This document shows positions 1 to 64,000 of a stretch of DNA of 64,000 nt, piece by piece. This stretch comes from a virus. Within the stretch, counting starts at the first letter, position 1, and each line of letters opens with the position of its first letter. The translations under genes were made by a program, and so were the position numbers. A model generated the notes under the pieces. The model saw only the letters and a list, made by a program, of their open reading frames with translations, was not told the origin of the DNA and searched no databases. The stretch lies in IMG/VR virus record IMGVR_UViG_3300042888_002550, positions 1 to 64,000 of that record; one strand, 5' to 3'.

Positions 1-820
1 CTCTAATAAATTTTTTACTAATATTTTTCCAAATACCTTTTCTAACACCATTTGTAATGGTAGTTACATTTGTATCTTCAATGAATATTTTATTTTCGGC
101 TAAAGACTCTACCTCATACCAAGCGTTATTAACATCTAAAAATTGAGATAATGTTGGTATAGTAGTATAATTAGTCCCAGGTAATATTATTAAATTTTCA
201 ACAGATAAGACATCATCTTCTGGTAGTATAATTTCTAAGAATGGTACTGAATTAGCTTCAGTTAATACTTTACTAAAAACCTTAGTATAACCATTAAATA
301 CAATTTCTTGTTTAACTATAGTATAGTTTTGTATTGAACCATTAGAATTAGTATTAGGTACTATAGTTCTATTAGGTATACCTAAATTATTATATCTTGA
401 TGTAAAATCAATATCATTTAAAACTTCAAATATTTTACCAGCACCAGTAGCTTGTGAACCTCTTTTAATTATTGGACAATAGTCAAGATCAAATGTAGCA
501 CCATTAACCGGCACTACTACCGACCAATTAACCACGCTAACACTGGGTCTTGTGTTAGGTATTTTAACACCTAATGTTCTCCCCAATGAAAGTAATGAAC
601 TTCTTTCATAAGCGTAATCAATTTGAGTTTCTTGAAACATCCTATCAGTATGATACGATAAAATATCAGCTGTGGCCGCGTTTAATTCAAGTAACATTGT
701 ACCCACAGACGCGTCATTAAAATCACTGAATATATCAGGATAATATTGTTTTACATAATTTAATAATTCTAATCTTATGTCAGCGAAATTTCTAGCTGAA
801 TAGTTTGTTTGATATGCCAT
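1..820 (-). CDS. 6: Baseplate wedge protein gp6-like (3' end outside window)
   Basis: Open reading frame starting at the ATG at 820 and running without a stop off the left edge, so only the first 273 residues are visible. The N-terminus contains a segment like YPDIFSDFNDASVGTMLLEL followed by DRMFQETQIDYAYERSSLL, the pattern of the N-terminal half of T4 gp6/phage J-type baseplate wedge proteins. In T4, gp6 dimers join neighbouring wedges and form the inner ring of the baseplate. It lies directly downstream of gp25, one base apart, which is also a wedge-core protein, and the two probably share one late transcript. The missing C-terminus prevents a length comparison. Family assignment is by recognition, not by search. 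Confidence 0.75.
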   Translation of the reverse strand, partial: MAYQTNYSARNFADIRLELLNYVKQYYPDIFSDFNDASVGTMLLELNAATADILSYHTDRMFQETQIDYAYERSSLLSLGRTLGVKIPNTRPSVSVVNWSVVVPVNGATFDLDYCPIIKRGSQATGAGKIFEVLNDIDFTSRYNNLGIPNRTIVPNTNSNGSIQNYTIVKQEIVFNGYTKVFSKVLTEANSVPFLEIILPEDDVLSVENLIILPGTNYTTIPTLSQFLDVNNAWYEVESLAENKIFIEDTNVTTITNGVRKGIWKNISKKFIR

Positions 821-821
821 A

Positions 822-1202
822 TTATACGTTAATTTCTATGAAATCACTACTAGAGAAAATACCATCACCAATGGTAAAATGAACTCTAACAGCGACACCT
901 TTTTGATCATCTTCAGAGTATAATTTTACTCCGGTTATAGTTAATCCTGGTAAATATTTAGTAACCGTTACTTTAAGGTCATCTTCAATATCTGCCAATG
1001 TTTTTTCGTCACTTGGATCAAATAAAAATCTTTTTAAATTTGTTCCAAAATCTGGTAAATAAAATCTCTCACCCTTTTCAGTTAATAAAAGATGTTGTAA
1101 ATCAGATTTAACCGCATCAATAGTTGTTGTCGTTAAATCTAAGAAAAATCCTTCCGGACTATTTATAAAGGGGTATCTTATGTTAATAAACTGTTTAGCC
1201 AT
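822..1202 (-). CDS. 25: Baseplate wedge protein gp25 (GPW/gp25 family)
   Basis: A 126-residue protein whose central stretch (DLQHLLLTEKGERFYLPDFG, then a conserved N-L-x-x-F-L-F-D-P) is the hallmark of the GPW/gp25 family. The family forms part of the trimeric wedge core that triggers sheath contraction and is conserved in phages, R-pyocins and type VI secretion. Length is normal for the family. An in-frame upstream ATG at 1220 exists, but the start at 1202 (MAKQF) is preferred: it gives the usual gp25 N-terminus, and the upstream codons overlap the ATATTTAT promoter box at 1207-1214. gp6 follows immediately. A strong terminator lies just upstream and separates this late unit from the nrdA pieces. 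Confidence 0.9.
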   Translation of the reverse strand: MAKQFINIRYPFINSPEGFFLDLTTTTIDAVKSDLQHLLLTEKGERFYLPDFGTNLKRFLFDPSDEKTLADIEDDLKVTVTKYLPGLTITGVKLYSEDDQKGVAVRVHFTIGDGIFSSSDFIEINV

Positions 1203-1206
1203 TACT

Positions 1207-1214
1207 ATAAATAT
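1207..1214 (-). promoter_or_regulatory. Late-type promoter box ATATTTAT before gp25
   Basis: Coding-strand context is TATATATTTATAGTAATG, leaving four bases between the box and the ATG of gp25. One of more than 15 copies of the same octamer placed upstream of genes in this window, always in coding orientation. Use as a -10-like element is inferred. Confidence 0.5.
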
Positions 1215-1252
1215 ATACAATAAAAAATATTTGTATATTTTTAAAAAAAGAA

Positions 1253-1277
1253 AAACTAGAGATATTTTCCCTAGTTT
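1253..1277 (-). terminator. Rho-independent terminator after nrdA C-terminal piece
   Basis: On the minus strand a 10-bp stem (AAACTAGGGA / TCTCTAGTTT, one G-T pair) with a 5-base loop is followed by a T-rich run. It sits between the stop of the last nrdA fragment (1309) and the gp25 start, closing the replication transcript. Confidence 0.8.
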
Positions 1278-1308
1278 AACTATTTTATATAAAATTTAAC
1301 TATTTTAG

Positions 1309-1926
1309 TTACGCACTACAACCATAACATTCAAATTGACTATCAGTAGGTTTCTCAGGTTTAATTTGTTTACCCATATCAATAGCTAAATGTTTACCTT
1401 TCATTTCTACCGGTTGACTTCTTAGGTAGTATTGACCAGTTTTTAAACCTAACTTCCAAGCTAATGTGTGTGAGGTAGTTAATTTACCAACCGTTGGTGT
1501 GGCGAAAAATATGTTAAGACTTTGAGATTGATCAATGAATGGAGCTCTTTCGGCCGACATTTCAATAAGAGATTTTTGTGATATCTCCCAAACAGTTTTA
1601 TATCTTTCCTTCATTTCTTGACTAATAACTGGGATTGATTGAACGCTACCATCATTTTTTATCAATTCATTAAGAATGTCCCTATTCCATAACCCTTCTA
1701 ATTCTAAATCTTTAACCAAATGTTTATTAACCATAGCGAATTCACCACCAGTTACCTTACGAACATATAAATTAGAAGTAAACGGTTCAAAAGCTTCATT
1801 AGAACCTATGACACGGGCCGAATTATGACTAACACAACCATTTTCCATTATATAATGATGAACATTTGGTACTTCAATATCCCAAGTTGGTTTAACTCCG
1901 TTTTTAATTATACTTTTTATTTTCAT
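1309..1926 (-). CDS. nrdA: NrdA fragment 3: IntC2 plus C-terminal extein of class Ia ribonucleotide reductase
   Basis: The first 35 residues (from MKIKSIIKNG) are the C-terminal half of a split intein: a block F-like stretch PNVHHYIMENG and a block G ending VSHN, followed by the +1 serine. The remaining 170 residues are the C-terminus of the NrdA large subunit, resuming at SARVIGSNEAFEPFTSN. It keeps the tyrosine pair in TGQYYLRSQ (radical-transfer tyrosines, E. coli Tyr730/731) and a C-terminal CYGC redox pair. The ATG at 1926 is chosen because it follows an A-rich leader and gives a typical IntC length. An alternative ATG at 1968 would add 14 residues and overlap the preceding fragment by 11 bases. 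The protein can only act after trans-splicing to fragment 2. Confidence 0.9.
   Translation of the reverse strand: MKIKSIIKNGVKPTWDIEVPNVHHYIMENGCVSHNSARVIGSNEAFEPFTSNLYVRKVTGGEFAMVNKHLVKDLELEGLWNRDILNELIKNDGSVQSIPVISQEMKERYKTVWEISQKSLIEMSAERAPFIDQSQSLNIFFATPTVGKLTTSHTLAWKLGLKTGQYYLRSQPVEMKGKHLAIDMGKQIKPEKPTDSQFECYGCSA
1822..1926 (-). other. Split intein 2, C-terminal half (IntC2)
   Basis: 35 codons ending in the splice-site pair His-Asn with Ser as the first extein residue. Its partner IntN2 ends the ORF immediately upstream. Confidence 0.9.
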
Positions 1927-1957
1927 TTTATTTTTTGTTTTTATTAGATTACTTATT

Positions 1958-2944
1958 TTATTTTTCAAAAATATTTATAATATCGTCCGTAGTTAATAAA
2001 TCCTCAACTTTAACCCAAATTTCAGTATCACCTCTTTTAATCCTAAATTTATGGTTAGGTGTTGCTTCAAATATAGAACCATCTTCCATTTCAATTTTAT
2101 AAACTTCAGAATGACCATTATATTTTATTTGACTTACATCTTCATACCCATTATAAGTTTTTACTTTTATAGGTGTTTTAAATTCAACCCATTGTTGTTC
2201 ATTAGATTCTTCTAATTTAACATAATCAACACCATTTTCAACTAGTAAATCTTTAAATGATTTAACACCATTTTCAGTATGTATTCTAGTATCAATAACT
2301 TGACAACTTGCGGTTGGCGGACAGGTCGTGACAAGTGAGTTTCTAACACCATATTTTTTAATATCTTTTCTTAATTGTTTCCAATCAAACATACCACTCA
2401 ATTCAGATTCATCAACACCCCACATTTCCCATTGGAAAATACCTTTTGAAATTGGAGATCCTTCATAAAAATCATAAGTTAATCCAGTTTCTTTCGCTAA
2501 ATCACAAGATTGTCTTAAAGCGTTATAATAAATTGTTTCAAATATTTTTTTATTTAATGATCTAGCTTCTTCAGATACAAATGGTAATCGTAACATAGCG
2601 AAAGTGTCAGCTAATCCTTGGATACCAATACCTAAAGCTCTTTGTTCTAAACCACCTTTTCTACCTTCTTTAGTTGAATATTCATTAACATCTATCGCAA
2701 TATTAAGTGATTTTGTTATTGATCGTGTAACACGACCTAATTCATTAAAATCATACTCATTATCTATGACAAATTTTTGAACCGGTATTGACGTTAGCGT
2801 ACAGATGGCGGTGGTTTCTTTATCAGTTACCTCCATAATTTCGGAATTATGTACTAATATATTATTAGCAAAGAAATTACTAGTTTCTTCTACTTGTATA
2901 TCATATACATCAATTTTTTCTTCTAATTTTTTTATTTTTATCAT
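1958..2944 (-). CDS. nrdA: NrdA fragment 2: IntC1, middle extein and IntN2
   Basis: A 328-residue ORF with inteins at both ends. Residues 1-33 are an IntC (ETSNFFANNILVHN). Residues 34-213 are NrdA, starting SEIMEVTDKETTAICTL, where E35 matches the catalytic glutamate (E. coli Glu441) and C48 the active-site disulfide cysteine (Cys462). The extein ends at TTCPPTAS. Residues 214-328 are an IntN starting CQVIDTRIHTENG, with block B ATPNHKF. The ORF starts two bases after the stop of fragment 1, so the pieces form one operon without an intervening gene. This fragment has neither the radical cysteine nor the radical-transfer tyrosines and must be spliced on both sides. I see no homing endonuclease domain. 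Confidence 0.92.
   Translation of the reverse strand: MIKIKKLEEKIDVYDIQVEETSNFFANNILVHNSEIMEVTDKETTAICTLTSIPVQKFVIDNEYDFNELGRVTRSITKSLNIAIDVNEYSTKEGRKGGLEQRALGIGIQGLADTFAMLRLPFVSEEARSLNKKIFETIYYNALRQSCDLAKETGLTYDFYEGSPISKGIFQWEMWGVDESELSGMFDWKQLRKDIKKYGVRNSLVTTCPPTASCQVIDTRIHTENGVKSFKDLLVENGVDYVKLEESNEQQWVEFKTPIKVKTYNGYEDVSQIKYNGHSEVYKIEMEDGSIFEATPNHKFRIKRGDTEIWVKVEDLLTTDDIINIFEK
1961..2305 (-). other. Split intein 2, N-terminal half (IntN2)
   Basis: 115 codons. The first residue is Cys (nucleophile) after the extein sequence PPTAS, and block B reads ATPNHKF. The C-extein resumes with SARVIG, so the insertion lies inside the conserved PTAS-x-x-(I/V) loop of NrdA. Confidence 0.9.
2846..2944 (-). 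other. Split intein 1, C-terminal half (IntC1)
   Basis: 33 codons forming the start of NrdA fragment 2, ending NNILVHN, with Ser as the +1 residue. Its sequence is clearly different from IntC2. Confidence 0.9.
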
Positions 2945-2945
2945 C

Positions 2946-4511
2946 TTATTTATTAATAATTAATTCATCATTTTCATTTAATTCACCGGCCATAACATAC
3001 CCTCTGTTTTTTGTTAATATTTGGTGATCTGGTGTACAAACTATTTTTACCCCTAACTCATCATCACTAACTTCTATAATTTCAGCGTTTGATTTCATTT
3101 TCGCAGCAGCCAACATTGGTCTAAAAATATTATCTTGACTTAAAACTTTTATATTTTTATCCTTTTTAATTTCTTCAACAACATTTTTCATAGTTACTTC
3201 TCTAATCTCACCATTACCATACATAATCGTAATTAATGTGTCACTATGTAAACAACATAGGTTACTTGAATGTATAACACCAAAATTCTTTTGATTTGAT
3301 TTATTATTCGCATGATCTTTAAAACACATATAAGGCATACCACTTTCAATTTGTGATTCAATAATTCTTAACCACAAATCGTGAGCTTTGATTTTAGTAC
3401 CTAAACCCATCTCAACAGCCTTATTATATTCTAACTCATATTCTTCACCATAGATATCATAAAATGGTTTTAAACCAGCTTGTTTAATGTCATTAGGACA
3501 AAACAAATACCAATCCCCATTTGATTCAACAGCTCTCATAAAGTTATCCGGTATCCATAACGCTGAAAATAAATCTCGTGCTCTAAGTGTTTCATCACCA
3601 GTTTTCTTTCTAATATCCAAAATATCAAATACATCTTTATGCCAAGGTTCAATATAAACAGCGCAAGATCCAGGTCGTTTACCTCTTTGATTCCAAAATC
3701 TTAAAGCTTCATTTACAACTTTTAAATATTTTAAAATACCACCAGCTTTACCATTTGATTGTCCAACATTACTTTCCTTTGAACGAATGTTAGATATAGC
3801 TAAACCAATACCTTCAGCTTTAGATGATGATACTGATATTCTATTTAACATACTTAATAACCCCTCAGTTGAGTCATCCGGAACTATAGATAAATTACAT
3901 GACGCAATTTGTCCTATATTAGTACCAATATTAATTTTTATAGGCGTAGCTGGAGATTCCCTTTGTAAACTTAAATCTTCATACTTTTCTTTAAAATCAG
4001 TAGGGTTATTAGTCACCATTAAAGCTACTCTAATGTATAGGTGTTGTGGTCTTTCTGTTATTTCATCACCAATTTTTAATAAGTAGATATCTTTAAGTGA
4101 ACACCATCCAAAATAATCAAATCTATAATCTCTTTTATAATCAATTACTGATTCAATCAGATCAATATTTTCTTTTACTTTATTATAATAGAAATCATTT
4201 AATAAACCAGCGTTATATAATCTTTTAGTAGCCTTCATAAAAGAATCTTCAGTTTCTTTATGTAATTTACTAATTGATATGTTAGCGGCCAACTTAGAAT
4301 AGTCTGGATGATTCATAGCTAATGATTCTGACACAACTGAAATTAAATCATCAACTTCATCGGTTGTCATATTATCAGCAATACCTTGAGTAACTTTAAG
4401 AAATACTTCATCAGCATTTATTTTTAACCCTTCCGCTTGTTTTTTTATTCTAGTTAAAATTTTATTTGGGTTGAAATCAATCTTAGACCCATTTCTTTTT
4501 ATTACTCGCAT
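2946..4511 (-). CDS. nrdA: NrdA fragment 1: N-terminal extein plus IntN1 of class Ia ribonucleotide reductase
   Basis: A 521-residue ORF. Residues 1-419 are the N-terminal part of the aerobic class Ia large subunit, which reduces ribonucleoside diphosphates. An ATP-cone-like start (MRVIKRNGSKIDFNPNKI) is followed by the barrel, with C205 in IASCNLSIVPDD (E. coli Cys225) and the finger-loop N-L-C motif ending at C419 (E. coli radical Cys439). Residue 420 is the first cysteine of an intein N-half (CLHSDTLITI, block B CTPDHQI), which fills the remaining 102 residues. Joined exteins 419+180+170 give about 769 residues, matching NrdA (754-761 in T4 and E. coli). It lies between nrdB upstream and fragment 2 downstream on the same strand. 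Confidence 0.93.
   Translation of the reverse strand: MRVIKRNGSKIDFNPNKILTRIKKQAEGLKINADEVFLKVTQGIADNMTTDEVDDLISVVSESLAMNHPDYSKLAANISISKLHKETEDSFMKATKRLYNAGLLNDFYYNKVKENIDLIESVIDYKRDYRFDYFGWCSLKDIYLLKIGDEITERPQHLYIRVALMVTNNPTDFKEKYEDLSLQRESPATPIKINIGTNIGQIASCNLSIVPDDSTEGLLSMLNRISVSSSKAEGIGLAISNIRSKESNVGQSNGKAGGILKYLKVVNEALRFWNQRGKRPGSCAVYIEPWHKDVFDILDIRKKTGDETLRARDLFSALWIPDNFMRAVESNGDWYLFCPNDIKQAGLKPFYDIYGEEYELEYNKAVEMGLGTKIKAHDLWLRIIESQIESGMPYMCFKDHANNKSNQKNFGVIHSSNLCCLHSDTLITIMYGNGEIREVTMKNVVEEIKKDKNIKVLSQDNIFRPMLAAAKMKSNAEIIEVSDDELGVKIVCTPDHQILTKNRGYVMAGELNENDELIINK
2949..3254 (-). other. Split intein 1, N-terminal half (IntN1)
   Basis: 102 codons starting at the second cysteine of SNLCC and ending two residues after ELIINK begins; block A is CLHSDTLITI and block B CTPDHQI. 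The first cysteine of the pair is the NrdA radical cysteine, so the splice site touches the catalytic residue. Confidence 0.9.
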
Positions 4512-4531
4512 ATAATTATTTTTTTTAAAAT

Positions 4532-5482
4532 TTAAATTTCTTCGTCAAATGATATTGGTCCTGATAAATCAGCGGCTTTATATTCTGTAGATCTCCCCTC
4601 AAAAAAGTTTTGTTTTGTTTTTAACGCAATTTGATTCATAAATTCAAATGGATTTTTTGTGTTAAATACTTTTTCACAATTGAGTGTTGATAGTAAACCA
4701 TCAACAACAAACTCCAAATATTGTTTCATTAAATCAGCGTTCATACCAATAAGTGATACTGGTAATGATTCTAATATAAATTCTTTTTCAATATCTAACG
4801 CAGATAATAATATCTCCTTTATTTTTTCTTTAGATGGTTTATTAACAATATGATTGTTTAATAAATGTATCGCGAAATCACAATGTAAGGCTTCATCTCT
4901 TGATATGAAAGCGTTACTATCACATAACCCCGGCATTAATCCTCTAGACTTTAAATAGAATATACTACAAAAAGAACCACTAAAAAATATACCTTCTACC
5001 GCCACAAAAGCTAATAGTCTTTCAACAAATGATTCTGATTCAATCCATTTCAAAGCCCAATCAGCCTTCTTCTTAACCGGTGGCATGTACTCAATAGCCT
5101 TAAAACATTTATGTCTTTCTTTAATATCCTTTATATAAGTGTCAATCAATAAAGAATACACATGACTATGTATATTCTCCATCATAATTTGAAACCCATA
5201 AAAAAACTTAGCTTCAGTATATTGTACTTCATTTAAAAAATTGATAGCTAAATTTTCATTTACAATACCATCAGACGCGGCGAAAAAAGCCAATACATTT
5301 TTAATGAAAAATCTTTCATTATCAGTTAATTTGTTTTCCCAATGATCAATATCTTTTGATAAATCTAATTCTTCAGCTGTCCACATCGCAGCTTTTTCAA
5401 TATTGTAGTATTCCCACAAATCTTGATGTTCAATTGGGAATAATACAAACCTATCAGGATTTGTTACTAGTATTGGTTCCAT
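4532..5482 (-). CDS. nrdB: Ribonucleotide reductase class Ia small subunit NrdB
   Basis: A 316-residue R2 protein that carries the diiron-tyrosyl radical cofactor used by NrdA. The visible ligand set is complete: D40 in EELDLSKD, E102 and H105 in [10 protein letters not shown]163 in VEGIFF, and E197 and H200 in RDEALH. The radical tyrosine is Y109, four residues after H105. The sequence [10 protein letters not shown] and the spacing resemble eukaryotic/viral-type R2 more than E. coli NrdB. Unlike nrdA it is intact with no intein. It lies 20 bases upstream of nrdA fragment 1, after the helicase gene, in a tightly packed unit. Confidence 0.95.
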
Positions 5483-5483
5483 A

Positions 5484-6884
5484 TTAATTACTTTTATTTT
5501 TATTTAAAAACTCTTCTCTTAGTTTAAGAGCATCTTGTATTCTATTTGATTTCTTTTTATCTAACCCCTTCTCAAAACTTAAGAAAGAAACATCACTTGA
5601 AGATGTAGTATCAATACAAATTGTTCCATTATCAAAAACAATATCTTCAAATATAACACCATCTTTACCAAATCTAGATTTAAGAATCGCCATAGTAGCT
5701 CTACCCTCTTCTTTTTGATCTAATGTTTTAGCTATAGAAACTATAAAGTGACCAATCTGACCTTTCTTAATAGAACCACCAATCATATTAGCTTCAACTA
5801 CTTGAGCACCAATTGAACCTCTATTACCTTGTATCGCAGTCCAACCAACAAGACTTAACTCATCAATCATAGATTCAAATTCTCTCATCACATTACCTTC
5901 ACCAACGTTTACATCATCAACTCGTTTAGATGGTTGTACACAATCAATATAATCAAGTAATACGATATCTGGTCTAATCCCATCAGATGTTAATTTTCTA
6001 AGGTATTGTTTGATGTGTGGTATTGTCGTACCATCACTTGGGAATTTCTTTAAAATTAGGTTTCCGGTTGAATTTTCTTTAATACTCTCAACCTCAAACT
6101 TAACTCGTTCTCTTTCTTCATTTAATTTATTTAACTCAACACCAGTCCAACACGTAAAATGTTTTCTCTGTATTACTTTAGGATTATCCTCAAAGAATAT
6201 TTGGACTACATTAAATCCTAAGTTATACGCTGTATTAGCTAACTTAGTTACCATAGTTGTTTTACCAACACCAAATGGGGCTAATATAACACCTAACTCA
6301 CCTTTAGATAAACCACCATCCATTAGATTGTCTAACCCATGAATACCGGTTGGGATTGGATTTCTGAAGTCATCAGATAATACATCATCAATACCACTAA
6401 AAATATCAACCCCATTATCTTTTAAATTACCAACAGTTAAAGCTTGTTTAAGTATTTCTTCACATTCTTGGTATCGATCAAAATCACCCATATCAAGAAT
6501 TTTTTGAATTTTCTTAGTAGCTTTTTTTAACTCCTGTTGTTTACAAAACATCAACCCAGTTTCTTGGGTATAAATACTATCTTTTTGAGATATATCTTTA
6601 ACCTCATTTAATAAGTCTAAAGTATGTTGTCTGGTAACTTCTCTTTTAATCTCAACGATTAACATTTGTTCTAAAGTGTTAACCTCTGGTATTGTTTCAT
6701 ACTTTTCGTGGTAATCTTTAATTTTACTAGAAATTAATCTAAGGTATTCATTATCAAAATAAGTTGGATCTAAAACATCGATTATCGTTGATGAAAACTT
6801 ATCATCTAATAATATCTGATTTAATAATTTTAATTGAAATGTGTGACCTAAATAACCTAAACTGTCTGTACTTTTATTTGTCAT
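5484..6884 (-). CDS. 41: Replicative DNA helicase, DnaB/gp41 family
   Basis: A 466-residue RecA-fold hexameric helicase that unwinds DNA at the fork. Residues 1-150 form the helical N-terminal domain (FDNEYLRLI, then alternating charged helices). The C-terminal motor has Walker [10 protein letters not shown] at residues 202-210, a Walker B-like [10 protein letters not shown], and a glutamine/arginine segment [11 protein letters not shown]. Length matches T4 gp41 (475). gp41 homologues are classic split-intein hosts in environmental phages, but this copy is uninterrupted. It starts after a late-type promoter box at 6903-6910 and is followed by nrdB with one base between. Confidence 0.92.
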
Positions 6885-6902
6885 TTTAAAACTTATTTTA
6901 TT

Positions 6903-6910
6903 ATAAATAT
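6903..6910 (-). promoter_or_regulatory. Promoter box ATATTTAT before helicase gene
   Basis: Coding strand AGATATTTATAATAAAA, 18 bases before the helicase ATG. The gap between genes is only 36 bases. The box would allow the helicase-nrd genes to be re-initiated late. Confidence 0.4.
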
Positions 6911-6920
6911 CTTGTTTTTA

Positions 6921-7379
6921 CTATATGGTTTCTATTACATTGTAATTTTTTCTACTCAAACCTTCTTGAATATTTGAAATAATACTTGGTATTAACTCTC
7001 TGATATCCACAGAGTAACGTACTTTTGGTGGATAAACATTCCCAGTGAATCGTTGCATAGCAATTGTTTTTCGGTCGCCATTATCATCAAATTTTATCTC
7101 TAAATCAAAGAAATCTTCATTTTCATAGACATTTCTTCTATCAATTTCTTCAGTTTTTTGTTCAACATAAGAGTTGAAAAACTTCCAAAGATATTCTAAA
7201 GTTTTCTTTTTCAAATCTCTTTTGATGATATCACAAGAGTCTTCAATGACTTCTCTAATTTCATATGAATTTATTGATTTATGGTTAAATCCTTTAACAT
7301 TGAAGTATCTTTGACATACAATATTATTGTTAATGTACAGAATAAATTCGTAAGGTAGTTTTTCGATTTCTTTTTTCAT
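6921..7379 (-). CDS. Unknown protein in replication operon
   Basis: A 152-residue soluble protein, mixed charge, with no membrane segment and no motif I recognise. It contains a lysine/glutamate-rich helical middle (IIKRDLKKKTLEYLWKFF) and a C-terminal part rich in beta-type residues (NVYPPKVRYSVDI). It lies between the exonuclease and helicase genes, one base after the exonuclease stop, in the position where T4-like phages place small replisome factors. A helicase-loader or accessory role is possible from context only: the sequence does not show a gp59 signature. Confidence 0.7.
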   Translation of the reverse strand: MKKEIEKLPYEFILYINNNIVCQRYFNVKGFNHKSINSYEIREVIEDSCDIIKRDLKKKTLEYLWKFFNSYVEQKTEEIDRRNVYENEDFFDLEIKFDDNGDRKTIAMQRFTGNVYPPKVRYSVDIRELIPSIISNIQEGLSRKNYNVIETI

Positions 7380-7380
7380 A

Positions 7381-8436
7381 TTAATTGTTGTTAAATAATT
7401 CTTTTTCTTTTTTTATTAATTTTAAAAACGGTTTAAAATATTCAATATATCCATTTTCTTTCCCAGGTATTTCTTTTAAAAATTTATCTTCACTCATCAT
7501 TCTAAATAAATTTTTATTATCTCTACCTTCAGGATCAATTGGTGAATCTATTAAATCATTAATTTCGTTAATCACTTTTTCTGTTAGTAATGGTTCTTTT
7601 AAATTTATTATTTTTTGGTTTATTTCATATAATTTGTCTCCCTGGATACCATCGGTTATCCCATTTAGAATATTATCAATAACTTTAAGCGGTTTTTTCC
7701 TTTTACTTTGTTCTTCCTTAAGTATAGTAAAAATTTCGTCAATAGTCACTTTTTTTTGTATAATACCCGGAATTAATTTTATTAAAGTTTTTTCTTGTAC
7801 TCCTTTAACACCTTTAATATTATCAGAAGAATCTCCAGTAATAACTTTAACTAAAGTAGCATTTTCTTGATGATGATCAAATACTGAGAGATAATTTTCT
7901 TTTGTTATAAATTTTTTCTTTGATAAAAAATAAATTCTAACATTGTCATCTATTAGTTGACAAAGATCCTTATCTCCAGTACAGATCGTAATCTTTTCGT
8001 ATGGTGACATTGTATTACAATAATAAGCAATACAATCATCAGCTTCAACGATATCATCTTGGTATTGTCTAATAAAAAGTTCCTCAGCGTATTGTTTAAT
8101 TCTTAATTTTTGAGACTCTCTAATTGGATCATCAGAATCTAAATGGTATTCAAAATTCTTTTCCCTATTAGCCTTATAATCTTTATAGATTTCATACCTC
8201 AATCTACCACTACACATACCATCCCAAAATACAAATAATTTACTTGGTTCTTGATCCAATACTATTTTCCTAAGAATTGTAAAGAATTGAAATAACCCAC
8301 CAATGTGAATACCATCACTATTATATAGATTTTTAGCTCCATGATACGCCACATTTAATAGTGCGTTACCATCTACAAGTATAGTTTCAGGTACTTTAAT
8401 TTCAATTTTGTCTTTGTACCTCGGTGGTCTTTTCAC
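7381..8436 (-). CDS. rnh: 5'-3' exonuclease / RNase H (T4 Rnh-like)
   Basis: A 351-residue FEN-type nuclease that removes RNA primers from lagging-strand fragments. The acidic metal-binding clusters are visible in order: VDGNALLNVAYHG, FVFWDGMCS, VEADDCIAYYC, TGDKDLCQLI and TGDSSDNIKGVKGV. The last is followed by a helix-three-turn-helix KTLIKLIPG. Length is slightly above T4 RNase H (305), with a longer lysine-rich C-terminus. It is transcribed after uvsX and before the unknown 152-residue gene and helicase, consistent with a replication operon. The ATG at 8436 follows an A-rich leader. Confidence 0.88.
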   Translation of the reverse strand: MKRPPRYKDKIEIKVPETILVDGNALLNVAYHGAKNLYNSDGIHIGGLFQFFTILRKIVLDQEPSKLFVFWDGMCSGRLRYEIYKDYKANREKNFEYHLDSDDPIRESQKLRIKQYAEELFIRQYQDDIVEADDCIAYYCNTMSPYEKITICTGDKDLCQLIDDNVRIYFLSKKKFITKENYLSVFDHHQENATLVKVITGDSSDNIKGVKGVQEKTLIKLIPGIIQKKVTIDEIFTILKEEQSKRKKPLKVIDNILNGITDGIQGDKLYEINQKIINLKEPLLTEKVINEINDLIDSPIDPEGRDNKNLFRMMSEDKFLKEIPGKENGYIEYFKPFLKLIKKEKELFNNN

Positions 8437-8462
8437 TTTTAAAGTGTTAAATGGTTAAATAA

Positions 8463-9578
8463 TTAATCTTCTGCGTATAATCCTGATGCGTCTGAAACTA
8501 GTTCAGTTTCGATATTAAAGTCACCATATTCCATACCTAATTTTTCAAGTAAGTAAGGTTTATATTTATCTTTATATTCGTTTAACTTGTCCGGACTCCA
8601 GAAACCATGTGGTACTGAACATATTTTACCTTCAAACGTGATGCCATTAACTTGGTTTTTCCAAACTTTAACTTTAGATTGAACACCAAATCCATATTTT
8701 TTATCACCTTTACTTGCGGTTAATGTTTCAGTTCCGTGACCAATAACACCACCAAAGTGTAAAATAAAACGAGCTCCGTAAAAGAATCCTTCACCACCTT
8801 TGTGTTTAACACCACCACCATTCATATTATCAATCCAAATCTTTTGAACCGCTAAGAATGTGTTAGTATATTTTGAATCTTCTTTTCGTGAAGAAGGTAT
8901 ATCATTATTTAAGATACCTTTAAACGCGGTTTCCAATGCCCCTGCGTTCCACATATTATTCTTAGTTTTGGCGACAACAGATCTAAAACAATCAATAGTT
9001 CCAATAGAATCCCATAAAAAACATAATTCATATGGTAACTCTTCTTTTTGTTGTAAATCTAATAAGTCTTCAATGAATAAAGAAATATCTTCAATACAAG
9101 CTTTTCTACGGAATTCTTTTTGTTTGTAAACACCTTCATCGTGGTGAAACTTACCGTACTTATCAAATAATGTTTTATTGTTGATGAACATAAAAAAACC
9201 TTCATAATCAACAACTTCACCATTCTCATCAGCGACTTCATTAAAATCAACACCAATACATTTAGCGTGATCCCAACTCCAGTTATTCTCAGTGTCAATA
9301 ATAATAGGTAAGATACCTATTTTTTGACAAGAAACAACCGCTTCATAAATAGAGGTTGATTTACCAGTATTACTGAAACCTCTACTCAATGACACGTATC
9401 CTTTAGGAATTCCAGGTACACCTGTAGCTTCGTGAAAAGCTGGTGAAAATGGAATCCAACTCAATTCTTTATCTTTAACAGATGAATTTAAACCGACACC
9501 TTTTTTAAATTCGGTTAGATTAAATTCTTGTTTTTTTATTCCACTAGTGGATTTTTTAGGTCTTTTTTCGACTGACAT
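8463..9578 (-). CDS. uvsX: UvsX/RecA-like recombinase
   Basis: A 371-residue recombinase for strand exchange and recombination-dependent replication. Walker A is GFSNTGKS at residues 67-74 (the aspect GxxxTGKS is typical of UvsX rather than bacterial RecA). It is followed by the adenine-pocket region IIIDTENNWSW, and later a Walker B-like ELCFLWDSIGTI. The C-terminal half contains KVKVWKNQVNGITFEGK, resembling the UvsX core end. The lysine-rich N-terminal 20 residues may mediate filament contacts. It sits between gp32 and the exonuclease, both partners in replication. Confidence 0.88.
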   Translation of the reverse strand: MSVEKRPKKSTSGIKKQEFNLTEFKKGVGLNSSVKDKELSWIPFSPAFHEATGVPGIPKGYVSLSRGFSNTGKSTSIYEAVVSCQKIGILPIIIDTENNWSWDHAKCIGVDFNEVADENGEVVDYEGFFMFINNKTLFDKYGKFHHDEGVYKQKEFRRKACIEDISLFIEDLLDLQQKEELPYELCFLWDSIGTIDCFRSVVAKTKNNMWNAGALETAFKGILNNDIPSSRKEDSKYTNTFLAVQKIWIDNMNGGGVKHKGGEGFFYGARFILHFGGVIGHGTETLTASKGDKKYGFGVQSKVKVWKNQVNGITFEGKICSVPHGFWSPDKLNEYKDKYKPYLLEKLGMEYGDFNIETELVSDASGLYAED

Positions 9579-9604
9579 ATTTTTATATTTTTATATTTTT
9601 AAAA

Positions 9605-10528
9605 TTAAAATGGTAATTCATCATCATCAGTAGCTTCAGTTTCAACTAAATCTACTTCTTCCTCACTAACCTCATCAACAACTGGACTTGGTTTTTTAAC
9701 TACCGGTGTACTTTTAGTACCAGAAGTCATCATTTTAATTTCAGATTCTAAACTCCCACCTGGTTTACTATCTAAATCATCTTTAGAAACAAATTTCTTT
9801 TGTTCCTTATCCCAAACTGGTTCTAAACCTTTTGCGATGATTTCCATATACTCAATACTTTTTGGACGATAAACATCTTTATATGTTTCTTCATTCGTCA
9901 TCCAAACTTTTGCGTACTCAGATTTAGGATCTGTTAATAAAGAAGGATCTTCATCCATAATTGAAGTTAATTTACTTCTACCTTTTGAATCTCTCTCCAA
10001 AGTCATAGTGATATCTCTACCTGTTCTAGCGTCTTGGATGTCACCTCTTTTTTTAATGATTGGGATTAATTTATCAAATACACCCTCACCATTATAATAA
10101 TGTTTGAATCTCCAAAATTTAACACCTTCAGATTCTTTATCTCTATCAATCACTTTAGTGATGTAGAATAATCTTGGTGCGAACTGTTTAGCGAGTTCTT
10201 TGTCTGTCGCGTTACCAGTCATTTTTAAAGCTTCATGAGCCTCACATAATGGACATCTAGTGCCATCATTTTTCTTAGTACAATAAATTTTACTATACTG
10301 TTTGTTAATTTGAAGTTCGTGCCAATGAGCTTCAGTGAAAGGTGAACCATCTTTTGTAGGTAAGATTCTCACTCGTTTCTCATCTGATTTTTGACCTTCT
10401 CTTAATTTTTCGGAGAAATACTTGGTAAGATCTACTTCCTTTCTTTCAAATCCTCCACCACTTTGTGATGACTTGTTTTTTTCATACTGATCGAGAATCG
10501 ATTGTAATGAACTTGTTTTTTCTGACAT
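9605..10528 (-). CDS. 32: Single-stranded DNA-binding protein gp32
   Basis: A 307-residue ssDNA-binding protein coordinating the replisome. The zinc subdomain is visible: histidine 68 or 70 in EAHWHEL, then C83, C92 and C95 in the C-x8-C-x2-C arrangement (YCTKKNDGTRCPLC), as in T4 gp32 (301 residues). The C-terminus is a long acidic tail ending DDDELPF, the typical partner-binding tail of SSBs. The glycine-serine N-terminus precedes a basic segment FERKEVDL. A TATATTTG promoter box and a terminator of the upstream gene lie just before it, suggesting independent expression. Confidence 0.92.
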   Translation of the reverse strand: MSEKTSSLQSILDQYEKNKSSQSGGGFERKEVDLTKYFSEKLREGQKSDEKRVRILPTKDGSPFTEAHWHELQINKQYSKIYCTKKNDGTRCPLCEAHEALKMTGNATDKELAKQFAPRLFYITKVIDRDKESEGVKFWRFKHYYNGEGVFDKLIPIIKKRGDIQDARTGRDITMTLERDSKGRSKLTSIMDEDPSLLTDPKSEYAKVWMTNEETYKDVYRPKSIEYMEIIAKGLEPVWDKEQKKFVSKDDLDSKPGGSLESEIKMMTSGTKSTPVVKKPSPVVDEVSEEEVDLVETEATDDDELPF

Positions 10529-10565
10529 TTTTACTAATTTTAATTAATTAAACATTCTATTTCAA

Positions 10566-10573
10566 CAAATATA
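10566..10573 (-). promoter_or_regulatory. Host-type promoter box TATATTTG before gp32
   Basis: Coding strand ACTATATTTGTTG, 37 bases before the gp32 start and directly after the T run of the upstream terminator. It matches the Bacteroidota -7 consensus TAnnTTTG exactly. No clear -33 TTG is seen. Confidence 0.55.
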
Positions 10574-10575
10574 GT

Positions 10576-10604
10576 AAAAAAAAAGGAGACTGTAAAGTCC
10601 CCTT
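10576..10604 (-). terminator. Rho-independent terminator upstream of gp32
   Basis: Minus-strand stem GGGGACT / AGTCTCC with loop TTAC, extended by two A-T pairs and followed by nine T residues. It ends the transcript of the acidic 228-residue gene. A T run on the other side (10609-10616) makes it possibly bidirectional. Confidence 0.85.
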
Positions 10605-10625
10605 AGTCTTTTTTTTAAAAAATTA

Positions 10626-11312
10626 TTAATCTTCCGGATAAAATGAATCAGAAACATCACCTTCACTGTAATCTTTTTCTATTTCATCTCGTGTTAATAC
10701 ATATTCTTTTTCAGCGGGTTGTTTACCCATTGAAGTTAAATTGTTATTATCATTATTTAAAACATTGTAAGCTCCTTCTTTACCAGCCCAATAATCAGTT
10801 AATTTAAGATTATATGGAAAAGAATCTAATGATCTCATTTCCAATTTTTCTTCTGGTGTAGGATTTCTTTTTTCAAACTCACTTTCTAAATTATCAATTT
10901 TAGCTGTTAAACTATCCATTGACGCTAATTTAGTTTCTAAATCTTTTAATTTATTTAATAACTCATCAACTTTTTGATTACCACTATTAACCGCGTCTTT
11001 AGTTTCTTTAGTATCTTTTACGATATCTGTTACATCCACTTCAACTTCACCACCCATAGGGGGAGTTGTCGTATCCATAGTTGGTTCTGGTGTCACACCC
11101 ATCTCTGGGGTTGTTGGTTCTTCCATTGGAACATCTTCAGTAGGTACTTCTTCAGTTGGAACATCATCCATAGGGACATCTTGTTCATCTAAGAATATAT
11201 CATCTTGGTCATAATTTTCTTCATCCATACGAGGGACATAGAATTTATATTCTGTTAATAAGTTATATCTCTTTAGAGTTTCTGATAAATCTGATTTTAA
11301 ATTTTTTGACAT
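10626..11312 (-). CDS. Unknown acidic coiled-coil protein, probable virion component
   Basis: A 228-residue acidic protein. Residues 1-25 contain a short helix ending LLTEYKFY, with an LxE site (L19-T20-E21) resembling T4 prohead protease sites. Residues about 45-90 are a proline/glutamate/methionine low-complexity region with repeated VPTEEVPTEDVPMEEP. Residues about 105-155 form a coiled coil (heptads around VDELLNKLKDLETKLASMDS). The C-terminal portion is polar with KEYVLTRDEIEKD. I do not recognise a family. The linker-rich design fits a scaffold-like or capsid-internal protein, but this is inference. It is the last gene before a strong terminator. Confidence 0.75.
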   Translation of the reverse strand: MSKNLKSDLSETLKRYNLLTEYKFYVPRMDEENYDQDDIFLDEQDVPMDDVPTEEVPTEDVPMEEPTTPEMGVTPEPTMDTTTPPMGGEVEVDVTDIVKDTKETKDAVNSGNQKVDELLNKLKDLETKLASMDSLTAKIDNLESEFEKRNPTPEEKLEMRSLDSFPYNLKLTDYWAGKEGAYNVLNNDNNNLTSMGKQPAEKEYVLTRDEIEKDYSEGDVSDSFYPED

Positions 11313-11333
11313 TTGGTATATGATTAATTCTTA

Positions 11334-11525
11334 TTATATTAACAATCTTCTACCATCACTGGTAACTAATTTTTTTTCAATTCGTTCTACAAGTTCTTTA
11401 CCATCATTTACATAACAAACGTCACCAGTACATTCAACATTTTTATCACTTTTATCATTAGATAAGAAGTTTTCAAGGGTGTTAACAATCCCTTTTTCAT
11501 CAACATTTTTTTTATTATTATCCAT
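11334..11525 (-). CDS. Small unknown protein
   Basis: A 63-residue charged protein with a short Cys pair (C30/C35 in VECTGDVCYV) and C-terminal RRLL. No recognised domain. It is preceded by an ATATTTAT box (11556-11563) and followed 21 bases later by the acidic 228-residue gene, so the two are probably co-transcribed. Confidence 0.6.
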   Translation of the reverse strand: MDNNKKNVDEKGIVNTLENFLSNDKSDKNVECTGDVCYVNDGKELVERIEKKLVTSDGRRLLI

Positions 11526-11555
11526 ATTTTTATATATTAGTAATCTTATTTCATT

Positions 11556-11563
11556 ATAAATAT
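11556..11563 (-). promoter_or_regulatory. Promoter box ATATTTAT before the 63-residue gene
   Basis: Coding strand AGATATTTATAATG, 30 bases before the start at 11525, in the only gap within this group of small genes. Confidence 0.4.
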
Positions 11564-11571
11564 CTGTTAAA

Positions 11572-11967
11572 TCATAAAATTACTTTTTTTATATCTTGAA
11601 TTAGTAATTCACCCTCTTTTAGTAAAAATAACTTATCTTGGTATTTATCCCAATCAATGGAATAAGATTTATAATCTATATTACCATCCACCAAATTAAA
11701 ATCTCTTTGGATTAATTTATTCAAAGCGTTTATTGTGTAAAAACTATTACTCTTTTTGTGGATTTGTATCGTGTTTTTTAATTTAGTCTTAATAACTTCT
11801 TTTAAATCATTTGTTGAGGTTAATTTAAAAGTGACCATTAAATTTTCACCTAAACTAAAAATGAATGTCTTATCTTTTTTTATTGAAAATAAAGTGTCTA
11901 ATTTATTAAAGAAATCGTCAGATTGTTTAACTGTGATGAAGGACGCTAATAAGATCTTGTTGTTCAT
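11572..11967 (-). CDS. Unknown 131-residue protein
   Basis: A lysine-rich protein with alternating hydrophobic and charged residues and no recognised motif or membrane segment. Its start lies 41 bases inside the end of the preceding gene, so the two are likely translationally coupled. The A/T-rich codon usage matches the neighbouring replication genes. No function is proposed. Confidence 0.6.
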   Translation of the reverse strand: MNNKILLASFITVKQSDDFFNKLDTLFSIKKDKTFIFSLGENLMVTFKLTSTNDLKEVIKTKLKNTIQIHKKSNSFYTINALNKLIQRDFNLVDGNIDYKSYSIDWDKYQDKLFLLKEGELLIQDIKKVIL

Positions 11968-12544
11968 ATGTTTTTAAATAGTGTAAGTACGGTAAAACCT
12001 TAATATTATTAGTCTCAAACATACACTTATTAAATATTTCATCTTTATGTAAAATCTTAAAATTTTTATCTTTTAAGTAATTTATTAACCTTTGTTTCCC
12101 CAACCCTAAATACTCCATAACATCCCAATTAATACCATAAGTCATACCATCATAAAAAACATAACACATTTTTGTATCATAATAAATTAAACCATTGGTA
12201 ACACCATTAACTTTGGTTATCAATCGTTTTATTTGTGTTAAGGTTAAATTGAATGGATCTATGTAAAAATATTTTACTTTACTTAGAAATAAATCTATAG
12301 ATATTTTTTTAAATAACTCTAAATCATCAGTATATTCAGACTTCTTCTCGGTAGAGGAATATGTCCAGTAACTATACTTACTCATCTTTTTATTTAAAAT
12401 AGATGGTTTCAAACCTAAAGTTTTACTAAATTCTCTACCAACAATTAATCTTGGTAATTCATCATCAATATCAATTAATGAATTTAAATTGACAAAATTT
12501 TCAACTTCTATCTTTTCCTCTGAAATAATATAACCTAATACCAT
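11927..12544 (-). CDS. Unknown 205-residue protein
   Basis: A soluble protein starting MVLGYIISEEKIE, with an aromatic central segment (KYSYWTYSSTEKKSEY) and several short predicted strands (LIYYDTKMCYVFYDG). No family recognised. A promoter-like TATATTTA lies five bases before the ATG, so it opens a short unit with the overlapping 131-residue gene. Confidence 0.6.
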   Translation of the reverse strand: MVLGYIISEEKIEVENFVNLNSLIDIDDELPRLIVGREFSKTLGLKPSILNKKMSKYSYWTYSSTEKKSEYTDDLELFKKISIDLFLSKVKYFYIDPFNLTLTQIKRLITKVNGVTNGLIYYDTKMCYVFYDGMTYGINWDVMEYLGLGKQRLINYLKDKNFKILHKDEIFNKCMFETNNIKVLPYLHYLKTYEQQDLISVLHHS

Positions 12545-12548
12545 ACAC

Positions 12549-12556
12549 TAAATATA
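12549..12556 (-). promoter_or_regulatory. Promoter box TATATTTA before the 205-residue gene
   Basis: Coding strand ACTATATTTAGTGTATG. The ACTATATTT core is shared with the gp32 and polymerase promoters, but the eighth base is A instead of G. It lies very close to the start codon. Confidence 0.4.
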
Positions 12557-12581
12557 GTAATTATTTTTTATAATAACAACC

Positions 12582-15500
12582 TTAGGCTATAACCCCACTA
12601 GATGTACTACCTAATTGACCATGATTAGGTGCTCCACTCACAATTTTTTGATCAGATTTTTTAATAAAATCCTCAGGGTTTAAAATATTTGAACCGGATA
12701 ATCTACCATAACCATTTCGTATATCAATTAATTTTTCACTACTACGTCTTATTTCAAAATGTAAATGGGGTCCCCCTGAATTACCGCTATTATTTTCACC
12801 CTTTTCACCACCAGAAAGACTAAAAGCTTGTTTACCTTTTACTATTGTATTAGTTGATAAATTACATTGATTTAAATGTCCATATAATGTATAATAATAA
12901 AACCCATCATCAAAAGGTCTACCATCAAGTGAATGGTCAATTATCGCATATAAACCATAACCCTCAGTTCCGTTAGGTCCTTGAAGAAATTTATTTACTT
13001 TACCATCCCATGACGCTTTAATTGGTGTCCCAACGGCAACACCAATATCAATACCATTATGTTGTTTACCATTTCTAAGTCCCTTCTTACTAGTTATTTT
13101 TACTTCACCATCAACCGGTGGGGTAAAAGAATCTATAGTATTAGTACTTAAAACATCACTCTGAATATTAGTTACAGTGGCAATATTAAACCCAGAGTTT
13201 AAATTTAATCCTTTACTCAAGTCAAGTGGTACAAATGTGGTTGATTCAGTAACAATTGGTGTCCTATATTTAGATTGTTTTACAGCTCTAATTGTTGTAT
13301 TCATTTTATTGGGGGTAATCTCATGATTAATATTAATCACACTATAAGCCCCATGGAACATTGGTATATTATCTAATTGTAAATACATTAATGGTTGTAT
13401 CATAGCATTACCCATCATATCCATATTAACATTATATGATCTAATAGAATTTAAATGATATAAATCAACCCCTTTTAACACTCTATTTGTCGCACCCTTT
13501 TCACTTGTTAAATCGTTTAACGCTTTAAAATACTCTGCCGTATCGGACATTTCTTCTTGACTTATTCTAATATTTTTAAATATACTTTGATTTTCATCAC
13601 CAAATCCAACTCTAAAGGCAACTAAATTTTTACCTTTACCATCTTTTGTTACGTTACCTGGTAACGCTGAAGAATCGGTATTACTATTTATAAAATCATA
13701 TCCATCACCTTTATAATCAAAACCAGTTTGTATATCTAATAACTTTGAATTTCCAGTTCCATACATCGCTATATAAGACACACCACTATTAACATTTGTG
13801 ATAGATGGGAATACTCTAAAAATATCTTTAACACTTTCAATATCTGAATAATCAACATAAACTGGTAGTTTATGTAATAAAAAATTATTATCAGTTAATA
13901 TTTTAGATATAAGTGATAAAAAATTCATATTTGGATTATCTAAAATAGATAATACAGATTTTAAATTAATTTTAGCGTCACTAGATATGTCATTATAATC
14001 TTGATCAATAAATCTAAAACTAGAATATAATGATGGATTCTGATTTGATTTACTGGTATTTACACCAACATTAAATGGTTTTCCATCTAATGTACCACCT
14101 ATCCATTTATCATATAAATTTTTTACTGTTTTATATGTAGCTAATTTAATATCTTTATCATCTAATTTTCTAGGTGTTAAATAATTTGATGTTGTTGTAA
14201 CAGTTACACTATTTAATTGACTATATTTTTCAGTAAAAACATTTAAATAATTATTTAAAACTTCTTCTTCAATTTTAAATTGACTATCCGTTTTTAAATT
14301 CCAAAAATTTGGTGTATAGGATACTAATTCTATCAATTCATTTGTATAAAAATAATTAATTGAATTTAATATTTTAGTCAGTTCTGTTTGTGATCCAAGT
14401 TCAGTAACAGATATTGGACCATCATAATAATCAATAAGACCACACTCATTGGCTAAAGTACACCAATTTTCAAAAACAGTAATAAAGACTTGATTTATAT
14501 TAGGGTTAAATAAAGTATAATCATTAAATGGTGTTGGTAATTTACCTTTATTATTTGTTTTACTACTTAACCATAAATAATCGTTTTTATCACCTATTTG
14601 GTCCGGGGAGAACTCATTATTTACATTAAACCATGACTTAATTAAATCAACATCATTATTCTTAATAAATAATTCTTGTCGTTTCATTTGAGCCCCAATC
14701 CACGCTAAATATGGGAATGGTACGTTAACAACCTTACTTATATCAGTTAAATTTTCTACTAATTTATCGATTCCTTTAAATGGGTAAGTTGATAATATCA
14801 TCATACCCTTAAATTGATTTTCAGGTAAATCATTATATAGTGTTTGTGTCACTGTAGTTGAAGAATAGTTTAAATAAGAAGGTGACTGAGATAAATTATA
14901 AATTTTTTGTGTTATACCATCTTTAACTTTACCAACATATTCTAAAAGTTTATCTGTTTGGGGATATGATTTACCACCCAATACAGAATCATCCCAACAC
15001 ATTTTTGTTAAATTTTGTTCAACACTATAATAAGTTGTATTAAACTCCATGTCACCTTTTTTTGGTGTAAATACATCACTAACATTTTTTTCACCTAAAC
15101 TATTTTTAACATTAGTTATTAAATCATAATTATTTTGATTTAAAAATCTACTAGTTAATGGTGAAATACTAATTGATGTATCAAAAAATATAGTTTTTGA
15201 ATCTATAATTGTACTTGAAATATTTTTATAAGTATCATTTAAATCTAATGTTTCACCAAAATAATATGTTGAACCAGTTTTAGTTATTGATAGATTTTTT
15301 TTAACAGTTGGTATTCCAAAATAATTCAATTTATTATTTTCCAAATATCTGTTAATAGCATTTCTATCAATATTATCAAAAATACTACTAAATAGAGCTG
15401 CAGCTTCTAATTTAGCAATATCATTAATATTATCTTTTAAACAACTATAATCATAACTAATTACGGCTCTATTAATTATACTTGATAATAAATTATCTAA

Positions 15501-17405
15501 AACTCTTGGATTAGCATTTGACACATTAAATGGGTATGGATCTAACGTATTCGCAAAATCCGCTGGATTAATTGGAAATGATCTTTTACTATTAGGTAAT
15601 GGTATTACAATCTCATTAGTTTTATCATTTTCTTTTATTTGAGCGGCGATTATTTCTTCAACAAACATTATTTCTGGGAAGGCTTCTTCTTTAGAACTAA
15701 TATTTTTAACATCACCAATATATTTTTCAACATCATCTACATAAACCATTGGCCAAGGATATATCCTTTTATCCTTATTGTTTTTATCACTTTTACTAGT
15801 AGTATCACTTTCAATACCATTAAAAGCAGCAACCCTACCATCATTTTTATTTTCAGCATTTAAAGAAACAGTATAAATTGTATTTATATAAGCTTCAACA
15901 TTATTACATAGAATTTCAAAAACATCCCCAACAGAAGGATTGAAACCAATTTTTTTACTGATTTCTTTATTTATTTTCTCAGTAACCTCATCAGCAAAAT
16001 TCTTCCTTTTTTCAATTAAATTATTATAAATTTGGTTAACTACATCTCTAATTTTATAAAAATCATACATGTTAGCTTTTTCGTCAATTTTTATTGTATC
16101 AGTTACTCCTGTAAATTCAAATGGTGGTTTTGAATACTCTTCACTTTTAATATAACCCTCATCTTTTGGTCTACCATTAGTACCTTCAACTAAAATTTTA
16201 TTAATAGATGTTACAACAGTTTTAACATCTTCATTACTTTCTTTTAAAATAGGAAAAATTTCATCAATTTTTTTACCGCTATTTTTTGATATACCATAAC
16301 TATCAGTATATTTACCACCACCAATTAATTGTAAACTTTCATCATATTTTTTCATTTGTGATACAATATCATCCCTAAATTTATTATATGTTTCTAAAGT
16401 TTTACCATTACCATTTGGTATTAGTATTATATCTCTAAAAGCGAATATATTACTTCTTGGGGATAACCCATCATAACTAATATATGGTCCTTCCAATTTA
16501 AAATAATCTACATCACTTGATGTTAACTTTTGTATTGGTATCCCAATTTTATTTCTAATGTTTGATAAACTACTTAAGGTTTCATTTAAATTAATTAATT
16601 CACCATACCCTTGGTCATTTTGTTTATTATTTTTAGCTTTTATATCTTCAAGGTATTTACCAACATTACCAATGTTTCTCAACATTTCATTTATTGTAAC
16701 AACATCTTTATTTTTAAAAACTTTTTTTAATTCAATTCGTCCACTATCTGTTTCAACAATAGCTCTAACATGATCCATTAATATATCTGAAAAGAATGAT
16801 GTACTATATCCAAGGAAGCTAGCCTTAATTTCAAAGTTTCCTTCAGAAAAAGCGGCTGTCCATTTAGTCATATTAAGATAATATTTAACAGCTTTGCCAT
16901 AATAACCTTTAACTGTTAGTTCAAATATTGGGTATGGGATTTTAAAAAATGATGAAAAATCAGAATTATTTGATTTAATACCGGTAGTACTAGTTTTTTC
17001 AAAACCATCAAAAAATGAAGCTCCTTTAACATCAATAAATGTCATATTAACAACTGGTAATAAATCAGCACCATAACTAATACTAATACTTTTAATACCA
17101 AATGTTTCATTATTTTTTCTACCCCCAAGTGGTCCACCAGTATTAGACCAATCCGTTGTCATATACTCATTTTTTAGTGGATCATCAGTTTTAGTACCAA
17201 TAAGATTTAAAACAACACCCTCTTCATTATTAATATCATTAACTCTCCCAGTAACTTCTAAAACACTTCTACTTTTTGGTTTTATTCGTAAACTAACGTA
17301 AATGAATAAATCCTCCATAGGTATAATCCCACTTCCACTTGGATTTGGATCAACTACTGTTATTGACGCACCATTACTAACCCCTATTTTACTAGCTTCA
17401 ACCAT
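12582..17405 (-). CDS. Giant baseplate hub/spike protein with C-terminal M23 peptidase
   Basis: A 1607-residue protein, the largest in the window. The N-terminal region has structural-protein character (IKSISISYGADLLPVVNMTF, then FELTVKGYYGKAVKYYLNMT), like hub proteins of contractile tails. The middle thousand residues are asparagine-rich and unassigned. Residues about 1430-1570 are an M23/LytM metallopeptidase: H1449 and D1453 in QHNGIDIG, H1510 in LYGHL, and H1547 and H1549 in GPHLHFEI. These give the complete Zn and catalytic set. M23 enzymes cut peptidoglycan cross-bridges, so this is the likely tail-tip lysin for cell-wall penetration, filling the role of T4 gp5. It lies in the baseplate cluster, before the gp53-like gene. 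Confidence 0.85.
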   Translation of the reverse strand: MVEASKIGVSNGASITVVDPNPSGSGIIPMEDLFIYVSLRIKPKSRSVLEVTGRVNDINNEEGVVLNLIGTKTDDPLKNEYMTTDWSNTGGPLGGRKNNETFGIKSISISYGADLLPVVNMTFIDVKGASFFDGFEKTSTTGIKSNNSDFSSFFKIPYPIFELTVKGYYGKAVKYYLNMTKWTAAFSEGNFEIKASFLGYSTSFFSDILMDHVRAIVETDSGRIELKKVFKNKDVVTINEMLRNIGNVGKYLEDIKAKNNKQNDQGYGELINLNETLSSLSNIRNKIGIPIQKLTSSDVDYFKLEGPYISYDGLSPRSNIFAFRDIILIPNGNGKTLETYNKFRDDIVSQMKKYDESLQLIGGGKYTDSYGISKNSGKKIDEIFPILKESNEDVKTVVTSINKILVEGTNGRPKDEGYIKSEEYSKPPFEFTGVTDTIKIDEKANMYDFYKIRDVVNQIYNNLIEKRKNFADEVTEKINKEISKKIGFNPSVGDVFEILCNNVEAYINTIYTVSLNAENKNDGRVAAFNGIESDTTSKSDKNNKDKRIYPWPMVYVDDVEKYIGDVKNISSKEEAFPEIMFVEEIIAAQIKENDKTNEIVIPLPNSKRSFPINPADFANTLDPYPFNVSNANPRVLDNLLSSIINRAVISYDYSCLKDNINDIAKLEAAALFSSIFDNIDRNAINRYLENNKLNYFGIPTVKKNLSITKTGSTYYFGETLDLNDTYKNISSTIIDSKTIFFDTSISISPLTSRFLNQNNYDLITNVKNSLGEKNVSDVFTPKKGDMEFNTTYYSVEQNLTKMCWDDSVLGGKSYPQTDKLLEYVGKVKDGITQKIYNLSQSPSYLNYSSTTVTQTLYNDLPENQFKGMMILSTYPFKGIDKLVENLTDISKVVNVPFPYLAWIGAQMKRQELFIKNNDVDLIKSWFNVNNEFSPDQIGDKNDYLWLSSKTNNKGKLPTPFNDYTLFNPNINQVFITVFENWCTLANECGLIDYYDGPISVTELGSQTELTKILNSINYFYTNELIELVSYTPNFWNLKTDSQFKIEEEVLNNYLNVFTEKYSQLNSVTVTTTSNYLTPRKLDDKDIKLATYKTVKNLYDKWIGGTLDGKPFNVGVNTSKSNQNPSLYSSFRFIDQDYNDISSDAKINLKSVLSILDNPNMNFLSLISKILTDNNFLLHKLPVYVDYSDIESVKDIFRVFPSITNVNSGVSYIAMYGTGNSKLLDIQTGFDYKGDGYDFINSNTDSSALPGNVTKDGKGKNLVAFRVGFGDENQSIFKNIRISQEEMSDTAEYFKALNDLTSEKGATNRVLKGVDLYHLNSIRSYNVNMDMMGNAMIQPLMYLQLDNIPMFHGAYSVININHEITPNKMNTTIRAVKQSKYRTPIVTESTTFVPLDLSKGLNLNSGFNIATVTNIQSDVLSTNTIDSFTPPVDGEVKITSKKGLRNGKQHNGIDIGVAVGTPIKASWDGKVNKFLQGPNGTEGYGLYAIIDHSLDGRPFDDGFYYYTLYGHLNQCNLSTNTIVKGKQAFSLSGGEKGENNSGNSGGPHLHFEIRRSSEKLIDIRNGYGRLSGSNILNPEDFIKKSDQKIVSGAPNHGQLGSTSSGVIA

Positions 17406-17408
17406 TCA

Positions 17409-17729
17409 CTAAATTCCTGTTAATCTTTTATAATTATTAATTTGTTCCGTATATTGTTGGATACTAGTATTCAAAGGAAATGGTATCCTAATAAATTCAG
17501 TATTTGGTATGTCAAATTCTAACCCACCAAAGGTAGGGTTAGCTGACATAATTAACCAACCATAATATGGGTTATTATAATACGCTAAACTCAATTTGTC
17601 CATCCTATCTCTATTTTTTAAGAAAGGAATTATTTTATCGGTACTTTTAGGTTGTATTTTAATGAATGGTAAAGGTTTTACCTCACCATTTATTTTAAAA
17701 TTATTATATCTATCGTAATATTCAGCCAT
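17409..17729 (-). CDS. Baseplate wedge protein gp53-like / LysM-type tail protein
   Basis: A 106-residue protein with a LysM-like stretch DRMDKLSLAYYNNPYYGWLI followed by FIRIPFPLN, as in T4 gp53-type wedge proteins and gpX-type tail proteins, which bind the baseplate core. The N-terminus is basic and aromatic. It lies three bases before the giant M23 protein and 20 bases after the 808-residue structural gene. The exact family (gp53 or LysM/gpX) needs a profile search. Confidence 0.6.
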   Translation of the reverse strand: MAEYYDRYNNFKINGEVKPLPFIKIQPKSTDKIIPFLKNRDRMDKLSLAYYNNPYYGWLIMSANPTFGGLEFDIPNTEFIRIPFPLNTSIQQYTEQINNYKRLTGI

Positions 17730-17749
17730 TTAAATTTATTTTTATTTTT

Positions 17750-20176
17750 TTATGAAAGTTGACCCCCAGAATTAGCTATTGAATTTGCGTCAGATTGTGC
17801 GGTCTGATTCCCAGTGAATGTACCTTTAAGTGAATCACCCAATTTAGCTTTAGGTATTTCCACTTTGTTTATGTCAGTATTACTTAAACTATTTTTTAAA
17901 ATTTTGGTACTATCCGCTTTTTTATCTCCGGAAACTGGTGGACGATCCGCCCAAAAATTAGATCTTGATTCATAAACTTCAGTGTTAGCGAAGAAGTTAA
18001 ATGAAACCGCGTTTTGTAATTTATTAATTGGGCCAGTAAGTGATGAACCACCAATAAATTTAATACCAAGAGTTATTGTAGCTAACATAGGTTGTACCCC
18101 AATACCATCCGGATTTAAATCCCAAGTATCATTATCATATTTAATACCTAAACTATCAATAATTATTTTAGTATTATAAAAATCACCTATTCGTAATATA
18201 CAAACTGGTGGTCTACCAAAAGCTAAATTACCACTATTACTTGAATTTTCCGTTATAGATGGTCCTTGTCGTACACATTGTTGTAAGAATGTTAACCTAC
18301 TATTAAAACCTTCTGGTGATGTTGAATGAAACGCTGGATGAAAATATTGTATTTTTTCAGATAAATATTTAAAAGCTATACTTTGATCAGGGGATAATTC
18401 ACTAAACCACTTATTTTCAACATCACTCCAAAAAGTCGTTGGTTTAGTTTCTGTTTTAGCTTTATTTTTATTTAAGTTATCTAATGTCTTAGTTAAATTA
18501 GCGACCTGATTTATCTGGAAATCTAATCCAACATTTCCAGTGGTTGGTGTATCCATATTAAGTTTTGGTCTTTTTAAACCACCAAATATACCCTTAAGAC
18601 CCTTTCTTTTTTGATCTTCAGTTAAACCATCAACTTTTGAGGGATCAAAAGTTGTATAATCAATTTCACCACTAAAATATTTTTCTAAAATATCATCTTG
18701 AGTCCCTCTAACAAGATTAATAATTGACGGATGATCCACAAGTATTTTAAATGATAATGAACCACCCCTAGTTGTATTGTTATAACTATACACTGGTTCT
18801 GGTCTACCAATAAAATCTTGAGGTTCCCAAGACGCTGAACTATCTTCACTGATACTTAATTCATATGGTGGAAACCACATCATCTTACCTCTTAACCCAG
18901 TAGCTGGGTCACCATTACCTTTTTCCCCTTCGGACATAAAGGCGTCAGGTACATCCGCCCACGCTAAGTTTTCAATAGAAAACATATAATTTTTTAAACT
19001 TTGTTTATCTTTATTGGGGGCTATTCTAACCATCCCATTAGATTTTAAAACAGATTTAGTATCATTATCCGTTATTGGATTAAGACCATTTATTCCAAAC
19101 TTAGTATAACGTTCATTATTTTCTAATAAACCATATACTGGTGAATCTCCATTTTTACCTCTATTAATTAAATTAGATTTAATACTATTGGCCTGGAAAT
19201 TAGAAAGAGTTTTATTTTTTAAAAGTGATTGTCTATATGAATACCCTGGTTGGTACATATTTTGAGATAAATTTTCAAATATAATCTCTTTTTGTCCTTG
19301 TCCAGTATATTTCAATAACTCTTCCATTCTGGCTTCCGTACTAAGATTTACTATAGTATTACCACCGAGTTTATTTAACACGTCTTTAAATTTATTAGTC
19401 GTTTTTTCAACACCTTCTAAAAAATTGGCGAATTTACTATTACCACGTTCTTTAATTCTTCTTTTTTTAGCCACCCATTCATTCCAACCAATCGCTGATC
19501 TAGGTATAGTACTAACCGGAGATGTATATCCTAAATACTCATTAACAAGTTCAGTCCCAGCCTGTAAAAAATTTGTGGGGTTAAACATATTACTAATTGA
19601 AGGGTCTAATTTACTAATTGTTCTATCTGGAATTATTAAACTATTTCCCTTTAATAATGAAAGTGGATCTTTATTATATCTACCGATAGTTGATGAATTA
19701 ATGTTACTAGCGATATTTTCTTTTAATAATCCATCTAAAGCTGTAATACCAATTAAACCAATTGGTGTATCTCTGTAACTACCAATTTTACTATTTAAAA
19801 TTAAAGATTTAACATTAAATATATTTGTAGTTCCAACATAGGGTTCTACTAATTCAGTATATTCAATTTTACCTTCATTACCTAATGGAACAATTGGATT
19901 TGAATTTAAATCAACTAATCGATAACCATCAACAGTAGATTGATATTTATTATTTCTTAATAAATTTAAACTGAATGGAACTTGATCATCGAGAGCCCTC
20001 GGTTCATCAACAACATTTGGATCTAATGTATTAACCGTTGTAAATTTACTCCTATCTGTAAAAACAGATTGTCCAAAACCAATTTGAGAGGCGTCAAATG
20101 TAACACCTAAGTTAAGTTTTAAAATATTCTTCCGAATATCTTTTATTGTTGAACTATCTAAAAAACTTAATGACAT
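17750..20176 (-). CDS. Baseplate/tail structural protein, family not certain
   Basis: An 808-residue virion-type protein located between the tape measure and gp53-like genes. The N-terminus (LDSSTIKDIRKNILKLNLGV) is followed by long Asn/Ser-rich stretches. Residues about 430-520 contain a conserved-looking core (EPQDFIGRPEPVYSYNNTTR, then GGSLSFKILVDHPSI), a pattern seen in tail-tube and baseplate connecting proteins of Bacteroidota phages. The C-terminal third has FLQQCVRQGPSI and ICILRIGDFYNTKIIIDSLG-like strands. By position it could replace T4 gp48/gp54 (tube-baseplate junction), but this is inference. It is preceded by a late-type promoter box in an AT-rich gap. Confidence 0.7.
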   Translation of the reverse strand: MSLSFLDSSTIKDIRKNILKLNLGVTFDASQIGFGQSVFTDRSKFTTVNTLDPNVVDEPRALDDQVPFSLNLLRNNKYQSTVDGYRLVDLNSNPIVPLGNEGKIEYTELVEPYVGTTNIFNVKSLILNSKIGSYRDTPIGLIGITALDGLLKENIASNINSSTIGRYNKDPLSLLKGNSLIIPDRTISKLDPSISNMFNPTNFLQAGTELVNEYLGYTSPVSTIPRSAIGWNEWVAKKRRIKERGNSKFANFLEGVEKTTNKFKDVLNKLGGNTIVNLSTEARMEELLKYTGQGQKEIIFENLSQNMYQPGYSYRQSLLKNKTLSNFQANSIKSNLINRGKNGDSPVYGLLENNERYTKFGINGLNPITDNDTKSVLKSNGMVRIAPNKDKQSLKNYMFSIENLAWADVPDAFMSEGEKGNGDPATGLRGKMMWFPPYELSISEDSSASWEPQDFIGRPEPVYSYNNTTRGGSLSFKILVDHPSIINLVRGTQDDILEKYFSGEIDYTTFDPSKVDGLTEDQKRKGLKGIFGGLKRPKLNMDTPTTGNVGLDFQINQVANLTKTLDNLNKNKAKTETKPTTFWSDVENKWFSELSPDQSIAFKYLSEKIQYFHPAFHSTSPEGFNSRLTFLQQCVRQGPSITENSSNSGNLAFGRPPVCILRIGDFYNTKIIIDSLGIKYDNDTWDLNPDGIGVQPMLATITLGIKFIGGSSLTGPINKLQNAVSFNFFANTEVYESRSNFWADRPPVSGDKKADSTKILKNSLSNTDINKVEIPKAKLGDSLKGTFTGNQTAQSDANSIANSGGQLS

Positions 20177-20192
20177 ATCTTATTATTTAATA

Positions 20193-20200
20193 ATAAATAT
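20193..20200 (-). promoter_or_regulatory. Promoter box ATATTTAT before the 808-residue tail gene
   Basis: Coding strand CTTATATATTTATTATT, 16 bases before the start at 20176. Confidence 0.5.
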
Positions 20201-20212
20201 ATAAGACCTTAA

Positions 20213-20310
20213 AATTTCATATTATATTATATATTACATTTAATATTATATATTTAATTTTAAAGTTTCATTTAATATTATATTTAATATTATATTATAT
20301 AACCCACTTA
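20213..20310. repeat. AT-only short repeats in intergenic gap
   Basis: The gap 20177-20367 contains at least four copies of a TTTAATATTATAT-like unit with small variations, almost free of G and C. No ORF of useful length is present on either strand. It could be slippage-generated sequence, a degraded intergenic spacer or a melting region. The downstream part of the gap (20311-20367) shows nothing recognisable. Confidence 0.5.
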
Positions 20311-20367
20311 CCATATATAAATTCAAAAAACCCTAAGTAAAGTCTATTTGAAAAATAAATTTTTAAA

Positions 20368-22452
20368 TTAAGAGTTAAAAATGTAATTTGGTTTAGTTTT
20401 TTTACCGGTAAAAGCTTCTCCTTTGGTGATATTACTGAAAACTTCACTCATAAAAGTATTTTTTATACTAATTGATAATTTTTCTTTCTCTTCGTCAGAA
20501 ATATTAAAATTTTTACCATCAATCGCCACAGATCCATTTACATTAACATTTATATTGATTGGGGTACTAGAACCTACATTTATGTTAGAAGTCCCATTAG
20601 AGCCCATTTGGGTACTTCTGGAGGCCATTGGTGAAGATATCCCACCATTAGCGAATTTAACTCCACCACCTAATTCATTAATTGAAGATAATAGGGGTTT
20701 AAACATTGATGTGGATTTTTTATTGATTATGGCTTCACCACCTTCAACTTCAAACATGTTACCAGAACCTTTAGTTGTTACCGGAATACCACCTTGTTTA
20801 TGGGAGGGACCATTAAAAAGACCTCCATCACCATATTCAACCATACCACCTTTAGCTTTAATATCTAAAAATTTAGTCACTATTTTTTCCATCGCGGTCA
20901 CTGCGGTTGTAAAAGTAAAACCACCGGTAGCGATTTTTTCGGCAATTATTGAAAGACTTGTGTTTAGAGTAGTGGTTACTGTTTCAAATCCTTTAATACC
21001 TTTATCTATAAGTCCTGTGGCGGCTTCTTTAGATTTAGTATCTTCAAGAATTTTTTTAATTGAACTCATACCTTCTTTTATATCAGTATTGACTTTGGAG
21101 TTATTAGCTAGGGTTGCAACATTTGGTGTTAAAGCTATAATTTGACCACCCAAACGACTTAATTGATCTGTCAAGTTAATTGACGCTGTAACCTGATCTT
21201 TAATTCCTTGTACAGCGTCTTTAGGTTCTTTACTTTCTTTTTCTTTAGTGGATTCTTTTAACGCTTTAACTAATTCACCCATATTTTCTGATGTAATATT
21301 ATTAGCATCAATCATACCTTTTGAATCTATACCACGGTCTTTTTTAAATTGCTCGTCTAATTTATCAACGCCAGTTAATTGAATTTTTCCACCACTACTT
21401 TTACTAAAATCAATAAATCCTTGTAATACATTTAGATCTTCTGTCGGTAAATTTAAATTGTATTTACCACTTAATTCAGTAAGTTTAGCCATTTTTTGAG
21501 CCATATCCTGAAATTGATCTGCAGTCATTTGAGATTTTTCAATAAGACCATCCATTATTTCTTGATTTCCCCCAATAAGTTGAAAAGTCCCATCTACATT
21601 TGTCATTAAAGAAGCTGCTGATTTAGCTAATTTTAAATTATATTCTTTAAGTCCTTCAGCCCCAGAATGACTCATTCGTAATATTTCATTAGCATCACCT
21701 AATTCTTGAGCTATTGTACCACCATACATTTGCATCTGTTGTGCAAATTCAATAGCTTTTTCTGGACTTCTTAAATCTTTCAGTTTTTTTGTGGCTTCTC
21801 CCATATTAACCCCTAACATAACAGAACTTTGTGCCATTGATGCCATTTCTGTTGCACCACCTTTAAAAGTATACCTAGATAAAGCTTTAAAATTGGATGA
21901 AACCGCTTCAGATACTTTCTTAGAATTTAACCCCATTTTTTGGGAACTATCAACCATTTGAGCGACAACTTCATTAGAACTTTCTAGGCTATAACCAACA
22001 CTAATTAAGTCTTTAGCTAAATCACCAGCTGTTGCGTCACCAATTTTTTCACTTAATGCCGCAAAACCTTTAATAGCTTCTGTTGTAACACCAACAAAAG
22101 TCCCACTATTATCTGATAATTTACCAATAGCTTCTGCGGATTTAGCTATACTAGAACCCATTCGTTCTAGTTCACTACCAGCTTCTTGTAAGTTACTTGA
22201 TAATAATCTTGTATATGAATTAGCAGTACTAAAACTTTTTAAAGTACCACCAAAATTTTTAGTGATATTTAAAGTACTCGTATTAACTTTTTCCCAATAA
22301 CTATAATATTTCCCAGCAGCACCTATTAATTTTTTAAGTGTACCTTCCATAGTTGATATAGTACCAGCAACTGCGGTAGCTCCGGCCCCCAAAGTATCTG
22401 TTAATTTACTTAATGCGTCAAACGCTGAACCTCCCGGTGGTGTGGCTGCCAT
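20368..22452 (-). CDS. Tail tape measure protein
   Basis: A 694-residue, largely alpha-helical protein with alternating hydrophobic and polar residues (SSNLQEAGSELERMGSSIAK and similar), which sets tail length. The C-terminal part has a typical tape-measure hydrophobic/glycine stretch (KGGMVEYGDGGLFNGPSHKQ), then ITVNV-like beta repeats near NINVGSSTPININVNVNG. Length compares with T4 gp29 (590). It sits immediately downstream of the overlapping chaperone pair, the standard position in tailed phages. Confidence 0.85.
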   Translation of the reverse strand: MAATPPGGSAFDALSKLTDTLGAGATAVAGTISTMEGTLKKLIGAAGKYYSYWEKVNTSTLNITKNFGGTLKSFSTANSYTRLLSSNLQEAGSELERMGSSIAKSAEAIGKLSDNSGTFVGVTTEAIKGFAALSEKIGDATAGDLAKDLISVGYSLESSNEVVAQMVDSSQKMGLNSKKVSEAVSSNFKALSRYTFKGGATEMASMAQSSVMLGVNMGEATKKLKDLRSPEKAIEFAQQMQMYGGTIAQELGDANEILRMSHSGAEGLKEYNLKLAKSAASLMTNVDGTFQLIGGNQEIMDGLIEKSQMTADQFQDMAQKMAKLTELSGKYNLNLPTEDLNVLQGFIDFSKSSGGKIQLTGVDKLDEQFKKDRGIDSKGMIDANNITSENMGELVKALKESTKEKESKEPKDAVQGIKDQVTASINLTDQLSRLGGQIIALTPNVATLANNSKVNTDIKEGMSSIKKILEDTKSKEAATGLIDKGIKGFETVTTTLNTSLSIIAEKIATGGFTFTTAVTAMEKIVTKFLDIKAKGGMVEYGDGGLFNGPSHKQGGIPVTTKGSGNMFEVEGGEAIINKKSTSMFKPLLSSINELGGGVKFANGGISSPMASRSTQMGSNGTSNINVGSSTPININVNVNGSVAIDGKNFNISDEEKEKLSISIKNTFMSEVFSNITKGEAFTGKKTKPNYIFNS

Positions 22453-22463
22453 ATGTGTTAAAT

Positions 22464-22688
22464 TTATTCGTCTTTATTATGTTCCTCAATCAACTTATCT
22501 AAAAAATATTTTCGTTGATATGTAGGCATTTTATAAATATCTGAATAATTAAAATTACAATGTTTTACCAACATATAAATTTCATCCAATAAATGTTGGT
22601 GATAATTAAGATTAAATCCAGAAAAAATTAGCTCCGATGGGAAGAAAGCTCCTAATGGACTCACCCCCGGGAATCCTAACTTCAACAT
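22464..22688 (-). CDS. Tail assembly chaperone second frame (gp51/T-like)
   Basis: A 74-residue reading frame in the +1/-2 frame relative to the upstream gene and overlapping its 3' end by 77 bases. The C-terminal half (EIYMLVKHCNFNYSDIYKMP, then YQRKYFLDKLIEEH) resembles the tail-assembly chaperone partner seen downstream of gpG-like proteins and T4 gp51. It could be translated from the ATG at 22688 (directly after an in-frame TAA) or as a fusion after a -2 frameshift at 22660-22668, which would give a 305-residue product. The tape measure gene begins 12 bases after it, supporting a chaperone role for the tape measure. Confidence 0.7.
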   Translation of the reverse strand: MLKLGFPGVSPLGAFFPSELIFSGFNLNYHQHLLDEIYMLVKHCNFNYSDIYKMPTYQRKYFLDKLIEEHNKDE

Positions 22689-23379
22689 TTAAATCTAGTC
22701 CAGGTTCAATTTCATTATAATATGTTTTTAAGGATAACGAATCACCCAAAGGTATTTTATGGAACATAGAAGAAATTTTTAACTTATCTCTAATACCATC
22801 AATTTCCATAACCATAGATTCTAATCTGAATTTAGATTTTTCAGAAATACCATCAGTACTAAACTCTGAATGGGCTTCGTCTTTTAAATCAATATCACTT
22901 TCATCTTTACCGGTTAAAAGTCTAAATTTAACTAACTTACCACTCATAGGTAATTTATATTCAAATTCACCATTCTCATCTGGTTTGGCCAATAATTGTT
23001 TTGGTTTTATTAAACTTAAATCAATTTCACCCATTACGGTTCTATCTGAACCGTCAGTTAATGTGATTGGAACTTTATAAATTGGACCAAAACCGGTTGT
23101 ACGTAAAAATAAAATGATGGCCATTCTGTCTCCGGATAATAAATCTAATGGATCTAAACCACCCAAATCTTTAACTTTTCGTTTGATTAAAATGTCAATA
23201 AACTTACCATTCTTCATAATATTTGGAGAGGTAAGAATTGATTCATCTAAAGCGTTAAGATAACTAACTTTAGCTTTTGAGATTTTATTTTTATATAGAA
23301 TACCATTAGATGGTAACTCTATAACATCATAAGATGTTAATTCTTCTTGAAATTGATTTTCTGGTTTTAAATGATCCAT
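22612..23379 (-). CDS. 26: Baseplate hub/tail assembly chaperone, gp26-like (PF12322 type)
   Basis: A 255-residue protein that begins with a conserved assembly-chaperone pattern (IELPSNGILYKNKISKAKVS, then SPNIMKNGKFIDILIKRKV). This resembles T4 baseplate hub assembly protein gp26 (208 residues) and, functionally, the G protein of lambda-like tails. The C-terminus reads VRIPGGESIRSFLPIG and contains the GGGGGTGA slip site discussed below. It lies directly upstream of the overlapping small frame and the tape measure gene. Start at 23379 follows an ATATTTAT box 40 bases away. Confidence 0.7.
   Translation of the reverse strand: MDHLKPENQFQEELTSYDVIELPSNGILYKNKISKAKVSYLNALDESILTSPNIMKNGKFIDILIKRKVKDLGGLDPLDLLSGDRMAIILFLRTTGFGPIYKVPITLTDGSDRTVMGEIDLSLIKPKQLLAKPDENGEFEYKLPMSGKLVKFRLLTGKDESDIDLKDEAHSEFSTDGISEKSKFRLESMVMEIDGIRDKLKISSMFHKIPLGDSLSLKTYYNEIEPGLDLNVEVRIPGGESIRSFLPIGANFFWI
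22660..22668 (-). other. Candidate -2 programmed ribosomal frameshift site
   Basis: In the frame of the gp26-like gene the codons are CCC GGG GGT GAG. A -2 slip after GGT makes the next codon GTG and enters exactly the frame of the downstream 74-residue ORF, which is open from there to its end. The string GGGGGTGA closely resembles GGGGGCGA, known as the -2 slip site of the phage Mu tail chaperone genes. Confidence 0.6.
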
Positions 23380-23418
23380 TTACTAAAAACTTTAATTTTA
23401 TATTATTTATTATGTAGG

Positions 23419-23426
23419 ATAAATAT
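23419..23426 (-). promoter_or_regulatory. Promoter box ATATTTAT before the chaperone pair and tape measure
   Basis: Coding strand GTATATTTATCC, 39 bases upstream of the gp26-like start, in an 84-base gap. Confidence 0.45.
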
Positions 23427-23463
23427 ACTTATTAAAATTTTTTAGTAAATATTAAAAAAACAC

Positions 23464-23808
23464 CTATTTGTAATAATCTTGTTTAGTATCATTACTAAAA
23501 TAAGCCTTTTCAATTGCTCTTGCGAAACCAAGATCTTCAAATTCATCAGATGTGGGAGACCATTGTATCCAAAGTCTATAATCATCCATAGTTTTTGGAG
23601 TCTGTTTAACAGTCGGTTTCTGATCTACCTTACTCGTTCCATCTGGTGATGGGGGTATAGTTGTTTTATCGGTGGAGGGTTTTTTATCCTTATGCTTAGA
23701 AAATTTATCCCCATCATTAGGTGTAGAAGGTTTTTTAGTCTGATGTTTAGAAAATTTATCAGATGTTTCTTTAGACAGAGTATTTGATTGTTCTAATAAT
23801 TTATCCAT
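23464..23808 (-). CDS. Unknown basic repeat-containing protein
   Basis: A 114-residue protein with two copies of a DKFSKHxxKKPST repeat (residues about 16-40) and a proline/lysine-rich linker, then a folded-looking C-terminus (DDYRLWIQWSPTSDEFEDLG). The ATG at 23808 is chosen since it follows the stop of the upstream gene by one base; an upstream in-frame ATG at 23892 would lie inside that gene's coding end. No family is recognised. The layout suggests a small virion or accessory protein co-transcribed with its upstream neighbour. Confidence 0.6.
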   Translation of the reverse strand: MDKLLEQSNTLSKETSDKFSKHQTKKPSTPNDGDKFSKHKDKKPSTDKTTIPPSPDGTSKVDQKPTVKQTPKTMDDYRLWIQWSPTSDEFEDLGFARAIEKAYFSNDTKQDYYK

Positions 23809-23809
23809 A

Positions 23810-25063
23810 TTATTTAAAATTACCATCCTTATATTCAAAAGTTTCTTTTTTACCATCACTAAAAGTAAGTATAAAATTATCTTTTTCACCACTAGGTTTA
23901 CCTATATCTTCTGATTGACCAGCACCACCTTCAGATTGTGGTGTTATAAGCCATTTTTTAAAACCTTCTATTGTATTTTCAAATGTTAACTTACTATTTT
24001 CTATAGCAGTTAAATCTTCCGTAGTTTTATTCCATATAAAATTATTATAAATAACACCATTAATTTTAGCCCCAACTCCTATTTTAACAATAGTTTTAGC
24101 GACATTAATATCTTTTGGGATTAAAGTATTATTATGTTTAATATCTTCATCAGTTATTTGTTGTAGACCTTTACCTTTAATTTCAATACTACTACCAACT
24201 GTGGTTAATAAAGTCTTAATTTTAATATTAGAGGGTGTTTCATAATAAAAAGTTTCACCATTATACTTTAATGGTGAAAATGGTTTCATATCAATTTGTG
24301 CTGGTGGGTTTAAAACAATAACAAAAATTTCACCACTTTTTGTTATTGTTACTTTAATATCTGATTCAGCATTACTATTAGCGTCATCTGAATTTATTGT
24401 TGTTGGTGTACCATCAATCATTATTTCACTACCTTCAGTCCTCAATAACTCAAGTAATTTTTTTTCAATAGGCCATGTTTTAAGGAATGGTTTAGCCACT
24501 GTAACATCTTTAATACTATCTCTAAAAGGGAGTTCAATTAAGATGTCAAGTCCACTACCAAGTAAAGCTGTAACGATAAGGTTACCGGTTGTATTCAAAC
24601 GTTCACGACCAGGTTTAGCTAACCAAGTTTTTACTTTCCCATAGAAATTTTTAATCTCTGGATTTTCCATTAGTTTAGCGTCTTTAGCTATAGCGTCCAT
24701 AGATTTACTTAATCTATCAGTCATTTCTTTATAATCTAAATTAGATTTACCTTTATCAAAAGCATTTTTTATTAATAAAGTTTTTTGTTTTTCTAAAATA
24801 GTTGGTAATTGCCATTTTTTCTTTAAACCTTCAAATGCTTGGTCAAGACCAGTCATAAGTTCTTCTGGTGTAGCACTACCGAAAAATTTTGGTGTGGTAA
24901 ATTTTTTAATTTTTTTATAATTAACACCACTAAATTTACCTTTAGTTTTACCTTTAGTTTTACCTTTAACTTTAGGACCCGTTATTGGTGCTTCTGTTAA
25001 AATATTATTATTTAAATAATTTTCTAATACTTTTAATTGAGATTCTGTAATTTTAATGACCAT
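23810..25063 (-). CDS. Unknown protein, probable virion-internal
   Basis: A 417-residue protein starting KITESQLKVLENYLNNNILTEAP. The first 24 residues look like a short helix ending in an LxE site (L22-T23-E24), comparable to capsid-targeting peptides of T4 internal proteins. Residues about 30-45 are a Lys/Gly/Thr repeat (KGKTKGKTKGK), basic and likely flexible. The rest is mixed alpha/beta with no recognised domain. It is part of a run of unknown genes (23464-26445) between tail core and tail tube genes. An injected or structural role is inferred from the N-terminus and position only. Confidence 0.65.
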   Translation of the reverse strand: MVIKITESQLKVLENYLNNNILTEAPITGPKVKGKTKGKTKGKFSGVNYKKIKKFTTPKFFGSATPEELMTGLDQAFEGLKKKWQLPTILEKQKTLLIKNAFDKGKSNLDYKEMTDRLSKSMDAIAKDAKLMENPEIKNFYGKVKTWLAKPGRERLNTTGNLIVTALLGSGLDILIELPFRDSIKDVTVAKPFLKTWPIEKKLLELLRTEGSEIMIDGTPTTINSDDANSNAESDIKVTITKSGEIFVIVLNPPAQIDMKPFSPLKYNGETFYYETPSNIKIKTLLTTVGSSIEIKGKGLQQITDEDIKHNNTLIPKDINVAKTIVKIGVGAKINGVIYNNFIWNKTTEDLTAIENSKLTFENTIEGFKKWLITPQSEGGAGQSEDIGKPSGEKDNFILTFSDGKKETFEYKDGNFK

Positions 25064-25083
25064 ACTATTATTCTTTATTTTTA

Positions 25084-26064
25084 TTATATATCAAGTGCTT
25101 TATTAATTTCATTTTCTAATTCTTCTTTACTAAGTGTTTTCGGTGTTTGTAAACGTTCAGCGTAAAGTTCAGTTCTATAAATTTTTGGTACTTCATCCTC
25201 ACTTGGATTCCAACCAGTTAGTAATGCGTTTTTTAATTTTATATTATCTTCCGGTGTGTTAGAACTACCAAATTCATCTTTAAGTTCTTCCCAATCATAC
25301 CCCATTTTTTCAGCAACACTTCTAGGTGTATCTGATTGAACTATACCATATAATTTATCATATCCTGATACCATAATTTCACCAGGGATTAGTATACTAG
25401 CACCAGTAGTTGTAACATTACCGGTAATTTTAGTGCCAGCTTTAACTAAATCACCACCTTTCTCAGCGGTTTTTATTATAAATTGTTTTGTTCTACCATC
25501 TAAAGCTGATTTTAGGATTTTATCCTTACTCTTAACAATTAAATTGTTTACTTCTGTTTTAATAAAATCTTTATTTAAAATTAATTGATCAGCAAGTAAT
25601 TTTTCACCTTTAGTTAAGGCTTGTTTTAATTTAATTTTTTCCCCTAAAGTTATTAGAGCTTTTTTAGACCATGTTTTTAAACCAGGTATTTTATTCACTA
25701 TTGGTCCAATTAATGGTAGTGTTGAAAACATAAGATTTAATCCAGCACTATAATTATCACCCTCTTTAGCGTATAACCCCGCATTAACTAAACCAGCGGC
25801 TACAGATATAGCTGTCCCAATTGGTGGGAAAAAAATCGCCACCAATCCCACAACCTCTAAAGCTTCGTGTGTATCTAAATCAAATGTCTCAATAAAATTA
25901 GAAATTTCATCACCCCTTCTTTTACCCTTATAATTAGGATCATCTAATTGAACGACACTAGATGGGGATGTTGGTACAGCTCTTAATGTAGACGGATCAG
26001 AAACCGGTTGAGGTTTATTGATTGTTTGTTCTAAAAATATAGTATGTAATTTCATCTCTTCCAT
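25084..26064 (-). CDS. Unknown protein with hydrophobic hairpin
   Basis: A 326-residue protein with a central hydrophobic region of about 60 residues (EVVGLVAIFFPPIGTAISVA, then a second segment MFSTLPLIGPIVNKIPG), which could form a membrane-inserting hairpin. It is followed by a long lysine-rich helical segment and an acidic C-terminus. The pattern recalls phage ejection proteins or polymorphic toxin pre-domains, but no catalytic motif is seen. The N-terminus LHTIFLEQT is a weak (L/I)xE candidate. It abuts the upstream gene's stop codon, indicating co-transcription with the 126-residue gene. Confidence 0.6.
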   Translation of the reverse strand: MEEMKLHTIFLEQTINKPQPVSDPSTLRAVPTSPSSVVQLDDPNYKGKRRGDEISNFIETFDLDTHEALEVVGLVAIFFPPIGTAISVAAGLVNAGLYAKEGDNYSAGLNLMFSTLPLIGPIVNKIPGLKTWSKKALITLGEKIKLKQALTKGEKLLADQLILNKDFIKTEVNNLIVKSKDKILKSALDGRTKQFIIKTAEKGGDLVKAGTKITGNVTTTGASILIPGEIMVSGYDKLYGIVQSDTPRSVAEKMGYDWEELKDEFGSSNTPEDNIKLKNALLTGWNPSEDEVPKIYRTELYAERLQTPKTLSKEELENEINKALDI

Positions 26065-26445
26065 TTATTTAACGTGGATATAGTAAACATCTCGTACAAT
26101 ACCAGAACCAGATTTTCTATTATTAACATCTTCATCTGGTTCTACAACCAAAACATATTTTTTTTCATTTAAACCAACAATCCAATAATTCCAGTATAAA
26201 TGTTGACCACCACCCCTTGACAGTTCACGAACTTCAGTATTCGCGTTAGCGATTATATTGAAAGTTTTAACTTCAGTTGTTTTTGATACATCCTCATATA
26301 ACTTACCAGTAGTACTATCAAACCATTTATCTTCAAAACCACTTGGTCCACCACTACCTTCTAATAATAGTGATTCATATGGATTTTCAACCCTTTCAAA
26401 AAGTTGAAAAATTCTATTATATTGATCTTCTTTAGTTTTAAACAT
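26065..26445 (-). CDS. Unknown small virion-type protein
   Basis: A 126-residue protein. The N-terminal 29 residues form a helix ending LLLEGSGG, which fits the LxE prohead-protease pattern (L27-L28-E29) followed by a glycine turn. The remainder is mainly beta (YWNYWIVGLNEKKYVLVVEP). No family recognised. It is first in the run of unknown genes 23464-26445 and starts six bases after a promoter box. Confidence 0.6.
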   Translation of the reverse strand: MFKTKEDQYNRIFQLFERVENPYESLLLEGSGGPSGFEDKWFDSTTGKLYEDVSKTTEVKTFNIIANANTEVRELSRGGGQHLYWNYWIVGLNEKKYVLVVEPDEDVNNRKSGSGIVRDVYYIHVK

Positions 26446-26450
26446 TAATT

Positions 26451-26458
26451 ATAAATAT
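26451..26458 (-). promoter_or_regulatory. Promoter box ATATTTAT before the 126-residue gene
   Basis: Coding strand AATATATTTATAATTAATG, five bases before the ATG at 26445. Confidence 0.45.
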
Positions 26459-26488
26459 ATTGAAATTACTAAAAAAAATTAATTTTTA

Positions 26489-28156
26489 TTACATTTTCCA
26501 CTCCCAACGAGTTACCCCACAATCATATATTCTATTAAAACCTCTTTCTGACATAATTAATTTTTCAGTCTTATTTTTATCAAAACCACTTTTAATAAGA
26601 TTTTTTTTCTTAAAATTCAAACGATGAAATCTTAATTCATTTTTAATGTAATAATAATTGGGTTTTGATTTATGGATGTATTCAAAACCGAGATTTTTAT
26701 ACAATCCCCCACCAAATAATCTATTATCTGAATAACTTAAAATCATTTTTGGGTTATAATTTTTAATATAGTAATTGAATAATTTTGATCCACCACCAAT
26801 GACATTATAATTAATTAAATTAGAAAAACGTAATAGTTCTGAAAAATCATCTTTATAATTACCAACACCACTTCTAGTGCCAAATGTCATAACTGAAACT
26901 AGAACCTCATTATGATATAAACCTAATTTGACCTTTGACAAACAATCACCCTGGATATGATTATTAAGTAAAAATTCTGAACTAACTTTTTTACTAATTT
27001 CTTTTATAACACATTTTCTACCATATATTTTATTTTCAATCATACCGAAACGATTTTTTATGATAGATTTTACAATATCTTTTTTAAATAACCATTCATC
27101 CTCAAAAATCTGAATTAATTCAACTCCCAATTCTAAACACCTATTATATTTGTTTAAATGATAATTTTCTGATTTAAATAAATCACTATGATAATATAAC
27201 CCATTAAATTCAATCCCTATATTATGTTCTGGTAAGTATAAATCTAATTCTAATGGTGATATTATTTTTCTTGTGTTTCTTTCAATATTACTAATACCCA
27301 ATTCTAAAAGGTAATCGTAAACTTCTTTTTCTCTATGTGATGATAAAGAATTTATTGGATTACAATTAATACAAGTTTCATAACCCAATCTTCTTCTCTC
27401 ATTATAAAGTGGACTAAATATTTTATAATTTTGATTACATTTATCACATAACAATGTAAATTCTTTTATGTTGGTATCGTATGAAATAAATTCATTTTCT
27501 TTAAATCTGTTTTTAATATTTTGTAATGTAGTCTTTTCTTTTTTTAATATAATATCCGGATGTAATGAAGGTGATTTAAATCCCCACTTAGATAAGTTGT
27601 TCTCAACAATCTTATCTTTAATTATTTTAGATTTTGAAGGGTTACTTACACCATATTTTTTTAAAGATGTTTCAACCGCTTTTTCTTTATTAACATAATT
27701 TTCATCACCATATTTTTTTAATCTAGTTTTTTTTGATTTTACTGAATTAGTGTAATTTTCATCACCATATCGTTTTAGTTTAGTTTCTTTAACTTTTTCT
27801 TTGAATGTACTATGTTGTGAAAAGTATTCAACACCCCAAGTTTCCTTCATTTTTATTTTAACTAAATCAAGTAGTTTACCACTATTGTTGGCACAATCTA
27901 ATGAACAAAATTTATTGTAACCCCTATCAAATCTATCTGTGAAGGTTACAATATTATCACAACCACCACACTTTGGTTTTGTGGTAATATTATGGAAATA
28001 GTTCCAAATTTTTTCTTTGAATGAATGATTATCTAAATCATATGTTTTTGAATGATGTATGATTTTATCATAAACATCTTTATGGTTTTTATTAAACCAA
28101 ACTTCTCTGGTTTTATGGCCAGAGGTATTGTTCTCAAGGAAAAAAGAAAAATTCAT
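26489..28156 (-). CDS. Free-standing homing endonuclease, Vsr/EDxHD-like (copy 1)
   Basis: A 555-residue protein. The N-terminal zinc-binding pairs CGGC/CSLDC and CDKC/CINC flank repeated K-K-Y-G-D-E-N units (residues about 130-190), which are DNA-binding repeats found in phage homing endonucleases. A Vsr-like nuclease core follows: SPLELDLYLP, NIGIEFNGLYYHSD and LIQIFEDEW. The C-terminal 200 residues (GRKCVIKEI, then VIGGGSKLF and LYKNLGFEY) resemble a GNAT-type fold. It interrupts the tail structural region downstream of the tail tube gene. A 9-bp inverted repeat covers its start codon. It is paralogous to the plus-strand gene at 28762. Confidence 0.85.
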   Translation of the reverse strand: MNFSFFLENNTSGHKTREVWFNKNHKDVYDKIIHHSKTYDLDNHSFKEKIWNYFHNITTKPKCGGCDNIVTFTDRFDRGYNKFCSLDCANNSGKLLDLVKIKMKETWGVEYFSQHSTFKEKVKETKLKRYGDENYTNSVKSKKTRLKKYGDENYVNKEKAVETSLKKYGVSNPSKSKIIKDKIVENNLSKWGFKSPSLHPDIILKKEKTTLQNIKNRFKENEFISYDTNIKEFTLLCDKCNQNYKIFSPLYNERRRLGYETCINCNPINSLSSHREKEVYDYLLELGISNIERNTRKIISPLELDLYLPEHNIGIEFNGLYYHSDLFKSENYHLNKYNRCLELGVELIQIFEDEWLFKKDIVKSIIKNRFGMIENKIYGRKCVIKEISKKVSSEFLLNNHIQGDCLSKVKLGLYHNEVLVSVMTFGTRSGVGNYKDDFSELLRFSNLINYNVIGGGSKLFNYYIKNYNPKMILSYSDNRLFGGGLYKNLGFEYIHKSKPNYYYIKNELRFHRLNFKKKNLIKSGFDKNKTEKLIMSERGFNRIYDCGVTRWEWKM

Positions 28157-28175
28157 ATACTATAAATATATGAAT
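28151..28175 (-). promoter_or_regulatory. Hairpin with embedded promoter over start codon of endonuclease copy 1
   Basis: ATTCATATA and TATATGAAT are perfect 9-bp inverted arms separated by seven bases. The ATG at 28156 is in one arm, and the ATATTTAT box (28162-28169) spans the loop and other arm. Read-through mRNA from the tail tube gene would hide the start codon, while mRNA started from this box would lack the upstream arm. Confidence 0.5.
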
Positions 28176-28203
28176 TTTTCAGTAGGATGTCAAGGATATT
28201 TAA

Positions 28204-28695
28204 TTAGAATAATAATACAGCGTAATCAAATCTTAATGAAGCCGCGATGTCAGCTAAATCACCACTTTCGTAACTTAAATCACCAAAATTAATATCACCA
28301 CTTAACCAAGTGTTAACTAATCTCCATTTTTCAATTACAACTCCGGTCGGATCTAACATTTCAAGTTCAACATCTTTTTTGTACCCAGCGGCATAACCTT
28401 GTCTACCAGTTACAGATTCTGAATGTAAACGCACCCACTCCATAATCGCTTGAGATGCGGATGGACCAATAGGATCTCTAAAAGTCACACTAATTGGATT
28501 CCAATTATATTTACCCAAAACATAAGTTTCAGTATTTAGAAAAGGTATAACAACTTCAGCTTGTGTAATTGAGGGTCTAGCGGCAGAACCTAACCACCAT
28601 TCTTGAATACCTAATTCAGCTGGAAATCTAAGTATCCATCTATTTTTCTTTTTAGGTTCGTATGGCATAGGCATACGCAGTAATAAATCAGCCAT
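28204..28695 (-). CDS. 19: Tail tube protein gp19-like
   Basis: A 163-residue protein matching T4 gp19 (163 residues) in length and layout: a basic N-terminus (PYEPKKKNRWILRFPAELG), then ITQAEVVIPFLN and KYNWNPISVTFRDPIGPSAS, and a C-terminal strand SLRFDYAVLLF. Tube hexamers stack inside the sheath to form the DNA channel. It is flanked on both sides by homing endonuclease genes, copy 1 downstream and copy 2 upstream on the opposite strand. This isolates it from the sheath gene, which in T4 lies next to it. Confidence 0.88.
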   Translation of the reverse strand: MADLLLRMPMPYEPKKKNRWILRFPAELGIQEWWLGSAARPSITQAEVVIPFLNTETYVLGKYNWNPISVTFRDPIGPSASQAIMEWVRLHSESVTGRQGYAAGYKKDVELEMLDPTGVVIEKWRLVNTWLSGDINFGDLSYESGDLADIAASLRFDYAVLLF

Positions 28696-28710
28696 TTTTT
28701 GTTTTTTAAA

Positions 28711-28718
28711 ATATTTAT
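28711..28718 (+). promoter_or_regulatory. Promoter box ATATTTAT for endonuclease copy 2
   Basis: Plus-strand AAATATTTATTATTATATT, 43 bases before the ATG at 28762. It interleaves with the oppositely directed tail tube promoter. Confidence 0.45.
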
Positions 28719-28755
28719 TATTATATTAGTAACATAAAAATATATTACTTTAATT

Positions 28756-28763
28756 ATAAATAT
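28756..28763 (-). promoter_or_regulatory. Promoter box ATATTTAT for tail tube gene
   Basis: Coding-strand CCATATTTATAATTAAAG, 60 bases before the tail tube ATG. It overlaps the start codon of the endonuclease on the other strand. Confidence 0.45.
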
Positions 28764-30387
28764 GGTGAATTTGGAAAAGTTTTTTATTATTGAAAATAAA
28801 AATGGTAAAAGAAGTCAAGAATCTTATTTAAAAGACAATTTTAATGATTTACATAAAAAAATAATTCATTTTAATAAAAAAAATCTTAATGAAATTTCAT
28901 TCAAAGAAAAAATTTGGCACTACATACATAATGTTGATACAAAAATTTTATGTAAAAAATGTGATAAGGAATTAAAATTTAAGCGTAGTCTTTCTGAGGG
29001 TTATGGTGTGTATTGTTCAAGAGAATGTACTAATCAATGTGAAGAACATATTAAAAAAGTAAAAGAAACAAATGATAAAAAGTATGGTGGTCAAGGTACA
29101 TCATCGGAAAGTATTAATGATAAAATTAAAAACACAACTTTAAAAAATTTTGGTGTTGATAATTTCTTTAAACGAAAAGATTTAATACAAGATAAGTTCA
29201 TAGAAAAATATAATGTCCCCGGTGTATGGGCGGTTGAAGGTGTATCAGATAAAATAAAAGATACTAATATTAAAAAAATTGGTTTAGTTTCTAATCTACT
29301 AACGAAAGAATCTCAATACAAATCGTTGGAAACTAAAAGAAAAATTTTTAGAGAAAAGTATGAAAGATTTAATATACTATCAGATGAAGGGGACGATATT
29401 AAAATTTTATGTGATAAATGTCATAATAATTTTATTATTAATCGATCAGTACTCTACAATAGGAATAGTATGGATGTAGAAGTTTGTACACTCTGTAATC
29501 CAGTTACAAACTCCATTAGTTATAGTGAGAGTGAGGTGTTAAATTATATTAAAGAACTATTACCACTAGAAGAGATTAAAGAGAAAGATAGGAAAGTAAT
29601 TTACCCCCAGGAGATAGATGTATTAATACCAAATAAAAATATTGGTATAGAATATAATGGATTGTTTTGGCACTCATCTTATAAGGTTAGTAATGATTAT
29701 CATTTTAAAAAATATAAAAAATGTTCTGAACAAAACATTAAACTCATACAGATATTTGAGGATGAGTGGTTACATAAAAAAGAAATTGTTAAATCAATTT
29801 TAAATACAAACTTCAATATATTTGATCAGGTGATTTATGGTAGGAAGTGTGTTATTAAAGAGATTGATAGTAAGATGTGTAAAGAATTTGTTGATCAAAA
29901 TCATATACAAGGACATCATAATTCAAAAATAAAGATTGGATTATTCTATAATGATAAATTGGTATCTGTCATGACATTTGGTTCTTTAAGAAAATCCCTC
30001 GGTATGAAGAGTGTTGATGGATCATATGAAATGGTTAGATTCTGTAATTTAAAAAATAGTAAAGTGATTGGTGGTGGATCAAAACTATTTAGATACTTTT
30101 TAAAAACTTATCAACCCTCCGATATCATATCCTTTTCAGATAGTAGGTACTTTACCGGAGATTTATATGAAAAATTGGGATTTACATTTAATGGTGAAAC
30201 TAAATCCAATTATCACTATATTAAAGGTGGTAAAAGAATTAATAGATTTAACTATAGAAAGGATGTGTTAGTATCTATGGGGTATGATAAGAATAAGAGT
30301 GAACGAGAAATAACTGAAGAGATGGGGTTATTAAGAATATATGATTGTGGTTGTAAGAAATGGTGTTATAATAATGTCACCACTTAA
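28762..30387 (+). CDS. Free-standing homing endonuclease, Vsr/EDxHD-like (copy 2)
   Basis: A 541-residue paralogue of the protein at 26489-28156, encoded on the opposite strand. It has the same order of parts: zinc pairs CKKC/CSREC and CDKC/CTLC, degenerate K-x-x-G-V-D-N repeats, a Vsr-like core YPQEIDVLIP, IGIEYNGLFWHSS and LIQIFEDEW, and a C-terminal GNAT-like region with VIGGGSKLF and LYEKLGFTF ending RIYDCGCKKW. The two cores look about half identical by eye. Its stop codon overlaps the end of the convergent HAD gene by four bases. It is one of only four plus-strand genes here, consistent with a mobile gene. The target is presumably in or near the tail tube region. Confidence 0.85.
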   Translation: MVNLEKFFIIENKNGKRSQESYLKDNFNDLHKKIIHFNKKNLNEISFKEKIWHYIHNVDTKILCKKCDKELKFKRSLSEGYGVYCSRECTNQCEEHIKKVKETNDKKYGGQGTSSESINDKIKNTTLKNFGVDNFFKRKDLIQDKFIEKYNVPGVWAVEGVSDKIKDTNIKKIGLVSNLLTKESQYKSLETKRKIFREKYERFNILSDEGDDIKILCDKCHNNFIINRSVLYNRNSMDVEVCTLCNPVTNSISYSESEVLNYIKELLPLEEIKEKDRKVIYPQEIDVLIPNKNIGIEYNGLFWHSSYKVSNDYHFKKYKKCSEQNIKLIQIFEDEWLHKKEIVKSILNTNFNIFDQVIYGRKCVIKEIDSKMCKEFVDQNHIQGHHNSKIKIGLFYNDKLVSVMTFGSLRKSLGMKSVDGSYEMVRFCNLKNSKVIGGGSKLFRYFLKTYQPSDIISFSDSRYFTGDLYEKLGFTFNGETKSNYHYIKGGKRINRFNYRKDVLVSMGYDKNKSEREITEEMGLLRIYDCGCKKWCYNNVTT

Positions 30388-31154
30388 GCCATATAAATTC
30401 TAATCTTTTTAATTTTCTTTGGATTAGATGTATCGTATATGACGAAATGTATGTTTGGAAACTTAATTTTAAGTACAGATCTAATTATATCTTCCACCAC
30501 TTTAATATTACCTAAATCATCATCACTAAACCCAATACTAATGTTTTTAAATTTTTTACCATATAGTTTAACGACATTCTCAACATAATCAATTATCGCC
30601 AATTTTTTACCATTCTCTGGGTTCTGTGTTGTACTATCTAATTTAAACTCTTTAATAAACTCCTTGGATGAAACTGTATAATATTTTTGTCTGTTTAAAT
30701 ATTTGGTTATGGTTTCACCATTAAGATTTATGGTAATATCTTTCTTTTGTTTTAATGTTAAATTATTGTTTATAATAAGTTTAATCCCATCTTTAATTAT
30801 TTTAGGGGAATGACCTCTGGCGGTAATAATGGCGAAATCATGACCATTAACTAACGCTGTGATGAATTTATTATATACCGGACCAAAATTATTATTTTTG
30901 ATTGAGTATAAAACATCTTCTTTAAATTGGGTGGGGTTAACAAACTTTGTGAAACTATCTGATCTAACCATATAGGTAGAACCAATTTTACTTCTTATTC
31001 TACGGAATTGATGAGAATCAACATCAACTTTAATTAATTTATTTTTTACTACTTTATCTAAAGTAATCTTAGTTGGCATAACTAATATATTATCATCCCA
31101 ATCTAATAGAAAGAATTTTTTCTTGAAAGTATCTAAGTTTATATTAAACCCCAT
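30384..31154 (-). CDS. HAD-superfamily phosphatase-like protein
   Basis: A 256-residue protein with the HAD motif set: motif I FFLLDWDDNIL (nucleophile Asp and Asp+2), motif II AIITARGHSP, and a motif III/IV-like IGFSDDDLGN. HAD enzymes transfer phosphate. In T4-like phages related folds act as the 3'-phosphatase of polynucleotide kinase, but no kinase domain is present and the substrate is unknown. The insert between motifs I and II (about 75 residues) is a probable cap. A TATATTTG box lies 27 bases upstream, grouping it with replication rather than virion genes. Confidence 0.75.
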   Translation of the reverse strand: MGFNINLDTFKKKFFLLDWDDNILVMPTKITLDKVVKNKLIKVDVDSHQFRRIRSKIGSTYMVRSDSFTKFVNPTQFKEDVLYSIKNNNFGPVYNKFITALVNGHDFAIITARGHSPKIIKDGIKLIINNNLTLKQKKDITINLNGETITKYLNRQKYYTVSSKEFIKEFKLDSTTQNPENGKKLAIIDYVENVVKLYGKKFKNISIGFSDDDLGNIKVVEDIIRSVLKIKFPNIHFVIYDTSNPKKIKKIRIYMA

Positions 31155-31180
31155 TGTTATATTATTTTAAATTAATACAA

Positions 31181-31188
31181 CAAATATA
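31181..31188 (-). promoter_or_regulatory. Host-type promoter box TATATTTG before HAD gene
   Basis: Coding-strand CCTATATTTGTTGTATT. It shares TATATTTGT with the gp32 and polymerase boxes. Confidence 0.5.
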
Positions 31189-31214
31189 GGGGTTTTTTTT
31201 AATATAAAAAAATA

Positions 31215-31970
31215 TTATAATTTTTCTCTAATTCCACTCACCATTTCCGGATCTAAATCTGAACGACCAAGTTCACTAGATAACTCAAATTCACCAGATT
31301 GACCACCTAAAGCGTCACAAATGGCCATACTAACATAACGTTTCATATCTGTCTTAAATTGACTATTAGAAGTTAAATTAGCGAACGCTTTTGAGAAGGA
31401 AGTACTTACGATACTACCACCACTATTTTTTAAACCTAACATTGATTCAGAAGCTACTTGTACGATATATTCCATAATACCATCAAATAATACATCAGAT
31501 AACCATTTACAATTATCCACTGGATCTAGTAACTTAGGATAGTCTGTAATATCAATATCTGATAAAGCTATTTTTAAAATTCTATTTAACTCACCAGTAA
31601 CACCTAATTGTTCTAAAATATAACCAATCATCCATTGACTAGCGGTATCAACTAAAGTTTTTTTCATATCACCACTTTTTTCACCATCTTCTGAATCATC
31701 AACCATTGAATTATTATCATTTGATGGAGTTTCTTCATCATCACTAGTGAATAATGATTTTAACCAATCAGTAAAATCTTCATTAATTTCTTGTTTACTA
31801 TAACCCTCTTTTAATTTTCGTTTTTTTATTTTATGAAAATTTACAATAATCTTTTTACCTTCAGTTATTAACTTACTATCATTGGTAATTACCTTACTTT
31901 CTTTAAGTACAACTTTTTTTATTGTATTTCGTAATTTAGTCTCAACCAATTTATTTCTTTTTTCCATCAT
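31215..31970 (-). CDS. Unknown protein, probable virion-internal
   Basis: A 251-residue protein. The first 40 residues are basic and contain two (L/I)xE sites (L22-K23-E24 and I35-T36-E37), like T4 prohead protease sites. An acidic Asp/Ser linker follows (TSDDEETPSNDNNSMVDDSE). The C-terminal 150 residues are helical and uncharacterised (ASQWMIGYILEQLGVTGELN). No enzymatic motif is seen. It lies just downstream of the sheath gene with a terminator between, and has its own promoter box, suggesting separate late expression. Confidence 0.65.
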   Translation of the reverse strand: MMEKRNKLVETKLRNTIKKVVLKESKVITNDSKLITEGKKIIVNFHKIKKRKLKEGYSKQEINEDFTDWLKSLFTSDDEETPSNDNNSMVDDSEDGEKSGDMKKTLVDTASQWMIGYILEQLGVTGELNRILKIALSDIDITDYPKLLDPVDNCKWLSDVLFDGIMEYIVQVASESMLGLKNSGGSIVSTSFSKAFANLTSNSQFKTDMKRYVSMAICDALGGQSGEFELSSELGRSDLDPEMVSGIREKL

Positions 31971-31982
31971 TTTAATTTATTA

Positions 31983-31990
31983 ATAAATAT
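31983..31990 (-). promoter_or_regulatory. Promoter box ATATTTAT before the 251-residue gene
   Basis: Coding strand CACATATTTATTAATAAAT, 12 bases before the ATG at 31970. Contains the ATTTATTAATAAAT palindrome that recurs at two other late genes. Confidence 0.45.
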
Positions 31991-32001
31991 GTGTAAAATA
32001 T

Positions 32002-32030
32002 AAAAGAGATACCTTTTGAGTATCTCTTTT
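32002..32030 (-). terminator. Rho-independent terminator after sheath gene
   Basis: An 11-bp perfect stem (AAAAGAGATAC / GTATCTCTTTT) with a 7-base loop, 22 bases after the sheath stop codon. Confidence 0.85.
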
Positions 32031-32051
32031 ATATTTTTATGTGTTATTATC

Positions 32052-34841
32052 TTACAAGTTTTCAAAAGAAGCTCCTGTTGGGGTTACAACGAATTCTATA
32101 AAGATAAATTCTAATGAACGTGTAGGTTTTAAGAAAATTCTACCATTCAACTCATTTCTGTCAATTGACTCTGGAGTATCATTTAATTGAACTCTAAAGT
32201 CTGTTAAACCTCTTTCTTTTCTGATATTCTCAAGAATTGGGTTAACTAATGTTAAGAATTGATTTCTAACAATCTGATCGTTTTGTTCAAATAATAATCT
32301 AATTGATACTGCTGAAATTAATTTTCTAGCTTGTAATAATAAACGTCTTACATTGATTCGGTTAAGAGCTGAATCTTTAATTTGTAATGTTTTATTACCC
32401 CAAATTACTACTCCCTCTTCAGAGAATGTCGCCATTGGATTAATTCTATTATCATATAAACCATCTCTATCAGAAAGTTTAAGTTTTAAACGAGCTTTAA
32501 TCGCGTTAGTAACACCTCTATTAAGACCTGCTGTCGCAAACCAAGGGAAAGCTACATTGTCAGTTAAAGCGATATTTCTTACAACTTCACCGGTTGGTGG
32601 TAACCAAATATATACATTATTCTCCGTATCATTCATTTGTAACCAAGGCCAGTAAGTCGCTGTATAATTACTATCAAATTCACCATATAATGTATCCGCG
32701 ATATCTTCTGGAGTGTAAACATCTGTTCCAGTTCCAGAAGTATCTGGAGTAGTAACAATATATAATGAATCACAACGTTCAGTTTCTACCATATCAATAG
32801 CTTCACCAACTAAATCATTATTATCAACAGTATCGATACCTGGGGTAGTGAATACGTTAATGTTAACAGATTCTGGGTTAGAGAAAGTTTTAATACCTTC
32901 ATAATAAGCGTAGTAATCAGAAGTGATACCATTTTGACCATCACTTGTTGGTCTAGTTGTAAAGATCCCTGAAGTTACTCCAGCCACACCTTTAGTACCG
33001 GTAGCTTTGTAAGTATCTCTATTCGTTCTTCTTGATCTATAGATATCCCATCCATCAAACCCACCAAATGGTGCGAATGTGAACTTTCTAGCTTGTATTT
33101 TTTCGTAAGCTGTATTAACAACTGACGCTGGTGTTTGCATTGGACAACATCCAACATCAAATGTAATAGCTGAACTTTGACCATCAACAGTAACACCAGT
33201 AGCGTTAACATCCATATGGAATCCTTTAGTTACACCAGTCCATTCAGAACCACCAACATTACTTTGTAAACCTTTGAAATCAAACATATCCTGATCAATA
33301 CCCACAGTGTTAGAAACACCAAGATACACTTTTCTTACTTTTTCAGTAATTAAGTAATCAGTTTTGTAAGTCATAATTGGAGGTAATGTTGTATTGTATT
33401 CTCTTGTTAAGAATCCTTCAAATCCAGCCGGAATTGCGTCTTCTACAAGATTTTCAGCCATCTCAACCATAACACGACTACTTCTTAATGGGAAGAACCC
33501 ATCATTTGTACCAATTCTTCTTGCGATATAATTTGTACTAGTAGAATCCATTGAACATTTACTAAATCTTTCTAAGATAGAAGGACTCGCGTCTGTATCA
33601 TAAAAATCTCTAATTACGATATCAAATTCTAAATCTTCAAGGTTAATATTTTGTACAGAAATTTTTATTTCTTTATTAGCTCCATCACCATCAGAAATCG
33701 TGATAAATCTAAATAATCTAAATACTTTATTACCTCTAACCTCAGAAACAACCCAAGGGGTTACAGCTGATCTGTATTCAGTTAAATAATTATCTAAATT
33801 AGTTACATATTCAAAACCTAATTGTATACCTTTAACTTTACCTTGTTCAACAAGAGATGCGAACATATTATCATAAATCTCTTCTACAAATAAAGGTTGT
33901 TGATTTTGGAATGGTGCTTGACCTAATACTCTAATTAAATAATTTTTCTTAGTTTTATCCATTGACGCTTCAAAATAAATTGAATCACCAGCGGTTGTGT
34001 TACCACTAACTACAAATGTACCATAAGGATCATATTCAGCGTCAGTAACTGAGGTATCAAATGTGATACCTGGGTTAACAACTGAGAATGTAATTAATTC
34101 ATTCACATCATAAGTAGCTTCAGAACGTAATGTTGCGATAACCATACCATCAACATCCGCGTAAGAAGTACCACTACAAATAACAGATGTACCTGTAGTT
34201 GAACCAGTAATATTACCTAAACCATCTGAACCAACAGAAGTTACTAATAAATCAAAATTACCACCATTATAAACAGAACCAGTTTTAACATATTCCGTAC
34301 TCGCGGTAAGTGTTGTTAACATGGTTGAATCTTCTAATCCAACTAAATAAGAGTTAAATAACCCATCATTATAAACAGCGTTTAATTCAGTATCACCATG
34401 ACCAGAAAATACAAATGAATTTATAGTACCACCAGTAGTTACACTAAAAGTTGATGTAGTAACACCAGTTGAATAACAAACTACGGTTGATGTATCTAAA
34501 GCCGCGTCAATTTTAATTGACCAAGCGTCACCCGCGTCATAACCAGATAAACCTAAAACTCTCGTCACAAACAATTGACTTGATTGTGTTAAATATCCTT
34601 TTGCGATATAATTGGTCTCATACTTTGGATAACCAGTTGCTCTGAACAATTCGGGGTTTAAACCACCGAAAATTGTTTGATATTCATCATAACTACTTAT
34701 GAAAACCGGTTCAAACGCCGGTCCTTTAGGTGTTTCACCCACTATCCCTAGGGTTGTTACCCCAACTTGTCTAGCGATAAAACTTAAATCAAGTTCTGAT
34801 GTATAGACACCCGGACTTACAAATACTCTATTTCCTGCCAT
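32052..34841 (-). CDS. 18: Contractile tail sheath protein gp18-like
   Basis: A 929-residue sheath subunit. The N-terminus VFVSPGVYTSELDLSFIARQ and the GIVGETPKGPAFEPVFISSY segment are classic for phage sheath proteins. The C-terminal domain, which makes the inter-subunit handshake contacts, reads FLTLVNPILENIRKERGLTD, then RSLEFIFIEFVVTPTGASFE. It is longer than T4 gp18 (659), the extra length lying in a Ser/Thr/Gly-rich beta region (residues about 110-260) that probably forms surface domains. It is flanked by a promoter box upstream and a strong terminator downstream, so it is transcribed as a single gene, as expected for an abundant protein. Confidence 0.92.
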   Translation of the reverse strand: MAGNRVFVSPGVYTSELDLSFIARQVGVTTLGIVGETPKGPAFEPVFISSYDEYQTIFGGLNPELFRATGYPKYETNYIAKGYLTQSSQLFVTRVLGLSGYDAGDAWSIKIDAALDTSTVVCYSTGVTTSTFSVTTGGTINSFVFSGHGDTELNAVYNDGLFNSYLVGLEDSTMLTTLTASTEYVKTGSVYNGGNFDLLVTSVGSDGLGNITGSTTGTSVICSGTSYADVDGMVIATLRSEATYDVNELITFSVVNPGITFDTSVTDAEYDPYGTFVVSGNTTAGDSIYFEASMDKTKKNYLIRVLGQAPFQNQQPLFVEEIYDNMFASLVEQGKVKGIQLGFEYVTNLDNYLTEYRSAVTPWVVSEVRGNKVFRLFRFITISDGDGANKEIKISVQNINLEDLEFDIVIRDFYDTDASPSILERFSKCSMDSTSTNYIARRIGTNDGFFPLRSSRVMVEMAENLVEDAIPAGFEGFLTREYNTTLPPIMTYKTDYLITEKVRKVYLGVSNTVGIDQDMFDFKGLQSNVGGSEWTGVTKGFHMDVNATGVTVDGQSSAITFDVGCCPMQTPASVVNTAYEKIQARKFTFAPFGGFDGWDIYRSRRTNRDTYKATGTKGVAGVTSGIFTTRPTSDGQNGITSDYYAYYEGIKTFSNPESVNINVFTTPGIDTVDNNDLVGEAIDMVETERCDSLYIVTTPDTSGTGTDVYTPEDIADTLYGEFDSNYTATYWPWLQMNDTENNVYIWLPPTGEVVRNIALTDNVAFPWFATAGLNRGVTNAIKARLKLKLSDRDGLYDNRINPMATFSEEGVVIWGNKTLQIKDSALNRINVRRLLLQARKLISAVSIRLLFEQNDQIVRNQFLTLVNPILENIRKERGLTDFRVQLNDTPESIDRNELNGRIFLKPTRSLEFIFIEFVVTPTGASFENL

Positions 34842-34877
34842 TATTAATTTTTTTGTTTAAATATTATTGTTTTAATA

Positions 34878-34885
34878 ATAAATAT
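34878..34885 (-). promoter_or_regulatory. Promoter box ATATTTAT before sheath gene
   Basis: Coding strand CTATATATTTATTATT, 36 bases before the sheath ATG. The core is identical over 13 bases to the box before the 808-residue tail gene. Confidence 0.5.
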
Positions 34886-34948
34886 ATAGAGTAAACAGAA
34901 AGAACTTTTTTATTGAAAATTTAAAGAATTATTTGTAATTAGATACTT

Positions 34949-36931
34949 TTACCTCATATTTGGATCAGATAATAATCCCCCTGCACCAAATGTCATAGGA
35001 ACATTAATACTTGGATTATTTTTAGCTATCCCATTTGGACTTTGATTGATGTATCTTATACCTCTATTAGTTGAATTTCTTGGACTATTAGTAATAACCA
35101 ATAATTGTAGTGGTTTTGATAATGTACAATTATTAATATCAACAAATTTTGCTATTTTTTCAAAACCATTTTGAAAGGCTATTGTATAATTTGTTGATAG
35201 ACTTGTTGATGTTAATTTTATAATTTTACTTGGATTACCACTAAAAAACTCATTCATAGTTATAATTTGTCCAGTTGTTATTACAATATTATCTATTATA
35301 CATTTATTAAAATTAATTAATGTACAATTTGAAAGTAATTGTAAATATGCTCTTTTATTTATTTTACCGCTAACATAAGTTAATGTTTTTGTACTAAATG
35401 ATGAAAATTGAGTTGTATTATTACTTGCTAAAGTGAGTGTATTACAATCTATTATTGTATTTAAAGCAAGATTAAATCCTGAATATTGTGTAAAAAAACT
35501 TGAATCACCTTTAAAAATAAAAGTAGAAGTTCCTGAAAATATAATACCATTACCTAAACCTTGTAATTTTCCACTCATACAATAAATATTAGAACCATTT
35601 ATATTAAAAGCACTAGCTGCTGAATTTGCAAATAAACCACTAAAATATAAATCACTTGTCAAAGTAACAGTCCCAGATGGAATAATATTATTCCACGTAA
35701 TTCCATTTGTATCTAAAATTGCTCCATTACCAAGAGTTAATGTAGAACTTGTAGTAACTACTGTTCCAGAAATATATGTTAAAGTTCCTACACTATAAGC
35801 AATATTACCAACTATAGTAATTGTTCCTGTAGTGTTAATATTTAAGTTACTTCTTATGTCATTTGTAGTTGTATCAGTCCAAGTTCCTGTACCAATTAAA
35901 TTAATACTTGCTGTACCTAATATAGCACCACTACTATTATGTAATAAATTACCAGAGATAAAAATATTTCCTCCAGAATTAGTAAAAGTAACAGCACCAC
36001 CACCTCCTGTAAAATTTTGACAGTTTAAATCACTAATTAACACATAAGCTCCAGACGCAGAAACAATATTATTCCATTTATTTGTAATTATATCATTCAT
36101 ATTTCCACAATTTAACGTAGTTATACCAGCTATAACCAAGGTACTTCCTGTTGTTATAACATTCCCTTGAATATAGGTAATTGTTGCTGAATTAAAATAT
36201 ACAGTTCCACTTATTGTAATTGTTCCAGCAGTATCAATTGTTAAATTGTTTCTTAAAGCTCCTGTACTAGTATTACTCCAAGTTCCAGTACCATTTAATA
36301 AAATTGATGCCGTACCAGATGTTATGAATATGCCTTGACTTTGAGTTAAATTACCAGATATAGATAAAGTAAAACCATTTATAACACAAGTACGAGCATT
36401 ATTAGCACCAAGTAATAGATTGGTTATTTGTAAATCGTTAGGAATATTTAAGGTAAATGAACCATTTCCAAAAAAAGATATATTATTAGATATTGATACT
36501 ACATTTCCACCTAATATAAAACTTAATAAACCACCATTACCAGTTAATGATAAATCAGTTAAATTTAAGTTATTTGATAAAGTAAATGTTACAGCAGAGC
36601 CTATAGATACTGTAAATGTTCTAGTCCAAACAGTAGTTCCACTTATACTTGTGTTACCAAGTAACCATAATCCACTTGCTCCAGCTTGTGTGTAACCACC
36701 TGTTCCTAAATTTAAACTTCCATTTAATTGGATAATATTATTAAAAGTAATTGTATTAACATAATTAGTAAAATTTATACCAGCTAAAATAACCGTTGCT
36801 ATATTAACAACAAGAGGTCCAGATAATGCTGTAAAATCAACTGTATCTCCAACAAGAGGAACTACACCACCAACCCAAGTTGCTGTTGCATTCCAATTTC
36901 CACCTAATATACTAACCGTTCTAGCTGCCAT
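34949..36931 (-). CDS. Beta-helical adhesin/fibre-type protein
   Basis: A 660-residue protein of repetitive short beta strands rich in Asn, Thr, Gly and Ile (repeats such as TGTWSNTSTGALRNNLTIDT and TGTWTDTTTNDIRSNLNINT about every 120 residues). This indicates a right-handed beta-helix or autotransporter-like fold. The start, AARTVSILGGNWNATATWVG, resembles repeat proteins that begin beta-helix adhesins. No catalytic motif is seen. Codon choice (more GCA and GGA) differs from neighbouring phage genes, suggesting recent transfer. It is the last gene of a fibre group, probably a receptor-binding or fibre-decoration protein. Confidence 0.65.
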   Translation of the reverse strand: MAARTVSILGGNWNATATWVGGVVPLVGDTVDFTALSGPLVVNIATVILAGINFTNYVNTITFNNIIQLNGSLNLGTGGYTQAGASGLWLLGNTSISGTTVWTRTFTVSIGSAVTFTLSNNLNLTDLSLTGNGGLLSFILGGNVVSISNNISFFGNGSFTLNIPNDLQITNLLLGANNARTCVINGFTLSISGNLTQSQGIFITSGTASILLNGTGTWSNTSTGALRNNLTIDTAGTITISGTVYFNSATITYIQGNVITTGSTLVIAGITTLNCGNMNDIITNKWNNIVSASGAYVLISDLNCQNFTGGGGAVTFTNSGGNIFISGNLLHNSSGAILGTASINLIGTGTWTDTTTNDIRSNLNINTTGTITIVGNIAYSVGTLTYISGTVVTTSSTLTLGNGAILDTNGITWNNIIPSGTVTLTSDLYFSGLFANSAASAFNINGSNIYCMSGKLQGLGNGIIFSGTSTFIFKGDSSFFTQYSGFNLALNTIIDCNTLTLASNNTTQFSSFSTKTLTYVSGKINKRAYLQLLSNCTLINFNKCIIDNIVITTGQIITMNEFFSGNPSKIIKLTSTSLSTNYTIAFQNGFEKIAKFVDINNCTLSKPLQLLVITNSPRNSTNRGIRYINQSPNGIAKNNPSINVPMTFGAGGLLSDPNMR

Positions 36932-36937
36932 ATTCTA

Positions 36938-37357
36938 TTAATAATTTCCTGCAAATGCAATAGCATCTGTTTGGTCTGCTGCTGTTGTGTATACTGATTG
37001 GCATACAGATATAATTTGACCACTTTGCATAATAATTGCTTGGTCAAAAGTATAAATAGCCGTTTGACCAGCCACCGTATTACTTCTTGTTACAGCTGCT
37101 GCTATAACTTCACCAATAATTTTAAAATTGGCTCCACTAGTATCTGATAAAAATATTTTAAAAACTTTAGCGGTTGCTGTTGAGGCACTTGTTGATGAGT
37201 TTGTAAATCTTATTCCATCTACTCTAGAACCTTCAGTTCCACCTGTTACTACTATTACCAATGCTCCAGAACCATCTGAAGCTGTATTTGCTGCTGCTAT
37301 TCTACCAGGTATAAAATTACCATTAAGAATCATTATAGGGACTGTATTTGCTGCCAT
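36938..37357 (-). CDS. Small Ala/Thr-rich structural protein
   Basis: A 139-residue protein of short beta strands (GALVIVVTGGTEGSRVDGIR, then TATAKVFKIFLSD). The N-terminus MAANTVPIMILNGNFIPGRI resembles small tail or head-fibre proteins encoded next to adhesins. Alanine codons are mostly GCA, unlike the phage core genes. It lies six bases before the beta-helical gene and six after the 85-residue gene, so the three form one unit. Function not assigned beyond probable virion surface. Confidence 0.55.
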   Translation of the reverse strand: MAANTVPIMILNGNFIPGRIAAANTASDGSGALVIVVTGGTEGSRVDGIRFTNSSTSASTATAKVFKIFLSDTSGANFKIIGEVIAAAVTRSNTVAGQTAIYTFDQAIIMQSGQIISVCQSVYTTAADQTDAIAFAGNY

Positions 37358-37363
37358 GTTATA

Positions 37364-37621
37364 TTATATTAATTTATTATTATTTTGATATTCAATCAAC
37401 TCTGCGTCAGAGCTCATTATGATTGATAAGTCCATATTGTTATTCTCAACAAATCTTCTAATCTTAATTTGTTGGATTCCAATAATAGTTGCTGCTCCTG
37501 TTGTTTCCATTGAATAATAAATACCATCAACTATTCCTTCACATATTGAGGTATAATTTACCTCTTGTGGATATGGTAATGATTCTATTATTGTTCCGTC
37601 TGGTGCTGTGTAAGTCATCAT
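37364..37621 (-). CDS. Unknown small fibre-associated protein
   Basis: An 85-residue protein (start TYTAPDGTIIESLPYPQEVN, end IIMSSDAELIEYQNNNKLI). No family recognised. It is similar in size and placement to the 90-residue gene at 55932: both are small genes wedged between fibre genes. Shares the codon bias of the adhesin unit downstream. Confidence 0.5.
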   Translation of the reverse strand: MMTYTAPDGTIIESLPYPQEVNYTSICEGIVDGIYYSMETTGAATIIGIQQIKIRRFVENNNMDLSIIMSSDAELIEYQNNNKLI

Positions 37622-37643
37622 ATTTTTTTGTTTTTTTTTATTT

Positions 37644-40025
37644 TTATATAAAATTATAATAGTTAAATAAGTTTGTAGCTGAGTTTGTTATAGATGAAAT
37701 ATTAACTGTTAATGGAGATTGACCTTGATTTTGACTTATGGTTAGATTGTTATTTGAATAGGTAAATCCAGTAGTATATGTATCAACAGTTGTTGGTAAA
37801 TTATAATAAGTTGTCGCTGAAACTGAACTAAACGTGGCACCACCATCACCTAAAATCCAAGCTGTTGGAGTACCTATGTTATTTTCAAGTGTAATAGTTT
37901 TATCTGTATCATTACCAGTGCCACCACGAAATTGAACACTATTTTGTGTTGGGTTTGTTATAATCTCTGGGTTAGATGAATTATTGTAGGCTTGTTGAAG
38001 TGTTGTTGTAGATATACCTGCAGTACCACCACCAAGTTCACCAAATTTAGATACTATGTGAAATAAAGCTTGACTAGTACTTGATAAATTAGTTGCGTCT
38101 GAACGTAATGATAAAACACCTATAAGAATAGCGTTATCTCTAAAATTAGCAAATGTCGTAAAATTTTCATTTTGTGTGGCAGCTATTGCTGTGGGTAAAT
38201 CAATATATTTTTGTTGACCATATTGTAACCTAATTTGACCATTTTGTAATAAGAATATCCTTTGGTTTGTAGCTTGTTTTGCGGGCGTTCCAACAGGTGT
38301 AATGACACCATTTAGATCATAACTACCTGGTATAACTAGAGTTGTATTTGAAGCTGTTCCTCCAGTCCGTGTTCTATATTGAAATGTTGTTGGACTATTA
38401 GAAGGTACGGTAAAACGACTTGGATTTAAAACATCGTTAACGAAATTAATACCTAACCCCCAAATATAACCAGCACTTGTGTTAAAATTTAAATTAACAC
38501 CATTTGGACTACTTACAACCCCATCATTTATAAGTTTAATTGGTGAGAACACATCACGAAGTTGTGATAATGGTGAAATATCTAAATCTGGTTCATTAAA
38601 AGCGTTAATAAGTGATGTTTTATTACCATGACCTAATTTACCTAAATAAATGGATAATCTTCTTTGTTGTGGTGTTGGGAATGTTGGTTGTAATGATATT
38701 GTCCCACCACTTGTTAATAAAATATATGTTTCGGTATCAGTTGTTAGATAGGGTGTAGTTAAACCACTTTGACCGATAAATGGTACATATAAAGCGTTTG
38801 GTTTTAATGGATTTGATGTATTGTCTACTATATAAGCTTCTACACTACCAACATTAAATGTATTACCGGTTGATATTGAAATACCTTTAAACTCAAATAC
38901 ACCTGTAGATATAACATTACCTTCTAATACATTTCTCTCTAAATCGGTAAAAGATAGTATAGGATTTTCATTTTCTATATTAACAAATAACTTTCCGGTA
39001 GTACTACCTGTTTGAATAACATAACCAACACTATTTGTTCTAGCGGTTAAAGGAAATGTGAAATATTTACTAGCCTCATCTATATTACCAGGAATACTAT
39101 CTGAAGCGTACATCAGTGAACCAACCGTCATACCAGTTAATTCTATATTACTAATAATACCACTAGTGATAACAATCCCTTCAGTATTATTAGGAATTAT
39201 TTCAGCGGACATACCTATGATACTAAAACCTTCATGTTTATTTATCGCTAAGATTACCGATGGTAAACCATTATAGGCTGATAATATTTCTAACGCTTTA
39301 CCCCTTTGTATATCTACACCACTATTATTAAAAACTCGTATATAATTTTGTTGACCTAAATTTACCGTAACACCTTGATTAATTGATGTGTTATACGATA
39401 ACGCTTTTTCAGTATTATCAAAATAAACAGTACCTGGTAGGGTAGTACCACTTGTTGTACCAGTATTAAAAATAATATAATTTAAATTACTAACTGATGT
39501 CGCGGTTACTACATTAAAATTAGAATTCCCATTAACCGTTAAACCAGTCATTAATGATATATTTACATTTAATGGGGATTGGTTATTATTTTGTAATATT
39601 GTTAAATTATTGTTTGAATATGTAAACCCAGTTGTGTATGTATCAACTGAAGTAGATGTAAAACCAGTTACTAATATAGAACCATCTTGTCTATTTAATG
39701 TTAAGGTAGTCCCACTAAAAGTTCCACCTGTTACATAATAATCATTAATACCTGTTAAATATTGTCCGTCACCATAGAAAGTTGTCGCTGAAATTGTTGT
39801 GGCAGATATACTTGGTACGTATAGAGTGCCAGTCATAATATCACCAGTTCTAGCTACTCGATCCCATCCGATTGGTATTATAGAATTTGCGGTAGTACCA
39901 GAAGCGTATAAAATAACATCAGCAAAATTTAGTGCCAATTCTTTTAATTCTAAATCACCATCACTAGGTACTTTACCTGGTACATTTGAACCTTTTAATA
40001 ATAATTTATTTTTCCTAACACTCAT
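37644..40025 (-). CDS. Tail fibre protein
   Basis: A 793-residue fibre protein. The N-terminal attachment-like region (KVPSDGDLELKELALNFADV, then ILYASGTTANSIIPIGWDRV) is partly shared with the gene at 40864. It includes two copies of a DTYTTGFTYSNNNLTI repeat (near residue 125 and at the C-terminus) separated by long beta-rich segments. The protein ends abruptly after the second repeat (NLFNYYNFI), which may mark a truncated fibre tip now followed by an acquired adhesin unit. Its start codon overlaps the stop of the GIY-YIG gene by 11 bases. Confidence 0.7.
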   Translation of the reverse strand: MSVRKNKLLLKGSNVPGKVPSDGDLELKELALNFADVILYASGTTANSIIPIGWDRVARTGDIMTGTLYVPSISATTISATTFYGDGQYLTGINDYYVTGGTFSGTTLTLNRQDGSILVTGFTSTSVDTYTTGFTYSNNNLTILQNNNQSPLNVNISLMTGLTVNGNSNFNVVTATSVSNLNYIIFNTGTTSGTTLPGTVYFDNTEKALSYNTSINQGVTVNLGQQNYIRVFNNSGVDIQRGKALEILSAYNGLPSVILAINKHEGFSIIGMSAEIIPNNTEGIVITSGIISNIELTGMTVGSLMYASDSIPGNIDEASKYFTFPLTARTNSVGYVIQTGSTTGKLFVNIENENPILSFTDLERNVLEGNVISTGVFEFKGISISTGNTFNVGSVEAYIVDNTSNPLKPNALYVPFIGQSGLTTPYLTTDTETYILLTSGGTISLQPTFPTPQQRRLSIYLGKLGHGNKTSLINAFNEPDLDISPLSQLRDVFSPIKLINDGVVSSPNGVNLNFNTSAGYIWGLGINFVNDVLNPSRFTVPSNSPTTFQYRTRTGGTASNTTLVIPGSYDLNGVITPVGTPAKQATNQRIFLLQNGQIRLQYGQQKYIDLPTAIAATQNENFTTFANFRDNAILIGVLSLRSDATNLSSTSQALFHIVSKFGELGGGTAGISTTTLQQAYNNSSNPEIITNPTQNSVQFRGGTGNDTDKTITLENNIGTPTAWILGDGGATFSSVSATTYYNLPTTVDTYTTGFTYSNNNLTISQNQGQSPLTVNISSITNSATNLFNYYNFI

Positions 40026-40722
40026 AGTTAATGTTGTAAGACCATTTATAATTTTTATGTGTTTTACCCTTACCTAAAGCAACTGCACTAACTTTTTTAA
40101 AGTTAAAACCATCTTTGGTTACTTCACTTAAAAAATCATATTCTTTAATTAAATTATTATTTAAATCAAACTTATATACTTTTTTTCTATTTGTAGGTTT
40201 ACCATAATTATTACCATTTTTACCTATCTGTTTTAGACTAATTTTAATTTTAGTTTCATTAGAACAAGGTAATCTCTTCCTTAGTTTAGCGGATATACTC
40301 AACTTTTCTTTATGTTCTTTAGTTAATTTTTTATTTTTATTCCAAGAAGCCGGTAATTTTAATCCCTTATTCCAAGCTATTTGTTTAGTAATATGTTTTA
40401 TACCGGAATTATTAGGGCAAGCTAGTTTAGCTATATTATAACCAATATCTTTATTATATGGTTTATATAAATCTAAATAATATTGTTCTAAGATCATTAA
40501 ATTATCTTGTGTAGTGTGTTCTATTATTTCAAAATTAAAATTAATTTCACTATGTTTATTCCAAGAATTTTGTAATATTTTGTTACAATGTTTATTATTC
40601 CGTAAATGATTTAAATGGGTATATTTCCTAAGATGGAAATTATTAGTACTACCAATATAGATTTTATTAGTTATTAAATTTGTTATTTTATAAATAACAG
40701 GTGTTTTTATCTTATCAGCCAT
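40015..40722 (-). CDS. GIY-YIG homing endonuclease
   Basis: A 235-residue free-standing endonuclease. The catalytic motif is VIYKITNLITNKIYIGST near residues 9-26, with the family's conserved glutamate in MILEQYYLDLYKP. Two NUMOD3-type DNA-binding repeats follow (KLTKEHKEKLSISAKLRK and NETKIKISLKQIGKN), then a C-terminal NUMOD1-like region (KKVYKFDLNNNLIKEYDFLS). It is inserted between two tail fibre genes and overlaps the start of the downstream one, so it is likely spread by homing into fibre loci. A 14-bp palindrome and a promoter box are upstream. Confidence 0.88.
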   Translation of the reverse strand: MADKIKTPVIYKITNLITNKIYIGSTNNFHLRKYTHLNHLRNNKHCNKILQNSWNKHSEINFNFEIIEHTTQDNLMILEQYYLDLYKPYNKDIGYNIAKLACPNNSGIKHITKQIAWNKGLKLPASWNKNKKLTKEHKEKLSISAKLRKRLPCSNETKIKISLKQIGKNGNNYGKPTNRKKVYKFDLNNNLIKEYDFLSEVTKDGFNFKKVSAVALGKGKTHKNYKWSYNINYEC

Positions 40723-40744
40723 ATTGATGGTTTAAAATAATTCT

Positions 40745-40758
40745 ACTCTATATAGAGT
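40745..40758. repeat. Perfect 14-bp palindrome upstream of GIY-YIG gene
   Basis: ACTCTATATAGAGT, 23 bases before the endonuclease start and 30 bases after its promoter box. Could be an operator or an mRNA hairpin. No other copy was noticed. Confidence 0.4.
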
Positions 40759-40787
40759 TTATGTTTTAATGGTTATATAACCTAAAG

Positions 40788-40795
40788 ATAAATAT
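40788..40795 (-). promoter_or_regulatory. Promoter box ATATTTAT before the GIY-YIG and fibre genes
   Basis: Coding strand GACATATTTATCTTTAGG, 65 bases before 40722, immediately after the terminator of the upstream fibre gene. Confidence 0.45.
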
Positions 40796-40807
40796 GTCTT
40801 AATAAAA

Positions 40808-40833
40808 AAAAGGATGAGATAACCCATCCTTTT
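40808..40833 (-). terminator. Rho-independent terminator after fibre gene 40864
   Basis: A 9-bp stem AAAAGGATG / CATCCTTTT around an 8-base loop, with a T run on the minus strand side. Confidence 0.8.
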
Positions 40834-40863
40834 ATTAAAATAAAAAGTTAATAGTATCCACCA

Positions 40864-42414
40864 TTAATAGGTTCCCCCATCGAGTCGATCCCATTCGCAT
40901 AAGACCCTTACCCCATTCGGAGCTCCATTGTTAAAATTAGTATTTCTAATAACGATATCATTTAATTGTGTTAACCAACCCCTATTATTATAACCTTCAC
41001 TACCAGTGTATTCTGTAACATCAGGTATTTGTGTCCCTGTTAAACCAGTTAAAGTGTTTAATTGGGTGATAGTAAAATAAGTGTCACCAGAGGTTATACC
41101 GGATAGTAATCCAGCTCCATTTTGAATTCTAATACCAGAGGCTAAAGATGTTATTGAAGTGTCACCAGTTGGATTATAGTTTAATGTTATTTGTGGGTCT
41201 TCAACATATAATTCATTTGTAGCTACAGTTGTACCAGTACCAAATACTATAAAATTACCATGGACTATTAAGTCCCCAATACCAGGGGTACTAATTGATC
41301 CGTTTGAACCAATAGTTAAACCACCTTGTCCAAATTTTACCGGACCATCAGAAAGTCCGTTATTAACAACTAAGTTACCACTAGTAGTTCCAAGTGTTAA
41401 TGTGTTCGTTGAATCATCATACGCGAATTCACCGGTAGTATCAGTTTTTAATTCTCCACTAACACCCGCGTAAACAACTTGACCAGAAGTTAAATTACCA
41501 ATAGATATACCAGAAAATGATGTTATATATTGTGTTAAATCTGGTTCACCCTGATTCCTACTTATAGTTAATGAATTATTAGTTCCATTATAAGTGAAAC
41601 CTGTAACATATGTATCATTTATATCTATATTACTTAAATCTACACTATAATTTACCCCATCATTTCTTTTAAAATCAATTGAAGATGTACCTGAATTATA
41701 TGTACCACCAGTTGTATAGGTATTTTGGAATGGTAATGTGTGTGGGATATTAAGATTTTTATAATATAATCCAATTGTCGCTGAATTTGTATTATTTGTA
41801 GCTGGTACTGAAACTGTACCACCTGTTACATAAATTTCATTTGTATTGACATATCCAGTTAAATAACCAACATTAGTTATTTCTAATGGATTTGTTCCTA
41901 AAACTGTGGGGTTATAATAACTTAAACTTTCAAGTGTAGTTGTACCAGTAACATTTAAATTACCTTTAACAACATTATTACCATATAAATCAATATCAGT
42001 GAACGCACTTAGAGTTACCGGTACATTTGGTTTACCATTATTTAAACTAATGGTTAATGTATTTGGTGACCACGTAACACCTGTAACGTAACTATCCACA
42101 CCAGCGATTGATGTTATATCCGCTAAAACAAAACCATTTGTTGATCCTGATAAAAATTTACCGGTTAAATTGGTAACACCACTATAAGAAGTTATTTGAT
42201 CCCTAATAACTAAATTATTGATATTAGAACCAACTTCAAAATAAGTTGAATTATTATCACTTGGTGTGAAATTCCCACCACTTGTTCCAGAGAAATATAA
42301 TATACCATTAAATAGATTTACTAATGGTTCACCCATTTCAATACCATTTGATGGTAATGATTTATTATTTGTTTGGGTATTTTTTAATATGTGTGTCGTT
42401 TTCCTTATAGCCAT
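40864..42414 (-). CDS. Tail fibre protein
   Basis: A 516-residue fibre protein. The N-terminus (TTHILKNTQTNNKSLPSNGI, then EPLVNLFNGILYFSGTSGG) resembles the N-terminus of the fibre at 37644, implying a common attachment domain. Beta repeats SYVTGVTWSPNTLTISL and DTYVTGFTYNGTNNSLTI occur in the middle. The C-terminus ends VLCEWDRLDGGTY. A similar C-terminal GGTW is seen in the 118-residue gene directly upstream, which may be a shared conserved tip. A terminator follows. Confidence 0.7.
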   Translation of the reverse strand: MAIRKTTHILKNTQTNNKSLPSNGIEMGEPLVNLFNGILYFSGTSGGNFTPSDNNSTYFEVGSNINNLVIRDQITSYSGVTNLTGKFLSGSTNGFVLADITSIAGVDSYVTGVTWSPNTLTISLNNGKPNVPVTLSAFTDIDLYGNNVVKGNLNVTGTTTLESLSYYNPTVLGTNPLEITNVGYLTGYVNTNEIYVTGGTVSVPATNNTNSATIGLYYKNLNIPHTLPFQNTYTTGGTYNSGTSSIDFKRNDGVNYSVDLSNIDINDTYVTGFTYNGTNNSLTISRNQGEPDLTQYITSFSGISIGNLTSGQVVYAGVSGELKTDTTGEFAYDDSTNTLTLGTTSGNLVVNNGLSDGPVKFGQGGLTIGSNGSISTPGIGDLIVHGNFIVFGTGTTVATNELYVEDPQITLNYNPTGDTSITSLASGIRIQNGAGLLSGITSGDTYFTITQLNTLTGLTGTQIPDVTEYTGSEGYNNRGWLTQLNDIVIRNTNFNNGAPNGVRVLCEWDRLDGGTY

Positions 42415-42450
42415 TGTTTATTTTATTTAAATATCATTAATTTTTAATTT

Positions 42451-42807
42451 TTACCAAGTACCGCCATTTAAAATATCGTCTTGAATTATTGAATTTTCCG
42501 CTGTTATTTGTCTTGTATTACCACTTAGATCTAAACCTAAATCTAAAATTGGTGTATAAATTATCCCAGTAGCTGTCCATATTGTAGTTGTCCCACTAGC
42601 TGTGTTAACATCTCTAAATCTTCTACTTGGTGTACCTAAATCAATTATACCATCGTTAATGGGTAATAATGAGTCACTAAACGTAATACCAGTTAAAGAA
42701 CACGAATTAATTTCATCTGTATTTACTACATCACAAGCTGATGGGTAATCATCAATAATATATGTTTTAATTATTTCACCATTAGTACCACATCCGTTAC
42801 TACTCAT
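42451..42807 (-). CDS. Small fibre-associated structural protein
   Basis: A 118-residue protein with Thr/Asp/Ile-rich beta content (PINDGIIDLGTPSRRFRDVN, a motif common in phage fibre proteins where structures are compared with reference fields) and C-terminal DDILNGGTW. It overlaps the upstream gp15-like gene by four bases (ATGA), indicating translational coupling. Probably a fibre or collar component. Confidence 0.55.
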   Translation of the reverse strand: MSSNGCGTNGEIIKTYIIDDYPSACDVVNTDEINSCSLTGITFSDSLLPINDGIIDLGTPSRRFRDVNTASGTTTIWTATGIIYTPILDLGLDLSGNTRQITAENSIIQDDILNGGTW

Positions 42808-43832
42808 ATTAATAATCCATTTAAAGTAATTGTCGCTTCATAGTTAGTATTTCGTACTATATGAATACCTAATTCGTCACCCGCATTTATTGGGAATGGG
42901 GCTGTGACTGGTGTACCATTCACACTTAATGTGTAACTATTAATATTTACTGTTGAAATCGCGTTATAAGTAGCGGATTCATTTAAAATTATATTAACAC
43001 TATTCTTATTTGTTCTAAAAACAATGTTTAACATTATTGAAACACCATCTGGTAAAAATTTCTTACTAAGTAATACATTACTAACTTTTTCATCTAATTC
43101 CACTAAATTCATATTTCTTGTTATCGCAGGGATAACTTTAAAATCATCTTCACATAAAAGATATCCTTGTAATTTAATTTCATAAAGTTGAACATAATAT
43201 CTTTTTGATTCAAAATCTTCAATTTGACTTTCGTCACCAATTGATTCCAATATCAATGGCATTGGGTGTCCATTTACTTTAATGTAAGCTTGTAACGATT
43301 TAAATGTTCTCATTATCTTACTATTCAAAAGGTTAAGATCTCTCATTTTACTACAAAAAAATCTAACTTCATAAGTTAAATTAATTGGTACTGGTTGAGG
43401 TATTTGATACATATCAAATCCTTTTACACCATCATTAAATGTTGGTACTTTCATATATGTATATGTAGGTGTCCCAGGTATATTCCAATAACCAGCTTGA
43501 TTTTCACCACGTTGGGCGTCAGGTTTTCTAGTAATAGTTACAAAAGGTAATTTAACATTTTTCCATTCATCAACATTAGTCCAATCTCTTACAAACTCAA
43601 CCCATCTTTGAATACCAATTAAATAAACCGGAACTTTTTGACCATCAATAGATATTTCTAAATCTTTTTCAACAAAATCATTAAATGTTTTATCCATATC
43701 CTCATGGGTAATTCCTCTTGGTAAATAAGTTCCATTATCGGAAATACCATCCAACCATTCTTGTCTTCTTTCAACCCCTTCTTTAGGTGGATTAATATTT
43801 ATATTTGTTAAAAATTTTTTAGGTAAAGACAT
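42804..43832 (-). CDS. 15: Tail terminator/sheath stabiliser gp15-like
   Basis: A 342-residue protein. The central segment (KLPFVTITRKPDAQRG, IPQPVPINLTYEVRFFCSKM, then RTFKSLQAYIKVNGHPMP) matches the layout of T4 gp15 (272 residues), where PIKMIYELSIFTRYEDDM precedes a similar strand. gp15 caps the finished tail and stabilises the sheath end. The C-terminal 90 residues form an extra Ig-like or beta domain (SYTLSVNGTPVTAPFPINAG). Position next to the gp14-like and gp13 genes matches the T4 order 13-14-15. The identification is by pattern, not profile. Confidence 0.55.
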   Translation of the reverse strand: MSLPKKFLTNININPPKEGVERRQEWLDGISDNGTYLPRGITHEDMDKTFNDFVEKDLEISIDGQKVPVYLIGIQRWVEFVRDWTNVDEWKNVKLPFVTITRKPDAQRGENQAGYWNIPGTPTYTYMKVPTFNDGVKGFDMYQIPQPVPINLTYEVRFFCSKMRDLNLLNSKIMRTFKSLQAYIKVNGHPMPLILESIGDESQIEDFESKRYYVQLYEIKLQGYLLCEDDFKVIPAITRNMNLVELDEKVSNVLLSKKFLPDGVSIMLNIVFRTNKNSVNIILNESATYNAISTVNINSYTLSVNGTPVTAPFPINAGDELGIHIVRNTNYEATITLNGLLI

Positions 43833-43852
43833 TTTAATTATTTGTTTACTAT

Positions 43853-43860
43853 ATAAATAT
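43853..43860 (-). promoter_or_regulatory. Promoter box ATATTTAT before gp15-like gene
   Basis: Coding-strand AACATATTTATATAGT, 20 bases before the start at 43832. Lies in the 29-base gap after the gp14-like stop. Confidence 0.4.
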
Positions 43861-43861
43861 G

Positions 43862-44380
43862 TTAAGGTAGGATTTCGTTAGATAAAGCTGGTGTACAAAT
43901 AATTGTTCTATAAAATCCTTTGTAACCTAAAATTGTGTGTGAATTATCAGATATAATTTTACCATCATTTACTACCGTAAAATATTTTATTGTGAATTCA
44001 TTTTCTGGATACGCTATATAATCACCATATTTAACATCCACTTCCAATTCATCTAATTGTTCTTGATATAAACTAAATGTTAATTTACCAGGTTCAAGGT
44101 TTCTAAGACCACCTTTACTCCACGTTTTATTCTCAGGAAGTTCAATTTTAATTAAACCAACTAACTCTACCGGTGGTAAAAATCTTAATTCTGATGAATT
44201 AACTTCACCATATAATGAATCAACATTAGTAGCTATTGGATCAATACGATACAAAATTACTGACATATTTAAATCACCTTCAAGGTATTCTCTACCCATA
44301 TCTATTTCTAAACCAAAATCTTCCTGTGAAAAAAATTTGTTTAATCTAGTGATTGGGACTTTATTTTTGTTCAATGACAT
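43862..44380 (-). CDS. 14: Neck protein gp14-like
   Basis: A 172-residue protein containing NVDSLYGEVNSSELRFLPPV and VKYGDYIAYPENEFTIKYF, the sort of strands found in T4 gp14 neck proteins (where LYGED precedes beta segments and GDxI-type turns). gp14 joins gp13 to build the neck that connects head and tail. It lies next to the gp15-like gene and close to gp13 across a short plus-strand island. The match is by feature, so confidence is moderate. It is shorter than T4 gp14 (256). Confidence 0.5.
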   Translation of the reverse strand: MSLNKNKVPITRLNKFFSQEDFGLEIDMGREYLEGDLNMSVILYRIDPIATNVDSLYGEVNSSELRFLPPVELVGLIKIELPENKTWSKGGLRNLEPGKLTFSLYQEQLDELEVDVKYGDYIAYPENEFTIKYFTVVNDGKIISDNSHTILGYKGFYRTIICTPALSNEILP

Positions 44381-44387
44381 ATTATAT

Positions 44388-44404
44388 TATTTATTAATAA
44401 ATAT
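44388..44404. promoter_or_regulatory. Overlapping divergent promoter boxes
   Basis: The ATATTTAT box for the minus-strand gp14-like gene (44397-44404) shares a 14-bp palindrome ATTTATTAATAAAT with a near-match TTATTTATTAA in plus orientation. It could serve the SNF2 gene at 44436 as well. Confidence 0.45.
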
Positions 44405-44435
44405 TGTTTTATACAATCAAATTCATATTATTATT

Positions 44436-46241
44436 GTGATTCAAGCGGAAGATATTAAAATAAAAAAAATTACGGATAAATTACTATTATATAGTGGTTT
44501 TAACCCATATATTATTTACTTGAAAAAAAAGGTAAATTCTAGTAATCATCAATTAACTAAAACTCAATTAGAATATATTAGTAAAAATTATGACAGAGAT
44601 ATTGTTAAAATTAATAATATTGTAGGTATAACATCATTTTTCGGTAATGAACTTCAAAAGGAATATAATTTAAAAAAAGTTCCGGAAAAAATTATGGTTG
44701 AAAGTGTTATTGGTGAAAGTGATAAAGCGTATCATGTTTTAGGTAAGTTTTATAAAAACCAAGAGGATATTAAATTATTTTGGTTACCTAAAACCCAATT
44801 AATTGATGATTTATACACTAAATATGATGATGTCACCATTGATTTTGATAAGTATGAAGAAATGGATAAGTTGGGTAGGAAATACTTTGATCATCAAAAA
44901 GAGGGTGTTAAATTCTTATTAGATAGAAAAAAATGTATTTTGGCTTTAGATATGGGTTTAGCTAAAACGGCCACATCTGTTATGGCCGCCCTTGAAACAG
45001 GGGCTAAAAGGATATTGGTTGTGTGTCCATCTTCACTTAAAATTAATTGGCAACGAGAGATTGAGATTTATACTGAACCAGAAGATGTTAGTATCATTAG
45101 GGGTAGTAATTGGGAACCGGCTAAATTTACAATTATTAATTACGATATACTTAAAAATTTCCATACCGTTTTACAAAAGGGTAAGGAATATAACCCAAAA
45201 AGAATTAGTCGAGAACTTATTAATGAGAATTTTGATGTAATTATATTGGATGAATCACATTACATTAAAAATTCAAAATCTAACCGTGGAAAAATTATAC
45301 AAGAAATCGTTAAGGAATGTAACCCAAAATATATGTGGTTACTTACTGGGACTCCAATCGCAAATAGACCTAGTGATTATTACAATTTACTTAATCTCAT
45401 TAAAGTACCTATAGCTTCAGATTGGTCTTATTATATAAGAAGATATTGTGGTGGTAGACAAATAAAAACAAAGATTAAAGGTGTATTGAGAACTATTTGG
45501 TTAAGTGATGGTGCGTCCAATTTAGTTGAACTATCTGAAAGAACTAAAAATACTATTTTAAGAAGGAAGAAGGAAGATGTGTTAGATTTACCAGAAAAAA
45601 TTATTGAACCAATATATCTGGAACTTGAAAATAGAGTTAAGTATGATGAAGTATTTGACAAATATTTAGAGTGGAGAAAATTACAAGGTAAAGGTGGTAA
45701 TGTTGTGAAACATTTAGTTGAATTAGTTTTATTAAGGAAATTTATCGCCATAGAGAAAGTTAAACATTCCATTGAGATAGCGGAGAACGCGATTGAAAAT
45801 GGTAAGAAAGTTTTAATTTTTACAAATTTTAGAGAAGAGTTAGAATGTTTTAAAGAACATTTTGGTAAATTAGGTGTCTATCTGGATGGTAGTACCAGAG
45901 AAAAAGATCGACAAAAAGCTGTGGATAATTTCCAAAATGATGAAAAAGTAAAAGTATTTGTTGGTCAAATAAAGGCCGCTGGTGTAGGTTTAACATTAAC
46001 TAAGGCGGAAGTCGTAATTATAAACTCCTTGGATTGGGTTCCAGGTAATTTAGAACAAGCGGAAGATCGGGCTTATAGAATTGGTCAATTAAAAAATGTA
46101 ATTGTATACTACCCATTGTTTGATGATACAGTTGATACTTTGGTGTGGGGTGTACTTAAAAATAAAAAAACCATTATTAATACCATAATTGGTGATATTG
46201 ATGATGAAAATATAATAGAAAATATAATTGAAGATTTATGA
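44436..46241 (+). CDS. SNF2-family helicase/translocase
   Basis: A 601-residue SF2 enzyme from a GTG start. Motifs in order: Q/I region FDHQKEGVKFLLDRKKCILALDMGLAKT (shown across the Walker A-like ALDMGLAKT), motif II ILDESHYIKN (DESH), motif III WLLTGTPIANRPSDY, and motifs V/VI IKAAGVGLTLTKAE and QAEDRAYRIGQ. It resembles SMARCAL1-type annealing helicases and may remodel forks or R-loops as T4 UvsW does. GTG at 44436 is preferred, since the ATG at 44337 lies inside the opposite gene and upstream of the divergent promoter. It overlaps glutaredoxin by four bases. Confidence 0.85.
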   Translation: MIQAEDIKIKKITDKLLLYSGFNPYIIYLKKKVNSSNHQLTKTQLEYISKNYDRDIVKINNIVGITSFFGNELQKEYNLKKVPEKIMVESVIGESDKAYHVLGKFYKNQEDIKLFWLPKTQLIDDLYTKYDDVTIDFDKYEEMDKLGRKYFDHQKEGVKFLLDRKKCILALDMGLAKTATSVMAALETGAKRILVVCPSSLKINWQREIEIYTEPEDVSIIRGSNWEPAKFTIINYDILKNFHTVLQKGKEYNPKRISRELINENFDVIILDESHYIKNSKSNRGKIIQEIVKECNPKYMWLLTGTPIANRPSDYYNLLNLIKVPIASDWSYYIRRYCGGRQIKTKIKGVLRTIWLSDGASNLVELSERTKNTILRRKKEDVLDLPEKIIEPIYLELENRVKYDEVFDKYLEWRKLQGKGGNVVKHLVELVLLRKFIAIEKVKHSIEIAENAIENGKKVLIFTNFREELECFKEHFGKLGVYLDGSTREKDRQKAVDNFQNDEKVKVFVGQIKAAGVGLTLTKAEVVIINSLDWVPGNLEQAEDRAYRIGQLKNVIVYYPLFDDTVDTLVWGVLKNKKTIINTIIGDIDDENIIENIIEDL

Positions 46242-46498
46242 TAAAAAGAATATTGGTTTATAGTATGAAAAATTGTGGATATTGTACCACATTAAAAGGA
46301 AAATTAAAAGAACTTGATATTAAATATATTGATAAAGATATAGATATCTATAAGGATGAATATGAAAAAGTACTTAATGAACTGGGTACTGATTTAATAC
46401 CTTTAGTTTCTGTTGGTGGTACTTGGCTAATTCCGGAGAAAGATTTTTCAACAATAGATGGTTGTGTAGAAAAAATTAACGATTTAATATTTAATTAA
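46238..46498 (+). CDS. grx: Glutaredoxin
   Basis: An 86-residue thioredoxin-fold protein with the active site CGYC near residue 11 (YSMKNCGYCTTL), the cis-proline loop TDLIPLVSV and the GG-like turn VGGTWLI. Glutaredoxins supply electrons to class Ia ribonucleotide reductase, here the NrdA CYGC tail, although the nrd genes are 40 kb away. Its ATG overlaps the SNF2 stop (ATGA), so it is translated from the same mRNA. Confidence 0.9.
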   Translation: MIKRILVYSMKNCGYCTTLKGKLKELDIKYIDKDIDIYKDEYEKVLNELGTDLIPLVSVGGTWLIPEKDFSTIDGCVEKINDLIFN

Positions 46499-46500
46499 TT

Positions 46501-46812
46501 CTATTGTCTTGGATAATTCTCTCTACTAATAATAGAAGAAATCATTTCTAAAAGTGCTAAAATATTACCATCATTTTTATGGTTGAAACCACCATCACTA
46601 ACACTACCCATTGGGTGACGAATAATATCTAATACCCTAATTAGTGTCTCATTACATTCTTTTTGGTCTACTTGTTGTGTTAATGTTTCTAAATATCTAA
46701 CCGTATCAACTAATGAGCTTGTAGCTTTTTTTAATAGATCTACTGAACTATCATGTCTAATTAGATCGTGGTGTTCAACTAAATTTTTACGTATAATTTT
46801 TTTAATATCCAT
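46501..46812 (-). CDS. Unknown small helical protein
   Basis: A 103-residue helical protein (HDLIRHDSSVDLLKKATSSL, then RYLETLTQQVDQKECNETLI) with a histidine/glycine segment near the end. No family. The ATG at 46812 is chosen over 46830, because an ATATTTAT promoter box (46819-46826) lies between the two. It sits between two plus-strand genes but on the minus strand, and is probably a single-gene unit. Confidence 0.6.
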   Translation of the reverse strand: MDIKKIIRKNLVEHHDLIRHDSSVDLLKKATSSLVDTVRYLETLTQQVDQKECNETLIRVLDIIRHPMGSVSDGGFNHKNDGNILALLEMISSIISRENYPRQ

Positions 46813-46818
46813 CAAAAG

Positions 46819-46826
46819 ATAAATAT
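46819..46826 (-). promoter_or_regulatory. Promoter box ATATTTAT before the 103-residue gene
   Basis: Coding strand GGATATTTATCTTTTGATG, six bases before the ATG at 46812. This spacing argues against the upstream ATG. Confidence 0.4.
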
Positions 46827-46830
46827 CCAT

Positions 46831-46838
46831 ATATTTAT
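46831..46838 (+). promoter_or_regulatory. Promoter box ATATTTAT before gp13
   Basis: Plus-strand CATATATTTATTAAAAAAG, 15 bases before the ATG of gp13. It abuts the opposing box for the minus-strand gene. Confidence 0.45.
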
Positions 46839-46853
46839 TAAAAAAGAATAATT

Positions 46854-48008
46854 ATGGCCTGTATTTCAGATGAAGAAAAAAATTGTCTATATGACATTGT
46901 TAGAACTGAGTTAGGTTCACCTATTAGGAAAATTGAGTTAACTAACGATATGTTGGATATTTTACTTAAAATATCTATTGAAGATTATACTCGTTTAGTT
47001 CAAAACTGGTTAATTGATAATCAATGGCCTGGATTAGTTGGTCTTGATGTTGGTAACGCGGATGTAGCTTTCGCCTTAACAACAAGATCTTTAAATTTTG
47101 TTGATCAATTTACTTATGCGTATTCTAAAATAACTGGTAATCAAACTAGGGGTCCATGGGAATTAAAAAAAGATTTCGTAACCGTTAGAGATGGTGTACA
47201 AGTATATCAAATACCTAGTGGTAGAGAAATCAATGAAGTTTTATGGATGACTCCACCTTCAATTGATCACGCCCTATATTCATATTATGGATTTGGTGGT
47301 GGTGCTGGTTTTGGTGGAGGTTTAGGTATGGGTGCTCAAACTGGTTATGGTGATGGTGGTGGTGGTGGATATGGTACTGGTGGTTTTTATATGGCCCCTG
47401 CGTATGACATATTATTACGTGCCGCTGATTTTAATTTAAAACGAAGAATTGTTAAAAGTGATTTAATATTTAAAGTGACTGCCGGACCGGATGGTACAAG
47501 ATTATTACATTTAATGTCAACACCTGGTTCTAAACTTAGTTTTGGTCAAGGTACTGGTGGATCAATTGGGTTAAGTGGTTCTAAAGTATGGTATCATTAT
47601 TACGATACTACAGCTGAAAATGTTGACGCTTGTAGAGCTGCGAATAAAGATATTATTAAATTACCAAATGAAGTTCCATTATCTAAATTAGATTATTGTG
47701 ATTTTAATGAACCAACAAAGATTTGGGTTCGTCAATATTTAGTAGCTAAATCTAAAGTTACCCTTGGAAGAGTTAGGGGTAAGTATAGTGGTGCGTTAAA
47801 AGTACCTGAAGGTGATGTTACAATGGATTATGAAAGTCTATTAACTGAAGGTAAAGAAGAAATTAAAACATTAACTGATGAATTAACTGGACCTGAAGGT
47901 AGATTAATTAAGTTGGGTACTGAAAAACAATTAGAAAGACAAGCTAATGAAGCTTTACATTTAAATAACTCATTAAAATTTAGACCATTACCTATTATTG
48001 TAATATAA
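46854..48008 (+). CDS. 13: Neck protein gp13-like
   Basis: A 384-residue protein. The N-terminal helices (SDEEKNCLYDIVRTELGSPI, LTNDMLDILLKISIEDYTRL) and the C-terminal segment TKIWVRQYLVAKSKVTLGRV, then PEGDVTMDYESLLTEGKEEI, match the T4 gp13 neck protein (309 residues), which completes the head and binds gp14. Inserted at residues about 141-178 is a glycine-rich loop (GFGGGAGFGGGLGMG, then GYGDGGGGGYGTGGF), absent in T4 gp13. It is on the plus strand, apart from the minus-strand gp14/gp15-like genes. Confidence 0.75.
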   Translation: MACISDEEKNCLYDIVRTELGSPIRKIELTNDMLDILLKISIEDYTRLVQNWLIDNQWPGLVGLDVGNADVAFALTTRSLNFVDQFTYAYSKITGNQTRGPWELKKDFVTVRDGVQVYQIPSGREINEVLWMTPPSIDHALYSYYGFGGGAGFGGGLGMGAQTGYGDGGGGGYGTGGFYMAPAYDILLRAADFNLKRRIVKSDLIFKVTAGPDGTRLLHLMSTPGSKLSFGQGTGGSIGLSGSKVWYHYYDTTAENVDACRAANKDIIKLPNEVPLSKLDYCDFNEPTKIWVRQYLVAKSKVTLGRVRGKYSGALKVPEGDVTMDYESLLTEGKEEIKTLTDELTGPEGRLIKLGTEKQLERQANEALHLNNSLKFRPLPIIVI

Positions 48009-48012
48009 AAAA

Positions 48013-48041
48013 TCCCCCCTAAATAAATCAAGTAGGGGGGT
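48013..48041 (-). terminator. Terminator between convergent gp13 and DNA polymerase genes
   Basis: A stem of six G-C pairs plus T-A (CCCCCCT / AGGGGGG) with a 13-base loop. The T run is on the minus-strand side (GGGGGGATTTTTT), so it mainly ends the polymerase mRNA. A weaker TTTATA lies on the plus side. Confidence 0.7.
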
Positions 48042-48046
48042 TTATA

Positions 48047-51000
48047 CTAAAAGTATTCTGTATCAGTTGGTTCATTAATAATTTCAGTAGGTTCAATTTC
48101 CGTGATATACATATATTCCGGATTAGCACCAACCTTTTCCCAAAAGTCAATTTCTTTTTGTTCCATAACAAAAACATCATCTAATGTATCCTGATCAATA
48201 GGATCTGTTGGGAAACCAGAACATAGTTCAAGTTGTTTCTTGGTAAAATATTGTCTTTTTGATGGATTATCAATTAAAATATCACTTCTAATTTCCGGAC
48301 TAAAACAAACAATTAATGGTTCAATCCTAGTGTTAAAAGCCACTAAATATTTAGTGACATTATACTCACCCTTTAAATCTGGATTATTCTCAATTTGATT
48401 AGTTAAGATTAACGATGAATTAAATTCAATGTCAGTAGTACCATCTTTATTCTTTTTAGCTTTAACATCAGCGTGAGATTTTTTAGTACCGGTATTAATA
48501 TAATATATTGTGTCACCAAGGTTAACATTAATATTTTCTTTTAATAAAAGTTCCATATGAGCCTGACGTGGCATAGGATTACCGGCTTTATTCTTCCTTT
48601 TAGTATTTTCTTTATAACTTTCTAATGTTTGTTTTACTTTCCCTTTACTAGCGATTTTAAGTAATGGGATTTCTTGGTTATAAATCATTTCAACATTCTC
48701 ATAATAAAGTTCAATGAATTCATTACCATTACCTTCTAATAACATTCTAATCGCTTTATCTAAAAAATCTTCAATGTACTTTGGCATCTTAGCCGATTTA
48801 ATTGTATTACCAACTAACTTAACTTCACCATCAATTAAATCCGCATAATTTTTTCTTGATAAATTAATAGTTGATTCAATTACCTCATCAATACCTAACT
48901 TCATAAAACCTCTCATATACTTTTCATTGAACTCAGCTAAAGCCGCTTCAATACCATTATATATTTTATCTTTAACAACTGTTAAGTGAGTACCTAAACC
49001 AGTGTATGTTAATTCTTTAGCGTTTTCTGGTATCTTAAAGTTGAAACCATCGGTATTATGGGCGATTATTTTACCCTTACCGATAATAAATGTCCCATCT
49101 TCTGTTGAAACATCATAGACAAAATTATTTGGACATGGGTTGTCAATATCAGATATATTAGTGATTAAACCTTGACTGACATCCCCATTTTCATAAACAT
49201 CAATATATTCACCAATTTTTAATGATGAAGGTTTTATTTCAACCCCATTTTGAAAAAGTGAATGGTCTTCCGTCACATCAACATTACCCCTATCTTTTAT
49301 TGAAATTGATTTAATTTGTTTTTCTGTACCATGTCTATAAACATACTTAATATCTTTCCAACCACTTCTAGTTAATATCTTATATGGTTTATCTGAGTAA
49401 TCTCTTAATTGATCACCTTCAATAGTACCAGTTATATCAAATAAATCTGAAATTGGTAAAATGTCTAATATATCATCACCATATTTAATATAAACAGGTG
49501 TGTCATACGTCACACTATCACCTACTATTGGTTCAAACCCCTTATCCATAAAGAATTTAATCATCAATCGTAGATATTGTCTACCAGTACAAGTGATCAT
49601 CGCACCAATGTTAGTATCACCCCAAGGAAATACATCTGGGGCTGATAATGAACCAAAGTTAGAGTTATTAAGAATTTTAATTGGTAATTGTTTCTTATCA
49701 AACATATCAGCCCCTTTATCGTCCCCTTCTCTTTGAGCTTTTTTCATTAGATTCTTATATAAATCTCGTTCCGCGAATAAATAAGTTAACATACCTTTTA
49801 ACGCACCGGTAATATCAACTTCTGGGAATACATCGTGAGTTAATTGTATTGAAGGGTAAAGTGATCCATAATCTAATTTAACTACATTTGGTACGAAACC
49901 AATTCTTAATAAACGAGATAATCCACCAGGAAATTTTTCTTTAGGTTGATAATCAGGTATAGCTAAACCATTCTCATATGACCAAGTACACATCAATACT
50001 TTCCATAAGGCCGCTGTACCCATTGTAGAGGTTCTTTGTAATGTTGATGGAACTAATTTAGACAATAAAAATGTCGCTTGATTATATTTGTAGTCAACTT
50101 GTTCTGTTTCCCATAAATCATCTATTAGATATTTCTTAATTATAAATTTACCATCCACTTCTTCCCATCCTTCATAACCAGTTTTATCTTCCGGAACTAC
50201 CATATACTTACCATCAGATTCGTTAAATAAGTAAGGACGTTCATCTACCCAAATTTTAGCGATCTTATCGTGACCAACATATACACGATTAGGTTTAGCG
50301 ATTTTAGAATATTTTGTAATATACTTCAAACCAGTTTCTTTGATGTTTGAATTAATGGCTTTAGCTCTTCTAACCGCGTGCCACACATCAATAACGTTAT
50401 AACCCCATAATACAGTTTGTTGATAATACTCCATCTCACCACCTAATTTTAAAGTAGCTTGTTTACGATAAAGTGGCATACCATTCTTAAGTGTCTTAGT
50501 AATTTTTTTATAATCTAAATTAAGTAATTCACAACGACCTAAAATATATGTCCAGTCAAAGTTCTCTGAATTATAACCACAAATAATATCTGGTTTTAAT
50601 TCATCAATAATATTAAAAAATGTATAAATCGCGTTTCGTTCTTCATCATCACTATCAATATCTAATACGTGTTCAAAACCACGATTATCTTTCATACCAA
50701 TTTGTAAAATTCTACCGGTTTCTGGTGTTAAAGATGTGGTTTCAATATCAAAAGAAAATCTAACTAAATCCGCGTAATCATCAAACCCTTTAAATAATCT
50801 TTTACCACTTTGTATTAAGAATTGCTCTGTAGGGCCAAGGGTTAAAAAACCCTTCCTATTTTCTTCCTTTTGAATATCAATACCGGATTCTTTAAAAAAG
50901 TTAGTAATATTTCTATAACTACCTCTGGTTTGAACTAAGAACTTAAAACCATTTTCTAAACGTTTGTGGATATTACCATTTTCATCCTCTAATTTAAGGG

Positions 51001-51256
51001 GTGTAATTGTAATCATGTGTTCTCTTAACTTAGTTTTGATAAGTCTACGATCACCTTTAAAAAACTTATCCATATCCGGACTTTTCATCCAAAGGAATGG
51101 TTTAAACTTATGTTTTTCAATACGTTTCCCAGTAATGGGATCATTTATAATAAGATTAACAAAATTTTGATCGTAGGTTGATTCAATACCAATAATATAC
51201 TTTTGTGGGTCTCTACCCTCCAAAAAATCCTTAATTTCTTCTTTACTTAATTCCAT
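48047..51256 (-). CDS. 43: Family B DNA polymerase gp43 with mini-intein
   Basis: A 1069-residue ORF: about 915 residues of polymerase plus a 154-residue intein. The proofreading domain has Exo I FDIETTSL and Exo II YNSENFDWTYI. The polymerase domain has motif A DYGSLYPS, motif B KILNNSNFGSLS and motif C GDTDG. Motif C is split: extein GFEPIVGD, then the intein starting SVTYDTPVYI, ending IIAHN, then TDGFNF. The length without the intein is close to T4 gp43 (898). A TATATTTG promoter box lies upstream and a strong terminator downstream. It is separate from the replication block at 5-10 kb. Confidence 0.93.
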   Translation of the reverse strand: MELSKEEIKDFLEGRDPQKYIIGIESTYDQNFVNLIINDPITGKRIEKHKFKPFLWMKSPDMDKFFKGDRRLIKTKLREHMITITPLKLEDENGNIHKRLENGFKFLVQTRGSYRNITNFFKESGIDIQKEENRKGFLTLGPTEQFLIQSGKRLFKGFDDYADLVRFSFDIETTSLTPETGRILQIGMKDNRGFEHVLDIDSDDEERNAIYTFFNIIDELKPDIICGYNSENFDWTYILGRCELLNLDYKKITKTLKNGMPLYRKQATLKLGGEMEYYQQTVLWGYNVIDVWHAVRRAKAINSNIKETGLKYITKYSKIAKPNRVYVGHDKIAKIWVDERPYLFNESDGKYMVVPEDKTGYEGWEEVDGKFIIKKYLIDDLWETEQVDYKYNQATFLLSKLVPSTLQRTSTMGTAALWKVLMCTWSYENGLAIPDYQPKEKFPGGLSRLLRIGFVPNVVKLDYGSLYPSIQLTHDVFPEVDITGALKGMLTYLFAERDLYKNLMKKAQREGDDKGADMFDKKQLPIKILNNSNFGSLSAPDVFPWGDTNIGAMITCTGRQYLRLMIKFFMDKGFEPIVGDSVTYDTPVYIKYGDDILDILPISDLFDITGTIEGDQLRDYSDKPYKILTRSGWKDIKYVYRHGTEKQIKSISIKDRGNVDVTEDHSLFQNGVEIKPSSLKIGEYIDVYENGDVSQGLITNISDIDNPCPNNFVYDVSTEDGTFIIGKGKIIAHNTDGFNFKIPENAKELTYTGLGTHLTVVKDKIYNGIEAALAEFNEKYMRGFMKLGIDEVIESTINLSRKNYADLIDGEVKLVGNTIKSAKMPKYIEDFLDKAIRMLLEGNGNEFIELYYENVEMIYNQEIPLLKIASKGKVKQTLESYKENTKRKNKAGNPMPRQAHMELLLKENINVNLGDTIYYINTGTKKSHADVKAKKNKDGTTDIEFNSSLILTNQIENNPDLKGEYNVTKYLVAFNTRIEPLIVCFSPEIRSDILIDNPSKRQYFTKKQLELCSGFPTDPIDQDTLDDVFVMEQKEIDFWEKVGANPEYMYITEIEPTEIINEPTDTEYF
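49055..49516 (-). other. Cis mini-intein in DNA polymerase motif C
   Basis: 154 codons starting with Ser (SVTYDTPVYI), with block B VDVTEDHSLF and C-terminal blocks FVYDVSTEDGTFI and IIAHN before Thr. No endonuclease domain is present in this length. The site, between GD and TD of the catalytic motif, matches the polymerase intein site used in archaeal family B enzymes. Confidence 0.93.
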
Positions 51257-51272
51257 TTTTATAACTTTACCA

Positions 51273-51280
51273 CAAATATA
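51273..51280 (-). promoter_or_regulatory. Host-type promoter box TATATTTG before DNA polymerase
   Basis: Coding-strand TTTACTATATTTGTGG, 16 bases before the ATG at 51256. Shares TTTTTTTACTATATTTGT with the gp32 promoter. Confidence 0.55.
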
Positions 51281-51316
51281 GTAAAAAAATTTGATAAATA
51301 AAAAGAAGGGAAGAAA

Positions 51317-51682
51317 TTAATTTATTACATGGATAAATAGTTTTTCTTGTATTGGGGTAACCAATGTACCCATACCATCTAAAAAATTGATGGTAAATTC
51401 ACCAATAAATGTTCCAGGTTCTTTAGTATCCTTTTTTCTCCATTTATATACAATATAATATTCCTCACGAGATGTTAAATCCTCACAAGGAATAATTTTT
51501 TTAACAATTTCCGCTGGTCTACATGAAATCTTTTTTATATTGTTTTCAGGGTTAAACATAGAGAAAGTGATATCCGCGTTTTGAATTAATTCGTAAAAAT
51601 TACGAAAATCATTTCTTCCGTCAAATATTAACTCCATTGTTAAGAGGGGTAATTCACTATTTTTTTTAATGTAAAAATTCAT
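51317..51682 (-). CDS. BppU-like baseplate/fibre anchoring protein
   Basis: A 121-residue beta-sandwich-type protein. KKNSELPLLTMELIFDG and NADITFSMFNPENNIKKI follow the layout of BppU N-terminal domains (upper baseplate proteins that hold receptor-binding proteins), and EYYIVYKWRKKDTKEPGTFI continues it. It lies at the downstream end of the large fibre block, next to a small structural gene, consistent with anchoring. The family call is tentative. Confidence 0.45.
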   Translation of the reverse strand: MNFYIKKNSELPLLTMELIFDGRNDFRNFYELIQNADITFSMFNPENNIKKISCRPAEIVKKIIPCEDLTSREEYYIVYKWRKKDTKEPGTFIGEFTINFLDGMGTLVTPIQEKLFIHVIN

Positions 51683-51684
51683 AA

Positions 51685-52140
51685 TTAGTTTATTAAATTC
51701 ATAGTTAAAATTCTATTGTAAAATCTTGAAATACCTATGGAGTTTAACACCTTTGCTGTTACTACCTGACCAACGGCTAATGTAACCACATCTGCAATTG
51801 CTATATCTTCTTTAGTGATAACATTTGTGTGCTCTCTTGTAGATGTTGGTACTATTACTCCATCAACATAAATTGAAACTTGAACGTTTGATGAGCCTTG
51901 ATTTGGTGGGTAAATTACACCACTCAAAGTAACACTTTCAAAACCTGTAATTGCTCCTGCATTTGTGCCAATATCTCCAACAATAATATTTGTGCCAGCA
52001 TTTGAAACTGCGCCACCAACTAATGGTTGAGCTAATAAATTAGAATATAAATTATTAACATCAACTACACCTTGTTGAGTGATATTTGCCAACGTTGTAT
52101 TAAATTGAGTGTTTAGTGTGTTTTTTGAAATGATTTTCAT
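51685..52140 (-). CDS. Stand-alone partial DUF3494-like/fibre tip protein
   Basis: A 151-residue protein whose N-terminal half contains AVSNAGTNIIVGDIGTNAGA and ITGFESVTLSGVIYPPNQG, the pattern that opens DUF3494 ice-binding-like domains (V-x-N-T-G-x-x-x-I-x-G-D-x-G). The C-terminus ISRFYNRILTMNLIN is alignable with the C-terminus of the large fibre at 52288 (VYLNNRILTIVKL). It is therefore probably a duplicated fibre tip or an accessory tip subunit. Gly/Ala codons are biased to GGA/GCA as in that fibre. Start overlaps the preceding small ORF by ATGA. Confidence 0.55.
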   Translation of the reverse strand: MKIISKNTLNTQFNTTLANITQQGVVDVNNLYSNLLAQPLVGGAVSNAGTNIIVGDIGTNAGAITGFESVTLSGVIYPPNQGSSNVQVSIYVDGVIVPTSTREHTNVITKEDIAIADVVTLAVGQVVTAKVLNSIGISRFYNRILTMNLIN

Positions 52141-52283
52141 GGGTTTATAATTTTATTAAAGTGACGTGTTTGAATTTTAGATATTAGTTCTTGTGTTGTT
52201 TTAATTTCTGTTTTAATTTCATTAATATCATTTTTTAATGATTCTACTAAAATAAATAGTTGTTCTAAAGTAATTGGTTCCAT
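52137..52283 (-). CDS. Tiny coiled-coil protein
   Basis: A 48-residue ORF filling what looks like an empty gap. ATG at 52283, TGA at 52139-52137 overlapping the next start (ATGA). The sequence is a continuous amphipathic helix (LEQLFILVESLKNDINEIKT, then EIKTTQELISKIQTRH), suggesting a coiled coil. It starts four bases after the stop of the large fibre gene. The tight packing on both sides supports coding. It might be a fibre trimerisation or adaptor helix. Confidence 0.55.
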   Translation of the reverse strand: MEPITLEQLFILVESLKNDINEIKTEIKTTQELISKIQTRHFNKIINP

Positions 52284-52287
52284 GATT

Positions 52288-55140
52288 TTATAATTTTACT
52301 ATTGTTAATATTCTGTTATTTAAATATACTCTTCCAATATTTGTGCGCCACCTAACAGTTATAGCCTGTGTGCCATCTACCGTTGCAATGCCGCTTAGTA
52401 TAATATCTCTGGTGTAAGCATCTATTTCTTTAAGTCTGTTTGAATTTGAAACCATAGTTGCTCCTTCGTATAAACTAAAATTACTACTGTTACCAAACTG
52501 TTGAGAGTTGTCATAAATGTTTCCATTAAATGTGCTGCTTACAAATATTGAAACTGCCCCAGATGATGTTCCTAAATCACCTGTGATTTGAGCCAACGCT
52601 GTATTGCTAACATTTCCAGCGTTTGTATAACAAAGAAAAGTTTCTAAAATACCCATATTAACAACACTTGCCGTTGTTGGTTTAGTAAGTACTCCTGATT
52701 CAAATGCTAATGCTCCACCTGTAGTAAGTAATCTGCCATTAAAAACACAATTAGCACCCAATGCAGCAGCTGAACCGTTAGATATATAATTACCAACTAT
52801 ATTGTTATTTGCTCCAATACCAATTGCGCCACCTGTTGCAACAAAAAATACATTTGCGGATGTTGCTCCTCCTGTAAGACTTATAGTAGTTGCAGCACCT
52901 GTGTTAATTGCTCCTGCTACTCTTATTACAAACAAATCATTGGCGCCACCGTTTAAAGTTAATGTACCAGCAACTGAACCTGCTCCTGCAACGGTGTAAA
53001 CTCCTGGTCCTAAAATTTCTCCACTACCAAAAGTTAAACCATGAGATGATGTTGGTGTTAAATTATTTAAGTATAAATATAACGTCTGTAAATCTAATTG
53101 AGCCAAAGCAACTACGTTACCCGCTATCACTTGGTATTCTCCATTAAAATCTACTTTATAAGTTCCTGCGGGTGGTGTAATAGTCATGCCTGTTGCCACT
53201 ACATCTGTATTTGATTCTGTGTAAATTTCGGTATCTGCATTAATTGATTGCCAAGTATTTTCAATAGCAACCACTTTACCGTTAGCATCAACGCCAATTG
53301 GTTTACCGTTAGTAGATGGTGAAGCACTTGTTAAGTTTCTAAGCCGTAAACCCGAATCATTTGTTGTATCCGAAAGAATATCTAGTTTAGTTGTTGGTAA
53401 TATCGTACCAATCCCTGTATTACCTGATGAAGTACAAATATATCTAATAACACCATCACCTTTTGCTAATATGATAGTATCATTTAAACCTGAGTCCAAG
53501 CCCAATGTAGATGCACCTATGATTGTATTTCTAGAACCTGTAGTTATACCTCTTCCTGTATCTCTTCCAATAATAGTGTTATAATTTCCAGATGTTAATG
53601 TTGGTGCAGTATCTGTACCAATGGCTGTATTATATTCACCTATCGTAATATTCGCACCAGCTCTATATCCTAATCCAACGTTAAAACTATTTAAAGCTGA
53701 GTTTAAAGCGTTCCATCCAACCGCCACATTTCTTTGTCCTGATATATTAGAACGTAACGTATAATACCCTAAAGAAGTGTTTAAAGTTCCAGTAGTCATT
53801 ACAAGCATAGATTGATTACCAACAGCGGTGTTTTGTGTACCAGAAGTTAAATCCATCAAAGAATATGCACCTATCGCAGTATTTTGATGTCCTAAAGAAA
53901 CCAATAAGGTTTGAGAACCAATACCGACATTATCATTCCCTAAAATATTTTGTCTTAATACATTATGTCCTATCCCTACGTTGTTGTCACCACTTATGTT
54001 TTTTAATAAAGTTTCAAACCCAAAAGCAAAATTGTTATCCCCCGTCGTGTTAGCACTTAAAGCATTGACACCAAATACAACATTACTAACTATTTGTGAT
54101 GGACCTTTTCCAATATTTAATCCATTTAACGTAGAATTACCATCATTTCTAACATTAAATAAATTAGCATTTGCGCTATTTTCTACTTTTAAAGCATAAT
54201 TTGAAGATGTGGAACTACTACCAACAACATGAATTTTTGCTGTTGGTGATGCTATGTTAAAACCATTATTTCCATCTCCTCCTAAAACAACTCTCTTTAC
54301 TGTACCAGTGTAAAATACGTGACTGTGAGAACTGCTTGGGGTTATGTAATCTAATTGACCCGCAGAACCACCAAATCCCATGACAGAACCACCATCGTCA
54401 TATATTATAATTTTTGGGTTCTGTCCAGCAGTATTTGAGTATTGTCCACCCATATTAATTGCATCAATTGTCGAACCCATCGGTGTTGATGTACGAGTAT
54501 GATAAACAGATAATAAACTTACTGGCGTAGTAGTACCAATACCAACATTACCACTTTTTGTGATAGTCATTTTAGTACTACCACTAACTCTAAAATTAAT
54601 ATCTTGATTATCGTTACTACCTATATTAATAGAGGTATTTAATTTATTACCATTTTGTAAAATAACAGTACCCCTATATGGTACCCAATTAGTACCATCA
54701 TATCTATAAGTTGTTAATGTATCGGTAACAAAAACTGTGTTATCTGTAGTACCAGTGGTATATACCCAATCAGGATTTAACCACTCGGCAATATAATTAG
54801 TTTTTCCACTCCATATACCAGTACCCCCACTTATCAAATATCTATCACCATCAGTACTACCACTTATTGGTGTGGATACTATTGATATTACTGGAGCTAA
54901 TTCAGTGATATTAACATTATTAAATGGTAACCAACCTACATTACCTTGATTATCTAAAGCGGTTAATATATAACCTTCACTAGAACCATATGTTACTTGT
55001 AAATTAGTTGTTTTTGTTTTACCACTAACTTCTAATTTTTCAGAGGGTAATGGAGTACCAATACCAAGTTTACCCTCATTAGTTATATAAGATGTTCCTT
55101 GTGATATAAAACCATTTTTAATTACAAATTCATTTCCCAT
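52288..55140 (-). CDS. Large tail fibre/adhesin with YadA-like repeats and ice-binding-like domain
   Basis: A 950-residue fibre. The N-terminal 220 residues (SYITNEGKLGIGTPLPSEKL, then EGYILTALDNQGNVGWLPFN) are a fibre shaft. Residues about 355-550 hold ten or so repeats of the G-x-x-N-x-A-x-G-x-x-x-L type (NTAIGAYSLMDLTSGTQNTA, NVAVGWNALNSALNSFNVGL), like the YadA head coil. Residues about 640-900 match DUF3494 ice-binding-like adhesin elements (GPGVYTVAGAGSVAGTLTL, ANVFFVATGGAIGIGAN, FNGRLLTTGGALAFESG), with the usually N-terminal part (NTALAQITGDLGTSSGAV) placed after them. Codon use changes near 54500. Confidence 0.75.
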   Translation of the reverse strand: MGNEFVIKNGFISQGTSYITNEGKLGIGTPLPSEKLEVSGKTKTTNLQVTYGSSEGYILTALDNQGNVGWLPFNNVNITELAPVISIVSTPISGSTDGDRYLISGGTGIWSGKTNYIAEWLNPDWVYTTGTTDNTVFVTDTLTTYRYDGTNWVPYRGTVILQNGNKLNTSINIGSNDNQDINFRVSGSTKMTITKSGNVGIGTTTPVSLLSVYHTRTSTPMGSTIDAINMGGQYSNTAGQNPKIIIYDDGGSVMGFGGSAGQLDYITPSSSHSHVFYTGTVKRVVLGGDGNNGFNIASPTAKIHVVGSSSTSSNYALKVENSANANLFNVRNDGNSTLNGLNIGKGPSQIVSNVVFGVNALSANTTGDNNFAFGFETLLKNISGDNNVGIGHNVLRQNILGNDNVGIGSQTLLVSLGHQNTAIGAYSLMDLTSGTQNTAVGNQSMLVMTTGTLNTSLGYYTLRSNISGQRNVAVGWNALNSALNSFNVGLGYRAGANITIGEYNTAIGTDTAPTLTSGNYNTIIGRDTGRGITTGSRNTIIGASTLGLDSGLNDTIILAKGDGVIRYICTSSGNTGIGTILPTTKLDILSDTTNDSGLRLRNLTSASPSTNGKPIGVDANGKVVAIENTWQSINADTEIYTESNTDVVATGMTITPPAGTYKVDFNGEYQVIAGNVVALAQLDLQTLYLYLNNLTPTSSHGLTFGSGEILGPGVYTVAGAGSVAGTLTLNGGANDLFVIRVAGAINTGAATTISLTGGATSANVFFVATGGAIGIGANNNIVGNYISNGSAAALGANCVFNGRLLTTGGALAFESGVLTKPTTASVVNMGILETFLCYTNAGNVSNTALAQITGDLGTSSGAVSIFVSSTFNGNIYDNSQQFGNSSNFSLYEGATMVSNSNRLKEIDAYTRDIILSGIATVDGTQAITVRWRTNIGRVYLNNRILTIVKL

Positions 55141-55175
55141 TTTAAAATATTTTCACTTTCCAATATTATTTAAAT

Positions 55176-55183
55176 ATAAATAT
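55176..55183 (-). promoter_or_regulatory. Promoter box ATATTTAT before the large adhesin gene
   Basis: Coding strand TACATATTTATATTTAA, 35 bases before the start at 55140. Confidence 0.45.
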
Positions 55184-55197
55184 GTAGTTACTTTACT

Positions 55198-55935
55198 TTA
55201 TAATCCGAATCTTGATTTTGTTGAATTATAGTTTTGAAGGATTTCTGAAGATGTAAGTGTCCTATCGTAAAATCTTACATCATATATTTTTCCGTTAAGA
55301 TAACCATCAAATGTTTGACCTATAGCGTCAGCTCTACCCAATTTATATGTGTGAACTAAATTATAATCAATTGGAAAACCGGTTGATGTTTGTGATACAA
55401 ATTGTCCGTTTAGATATAGTGTAATGTTATTTGAATCGTAAGTAGCTGTGAGTGAATAAATTTGATTAAGATTTATTAATGGGGTTGACACTTGTTTAGC
55501 TAACCCACCAGAGGAAGACATAGTACCTTCAAAATACCCTGTTAACCCAGATTGTATATAATTAAGAACAACAGCCTCAAAATTAGAAGTTCTTGTATTT
55601 TGTCTAAAGACAATATATTGAGCCACTGTATTACCACCAGTTTTAATTGAAGTATTACTTATTATACTACAAACAACTTCTATTGTGGTTGAGGTTGGTT
55701 TAATTCCTATGTTAGTATTAAGGTAATCGTTAGTACCATCTAATACTATACTACCACCATTATTTGAATTATATGTTGGTCCGTTTATTAATGTACCATT
55801 ATTACCATTACCACTAATATCTTTTATTATAGTACTTGATGTATCATAAAATGAATTAGGTGAATTTGGATTTAAATATAAAAATAAACCATCTTTAATT
55901 ATATTTGGACCTCGCCAATTACCTATTGTACTCAT
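55198..55935 (-). CDS. LamG-like adhesin, copy A
   Basis: A 245-residue concanavalin/LamG-fold protein. Typical elements are ISGNGNNGTLINGPTYN, SIVLDGTNDYL, ITLYLNGQFVSQT and KIYDVRFYDRTLTSSEILQN. LamG domains bind glycans, so it is probably a receptor-binding tip or decoration. It is one of three tandem paralogues (this, 56208 and 56924). Its start overlaps the stop of the small 90-residue gene by four bases. Ends with YNSTKSRFGL, like the other copies. Confidence 0.75.
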   Translation of the reverse strand: MSTIGNWRGPNIIKDGLFLYLNPNSPNSFYDTSSTIIKDISGNGNNGTLINGPTYNSNNGGSIVLDGTNDYLNTNIGIKPTSTTIEVVCSIISNTSIKTGGNTVAQYIVFRQNTRTSNFEAVVLNYIQSGLTGYFEGTMSSSGGLAKQVSTPLINLNQIYSLTATYDSNNITLYLNGQFVSQTSTGFPIDYNLVHTYKLGRADAIGQTFDGYLNGKIYDVRFYDRTLTSSEILQNYNSTKSRFGL

Positions 55936-56204
55936 ATAATTGGAAATGGATTTGGATTAGTCCATTCTGGTGTGGATAATATTGTTAACATTTCTTCATA
56001 TGTGTACAATCCCTCTTTTGTTGTTAGGGAATCTACTGATGAGGGAATTTCTATTGAATCCCATTTAACAAATGTTTTAGTTCCGTCAACGGAAAACCTT
56101 AATGTATCTTGAGATGTTTCACATACTTGTGTAAAATCAATCATTGGTAATTCTGACATATTGAATATCATAAATTTTCTGTTTTCGTAATCTTGTGTTT
56201 CCAT
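55932..56204 (-). CDS. Small unknown protein between LamG genes
   Basis: A 90-residue acidic protein (NMSELPMIDFTQVCETSQDT, then LYTYEEMLTILSTPEWTNPN). It has one cysteine and no known domain. It occupies the gap between LamG copies A and B, two bases after copy B, with an ATGA overlap with A. By position it resembles the 85-residue gene at 37364. It could be a chaperone for fibre folding, but the sequence does not show this. Confidence 0.5.
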   Translation of the reverse strand: METQDYENRKFMIFNMSELPMIDFTQVCETSQDTLRFSVDGTKTFVKWDSIEIPSSVDSLTTKEGLYTYEEMLTILSTPEWTNPNPFPII

Positions 56205-56207
56205 GTT

Positions 56208-56924
56208 TTAAATAAATCTATTTTTTAAAGCGTTATAATTTTGAAGAACTTCTTGAGATGATAATATTCTATTGTATATTGACACGTTGGATATATTCCC
56301 TTTAAATGGAAGGTTATTGAAAAAGGCGTCAGTTTCAGACCTACCTACATTTAATGGTCTAGTGTAGTCAGATATATTTGGGTTAGCACTCCAACCATTA
56401 AATGTTGATTTTAAAATACCATTTACATAGAATTTAATTTGACCAGATAAACCAGAATATTTTATTGAACAACAAATATGATTCCATTCATTATTATTAA
56501 AAGGTGTTGTTGTAATATTTTGTCCAGTGTTTGCGACATTAGATTTAGCGAACTCAACATATCCAAATGCTAAATAAAGAGCAAACCCAGTGGCACTATT
56601 TGGTTCACCCCCATGTTGAACAATAACCCCAGCAGACATTGTAGGATTAGGTTTAACCCACGAACATATGGTAAATGAATCACCATCAAAAAATTTTAAA
56701 GAATTTGAATTTCCACAATTAACATAATCGTTAGTACCATCAAATTCAATACTTCCACCATTATTTGAATTATATGTTGGATTATTAGTTAAAACCCCAT
56801 CGTTTTTATAGTATGTTAAATCATTCCAAATGGTAGAACCACTCACATATGATTTAGGGTTAGCCCCATCTAAATTTAAAACTAAACTATCTGTTACTAT
56901 TTTTGAACTTACTTTTCCTGACAT
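56208..56924 (-). CDS. LamG-like adhesin, copy B
   Basis: A 238-residue paralogue. It has DLTYYKNDGVLTNNPTYN, SIEFDGTNDYVNCG, IKFYVNGILKSTFNG and SNVSIYNRILSSQEVLQN. The N-terminal 45 residues (DGANPKSYVSGSTIWND) are nearly identical to copy C, even at DNA level around TATGATTTAGGGTTAG, showing recent duplication. Its start and copy C's stop share one base (TAATG), a coupled arrangement. Confidence 0.78.
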   Translation of the reverse strand: MSGKVSSKIVTDSLVLNLDGANPKSYVSGSTIWNDLTYYKNDGVLTNNPTYNSNNGGSIEFDGTNDYVNCGNSNSLKFFDGDSFTICSWVKPNPTMSAGVIVQHGGEPNSATGFALYLAFGYVEFAKSNVANTGQNITTTPFNNNEWNHICCSIKYSGLSGQIKFYVNGILKSTFNGWSANPNISDYTRPLNVGRSETDAFFNNLPFKGNISNVSIYNRILSSQEVLQNYNALKNRFI

Positions 56925-57592
56925 TATAAACCAAATCTACCTTTTAAACTATTATAATTTTGAAGTACTTCTGAGGGTGTTAGAGCACGATTATAGACTT
57001 GAATGTTAGATATTCCCCCATTAAAGTGTTGTGAACCATCACCAAGTCTACCGATATCATTCCCAAAATAACTAGAAGATGGTGTCAATACAGTAGAACT
57101 AGAATTGTCTTCAACACCATTAATATATATTTTAGGGTTCCCATTATTATAAGTAATTGTAATACTATACCATATTAAGTTTTGTAATACTGTATTAGAA
57201 TACAAATGAACAATATTACCTAAATAAAACTTAATAACATTAGTTTGACTATCACTAATCCCAGTAACCCATCCATTATTATCATTACCAAAGTTACTAA
57301 AAATTGTTTTACCATTTTGTGATGTGTTTAAGTAAATAAAATGATTAACAGAAAATGTGTTAAGATTTCCTATAAAATTATTTACCCCCACATAATCATT
57401 AACACCATCAAATATAATACATCCCCTATTACTAGTATCAAATGTTGGTCCATTGGTTAATGTACCATTATTACTATTTTTACTAATATCATTCCAAATA
57501 GTAGAACCACTCACATATGATTTAGGGTTAGCTCCATCTAAATAAAGAACTAATCCATCTGTTACTATTTTTAGTGAAAAATGAAAACTCAT
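56924..57592 (-). CDS. LamG-like adhesin, copy C
   Basis: A 222-residue paralogue. It has DISKNSNNGTLTNGPTFD, CIIFDGVNDYVGVNN, NPKIYINGVEDNSSS and SNIQVYNRALTPSEVLQN. The first residues share LVLYLDGANPKSYVSGST with copy B. Overall similarity to A and B is moderate in the ligand-exposed central part, as expected if the three recognise different glycans. It lies two bases after the fibre at 57594. Confidence 0.78.
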   Translation of the reverse strand: MSFHFSLKIVTDGLVLYLDGANPKSYVSGSTIWNDISKNSNNGTLTNGPTFDTSNRGCIIFDGVNDYVGVNNFIGNLNTFSVNHFIYLNTSQNGKTIFSNFGNDNNGWVTGISDSQTNVIKFYLGNIVHLYSNTVLQNLIWYSITITYNNGNPKIYINGVEDNSSSTVLTPSSSYFGNDIGRLGDGSQHFNGGISNIQVYNRALTPSEVLQNYNSLKGRFGL

Positions 57593-57593
57593 C

Positions 57594-58928
57594 TTATATT
57601 GATCTTACAATTGTTTTAACAGTCCAAGAATTGGTATTAGCCGATGTTGATAACATCGTAGAATTACCGGATAATGAAACTGAAAATATTATTCCACTAG
57701 TATCACCAATACTTGTTGTTGAGGTCTCACTATATTGAATACTTGTACCACTCCATATTGACATTATATTACCACTTCTAGCTCCAAGGTCACTTAATAC
57801 TGTATAATCATAAAAAGCTCCTGTATAACCACTTGAAGGGATTGAATAAATTGATGTAACACCAGAGTTCACCACAACTTTTTTAGTGGTGTTTAAAGAG
57901 GGTGAATTAAAATCACCCATTAATATTGTATTATCTGAAAACGCTTCAATTACTGGTAAACCAGATATGTCATTTACTGAGAATAATGAACCAATCAAAC
58001 TATCAGATACACTGAATAATTGACCGGAAGATCCTTGAACGTTAAATAGGGGTGATGACATTGAAGAACCAGAACCAATGATTGTTACAACATTGTTAGT
58101 TGAACTTGAAAATAAAGCGTCACCACTTACGTGTAATTTTTTTGTGGGTGATGTATTACCTATACCGACATTACCACCATTTTCAGATATATAAACATCC
58201 CCAGTGTTAACCGGTTGGATATGTAATGGAGAACAAGAATTTAAATTTGTCACATATAAATCTGTAATACAATCACCAGATGTATTACCAGTAAATGGTG
58301 TACTAGAATTTATAGTGACATTAAAATTACTACCATCAGTTTGGGTTAAAGTTAAAGTATTACCACTATATGTTAACCCAGATACTTTCACATCTGTATA
58401 ACCTGTTAAAAATCCGTTAACATCAAAATTACCCCCATTATTATCATAAAATGTCGCTGTACCGGTTGTGGGGTTGTATGTACCACCAGTCACCGTAATA
58501 TCTGTTGAACTAACTATTGTTGTACTATATGTTGATCCATCATTCTGATATATAGTTAAAGTGTCACCACTATAAGTTAAACCACTGATTTTTGTATCAA
58601 ATTCCGGTAAAGATATGTTATATATGTCACCATCACCAACTACAGAACCACCACTAAATATTAGATCCCCATTTAATACAACTAATTGACTTCCACCACT
58701 TAATTGTAATGTCCCTTCAATAATCATATCACCATATATAAAATATTGATAATCGGTCTCTATTGTGACAGTATTCCCAGAGGGGATGTGCCACATATTA
58801 CCATTATGGATTAAACTAGCAACATTATTTATTGAATTATTTAGACATATGAAGTTATTATCTAACTCAACCCAAGATAATACAGAACCTTTTACTGTTC
58901 TTAACGTTAAACACGATGGTAATGACAT
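57594..58928 (-). CDS. Tail fibre shaft protein
   Basis: A 444-residue fibre. It begins TLRTVKGSVLSWVELDNNFI and continues with a short beta-roll (GDMIIEGTLQLSGGSQLVVL). It has two repeats of the TKISGLTYSGDTLTIYQNDG / VKVSGLTYSGNTLTLTQTDG type and a later NVGIGNTSPTKKLHVSGDAL, the NVGIGTxxPxxxLxVxG motif common in phage fibres and shared with the fibres at 52288 and 62315. It is transcribed before the LamG cluster, so it may be the shaft to which those adhesins attach. Two in-frame starts are possible; the ATG at 58928 is used. Confidence 0.65.
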   Translation of the reverse strand: MSLPSCLTLRTVKGSVLSWVELDNNFICLNNSINNVASLIHNGNMWHIPSGNTVTIETDYQYFIYGDMIIEGTLQLSGGSQLVVLNGDLIFSGGSVVGDGDIYNISLPEFDTKISGLTYSGDTLTIYQNDGSTYSTTIVSSTDITVTGGTYNPTTGTATFYDNNGGNFDVNGFLTGYTDVKVSGLTYSGNTLTLTQTDGSNFNVTINSSTPFTGNTSGDCITDLYVTNLNSCSPLHIQPVNTGDVYISENGGNVGIGNTSPTKKLHVSGDALFSSSTNNVVTIIGSGSSMSSPLFNVQGSSGQLFSVSDSLIGSLFSVNDISGLPVIEAFSDNTILMGDFNSPSLNTTKKVVVNSGVTSIYSIPSSGYTGAFYDYTVLSDLGARSGNIMSIWSGTSIQYSETSTTSIGDTSGIIFSVSLSGNSTMLSTSANTNSWTVKTIVRSI

Positions 58929-58960
58929 ATTTTTATTATTATTCTATAATTTATTTATTA

Positions 58961-58968
58961 ATAAATAT
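58961..58968 (-). promoter_or_regulatory. Promoter box ATATTTAT before the fibre shaft and LamG genes
   Basis: Coding strand AAATATTTATTAATAAAT, 32 bases before 58928, containing the same 14-bp palindrome as the boxes at 31983 and 44397. Confidence 0.45.
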
Positions 58969-59022
58969 TTAAAGAATAGTATTAGTGAAATTTATTTTTC
59001 CACCTATTTAATCTAAAGAGTT

Positions 59023-59889
59023 TTAATTAATTCCCCATCTATTTTTTAAGAAATCTATGATACTATTATGGGTTGTTAAATCGTGATAAGTGTTAAAAAT
59101 TATTAATTCTCCAAAATATCCTTGATACATTTCATAAGAAGGTCCATCTGTTGCTCCAGCGCCAATTAAAAATGGTATAGAACTTTCTGTTGTCACATTA
59201 CTCACATTTGTTTGTGTGATAGCGGTTGTTTCTACCCCATTAATATAAGAAGTTGCTGCTATCGATGTGGTATTTAATGGATCTTTAGTTCTAAGTGAAA
59301 AAACTCTAGTATTTTTAGTTTCCAAATCATTTTCAGAAATATTTATTTCAAATGGTATGTCAATGACATCAGAATTAATACCTAAACGTTTAGACCTAAA
59401 ATAAATATCTTTATTATCTTTAACATACATAGATACGTATCTACCACCAAATAATACGGATGTTTCAATGTCACTAAATATATGACCATCTGAAAAAGAA
59501 TTACCAGATAAAGGTTTGCCAACAAAATATACTGTATACTCATAACCACTCATTGACATAAAACTAATATTTTGGTTGGTTGTATAGTAGGTTGAACAAG
59601 TACCAGAACAAGGAGGTGGCCAACAACCACCATCAATTCCTGGTATATAAATCATATTCTTACCATCCAAATTTTCCCAAGTACCTACACACCCAGTATC
59701 CCCTGAAGCGATATATAAACTATCATTGTACTTATAAATTTCTGTTATTGAATCACCAATGTTAGGGGTTGTTGGTGTTAAAAATAATGGGTTATAAGTT
59801 TGAAAATATGTATATGGATTTAAATCCAATGGATTAATACCAACACTATCTAACGATAATAATGAATTAAAAAAATATCTATTACTCAT
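59023..59889 (-). CDS. LamG-like adhesin (fourth, divergent)
   Basis: A 288-residue protein. The N-terminal 110 residues are unusual, with a Cys/Pro segment GCWPPPCSGTCSTYY. The C-terminal 170 residues have a concanavalin-like layout: YEYTVYFVGKPLSGNSFSD, ETSVLFGGRYVSMYVKDN, then GYFGELIIFNTYHDLTTHNS and FLKNRWGIN, the last being the standard ending of LamG-like proteins that begins GEIIIY and ends KYGI. Probably a distinct glycan-binding tip, more distant from copies A-C. Confidence 0.6.
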   Translation of the reverse strand: MSNRYFFNSLLSLDSVGINPLDLNPYTYFQTYNPLFLTPTTPNIGDSITEIYKYNDSLYIASGDTGCVGTWENLDGKNMIYIPGIDGGCWPPPCSGTCSTYYTTNQNISFMSMSGYEYTVYFVGKPLSGNSFSDGHIFSDIETSVLFGGRYVSMYVKDNKDIYFRSKRLGINSDVIDIPFEINISENDLETKNTRVFSLRTKDPLNTTSIAATSYINGVETTAITQTNVSNVTTESSIPFLIGAGATDGPSYEMYQGYFGELIIFNTYHDLTTHNSIIDFLKNRWGIN

Positions 59890-59890
59890 A

Positions 59891-60409
59891 TTATGTATAA
59901 TTTAAACCATTATTCCAATAAACATTAGTACCATCATAAACAAACGATAGTATATCAATTGAATTAGGAGTTCCAGTCAAACCTAAAGTACCAGAACCAT
60001 TACCTACAACTAAATGGTTTGTAGAACTACCATTTAAATTACCAAGTGTTATTCCATAACCACCAACAACATCTTGTTGAATGATTAATGTACCATAATC
60101 ACCATTTCTAACATTATTTAAATCTATTGTTGTATTACCAGTTAAAATAATTTTATAATTAGTACTATTACCACTAATATCCCAAGTAAAACTTGTTGTT
60201 GATGGTTCTATATAAAACTCATCTATAGTATTACCACCTCCGGCTAATACTTGCCAAGTTCCATTACCATCAACATCAGAAGTTAATACATAACCATCTG
60301 TAGCTCCAGAGGTCATTTGGAAACTTGTTACCACTGTTTTTTCAGAAATATTTAAATCACCAGTAATCGTTTGACTAGGTAAATTATTTATTATGTATTT
60401 TGTTACCAT
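59891..60409 (-). CDS. Fibre-type protein
   Basis: A 172-residue protein with NLPSQTITGDLNISEK, GATDGYVLTSDVDGNGTWQV (matches the GYILTALDNQGNVGW element in the fibre at 52288) and TTIDLNNVRNGDYGTLIIQQ. These are fibre-shaft elements without a large repeat region. It could be a short side fibre or a chaperone-like connector. It sits one base upstream of the divergent LamG gene. Confidence 0.6.
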   Translation of the reverse strand: MVTKYIINNLPSQTITGDLNISEKTVVTSFQMTSGATDGYVLTSDVDGNGTWQVLAGGGNTIDEFYIEPSTTSFTWDISGNSTNYKIILTGNTTIDLNNVRNGDYGTLIIQQDVVGGYGITLGNLNGSSTNHLVVGNGSGTLGLTGTPNSIDILSFVYDGTNVYWNNGLNYT

Positions 60410-60422
60410 TTTTTTTCTTTAT

Positions 60423-62021
60423 TTAACAAATTTTAGTGTTATATTTATTTTTTTCCGTTTTATAATTACATCTTAATTGGGTGACATCTAAAGGCTCAGA
60501 GTAAAATCTAAACTTAGAAATCCCCCCCATAAAACTCCCAGCGAAATTTTCTTGTATTGGTAAATCATAATCTTTTGGGTCAGGACCACCAAATGTTCTT
60601 GTTTCAATTAAACCTTGTGTACCACCACCTAAACTCATAGTGTATGGAACACCTAATTGTTTTTCTGGCCAATCATCCAAACCTTTAGGTATCATTTCTT
60701 TAACAACTCTAACTCTATATTTCAAATAACCATCAATATAAAATGATAGTTGACCAGGTCTTGAACAATATTGTGGATTTAATGGACTACAAGGGCAATC
60801 TAATTTATCTTCCGGTATCATATAATCCGCGTCATATCTAACTACAACATGAACCCATTTATCTGATGAGACCATACCTGACATTGAATATGATTCTTCA
60901 ACAGTATAACCGGTAACATAAGTACCACCACTTGTTCTACAACATTCAATAGTTGAACCGGAACATTGACCACTAAAAGATAATTTACGATATCCTATAC
61001 TACCATCATCTCTAATTCTAAACCCTATTATATTGTCTACAACATCAGTGATATAGTCCTTTTCACCATAATATGGATATGAACCGGTATCTGTACATTC
61101 ACAAACAGAACATTGACAAGTATCACAAGTTTGATTATCACAATTTTTTAAAGTGTAATATAAAAATGGATTCATCCCACTCATAGCGTCTGTATGTAAA
61201 ATAGGTGGGTTTAATGTATGTCCACTATCTAAACAAGTTGTATGACCAGTTTCTCCGGAGAAAAAATCCCAAAATTTATTTTCAGCTCTTAACCCCATAG
61301 TATGAAAAAATCCGTTATTATTAGGGTAAATACTATTTAATATATTGTTAGGTATTATAGGGTTAGAATCTTTTTTTAACCAAAATTCTGATGTCCAACC
61401 AACACTAAATTTATTAGGTAAAACTTGATAATCAATTACTGGATTTGGTAATTCTGGTGGTGGACAACTACAACCATTAGTACAAACATTATCTAAACAA
61501 TCATTATCGTGAGGAATACAATCTAAAAATTTATTATCACTTATTTTTTTAATAGGATAATTTTCAAGTTTATAAAACCCTTGATAAAACCCACCATTAA
61601 ACTGACTGTAATTACCAGAACAATCTCCAGTAAATATAATTGGATATTCATATGTGCTACCCGTTACTTGGGTCATATAGAATCTAGGATCTCCACTAGT
61701 GATGTATAAAGTTTCACCGGTTAAATTTGGTACAAACCCATTATCAACACCAGTTAAACCAATATCACATAATGTCAAGCCAGATTTAGGTAAAATGGCG
61801 TCTTTCCATGTGGTTAAACTATAAATTGTGCGACCACTAACACAATCACTATCATTAAAATCAAAATAAACTAAAAGTGTATCACCTGAAATTATATTAT
61901 TACAGTATAGTGTAGTATGATCATACCCTCTCATGTCAGAACTTAATACTAAATCCCAATAATTAACATTAGTTAATCTTAACCTTAAATTTTTAAACGC
62001 ATAATTGTTAACTATACTCAT
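60423..62021 (-). CDS. Large LamG-like adhesin with Cys-rich segments
   Basis: A 532-residue protein. The central region is unusually cysteine-rich (CIPHDNDCLDNVCTNGCSCP and CDNQTCDTCQCSVCECTDTG), which may bind metals or form stabilising cross-links. The C-terminal half is LamG-like: KWVHVVVRYDADYMIP, GQLSFYIDGYLKYRVRV, then GSFMGGISKFRFYSEPLDVT. Long asparagine-rich loops are interspersed. Probably a receptor-binding protein. A promoter box lies five bases before the ATG. Confidence 0.65.
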   Translation of the reverse strand: MSIVNNYAFKNLRLRLTNVNYWDLVLSSDMRGYDHTTLYCNNIISGDTLLVYFDFNDSDCVSGRTIYSLTTWKDAILPKSGLTLCDIGLTGVDNGFVPNLTGETLYITSGDPRFYMTQVTGSTYEYPIIFTGDCSGNYSQFNGGFYQGFYKLENYPIKKISDNKFLDCIPHDNDCLDNVCTNGCSCPPPELPNPVIDYQVLPNKFSVGWTSEFWLKKDSNPIIPNNILNSIYPNNNGFFHTMGLRAENKFWDFFSGETGHTTCLDSGHTLNPPILHTDAMSGMNPFLYYTLKNCDNQTCDTCQCSVCECTDTGSYPYYGEKDYITDVVDNIIGFRIRDDGSIGYRKLSFSGQCSGSTIECCRTSGGTYVTGYTVEESYSMSGMVSSDKWVHVVVRYDADYMIPEDKLDCPCSPLNPQYCSRPGQLSFYIDGYLKYRVRVVKEMIPKGLDDWPEKQLGVPYTMSLGGGTQGLIETRTFGGPDPKDYDLPIQENFAGSFMGGISKFRFYSEPLDVTQLRCNYKTEKNKYNTKIC

Positions 62022-62026
62022 ACCAT

Positions 62027-62034
62027 ATAAATAT
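62027..62034 (-). promoter_or_regulatory. Promoter box ATATTTAT before the Cys-rich LamG gene
   Basis: Coding-strand GTTAATATTTATATGGTATG, five bases before the ATG at 62021. Confidence 0.4.
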
Positions 62035-62045
62035 TAACTTAATGG

Positions 62046-62291
62046 TTAAATAGAATAAATAATTGATTCAACTATAGATTTTTGACTTGGTGTTAAATTG
62101 GCGATAAACCAATCTTTTTTTGATATAATTTCTAAATGTTTTTTATTATCAACAATCCTATTAACATCATTTTCTGTTTTATTGGGGATGTTATTTAAAT
62201 TATTGATTAAATTAACACTATCAAATGTTGATGATATTAATTTTTGTATATCATCTTCTGTTAATATTATTTCAAGTGGATTTAGTTTCAT
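62046..62291 (-). CDS. Small unknown helical protein
   Basis: An 81-residue lysine- and asparagine-rich helical protein (LTEDDIQKLISSTFDSVNLI, then LTPSQKSIVESIIYSI). No recognised family. It lies between two fibre genes, 23 bases after the repeat fibre, as small chaperones for fibre assembly often do. That role is not shown by the sequence. Confidence 0.5.
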   Translation of the reverse strand: MKLNPLEIILTEDDIQKLISSTFDSVNLINNLNNIPNKTENDVNRIVDNKKHLEIISKKDWFIANLTPSQKSIVESIIYSI

Positions 62292-62314
62292 ATTTGTAAT
62301 TTAATTTTTAATTA

Positions 62315-63973
62315 TTAGAATGTTGATAAACCAGATCTTTTCCAGCCAACTGATGTTTTGATGTATATGTAACTATCATCCCAAGCTGTATCACCTTGAC
62401 TACCATTACTATCTGTAGTACCAGTTGGTGTATATTGAATTTCCAATCTTAATTGACTAAAACCACTAAGACCTATTAAATGTAATGTTGAGGTTGGTGT
62501 ACTTATACCTATACCAACATTTATAACACCATTACCTAATACCATTGAATCGTTTTGATCAACAATGGCGTTATAACCTACAGCGGTAGCGTTTGTTAAG
62601 TTGGTGGTGATACAATCACTACCTAAACCTAAAAAAGTGTTATAATTACCTGTAGTGTTACTAAGTCCAGAACCCCAACCTATTGATGTGTTACCTAAAC
62701 CTATTGTATTACCACCTAAAGCACCATAACCAATACCAGTATTTATGTTACCAGTGGTATTAGAAGTTATAGATTGATTCCCTATACCAGTATTTTGATA
62801 ACCAGTAGTATTTTGGAATAAAGAGTAGTGACCAGCAGAAACATTTTCATAACCACTAACATTATCATGTAACGCATATATCCCTAACCCAGTATTAACA
62901 TAACCATCAATATTACTAGGTATAGAATTATAACCTATTCCAGTATTACCATAACCAATAGTATTACTTTGTAAAGAACCAGAACCAATGGCCGTATTAC
63001 CACCATTTATAGTGTTTGATTCTAATGAATAAGTACCAATGGCAGTATTATCAATACCAGTACTATTACTTTTAAGTGCGTAAGTACCAAGACCAGTATT
63101 GGAATAACCTATAGTATTAGCACTTAACACTTCACTACCAAAACCAGTATTTCTAATACCAGTGGAGTTATAAAATAAAACATCCTTACCTCCAGCTGTA
63201 TTTGTCACATATGTTGTACCAGTTGAGCCGACATCACTACCACCAGTACCAAATGTTAAACCTTTTATATATAAATCTCTTATCAAAGATAAAATTCCTT
63301 TAATACAAACATCCGATAAACAACCCCCAGAAATTACAAAGTCCAATGGTCGCCAAATAGCGTCACCATTTGAGTTAGATGATATTAAGACGTAATCGGT
63401 ATTCGCCCCATCAATAATGGTTAAACGATCTGTTTGGGTTCTACCCTTAACTTCATTCCAAGTTGTTGAACCAGACTTTAAAAACCACCAAGGGTATGTT
63501 GTTCCGGAAAGGTAGTTTAATACATTAGTGAAAGTTCCCCCTGAAAACTCACCTGGAGAATATTCATCTAGGTTTGTTGGTGTCATATCAAAAGACACAC
63601 CACTATAATAGATGTCAAAACTATTACCATCAACGATTATAGTATTAGTTATACTAAAAGCGTCAACATGTTGAGTTAGTCCACTATTAGAAGCCGTTAT
63701 CGCGGATAAATAAGGTCCGGCAATATCCATATTACTATCATTAAAATAAAAAGTGGTACTACCGGTAGTACCTGTGAAAGTCCCATTAATTATTGGTCCG
63801 TAAGTCGCAGTAATACCGGTACTAGTATTATCTAACCCTAAAGGTAGGTCTAAATAGTCTGTCCCTAAAATAGTATATTGTTGGACATTAACAGAACCTG
63901 AAAGTGTACCATCAGTATTTGGATATTCTTTTATCTGTGACGAAAAATTAACTTGTGTTCTAAAATTACTCAT
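62315..63973 (-). CDS. Tail fibre with YadA-like head repeats
   Basis: A 552-residue fibre. The N-terminal 215 residues include TLSGSVNVQQYTILGTDYLD and ASNSGLTQHVDAFSITN. Residues about 265-475 contain repeats of NTGLGTYALKSNSTGIDNTA and NTAIGTYSLESNTINGGNTA, each about 15 residues, as in the fibre at 52288. A C-terminal NVGIGISTPTSTLHLIGLS and WDDSYIYIKTSVGWKRSG resemble fibre-end motifs that bind a chaperone or host. The repeats suggest a trimeric coil-like rod. Confidence 0.72.
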   Translation of the reverse strand: MSNFRTQVNFSSQIKEYPNTDGTLSGSVNVQQYTILGTDYLDLPLGLDNTSTGITATYGPIINGTFTGTTGSTTFYFNDSNMDIAGPYLSAITASNSGLTQHVDAFSITNTIIVDGNSFDIYYSGVSFDMTPTNLDEYSPGEFSGGTFTNVLNYLSGTTYPWWFLKSGSTTWNEVKGRTQTDRLTIIDGANTDYVLISSNSNGDAIWRPLDFVISGGCLSDVCIKGILSLIRDLYIKGLTFGTGGSDVGSTGTTYVTNTAGGKDVLFYNSTGIRNTGFGSEVLSANTIGYSNTGLGTYALKSNSTGIDNTAIGTYSLESNTINGGNTAIGSGSLQSNTIGYGNTGIGYNSIPSNIDGYVNTGLGIYALHDNVSGYENVSAGHYSLFQNTTGYQNTGIGNQSITSNTTGNINTGIGYGALGGNTIGLGNTSIGWGSGLSNTTGNYNTFLGLGSDCITTNLTNATAVGYNAIVDQNDSMVLGNGVINVGIGISTPTSTLHLIGLSGFSQLRLEIQYTPTGTTDSNGSQGDTAWDDSYIYIKTSVGWKRSGLSTF

Positions 63974-63992
63974 ATCAATATATCTTTATGTA

Positions 63993-64000
63993 ATAAATAT
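63993..64000 (-). promoter_or_regulatory. Promoter box ATATTTAT at window edge
   Basis: Coding-strand ATATTTATTACATAAAG, 19 bases before the start at 63973; the box touches the end of the window, so its upstream context is unseen. Confidence 0.35.

What the first reader, a model, noticed from the sequence alone, without database searches (positions are those of the whole stretch)
1309..4511. NrdA encoded as three ORFs joined by two split inteins
Three adjacent minus-strand ORFs carry intein halves in the order N-extein+IntN1, IntC1+middle extein+IntN2, IntC2+C-extein. The exteins add up to 769 residues, a full class Ia large subunit. Two trans-splicing reactions are needed in one protein. Split inteins in phage-type nrdA have been reported from marine metagenomes; a middle fragment with intein halves at both ends is, as far as I know, rarely described.
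Basis: partly seen in the sequence, partly recalled or inferred. Interest (0 to 1): 0.92.

Follow-up and report, generated by a model that had tools for sequence, protein, structure and literature searches.

The report
Three-piece phage enzyme, two split inteins
A bacteriophage encodes one essential enzyme, the large subunit of ribonucleotide reductase, as three separate proteins that carry matching halves of two self-splicing elements, so the pieces are probably stitched into one enzyme after translation; the same layout recurs in other phages.

Summary
Three adjacent minus-strand ORFs encode a 769-residue NrdA in three parts: E1-IntN1, IntC1-E2-IntN2 and IntC2-E3. All four intein halves pass the curated NCBIfam cut-offs. 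Cys1, TxxH, terminal HN and a +1 Ser are present at both sites. Intein-free relatives have the exteins joined exactly at both sites. Site 1 follows the thiyl-radical cysteine; site 2 lies in the PTAS|S loop.

A single-base indel could have produced either break, so I tested for error. Three other assemblies are identical in DNA. A relative (exteins 79-85% identical) has the same double split. Its near-twin carries a 386-aa GIY-YIG endonuclease gene between the site-1 halves. Five site-2-only loci carry an endonuclease-like gene there. The breaks are real, and the window looks like the endonuclease-free end state.

The layout recurs: 19 representatives with an uninterrupted middle piece fall into 17 clusters (90% middle-extein identity), including named phages KP13-7 and WX1. 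Most likely two independent trans-splicing reactions, using two divergent intein pairs, build an 87-kDa NrdA. Splicing itself is inferred, not shown. Split inteins and fractured genes are known; the doubly split gene is a new variant as far as I could search. The key 2009 paper was not readable.

The parts
2946..4511 (-). ORF1: NrdA N-extein (E1, 3255-4511, 419 aa) + IntN1 (2949-3254, 102 aa)
   Evidence: PF03477, PF00317 and PF02867 1-213; TIGR01445 30.0 bits
1958..2944 (-). ORF2: IntC1 (2846-2944, 33 aa) + middle extein E2 (2306-2845, 180 aa) + IntN2 (1961-2305, 115 aa)
   Evidence: PF02867 213-396; TIGR01443 31.1 and TIGR01445 36.4 bits
1309..1926 (-). ORF3: IntC2 (1822-1926, 35 aa) + C-extein E3 (1312-1821, 170 aa); an upstream TTG at 1968 is less likely the start
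   Evidence: PF02867 393-523; TIGR01443 26.1 bits
2945..2948 (-). break 1: stop codon of ORF1 (2946-2948) then one base before the ATG of ORF2; no room for an endonuclease gene
   Evidence: 4-nt gap
1927..1960 (-). break 2: 34-nt gap that begins with the stop codon of ORF2 (1958-1960) and ends before the ATG of ORF3
4532..5482 (-). nrdB, small subunit, directly upstream on the same strand
   Evidence: PF00268 343 bits
1253..1277 (-). terminator-like hairpin with T run just after ORF3; weak evidence (3 such sites found in the region, 1.6 expected)

Best explanation
The phage makes NrdA as three polypeptides. IntN1 (ORF1) pairs with IntC1 (ORF2), and IntN2 (ORF2) pairs with IntC2 (ORF3). Each pair folds into a splicing domain, cuts itself out and joins its exteins: ...SSNLC|SEIM... 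at the active-site cysteine and ...PPTAS|SARV... in the phosphate-binding loop. The product is one 769-residue, 87-kDa class Ia NrdA. No single piece carries all the redox residues, so activity should depend on both reactions. The layout arose when mobile split inteins with a free-standing endonuclease gene between their halves invaded two sites; the endonuclease genes were later lost and the splits remained. Shown: anatomy, motifs, empty sites, recurrence, stages with and without endonuclease. Inferred: the splicing reactions, pair specificity and history.
For: All four halves exceed curated cut-offs. Motifs: C1/TPDH/HN|S and C1/TPNH/HN|S. Extein segments align end to end with human and yeast R1. 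IntN1 is closest to the split intein NrdJ-1 (8ubs, E 6e-17). Both empty-site motifs in 43 of 46 relatives. Both breaks are replicated. dN/dS (Nei-Gojobori, own script) of the window against four relatives is 0.06-0.23 for the exteins, 0.24-0.31 for IntN2 and 0.07-0.24 for IntC2. Site-2 stages: endonuclease-like gene of 353-359 aa (L008, L015), 90-aa remnant (L094), none (window, L012). Site-1 stages: L011 with a 386-aa GIY-YIG gene, L012 without. Mobility: L150 has the whole site-2 element (818 nt) and L148 lacks it, with 91-100% DNA identity upstream and 92-98% downstream of it. IntN1 plus the 5' end of the endonuclease gene is 98-100% identical in DNA between L011 and L150 while the flanks are near 80%.
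Against: No protein or splicing data. IntC1 is net negative (-2) like IntN1 (-4); well-studied split inteins tend to pair oppositely charged halves (recalled). Ribosome binding sites were not checked. Pfam PF14890 is below its cut-off for ORF1 (21.9 against 35.8) and does not hit ORF3; only ORF2 passes (47.2). The AlphaFold2 model of ORF2 is poor (pLDDT 60.7) and decides nothing. IntN1 against L012/L150 has dN/dS 0.68-0.72 at 38% identity; this compares different alleles and gives no evidence of constraint. TIGR02506's full-length cut-off is not reached by any piece alone.
Confidence: 0.88

Rival explanations
1. Sequencing, assembly or frameshift error: the gene has two ordinary contiguous mini-inteins, and two single-base indels in A/T runs broke the frame.
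For: In both places the downstream frame is open past the upstream stop, so one indel each could fuse the ORFs. Contiguous inteins at site 1 or site 2 exist in other phages.
Against: Identical DNA in three further assemblies, which may be the same population. The same double split in L011-L014 with different spacers. Endonuclease genes in the gaps of relatives. The IntN2 stop is within one residue of the same alignment position in L007, L008, L012 and L015.
Confidence: 0.03
2. Genes in pieces without splicing: the three polypeptides associate non-covalently into an active enzyme, as reported for Aeromonas phage Aeh1 NrdA.
For: A two-piece NrdA without splicing is reported to stay active (passage in PMC7344957, citing others).
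Against: Both breaks lie in the active-site pocket, and the pieces keep matching intein halves with all catalytic motifs and low dN/dS for IntN2/IntC2.
Confidence: 0.05
3. Decaying nrdA: the gene is being lost and the pieces are not joined.
For: One paper suggested degeneration for intein-bearing Campylobacter phage nrdA (PMC3653736, passage). CP21 has a frameshifted endonuclease-like ORF and a frameshift in E3.
Against: Extein dN/dS 0.06-0.23, intact nrdB next to it, catalytic cysteine and YY motifs present.
Confidence: 0.03
4. Trans-splicing occurs, but the two intein pairs cross-react, giving E1-E3 skipping or a cyclised middle extein as regulated or wasteful by-products. This is compatible with the main explanation.
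For: ORF2 has the IntC-extein-IntN order that cyclises proteins if its own ends pair. Both inteins belong to one superfamily.
Against: IntN1/IntN2 25% and IntC1/IntC2 31% identical.
Confidence: 0.1

Closest known systems
Fractured genes with split inteins (Dassa et al. 2009; recalled, not readable here; cited in a passage)
   Same: Phage metabolic gene cut by a split intein, with a free-standing endonuclease gene between the halves, as in relatives of the window
   Different: The window has two such cuts in one gene and no endonuclease at either; I could not check whether that paper shows a double cut
NrdJ-1 split intein (PDB 8ubs)
   Same: Closest solved relative of IntN1 (E 6e-17)
   Different: Different host protein; one intein. 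IntN2 has only weak solved intein matches (best 4kl6, E 0.002)
Pseudomonas phage MIJ3 PolB split intein with HNH gene (PMC6892783, passages)
   Same: Natural phage split intein with an endonuclease ORF between the halves
   Different: One split, two pieces, other gene
Campylobacter phages CP20, CC_R7, IBB_35, CP220, CP21, WX1 nrdA
   Same: Same two nrdA sites; WX1 is also three-piece
   Different: In CP20, CC_R7 and IBB_35 site 2 is contiguous; CP220 and CP21 have site 1 empty; WX1 has ORFs in both gaps
Klebsiella phage KP13-7 nrdA (OP617745.1)
   Same: Both inteins split, not annotated as such
   Different: GIY-YIG gene at site 1, unidentified ORF at site 2, and a further interruption in E1
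Engineered tandem protein trans-splicing (PMC7210297, PMC12707363, passages)
   Same: Three segments joined by two orthogonal split inteins
   Different: Engineered, whereas this is natural

Membership tests
Split intein (each of the two) | N- and C-splicing regions over curated cut-offs | tested here: met
   TIGR01445 30.0/36.4 vs 24.5; TIGR01443 31.1/26.1 vs 15.6. Pfam PF14890 passes only for ORF2
Split intein (each of the two) | Cys1, block B TxxH, C-terminal HN and +1 nucleophile | tested here: met
Split intein (each of the two) | halves on separate ORFs at the canonical position (about 100 + 35-40 aa) | tested here: met
   102+33 and 115+35 aa; separate frames with stops; typical sizes from a passage
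Split intein (each of the two) | trans-splicing activity | not testable with these tools
   needs expression
Class Ia RNR large subunit NrdA | ATP cone, all-alpha and barrel domains, complete across the pieces | tested here: met
   PF03477, PF00317, PF02867 positions 1-523 in three tiles
Class Ia RNR large subunit NrdA | TIGR02506 full-length cut-off (341 bits) | tested here: inconclusive
   each piece alone is below it (254, 174, 139); joined protein not scanned
Class Ia RNR large subunit NrdA | redox and radical residues | tested here: met
   motifs IASC, SSNLC, AICTL, QYYLRS, CYGC present; the first four lie in stretches aligned to human or yeast R1; residue roles recalled
Fractured gene (split intein + free-standing endonuclease) | endonuclease gene between the intein halves | tested here: not met
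   gaps of 4 and 34 nt in the window; met in relatives such as L011 and KP13-7
Aeh1-type genes-in-pieces NrdA | pieces without splicing, joined non-covalently | tested here: inconclusive
   intein halves are present at both breaks, unlike the case described in the passage, but the absence of splicing cannot be tested here

The most novel reading that the evidence does not exclude
A natural counterpart of tandem protein trans-splicing: two mutually orthogonal split inteins, with no endonuclease left, are stably kept to build an essential enzyme from three gene products, with both joints inside the active site. Doubly split nrdA has arisen or spread repeatedly in phages, leaves a lasting three-gene scar when endonucleases are lost, and escapes single-ORF annotation of RNR.
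Probability: 0.7. Interest if true: 0.75.

Novelty: new variant of a known kind. Interest (0 to 1): 0.62.

Why it matters
It supplies natural, possibly orthogonal split-intein pairs that work in one protein, which engineers have had to combine by hand. It offers a staged natural series (empty, split with endonuclease, remnant, none; and contiguous against split among close phages) for asking how split inteins arise and persist. RNR surveys that require one protein to span the active site would miss such genes: one virioplankton study kept only sequences spanning its region of interest and reported eight with inteins (PMC12918982, passages); that such genes are missed there is my inference.

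Tried and rejected
Frameshift or assembly error: examined because both breaks lie in A/T runs; rejected as above. Programmed frameshifting: rejected because the frame between the halves is not conserved (gaps 34, 85, 86 nt at site 2) and whole ORFs can lie between them. Start at the first Cys of NLCC at site 1: rejected because the product would lose the active-site Cys. AlphaFold2 of ORF2 with 7 sequences: pLDDT 60.7, IntC1 under 40, not used, and no fold search made. Genome collection: 16 loci; 15 match only within query residues 1-64, none scored as two-site, not followed up. The promoter scan found fewer sites than shuffles (27 against 42.3), so it says nothing. The site-2 endonuclease-like ORF of L008 has no Pfam hit over a cut-off, only PHROG matches (phrog_9084 homing endonuclease, E 5.6e-7); my recollection that it resembles the VSR/EDxHD family is untested. 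Three representatives (L243, L245, L246) were dropped from the clean count because the middle extein is itself interrupted. In L101, L220 and L230 the start of one IntN lies outside the match, so its first residue was not checked. Eight of the 53 two-site sequences have one contiguous intein and were not counted as doubly split. Of the phage records hit only 11 regions were fetched; the others were not examined.
Full report
Anatomy. The window belongs to a 73.4-kb virus record. On the minus strand, nrdB (5482-4532) is followed by three ORFs. ORF1 holds the ATP cone, the all-alpha domain and the first part of the barrel; ORF2 and ORF3 hold the rest. PF02867 hits tile positions 1-213, 213-396 and 393-523. 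The intein halves are IntN1 102, IntC1 33, IntN2 115 and IntC2 35 residues. All four exceed the NCBIfam cut-offs; the Pfam splicing model PF14890 passes only for ORF2. The junctions are SSNLC|C...HN|SEIM and PPTAS|C...HN|SARV, with TPDH and TPNH in block B. Alignment to human R1 puts the first joint after the residue matching Cys429 and the second between 606 and 607 in the PTAS loop (match coordinates); the roles of these residues are recalled.

Are the breaks real? Each could come from one indel, because the downstream frame is open across the upstream stop. Against an error: contigs L004-L006 match the window exactly over 3.1-8.9 kb; they may be the same population. Independent evidence comes from L011-L014, whose exteins are 79-85% identical to the window's and which are also split twice with different spacers. 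L011 and L012 are near-twins (99-100% in the N-extein and IntN1 matches) but differ by a 386-aa GIY-YIG/NUMOD gene at site 1 and by one base in the site-2 spacer, with no effect on the ORFs. Five loci, L007-L010 and L015, have only the site-2 intein, also split, around an endonuclease-like ORF: 353-359 aa in the complete ones, cut by the contig end in L007. L008-L010 are identical there.

Empty sites and history. In L016-L061, 43 of 46 loci show both empty-site motifs; of the other three, two are truncated and L060 lacks the exact motif but its exteins abut. A tree of 36 distinct extein proteins (from 64 sequences) needs 3 changes for site-1 occupancy and 5 for site 2. Occupancy is scattered, though shuffled labels for the doubly occupied group need 3.9 changes on average against 3 observed (as low in 47 of 500), so the count itself is not unusual. 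L150 and L148 are near-identical, but only L150 has the site-2 element of 818 nt. Between L011 and L150 the DNA identity rises from about 80% to 98-100% over IntN1 and the start of the endonuclease gene and then falls back, which points to a recent transfer of that part. The window's IntN1 is a different allele, 38% identical to that of L012, and sits one codon further on, so site 1 was probably occupied separately in the two lineages.

Stages. Site 2: endonuclease-like gene of 353-359 aa (L008, L015), a 90-aa remnant in a 401-nt gap (L094), none (34 nt in the window, 86 nt in L012). Site 1: 386 aa (L011), 252-257 aa (L148, L150), none (4 nt in the window and L012). The window therefore fits the end of a path in which the endonuclease genes are lost and the gene stays in three pieces. 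The direction is inferred. In the Campylobacter phages the site-2 intein is contiguous in CP220, CP20, CC_R7 and IBB_35 but split around an ORF in CP21 and WX1, so both forms occur among close relatives.

How widespread? Among 291 sequences examined (290 fetched loci plus the window, with repeats of the same contig), 53 have inteins at both sites and 45 of these are split at both. I examined 22 representatives of those 45 by junction; the other 23 repeat contigs or sequences already represented (and the locus tables). Three (L243, L245, L246) have an interrupted middle extein and were dropped. The other 19 fall into 17 clusters at 90% and 14 at 70% E2 identity. They include two named phage records, Klebsiella phage KP13-7 and Campylobacter phage WX1. 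Nine of the 17 clusters have an ORF of at least 200 aa in both gaps. The window, L012-L014, L101, L179/L180, L220 and L233 have none of 100 aa in either gap, though the site-2 gaps of L101 and L220 are still 493 and 946 nt long. The loci were chosen by similarity to these pieces and the lists were capped at 80 per scan, so these numbers show recurrence, not frequency.

Mechanism. The most likely path is two cognate trans-splicing reactions. IntN1 and IntN2 are 25% identical and IntC1 and IntC2 31%, which favours specific pairing but does not prove it. If ORF2's own ends paired, the middle extein would be cyclised; if ORF1 paired with ORF3, the middle would be skipped. Purifying selection on IntN2 and IntC2 is suggested by dN/dS of 0.24-0.31 and 0.07-0.24 (window against four relatives), with the cautions that IntC2 is only 35 codons and that synonymous sites of the exteins are near saturation.

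Literature. Ten searches listed no paper that I could see describing a natural gene in three pieces joined by two split inteins. I saw search listings and selected passages only, never whole papers. Dassa et al. 2009, the founding paper on fractured genes (recalled), was not held and may contain such a case. The IBB_35 paper reports nrdA interrupted by two inteins (PMC3322345, passages); in its record three intein features are marked, one of which encloses a CDS.

None of these changes the odds.

Noticed in passing
window 49055-49516, minus strand, in ORF 51256-48047: A third intein: a contiguous 154-aa mini-intein with first residue Ser and no endonuclease, in what looks like a B-family DNA polymerase, at GD|S...HN|TDG (the polymerase assignment is by eye).
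   Followed up: partly
site 1 in window, KP13-7, CP20, L166 versus L012, L150, L157, TG1: The site-1 intein sits either just after or just before the active-site Cys codon, a one-codon shift of the insertion point; in the second case the catalytic Cys itself would be the +1 nucleophile.
   Followed up: partly
L011:4487-4860 against L150: A sharp tract of about 98-100% DNA identity covering IntN1 and the start of the endonuclease gene, with flanks near 80%, so IntN1 was exchanged without its IntC1, which is 79% identical between L012 and L150.
   Followed up: partly
L022:4144-5337 (and L023): Another contiguous intein-like insert of about 400 aa in the N-extein at IASC, next to another redox Cys, in a relative whose two other sites are empty.
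   Followed up: no
L193 (Campylobacter phage CP21): Site-2 intein split around an endonuclease-like ORF broken by a frameshift, and a frameshift in E3.
   Followed up: no
L084 (Klebsiella phage KP13-7) 2849-3508: A further interruption of E1 with a small ORF, possibly a group I intron; no RNA search was made.
   Followed up: no
L089 (Klebsiella phage phiKp_21): A relative of KP13-7 with site 1 empty and the same split site-2 intein around a 323-aa ORF.
   Followed up: no

What the first reader, a model, noticed from the sequence alone, without database searches (positions are those of the whole stretch)
22464..23379. Probable -2 frameshift producing a tail assembly chaperone fusion
The gp26-like gene and the 74-residue frame overlap by 77 bases. 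A GGGGGTGA string in phase GGG GGT GA, very close to the -2 slip site of phage Mu, would lead exactly into the second frame and give a 305-residue fusion. The pair sits just before the tape measure gene, the canonical place for gpG/gpGT-type frameshifts. T4 uses separate genes 26 and 51, so this would link two known arrangements.
Basis: partly seen in the sequence, partly recalled or inferred. Interest (0 to 1): 0.72.

Follow-up and report, generated by a model that had tools for sequence, protein, structure and literature searches.

The report
Plus-one frameshift fuses tail chaperones
A large T4-related phage appears to make two versions of a tail-building helper protein from one stretch of DNA, because some ribosomes skip one letter at a set spot; the skip goes the opposite way from the minus-one shift reported for T4-like relatives, and a small RNA hairpin just upstream probably helps it.

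Summary
The overlap is real: a gp26-like gene (23379-22612, minus strand) and a second frame in +1/-2 phase, just before the probable tape measure gene. Relatives show it is no accident. Of 158 divergent loci, 155 have the same +1-frame ORF, often with no start codon, and selection switches from the zero frame to the +1 frame inside the gene. The zero-frame protein is T4 gp26-like and the second frame gp51-like. T4 gp51 is itself a gp26-like domain joined to a gp51-like domain, so the predicted product matches a T4 protein.

The proposed slip site is wrong. GGGGGTGA lies in the loop and 3' arm of a covarying RNA hairpin (22676-22657), is not a conserved slip string, and in 20 of 39 close relatives slipping there would hit a stop at once. 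The best site is UUU_C at 22647-22644, exactly 9 nt 3' of the hairpin, read by +1 slippage (304-residue fusion). A second lineage has a different hairpin and UUU_C at the same spacing. Most other relatives slip +1 at UUU_UUU_UGG.

Published T4-like cases use -1 poly-U shifts or separate genes. This is a new variant of a known kind, still needing protein evidence.

The parts
22612..23379 (-). gp26-like gene, short tail assembly chaperone (TAC-N), 255 aa
   Evidence: 16 of 18 aligned homologues match PF12322 T4_baseplate, best 4.4e-15; profile-profile match to cyanophage/KVP40 gp26, E 3e-8; AlphaFold pLDDT 92, Foldseek matches to viral baseplate hub proteins
22464..22643 (-). +1-frame extension (TAC-C, gp51-like), 59 codons plus stop, as read after the slip at UUU_C
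   Evidence: Profile-profile match of +1 ORFs to gp51 of cyanophages/KVP40, E 1.5e-8; +1-frame selection 3' of the site; fusion 245+59=304 aa
22644..22647 (-). Most likely slip tetranucleotide UUU_C (zero frame AGC UUU CUU CCC)
   Evidence: UUU CUU in all 42 subclade members while 14 other conserved Leu columns are mostly TTA; +1 frame open 37/37 from here against 15% expected from synonymous randomisation
22657..22676 (-). 5' RNA hairpin: arms 22676-22671 (GGAUUC) and 22662-22657 (GAGUCC), G-rich loop 22670-22663; 9 nt spacer to UUU_C
   Evidence: 25 double-sided compensatory cells against 8.3 +/- 2.1 in shuffles; 84.6% paired against 27-54% when slid; folds as drawn in the window
22661..22668 (-).
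22622..22627 (-). U6 run (AAU UUU UUC UGG), homologous to the UUU UUU UGG site used by most other relatives; second-best slip candidate here
20368..22452 (-). Probable tape measure protein, 694 aa, immediately downstream
   Evidence: Position and length; no PHROG or Pfam hit; the relative immuto (L033) has a gene annotated tail tape measure at this position

Best explanation
The locus encodes a two-form tail assembly chaperone. Most ribosomes read the gp26-like gene to its own stop at 22612 and make the short form. A fraction, when Phe-tRNA sits on UUU (22647-22645), slip forward one base onto UUC and read on in the +1 frame. This makes a 304-aa fusion of the gp26-like domain (245 aa) to a gp51-like tail (59 aa), the counterpart of lambda gpGT and of T4 gp51. 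An RNA hairpin whose 3' arm ends exactly 9 nt before UUU probably promotes the slip. Shown from sequence: the conserved +1 ORF, frequent absence of any start codon, the switch in the frame under selection, the covarying hairpin, codon invariance at UUU CUU, and homology of both halves to T4 proteins. Inferred: the direction (+1), the exact slip codon, the hairpin's stimulatory role and the chaperone function. Not known: the efficiency.
For: 155/158 relatives at <85% identity have the +1 ORF; 48/155 lack any ATG/GTG/TTG from its opening to 30 nt past the gp26 stop, as do 17/39 of the window's subclade. Substitutions: 50% at zero-frame third positions up to the site, then 51-64% at +1-frame third positions. 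Subclade: Leu codon after UUU is CTT 42/42, against mostly TTA at 14 other conserved Leu columns; +1 frame from UUU_C open 37/37 against 15% expected under synonymous randomisation, while upstream 18/37 against 61%; +1 stop just 5' of UUU_C in 20/39. Hairpin covariation; a second lineage has another hairpin with the same 9-nt spacing to UUU[C/U]. +1-slippery tetramer 157/157 against 131/221 for the same dipeptides elsewhere; -2 Phe re-pairing impossible in 14. Homology of both halves; T4 gp51 contains both domains. Only one gp26-like gene in each of 10 records of 126-318 kb. UUU_C P-site slippage is an established +1 mechanism (PMC3498833).
Against: No protein or reporter data. The U6 run 21 nt further 3' also keeps a +1-slippery UUU in every relative, so two sites may be used. 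In the window's subclade a -2 slip of Leu-tRNA from CUU to UUC cannot be excluded by sequence. The window itself has an in-frame ATG (22688) and no +1 stop between that ATG and UUU_C. The relatives are not phylogenetically independent, so formal p-values would be overstated. The window hairpin is not unusually stable against shuffles (z -0.5), and RNAalifold recovered only 3 of its 7 pairs.
Confidence: 0.76

Rival explanations
1. +1 frameshift, but at the U6 run (UUU_U, 22626-22623) as in most other relatives; UUU_C and the hairpin are something else.
For: UUU UUU UGG is the site in the main group, where +1 stops lie 5 nt 5' of it in 20 loci and the 18 nt 5' of it show little selection for openness (81/140 against 49.5% expected). 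A slippery UUU is kept there in the window's subclade too.
Against: In the window's subclade the +1 frame between UUU_C and the U run is open 37/37 against 15% expected, and CTT is invariant.
Confidence: 0.13
2. -2 frameshift (Leu-tRNA CUU to UUC at 22644-22642, or Phe at the U run).
For: The phase allows it; poly-U and CUU sites could re-pair. -2 is used by phage Mu and arteriviruses (PMC5009743).
Against: -2 Phe re-pairing impossible in 14/157 relatives while +1 fits 157/157. In the second hairpin lineage UUU is followed by CAA, CCA, CGT and the like, where -2 cannot re-pair.
Confidence: 0.06
3. -2 frameshift at GGGGGTGA.
For: The phase and +1 openness in the window itself allow it.
Against: +1 stop just 3' in 20/39 relatives; string not conserved as a slip site; P-site re-pairing GGG to CCG would be poor; it is explained as a hairpin loop and arm.
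Confidence: 0.02
4. The second frame is an independent overlapping gene with its own start (ATG 22688 or reinitiation).
For: Window ATG at 22688; distant T4-likes (S-PM2, KVP40, phiM12) have an ATG for gp51.
Against: ATG not conserved; 48/155 relatives have no ATG/GTG/TTG at all. In L213 the same ATG runs into TAA. No +1-frame selection 5' of the site.
Confidence: 0.02
5. Transcriptional slippage on the T run yields mRNAs with changed length.
For: T6-T7 runs at the U-run site in most relatives.
Against: The best site here, TTTCTT, has no long run; variants TTTCTTT, TTCTTTT and TTATTTT keep the +1 frame without a run of six.
Confidence: 0.01

Closest known systems
Lambda gpG/gpGT-type tail assembly chaperones (PMC5009743)
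   Same: Short product plus frameshifted longer product, second frame overlapping the first, placed before the tape measure gene
   Different: No sequence relationship was tested or seen here; direction +1, not -1; UUU_C with a 5' hairpin
T4-like TAC genes 26/51 (Vladimirov, Gautam and Davidson 2022, known here only through PMC10885494 and PMC12846349)
   Same: Homologous halves: gp26-like (PF12322) and gp51-like; T4 gp51 is the same two-domain protein
   Different: T4 has two separate genes, short and long; here one gene, one copy, and a frame change
-1 poly-U TAC site of KVP40, S-PM2, S-H38, Mendera
   Same: Same gene pair and homologous position; phenylalanine codons at the gp26 end
   Different: There U UUU UUC with a -1-frame gp51, often with its own ATG; here +1 frame and UUU_C
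Phage Mu -2 TAC frameshift
   Same: Same final reading phase
   Different: G-rich string here is a hairpin loop; slip elsewhere and most likely +1
Influenza A PA-X UUU_C +1 frameshift (PMC3498833)
   Same: P-site Phe-tRNA UUU to UUC, +1
   Different: PA-X has no evident stimulatory structure; here a covarying 5' hairpin 9 nt upstream; bacterial virus, unrelated gene

Membership tests
T4 gp26/gp51 tail assembly chaperones | First product homologous to gp26 (PF12322) | tested here: met
   16/18 homologues hit PF12322, best 4.4e-15; the window protein alone is sub-threshold, E 0.08; hhalign E 3e-8
T4 gp26/gp51 tail assembly chaperones | Second domain homologous to gp51 C-terminal part | tested here: met
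   hhalign E 1.5e-8 to cyanophage/KVP40 gp51; that set matches T4 gp51 residues 200-244, E 1.2e-4
T4 arrangement: separate short and long genes | Second, longer gp26-like gene in the genome | tested here: not met
   One match each in ten records of 126-318 kb and one in the 73-kb window record; fragments possible
gpG/gpGT-type frameshifted TAC | Second ORF overlaps in another frame, lacks a conserved start, lies before the tape measure | tested here: met
gpG/gpGT-type frameshifted TAC | Both products made in a fixed ratio and binding tape measure and tube | not testable with these tools
   Needs proteomics or binding assays
Mu-type -2 frameshift | Conserved G-rich slip string | tested here: not met
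   Not conserved as a slip site; +1 stop 3' of it in 20/39
-1 poly-U TAC frameshift of T4-like phages | Second ORF in the -1 frame across U UUU UUC | tested here: not met
   +1 frame in 155/158 relatives; -1 found only in the cyanophage/KVP40 group, LR756511 and L275, with L126 a possible indel
UUU_C P-site +1 frameshift (PA-X type) | UUU followed by C at the point where the +1 frame becomes constrained | tested here: met
   efficiency not measured

The most novel reading that the evidence does not exclude
In T4-related large phages the tail chaperone fusion is made by +1 slippage on UUU_C, promoted by an RNA hairpin ending exactly 9 nt upstream. This architecture arose at least twice from a +1 poly-U site, and the whole group differs from the -1 poly-U shift of other T4-like phages. 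A 5' hairpin as an authentic +1 stimulator in bacteria would be a new kind of recoding signal.
Probability: 0.5. Interest if true: 0.74.

Novelty: new variant of a known kind. Interest (0 to 1): 0.64.

Why it matters
T4 was long listed as the exception to the conserved tail-chaperone frameshift (PMC5009743), and later work proposed short and long genes for some T4-likes (PMC10885494). Here hundreds of T4-related phages appear to use a frameshift in the +1 direction, with a site and RNA element that can be tested at once in a reporter. It gives a natural series (-1 poly-U, +1 poly-U, +1 UUU_C with hairpin, separate genes) for asking how a recoding signal changes direction while its product is conserved. 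It also suggests that gp51-like parts in these phages are misannotated as small separate genes or missed.

Tried and rejected
Searching with the 74-aa frame alone found no confirmed relatives in IMG/VR and only weak phage hits. Single-protein PHROG/Pfam scans were sub-threshold. A universal RNA structure across the main group was not found: mean z about -1.2 just upstream, no shared pairs. RNAalifold found only 3 of the hairpin pairs. I first placed the slip at the U6 run for the whole family; expanding the window's subclade moved it to UUU_C for that subclade. PDB fold search gave nothing. The Vladimirov 2022 paper is not held, so its claims are taken from papers citing it.

Full report
What is there. 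On the minus strand a 255-aa ORF (23379-22612) overlaps a second ORF (22688-22464) in the +1 (= -2) frame by 77 nt, and a 694-aa ORF in the tape measure position begins 11 nt later. The first ORF belongs to the T4 gp26 family: 16 of 18 homologues hit PF12322, best E 4.4e-15, although the window protein alone is sub-threshold; the profile matches cyanophage/KVP40 gp26 with E 3e-8; the predicted structure (pLDDT 92) resembles viral baseplate hub proteins. The second frame matches the small gp51 of cyanophages and KVP40 (E 1.5e-8). T4 gp51 is itself a gp26-like domain (BLASTP 2e-6 to gp26, hhalign 6.7e-5 over residues 13-201) followed by a gp51-like domain (residues 200-244, 1.2e-4). A gp26+gp51 fusion is therefore a known protein architecture, which fits papers citing Vladimirov et al. 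2022 (PMC10885494, PMC12846349).

Is it conserved. Four IMG/VR searches gave a large family, and a fifth enlarged one lineage. Among 158 loci at <85% identity, 155 have a +1-frame ORF of the expected length across the gp26 end; two exceptions are truncated and one looks like a 1-nt indel. 93 of 155 have no ATG, and 48 have no ATG/GTG/TTG between the opening of the frame and 30 nt past the gp26 stop. Between moderately related pairs, substitutions fall at zero-frame third positions (50%) up to the site, and at +1-frame third positions (51-64%) after it. So the second frame is translated from about there onwards, not from further upstream. Ten large relatives (126-318 kb) hold a single gp26-like gene, so no separate long form was found.

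Where and which way. In most relatives the site is UUU UUU UGG, with +1 stops as close as 5 nt upstream and little selection for openness 5' of it (81/140 open against 49.5% expected). A +1-slippery tetramer (UUU_U, UUU_C or CUU_U) is present in 157/157, against 131/221 for the same dipeptides elsewhere; -2 re-pairing of a Phe tRNA is impossible in 14. Direction +1 is the one reading that fits all. In the window's own subclade (39 distinct loci) the picture differs. TTT CTT is invariant, with Leu CTT in 42/42 where 14 other conserved Leu columns are mostly TTA. From this UUU_C on, the +1 frame is open in 37/37 against 15% expected after synonymous randomisation, while just upstream it is closed in about half, 20 of 39 having a TAA/TAG 5-8 nt before UUU. 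That puts the slip at UUU_C, 22647-22644: Phe-tRNA moves from UUU to UUC, as in influenza PA-X (PMC3498833). The fusion is 245+59=304 aa, and fusions read at the homologous site in relatives with a single suitable word are 299-304 aa (L263 aside, where the upstream start is uncertain).

The hairpin. Over 39 sequences 84.6% of cells pair (27-54% when slid), with 25 double-sided changes against 8.3 in shuffles. Its last base is exactly 9 nt before UUU. A second lineage has an unrelated hairpin, GAAGGUG-(10 nt)-CACCUUC, 98.6% paired with three compensatory cells, also ending 9 nt before an invariant UUU[C/U]. There codons ending in A at the position that would make a +1 TAG are absent (0/58; A ends 54% of body I/L/V codons). 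On a protein tree the two lineages lie apart, each among poly-U-site relatives, so the arrangement was gained at least twice or lost repeatedly. That the hairpin stimulates slippage is inferred from position, covariation and recurrence. The covariation could in part reflect shared ancestry.

Compared with what is known. Tail chaperone frameshifts are -1 in most phages, -2 in Mu and very likely +1 in HSTV-2 (PMC5009743). For T4-like phages, papers report a -1 poly-U signal or separate short and long genes, and KVP40, S-PM2, Mendera and S-H38 indeed show U UUU UUC with a -1-frame gp51. I found no paper describing a +1 version in this family (subscription journals are largely not held). Relatives with annotation (immuto, Mel-JY01) list small separate hypothetical genes.

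Limits. All evidence is comparative; no product has been seen. Phylogenetic dependence inflates counts. Two slip sites may coexist in the window's subclade, and -2 from CUU is not excluded there.

Noticed in passing
window 1309-4511 (-): Ribonucleotide reductase large chain lies in three ORFs whose ends look like two split inteins (Intein_splicing at the end of ORF 1 and start of ORF 2; ORF 2 ends and ORF 3 begins in the same manner by eye). The chain may need two trans-splicing steps.
   Followed up: partly
window 48047-51256 (-): Family B DNA polymerase ORF with an intein-like insertion (about GDSVTYDTPVY...IIAHNTDG) inside the polymerase domain; read by eye only.
   Followed up: no
window 26489-28156 (-) and 28762-30387 (+): Two similar-looking ORFs of 541-555 aa with a weak Mom-family match flank the 163-aa ORF 28204-28695 on opposite strands; possibly mobile genes.
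   Followed up: partly
window 40015-40722 (-): GIY-YIG endonuclease ORF inserted among tail fibre-like genes.
   Followed up: partly
L031 2956-2993 (Synechococcus phage S-H38): gp51-like -1 frame has no ATG until 90 nt past the gp26 stop, and U UUU UUC lies in the overlap: looks dependent on a -1 frameshift, unlike its neighbours S-PM2 and P-RSM4, which have an ATG.
   Followed up: partly
L275 (gp26 end, GAT TTT TTT TTC): A relative inside the +1 group whose second ORF is in the -1 frame: a possible direction switch between close kin.
   Followed up: no
L208, L209, L210, L216 (hairpin region): The hairpin appears kept with the 3' arm shifted by one or two bases (for example CAAUC/GGUUG), so the pair counts understate its conservation.
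   Followed up: partly
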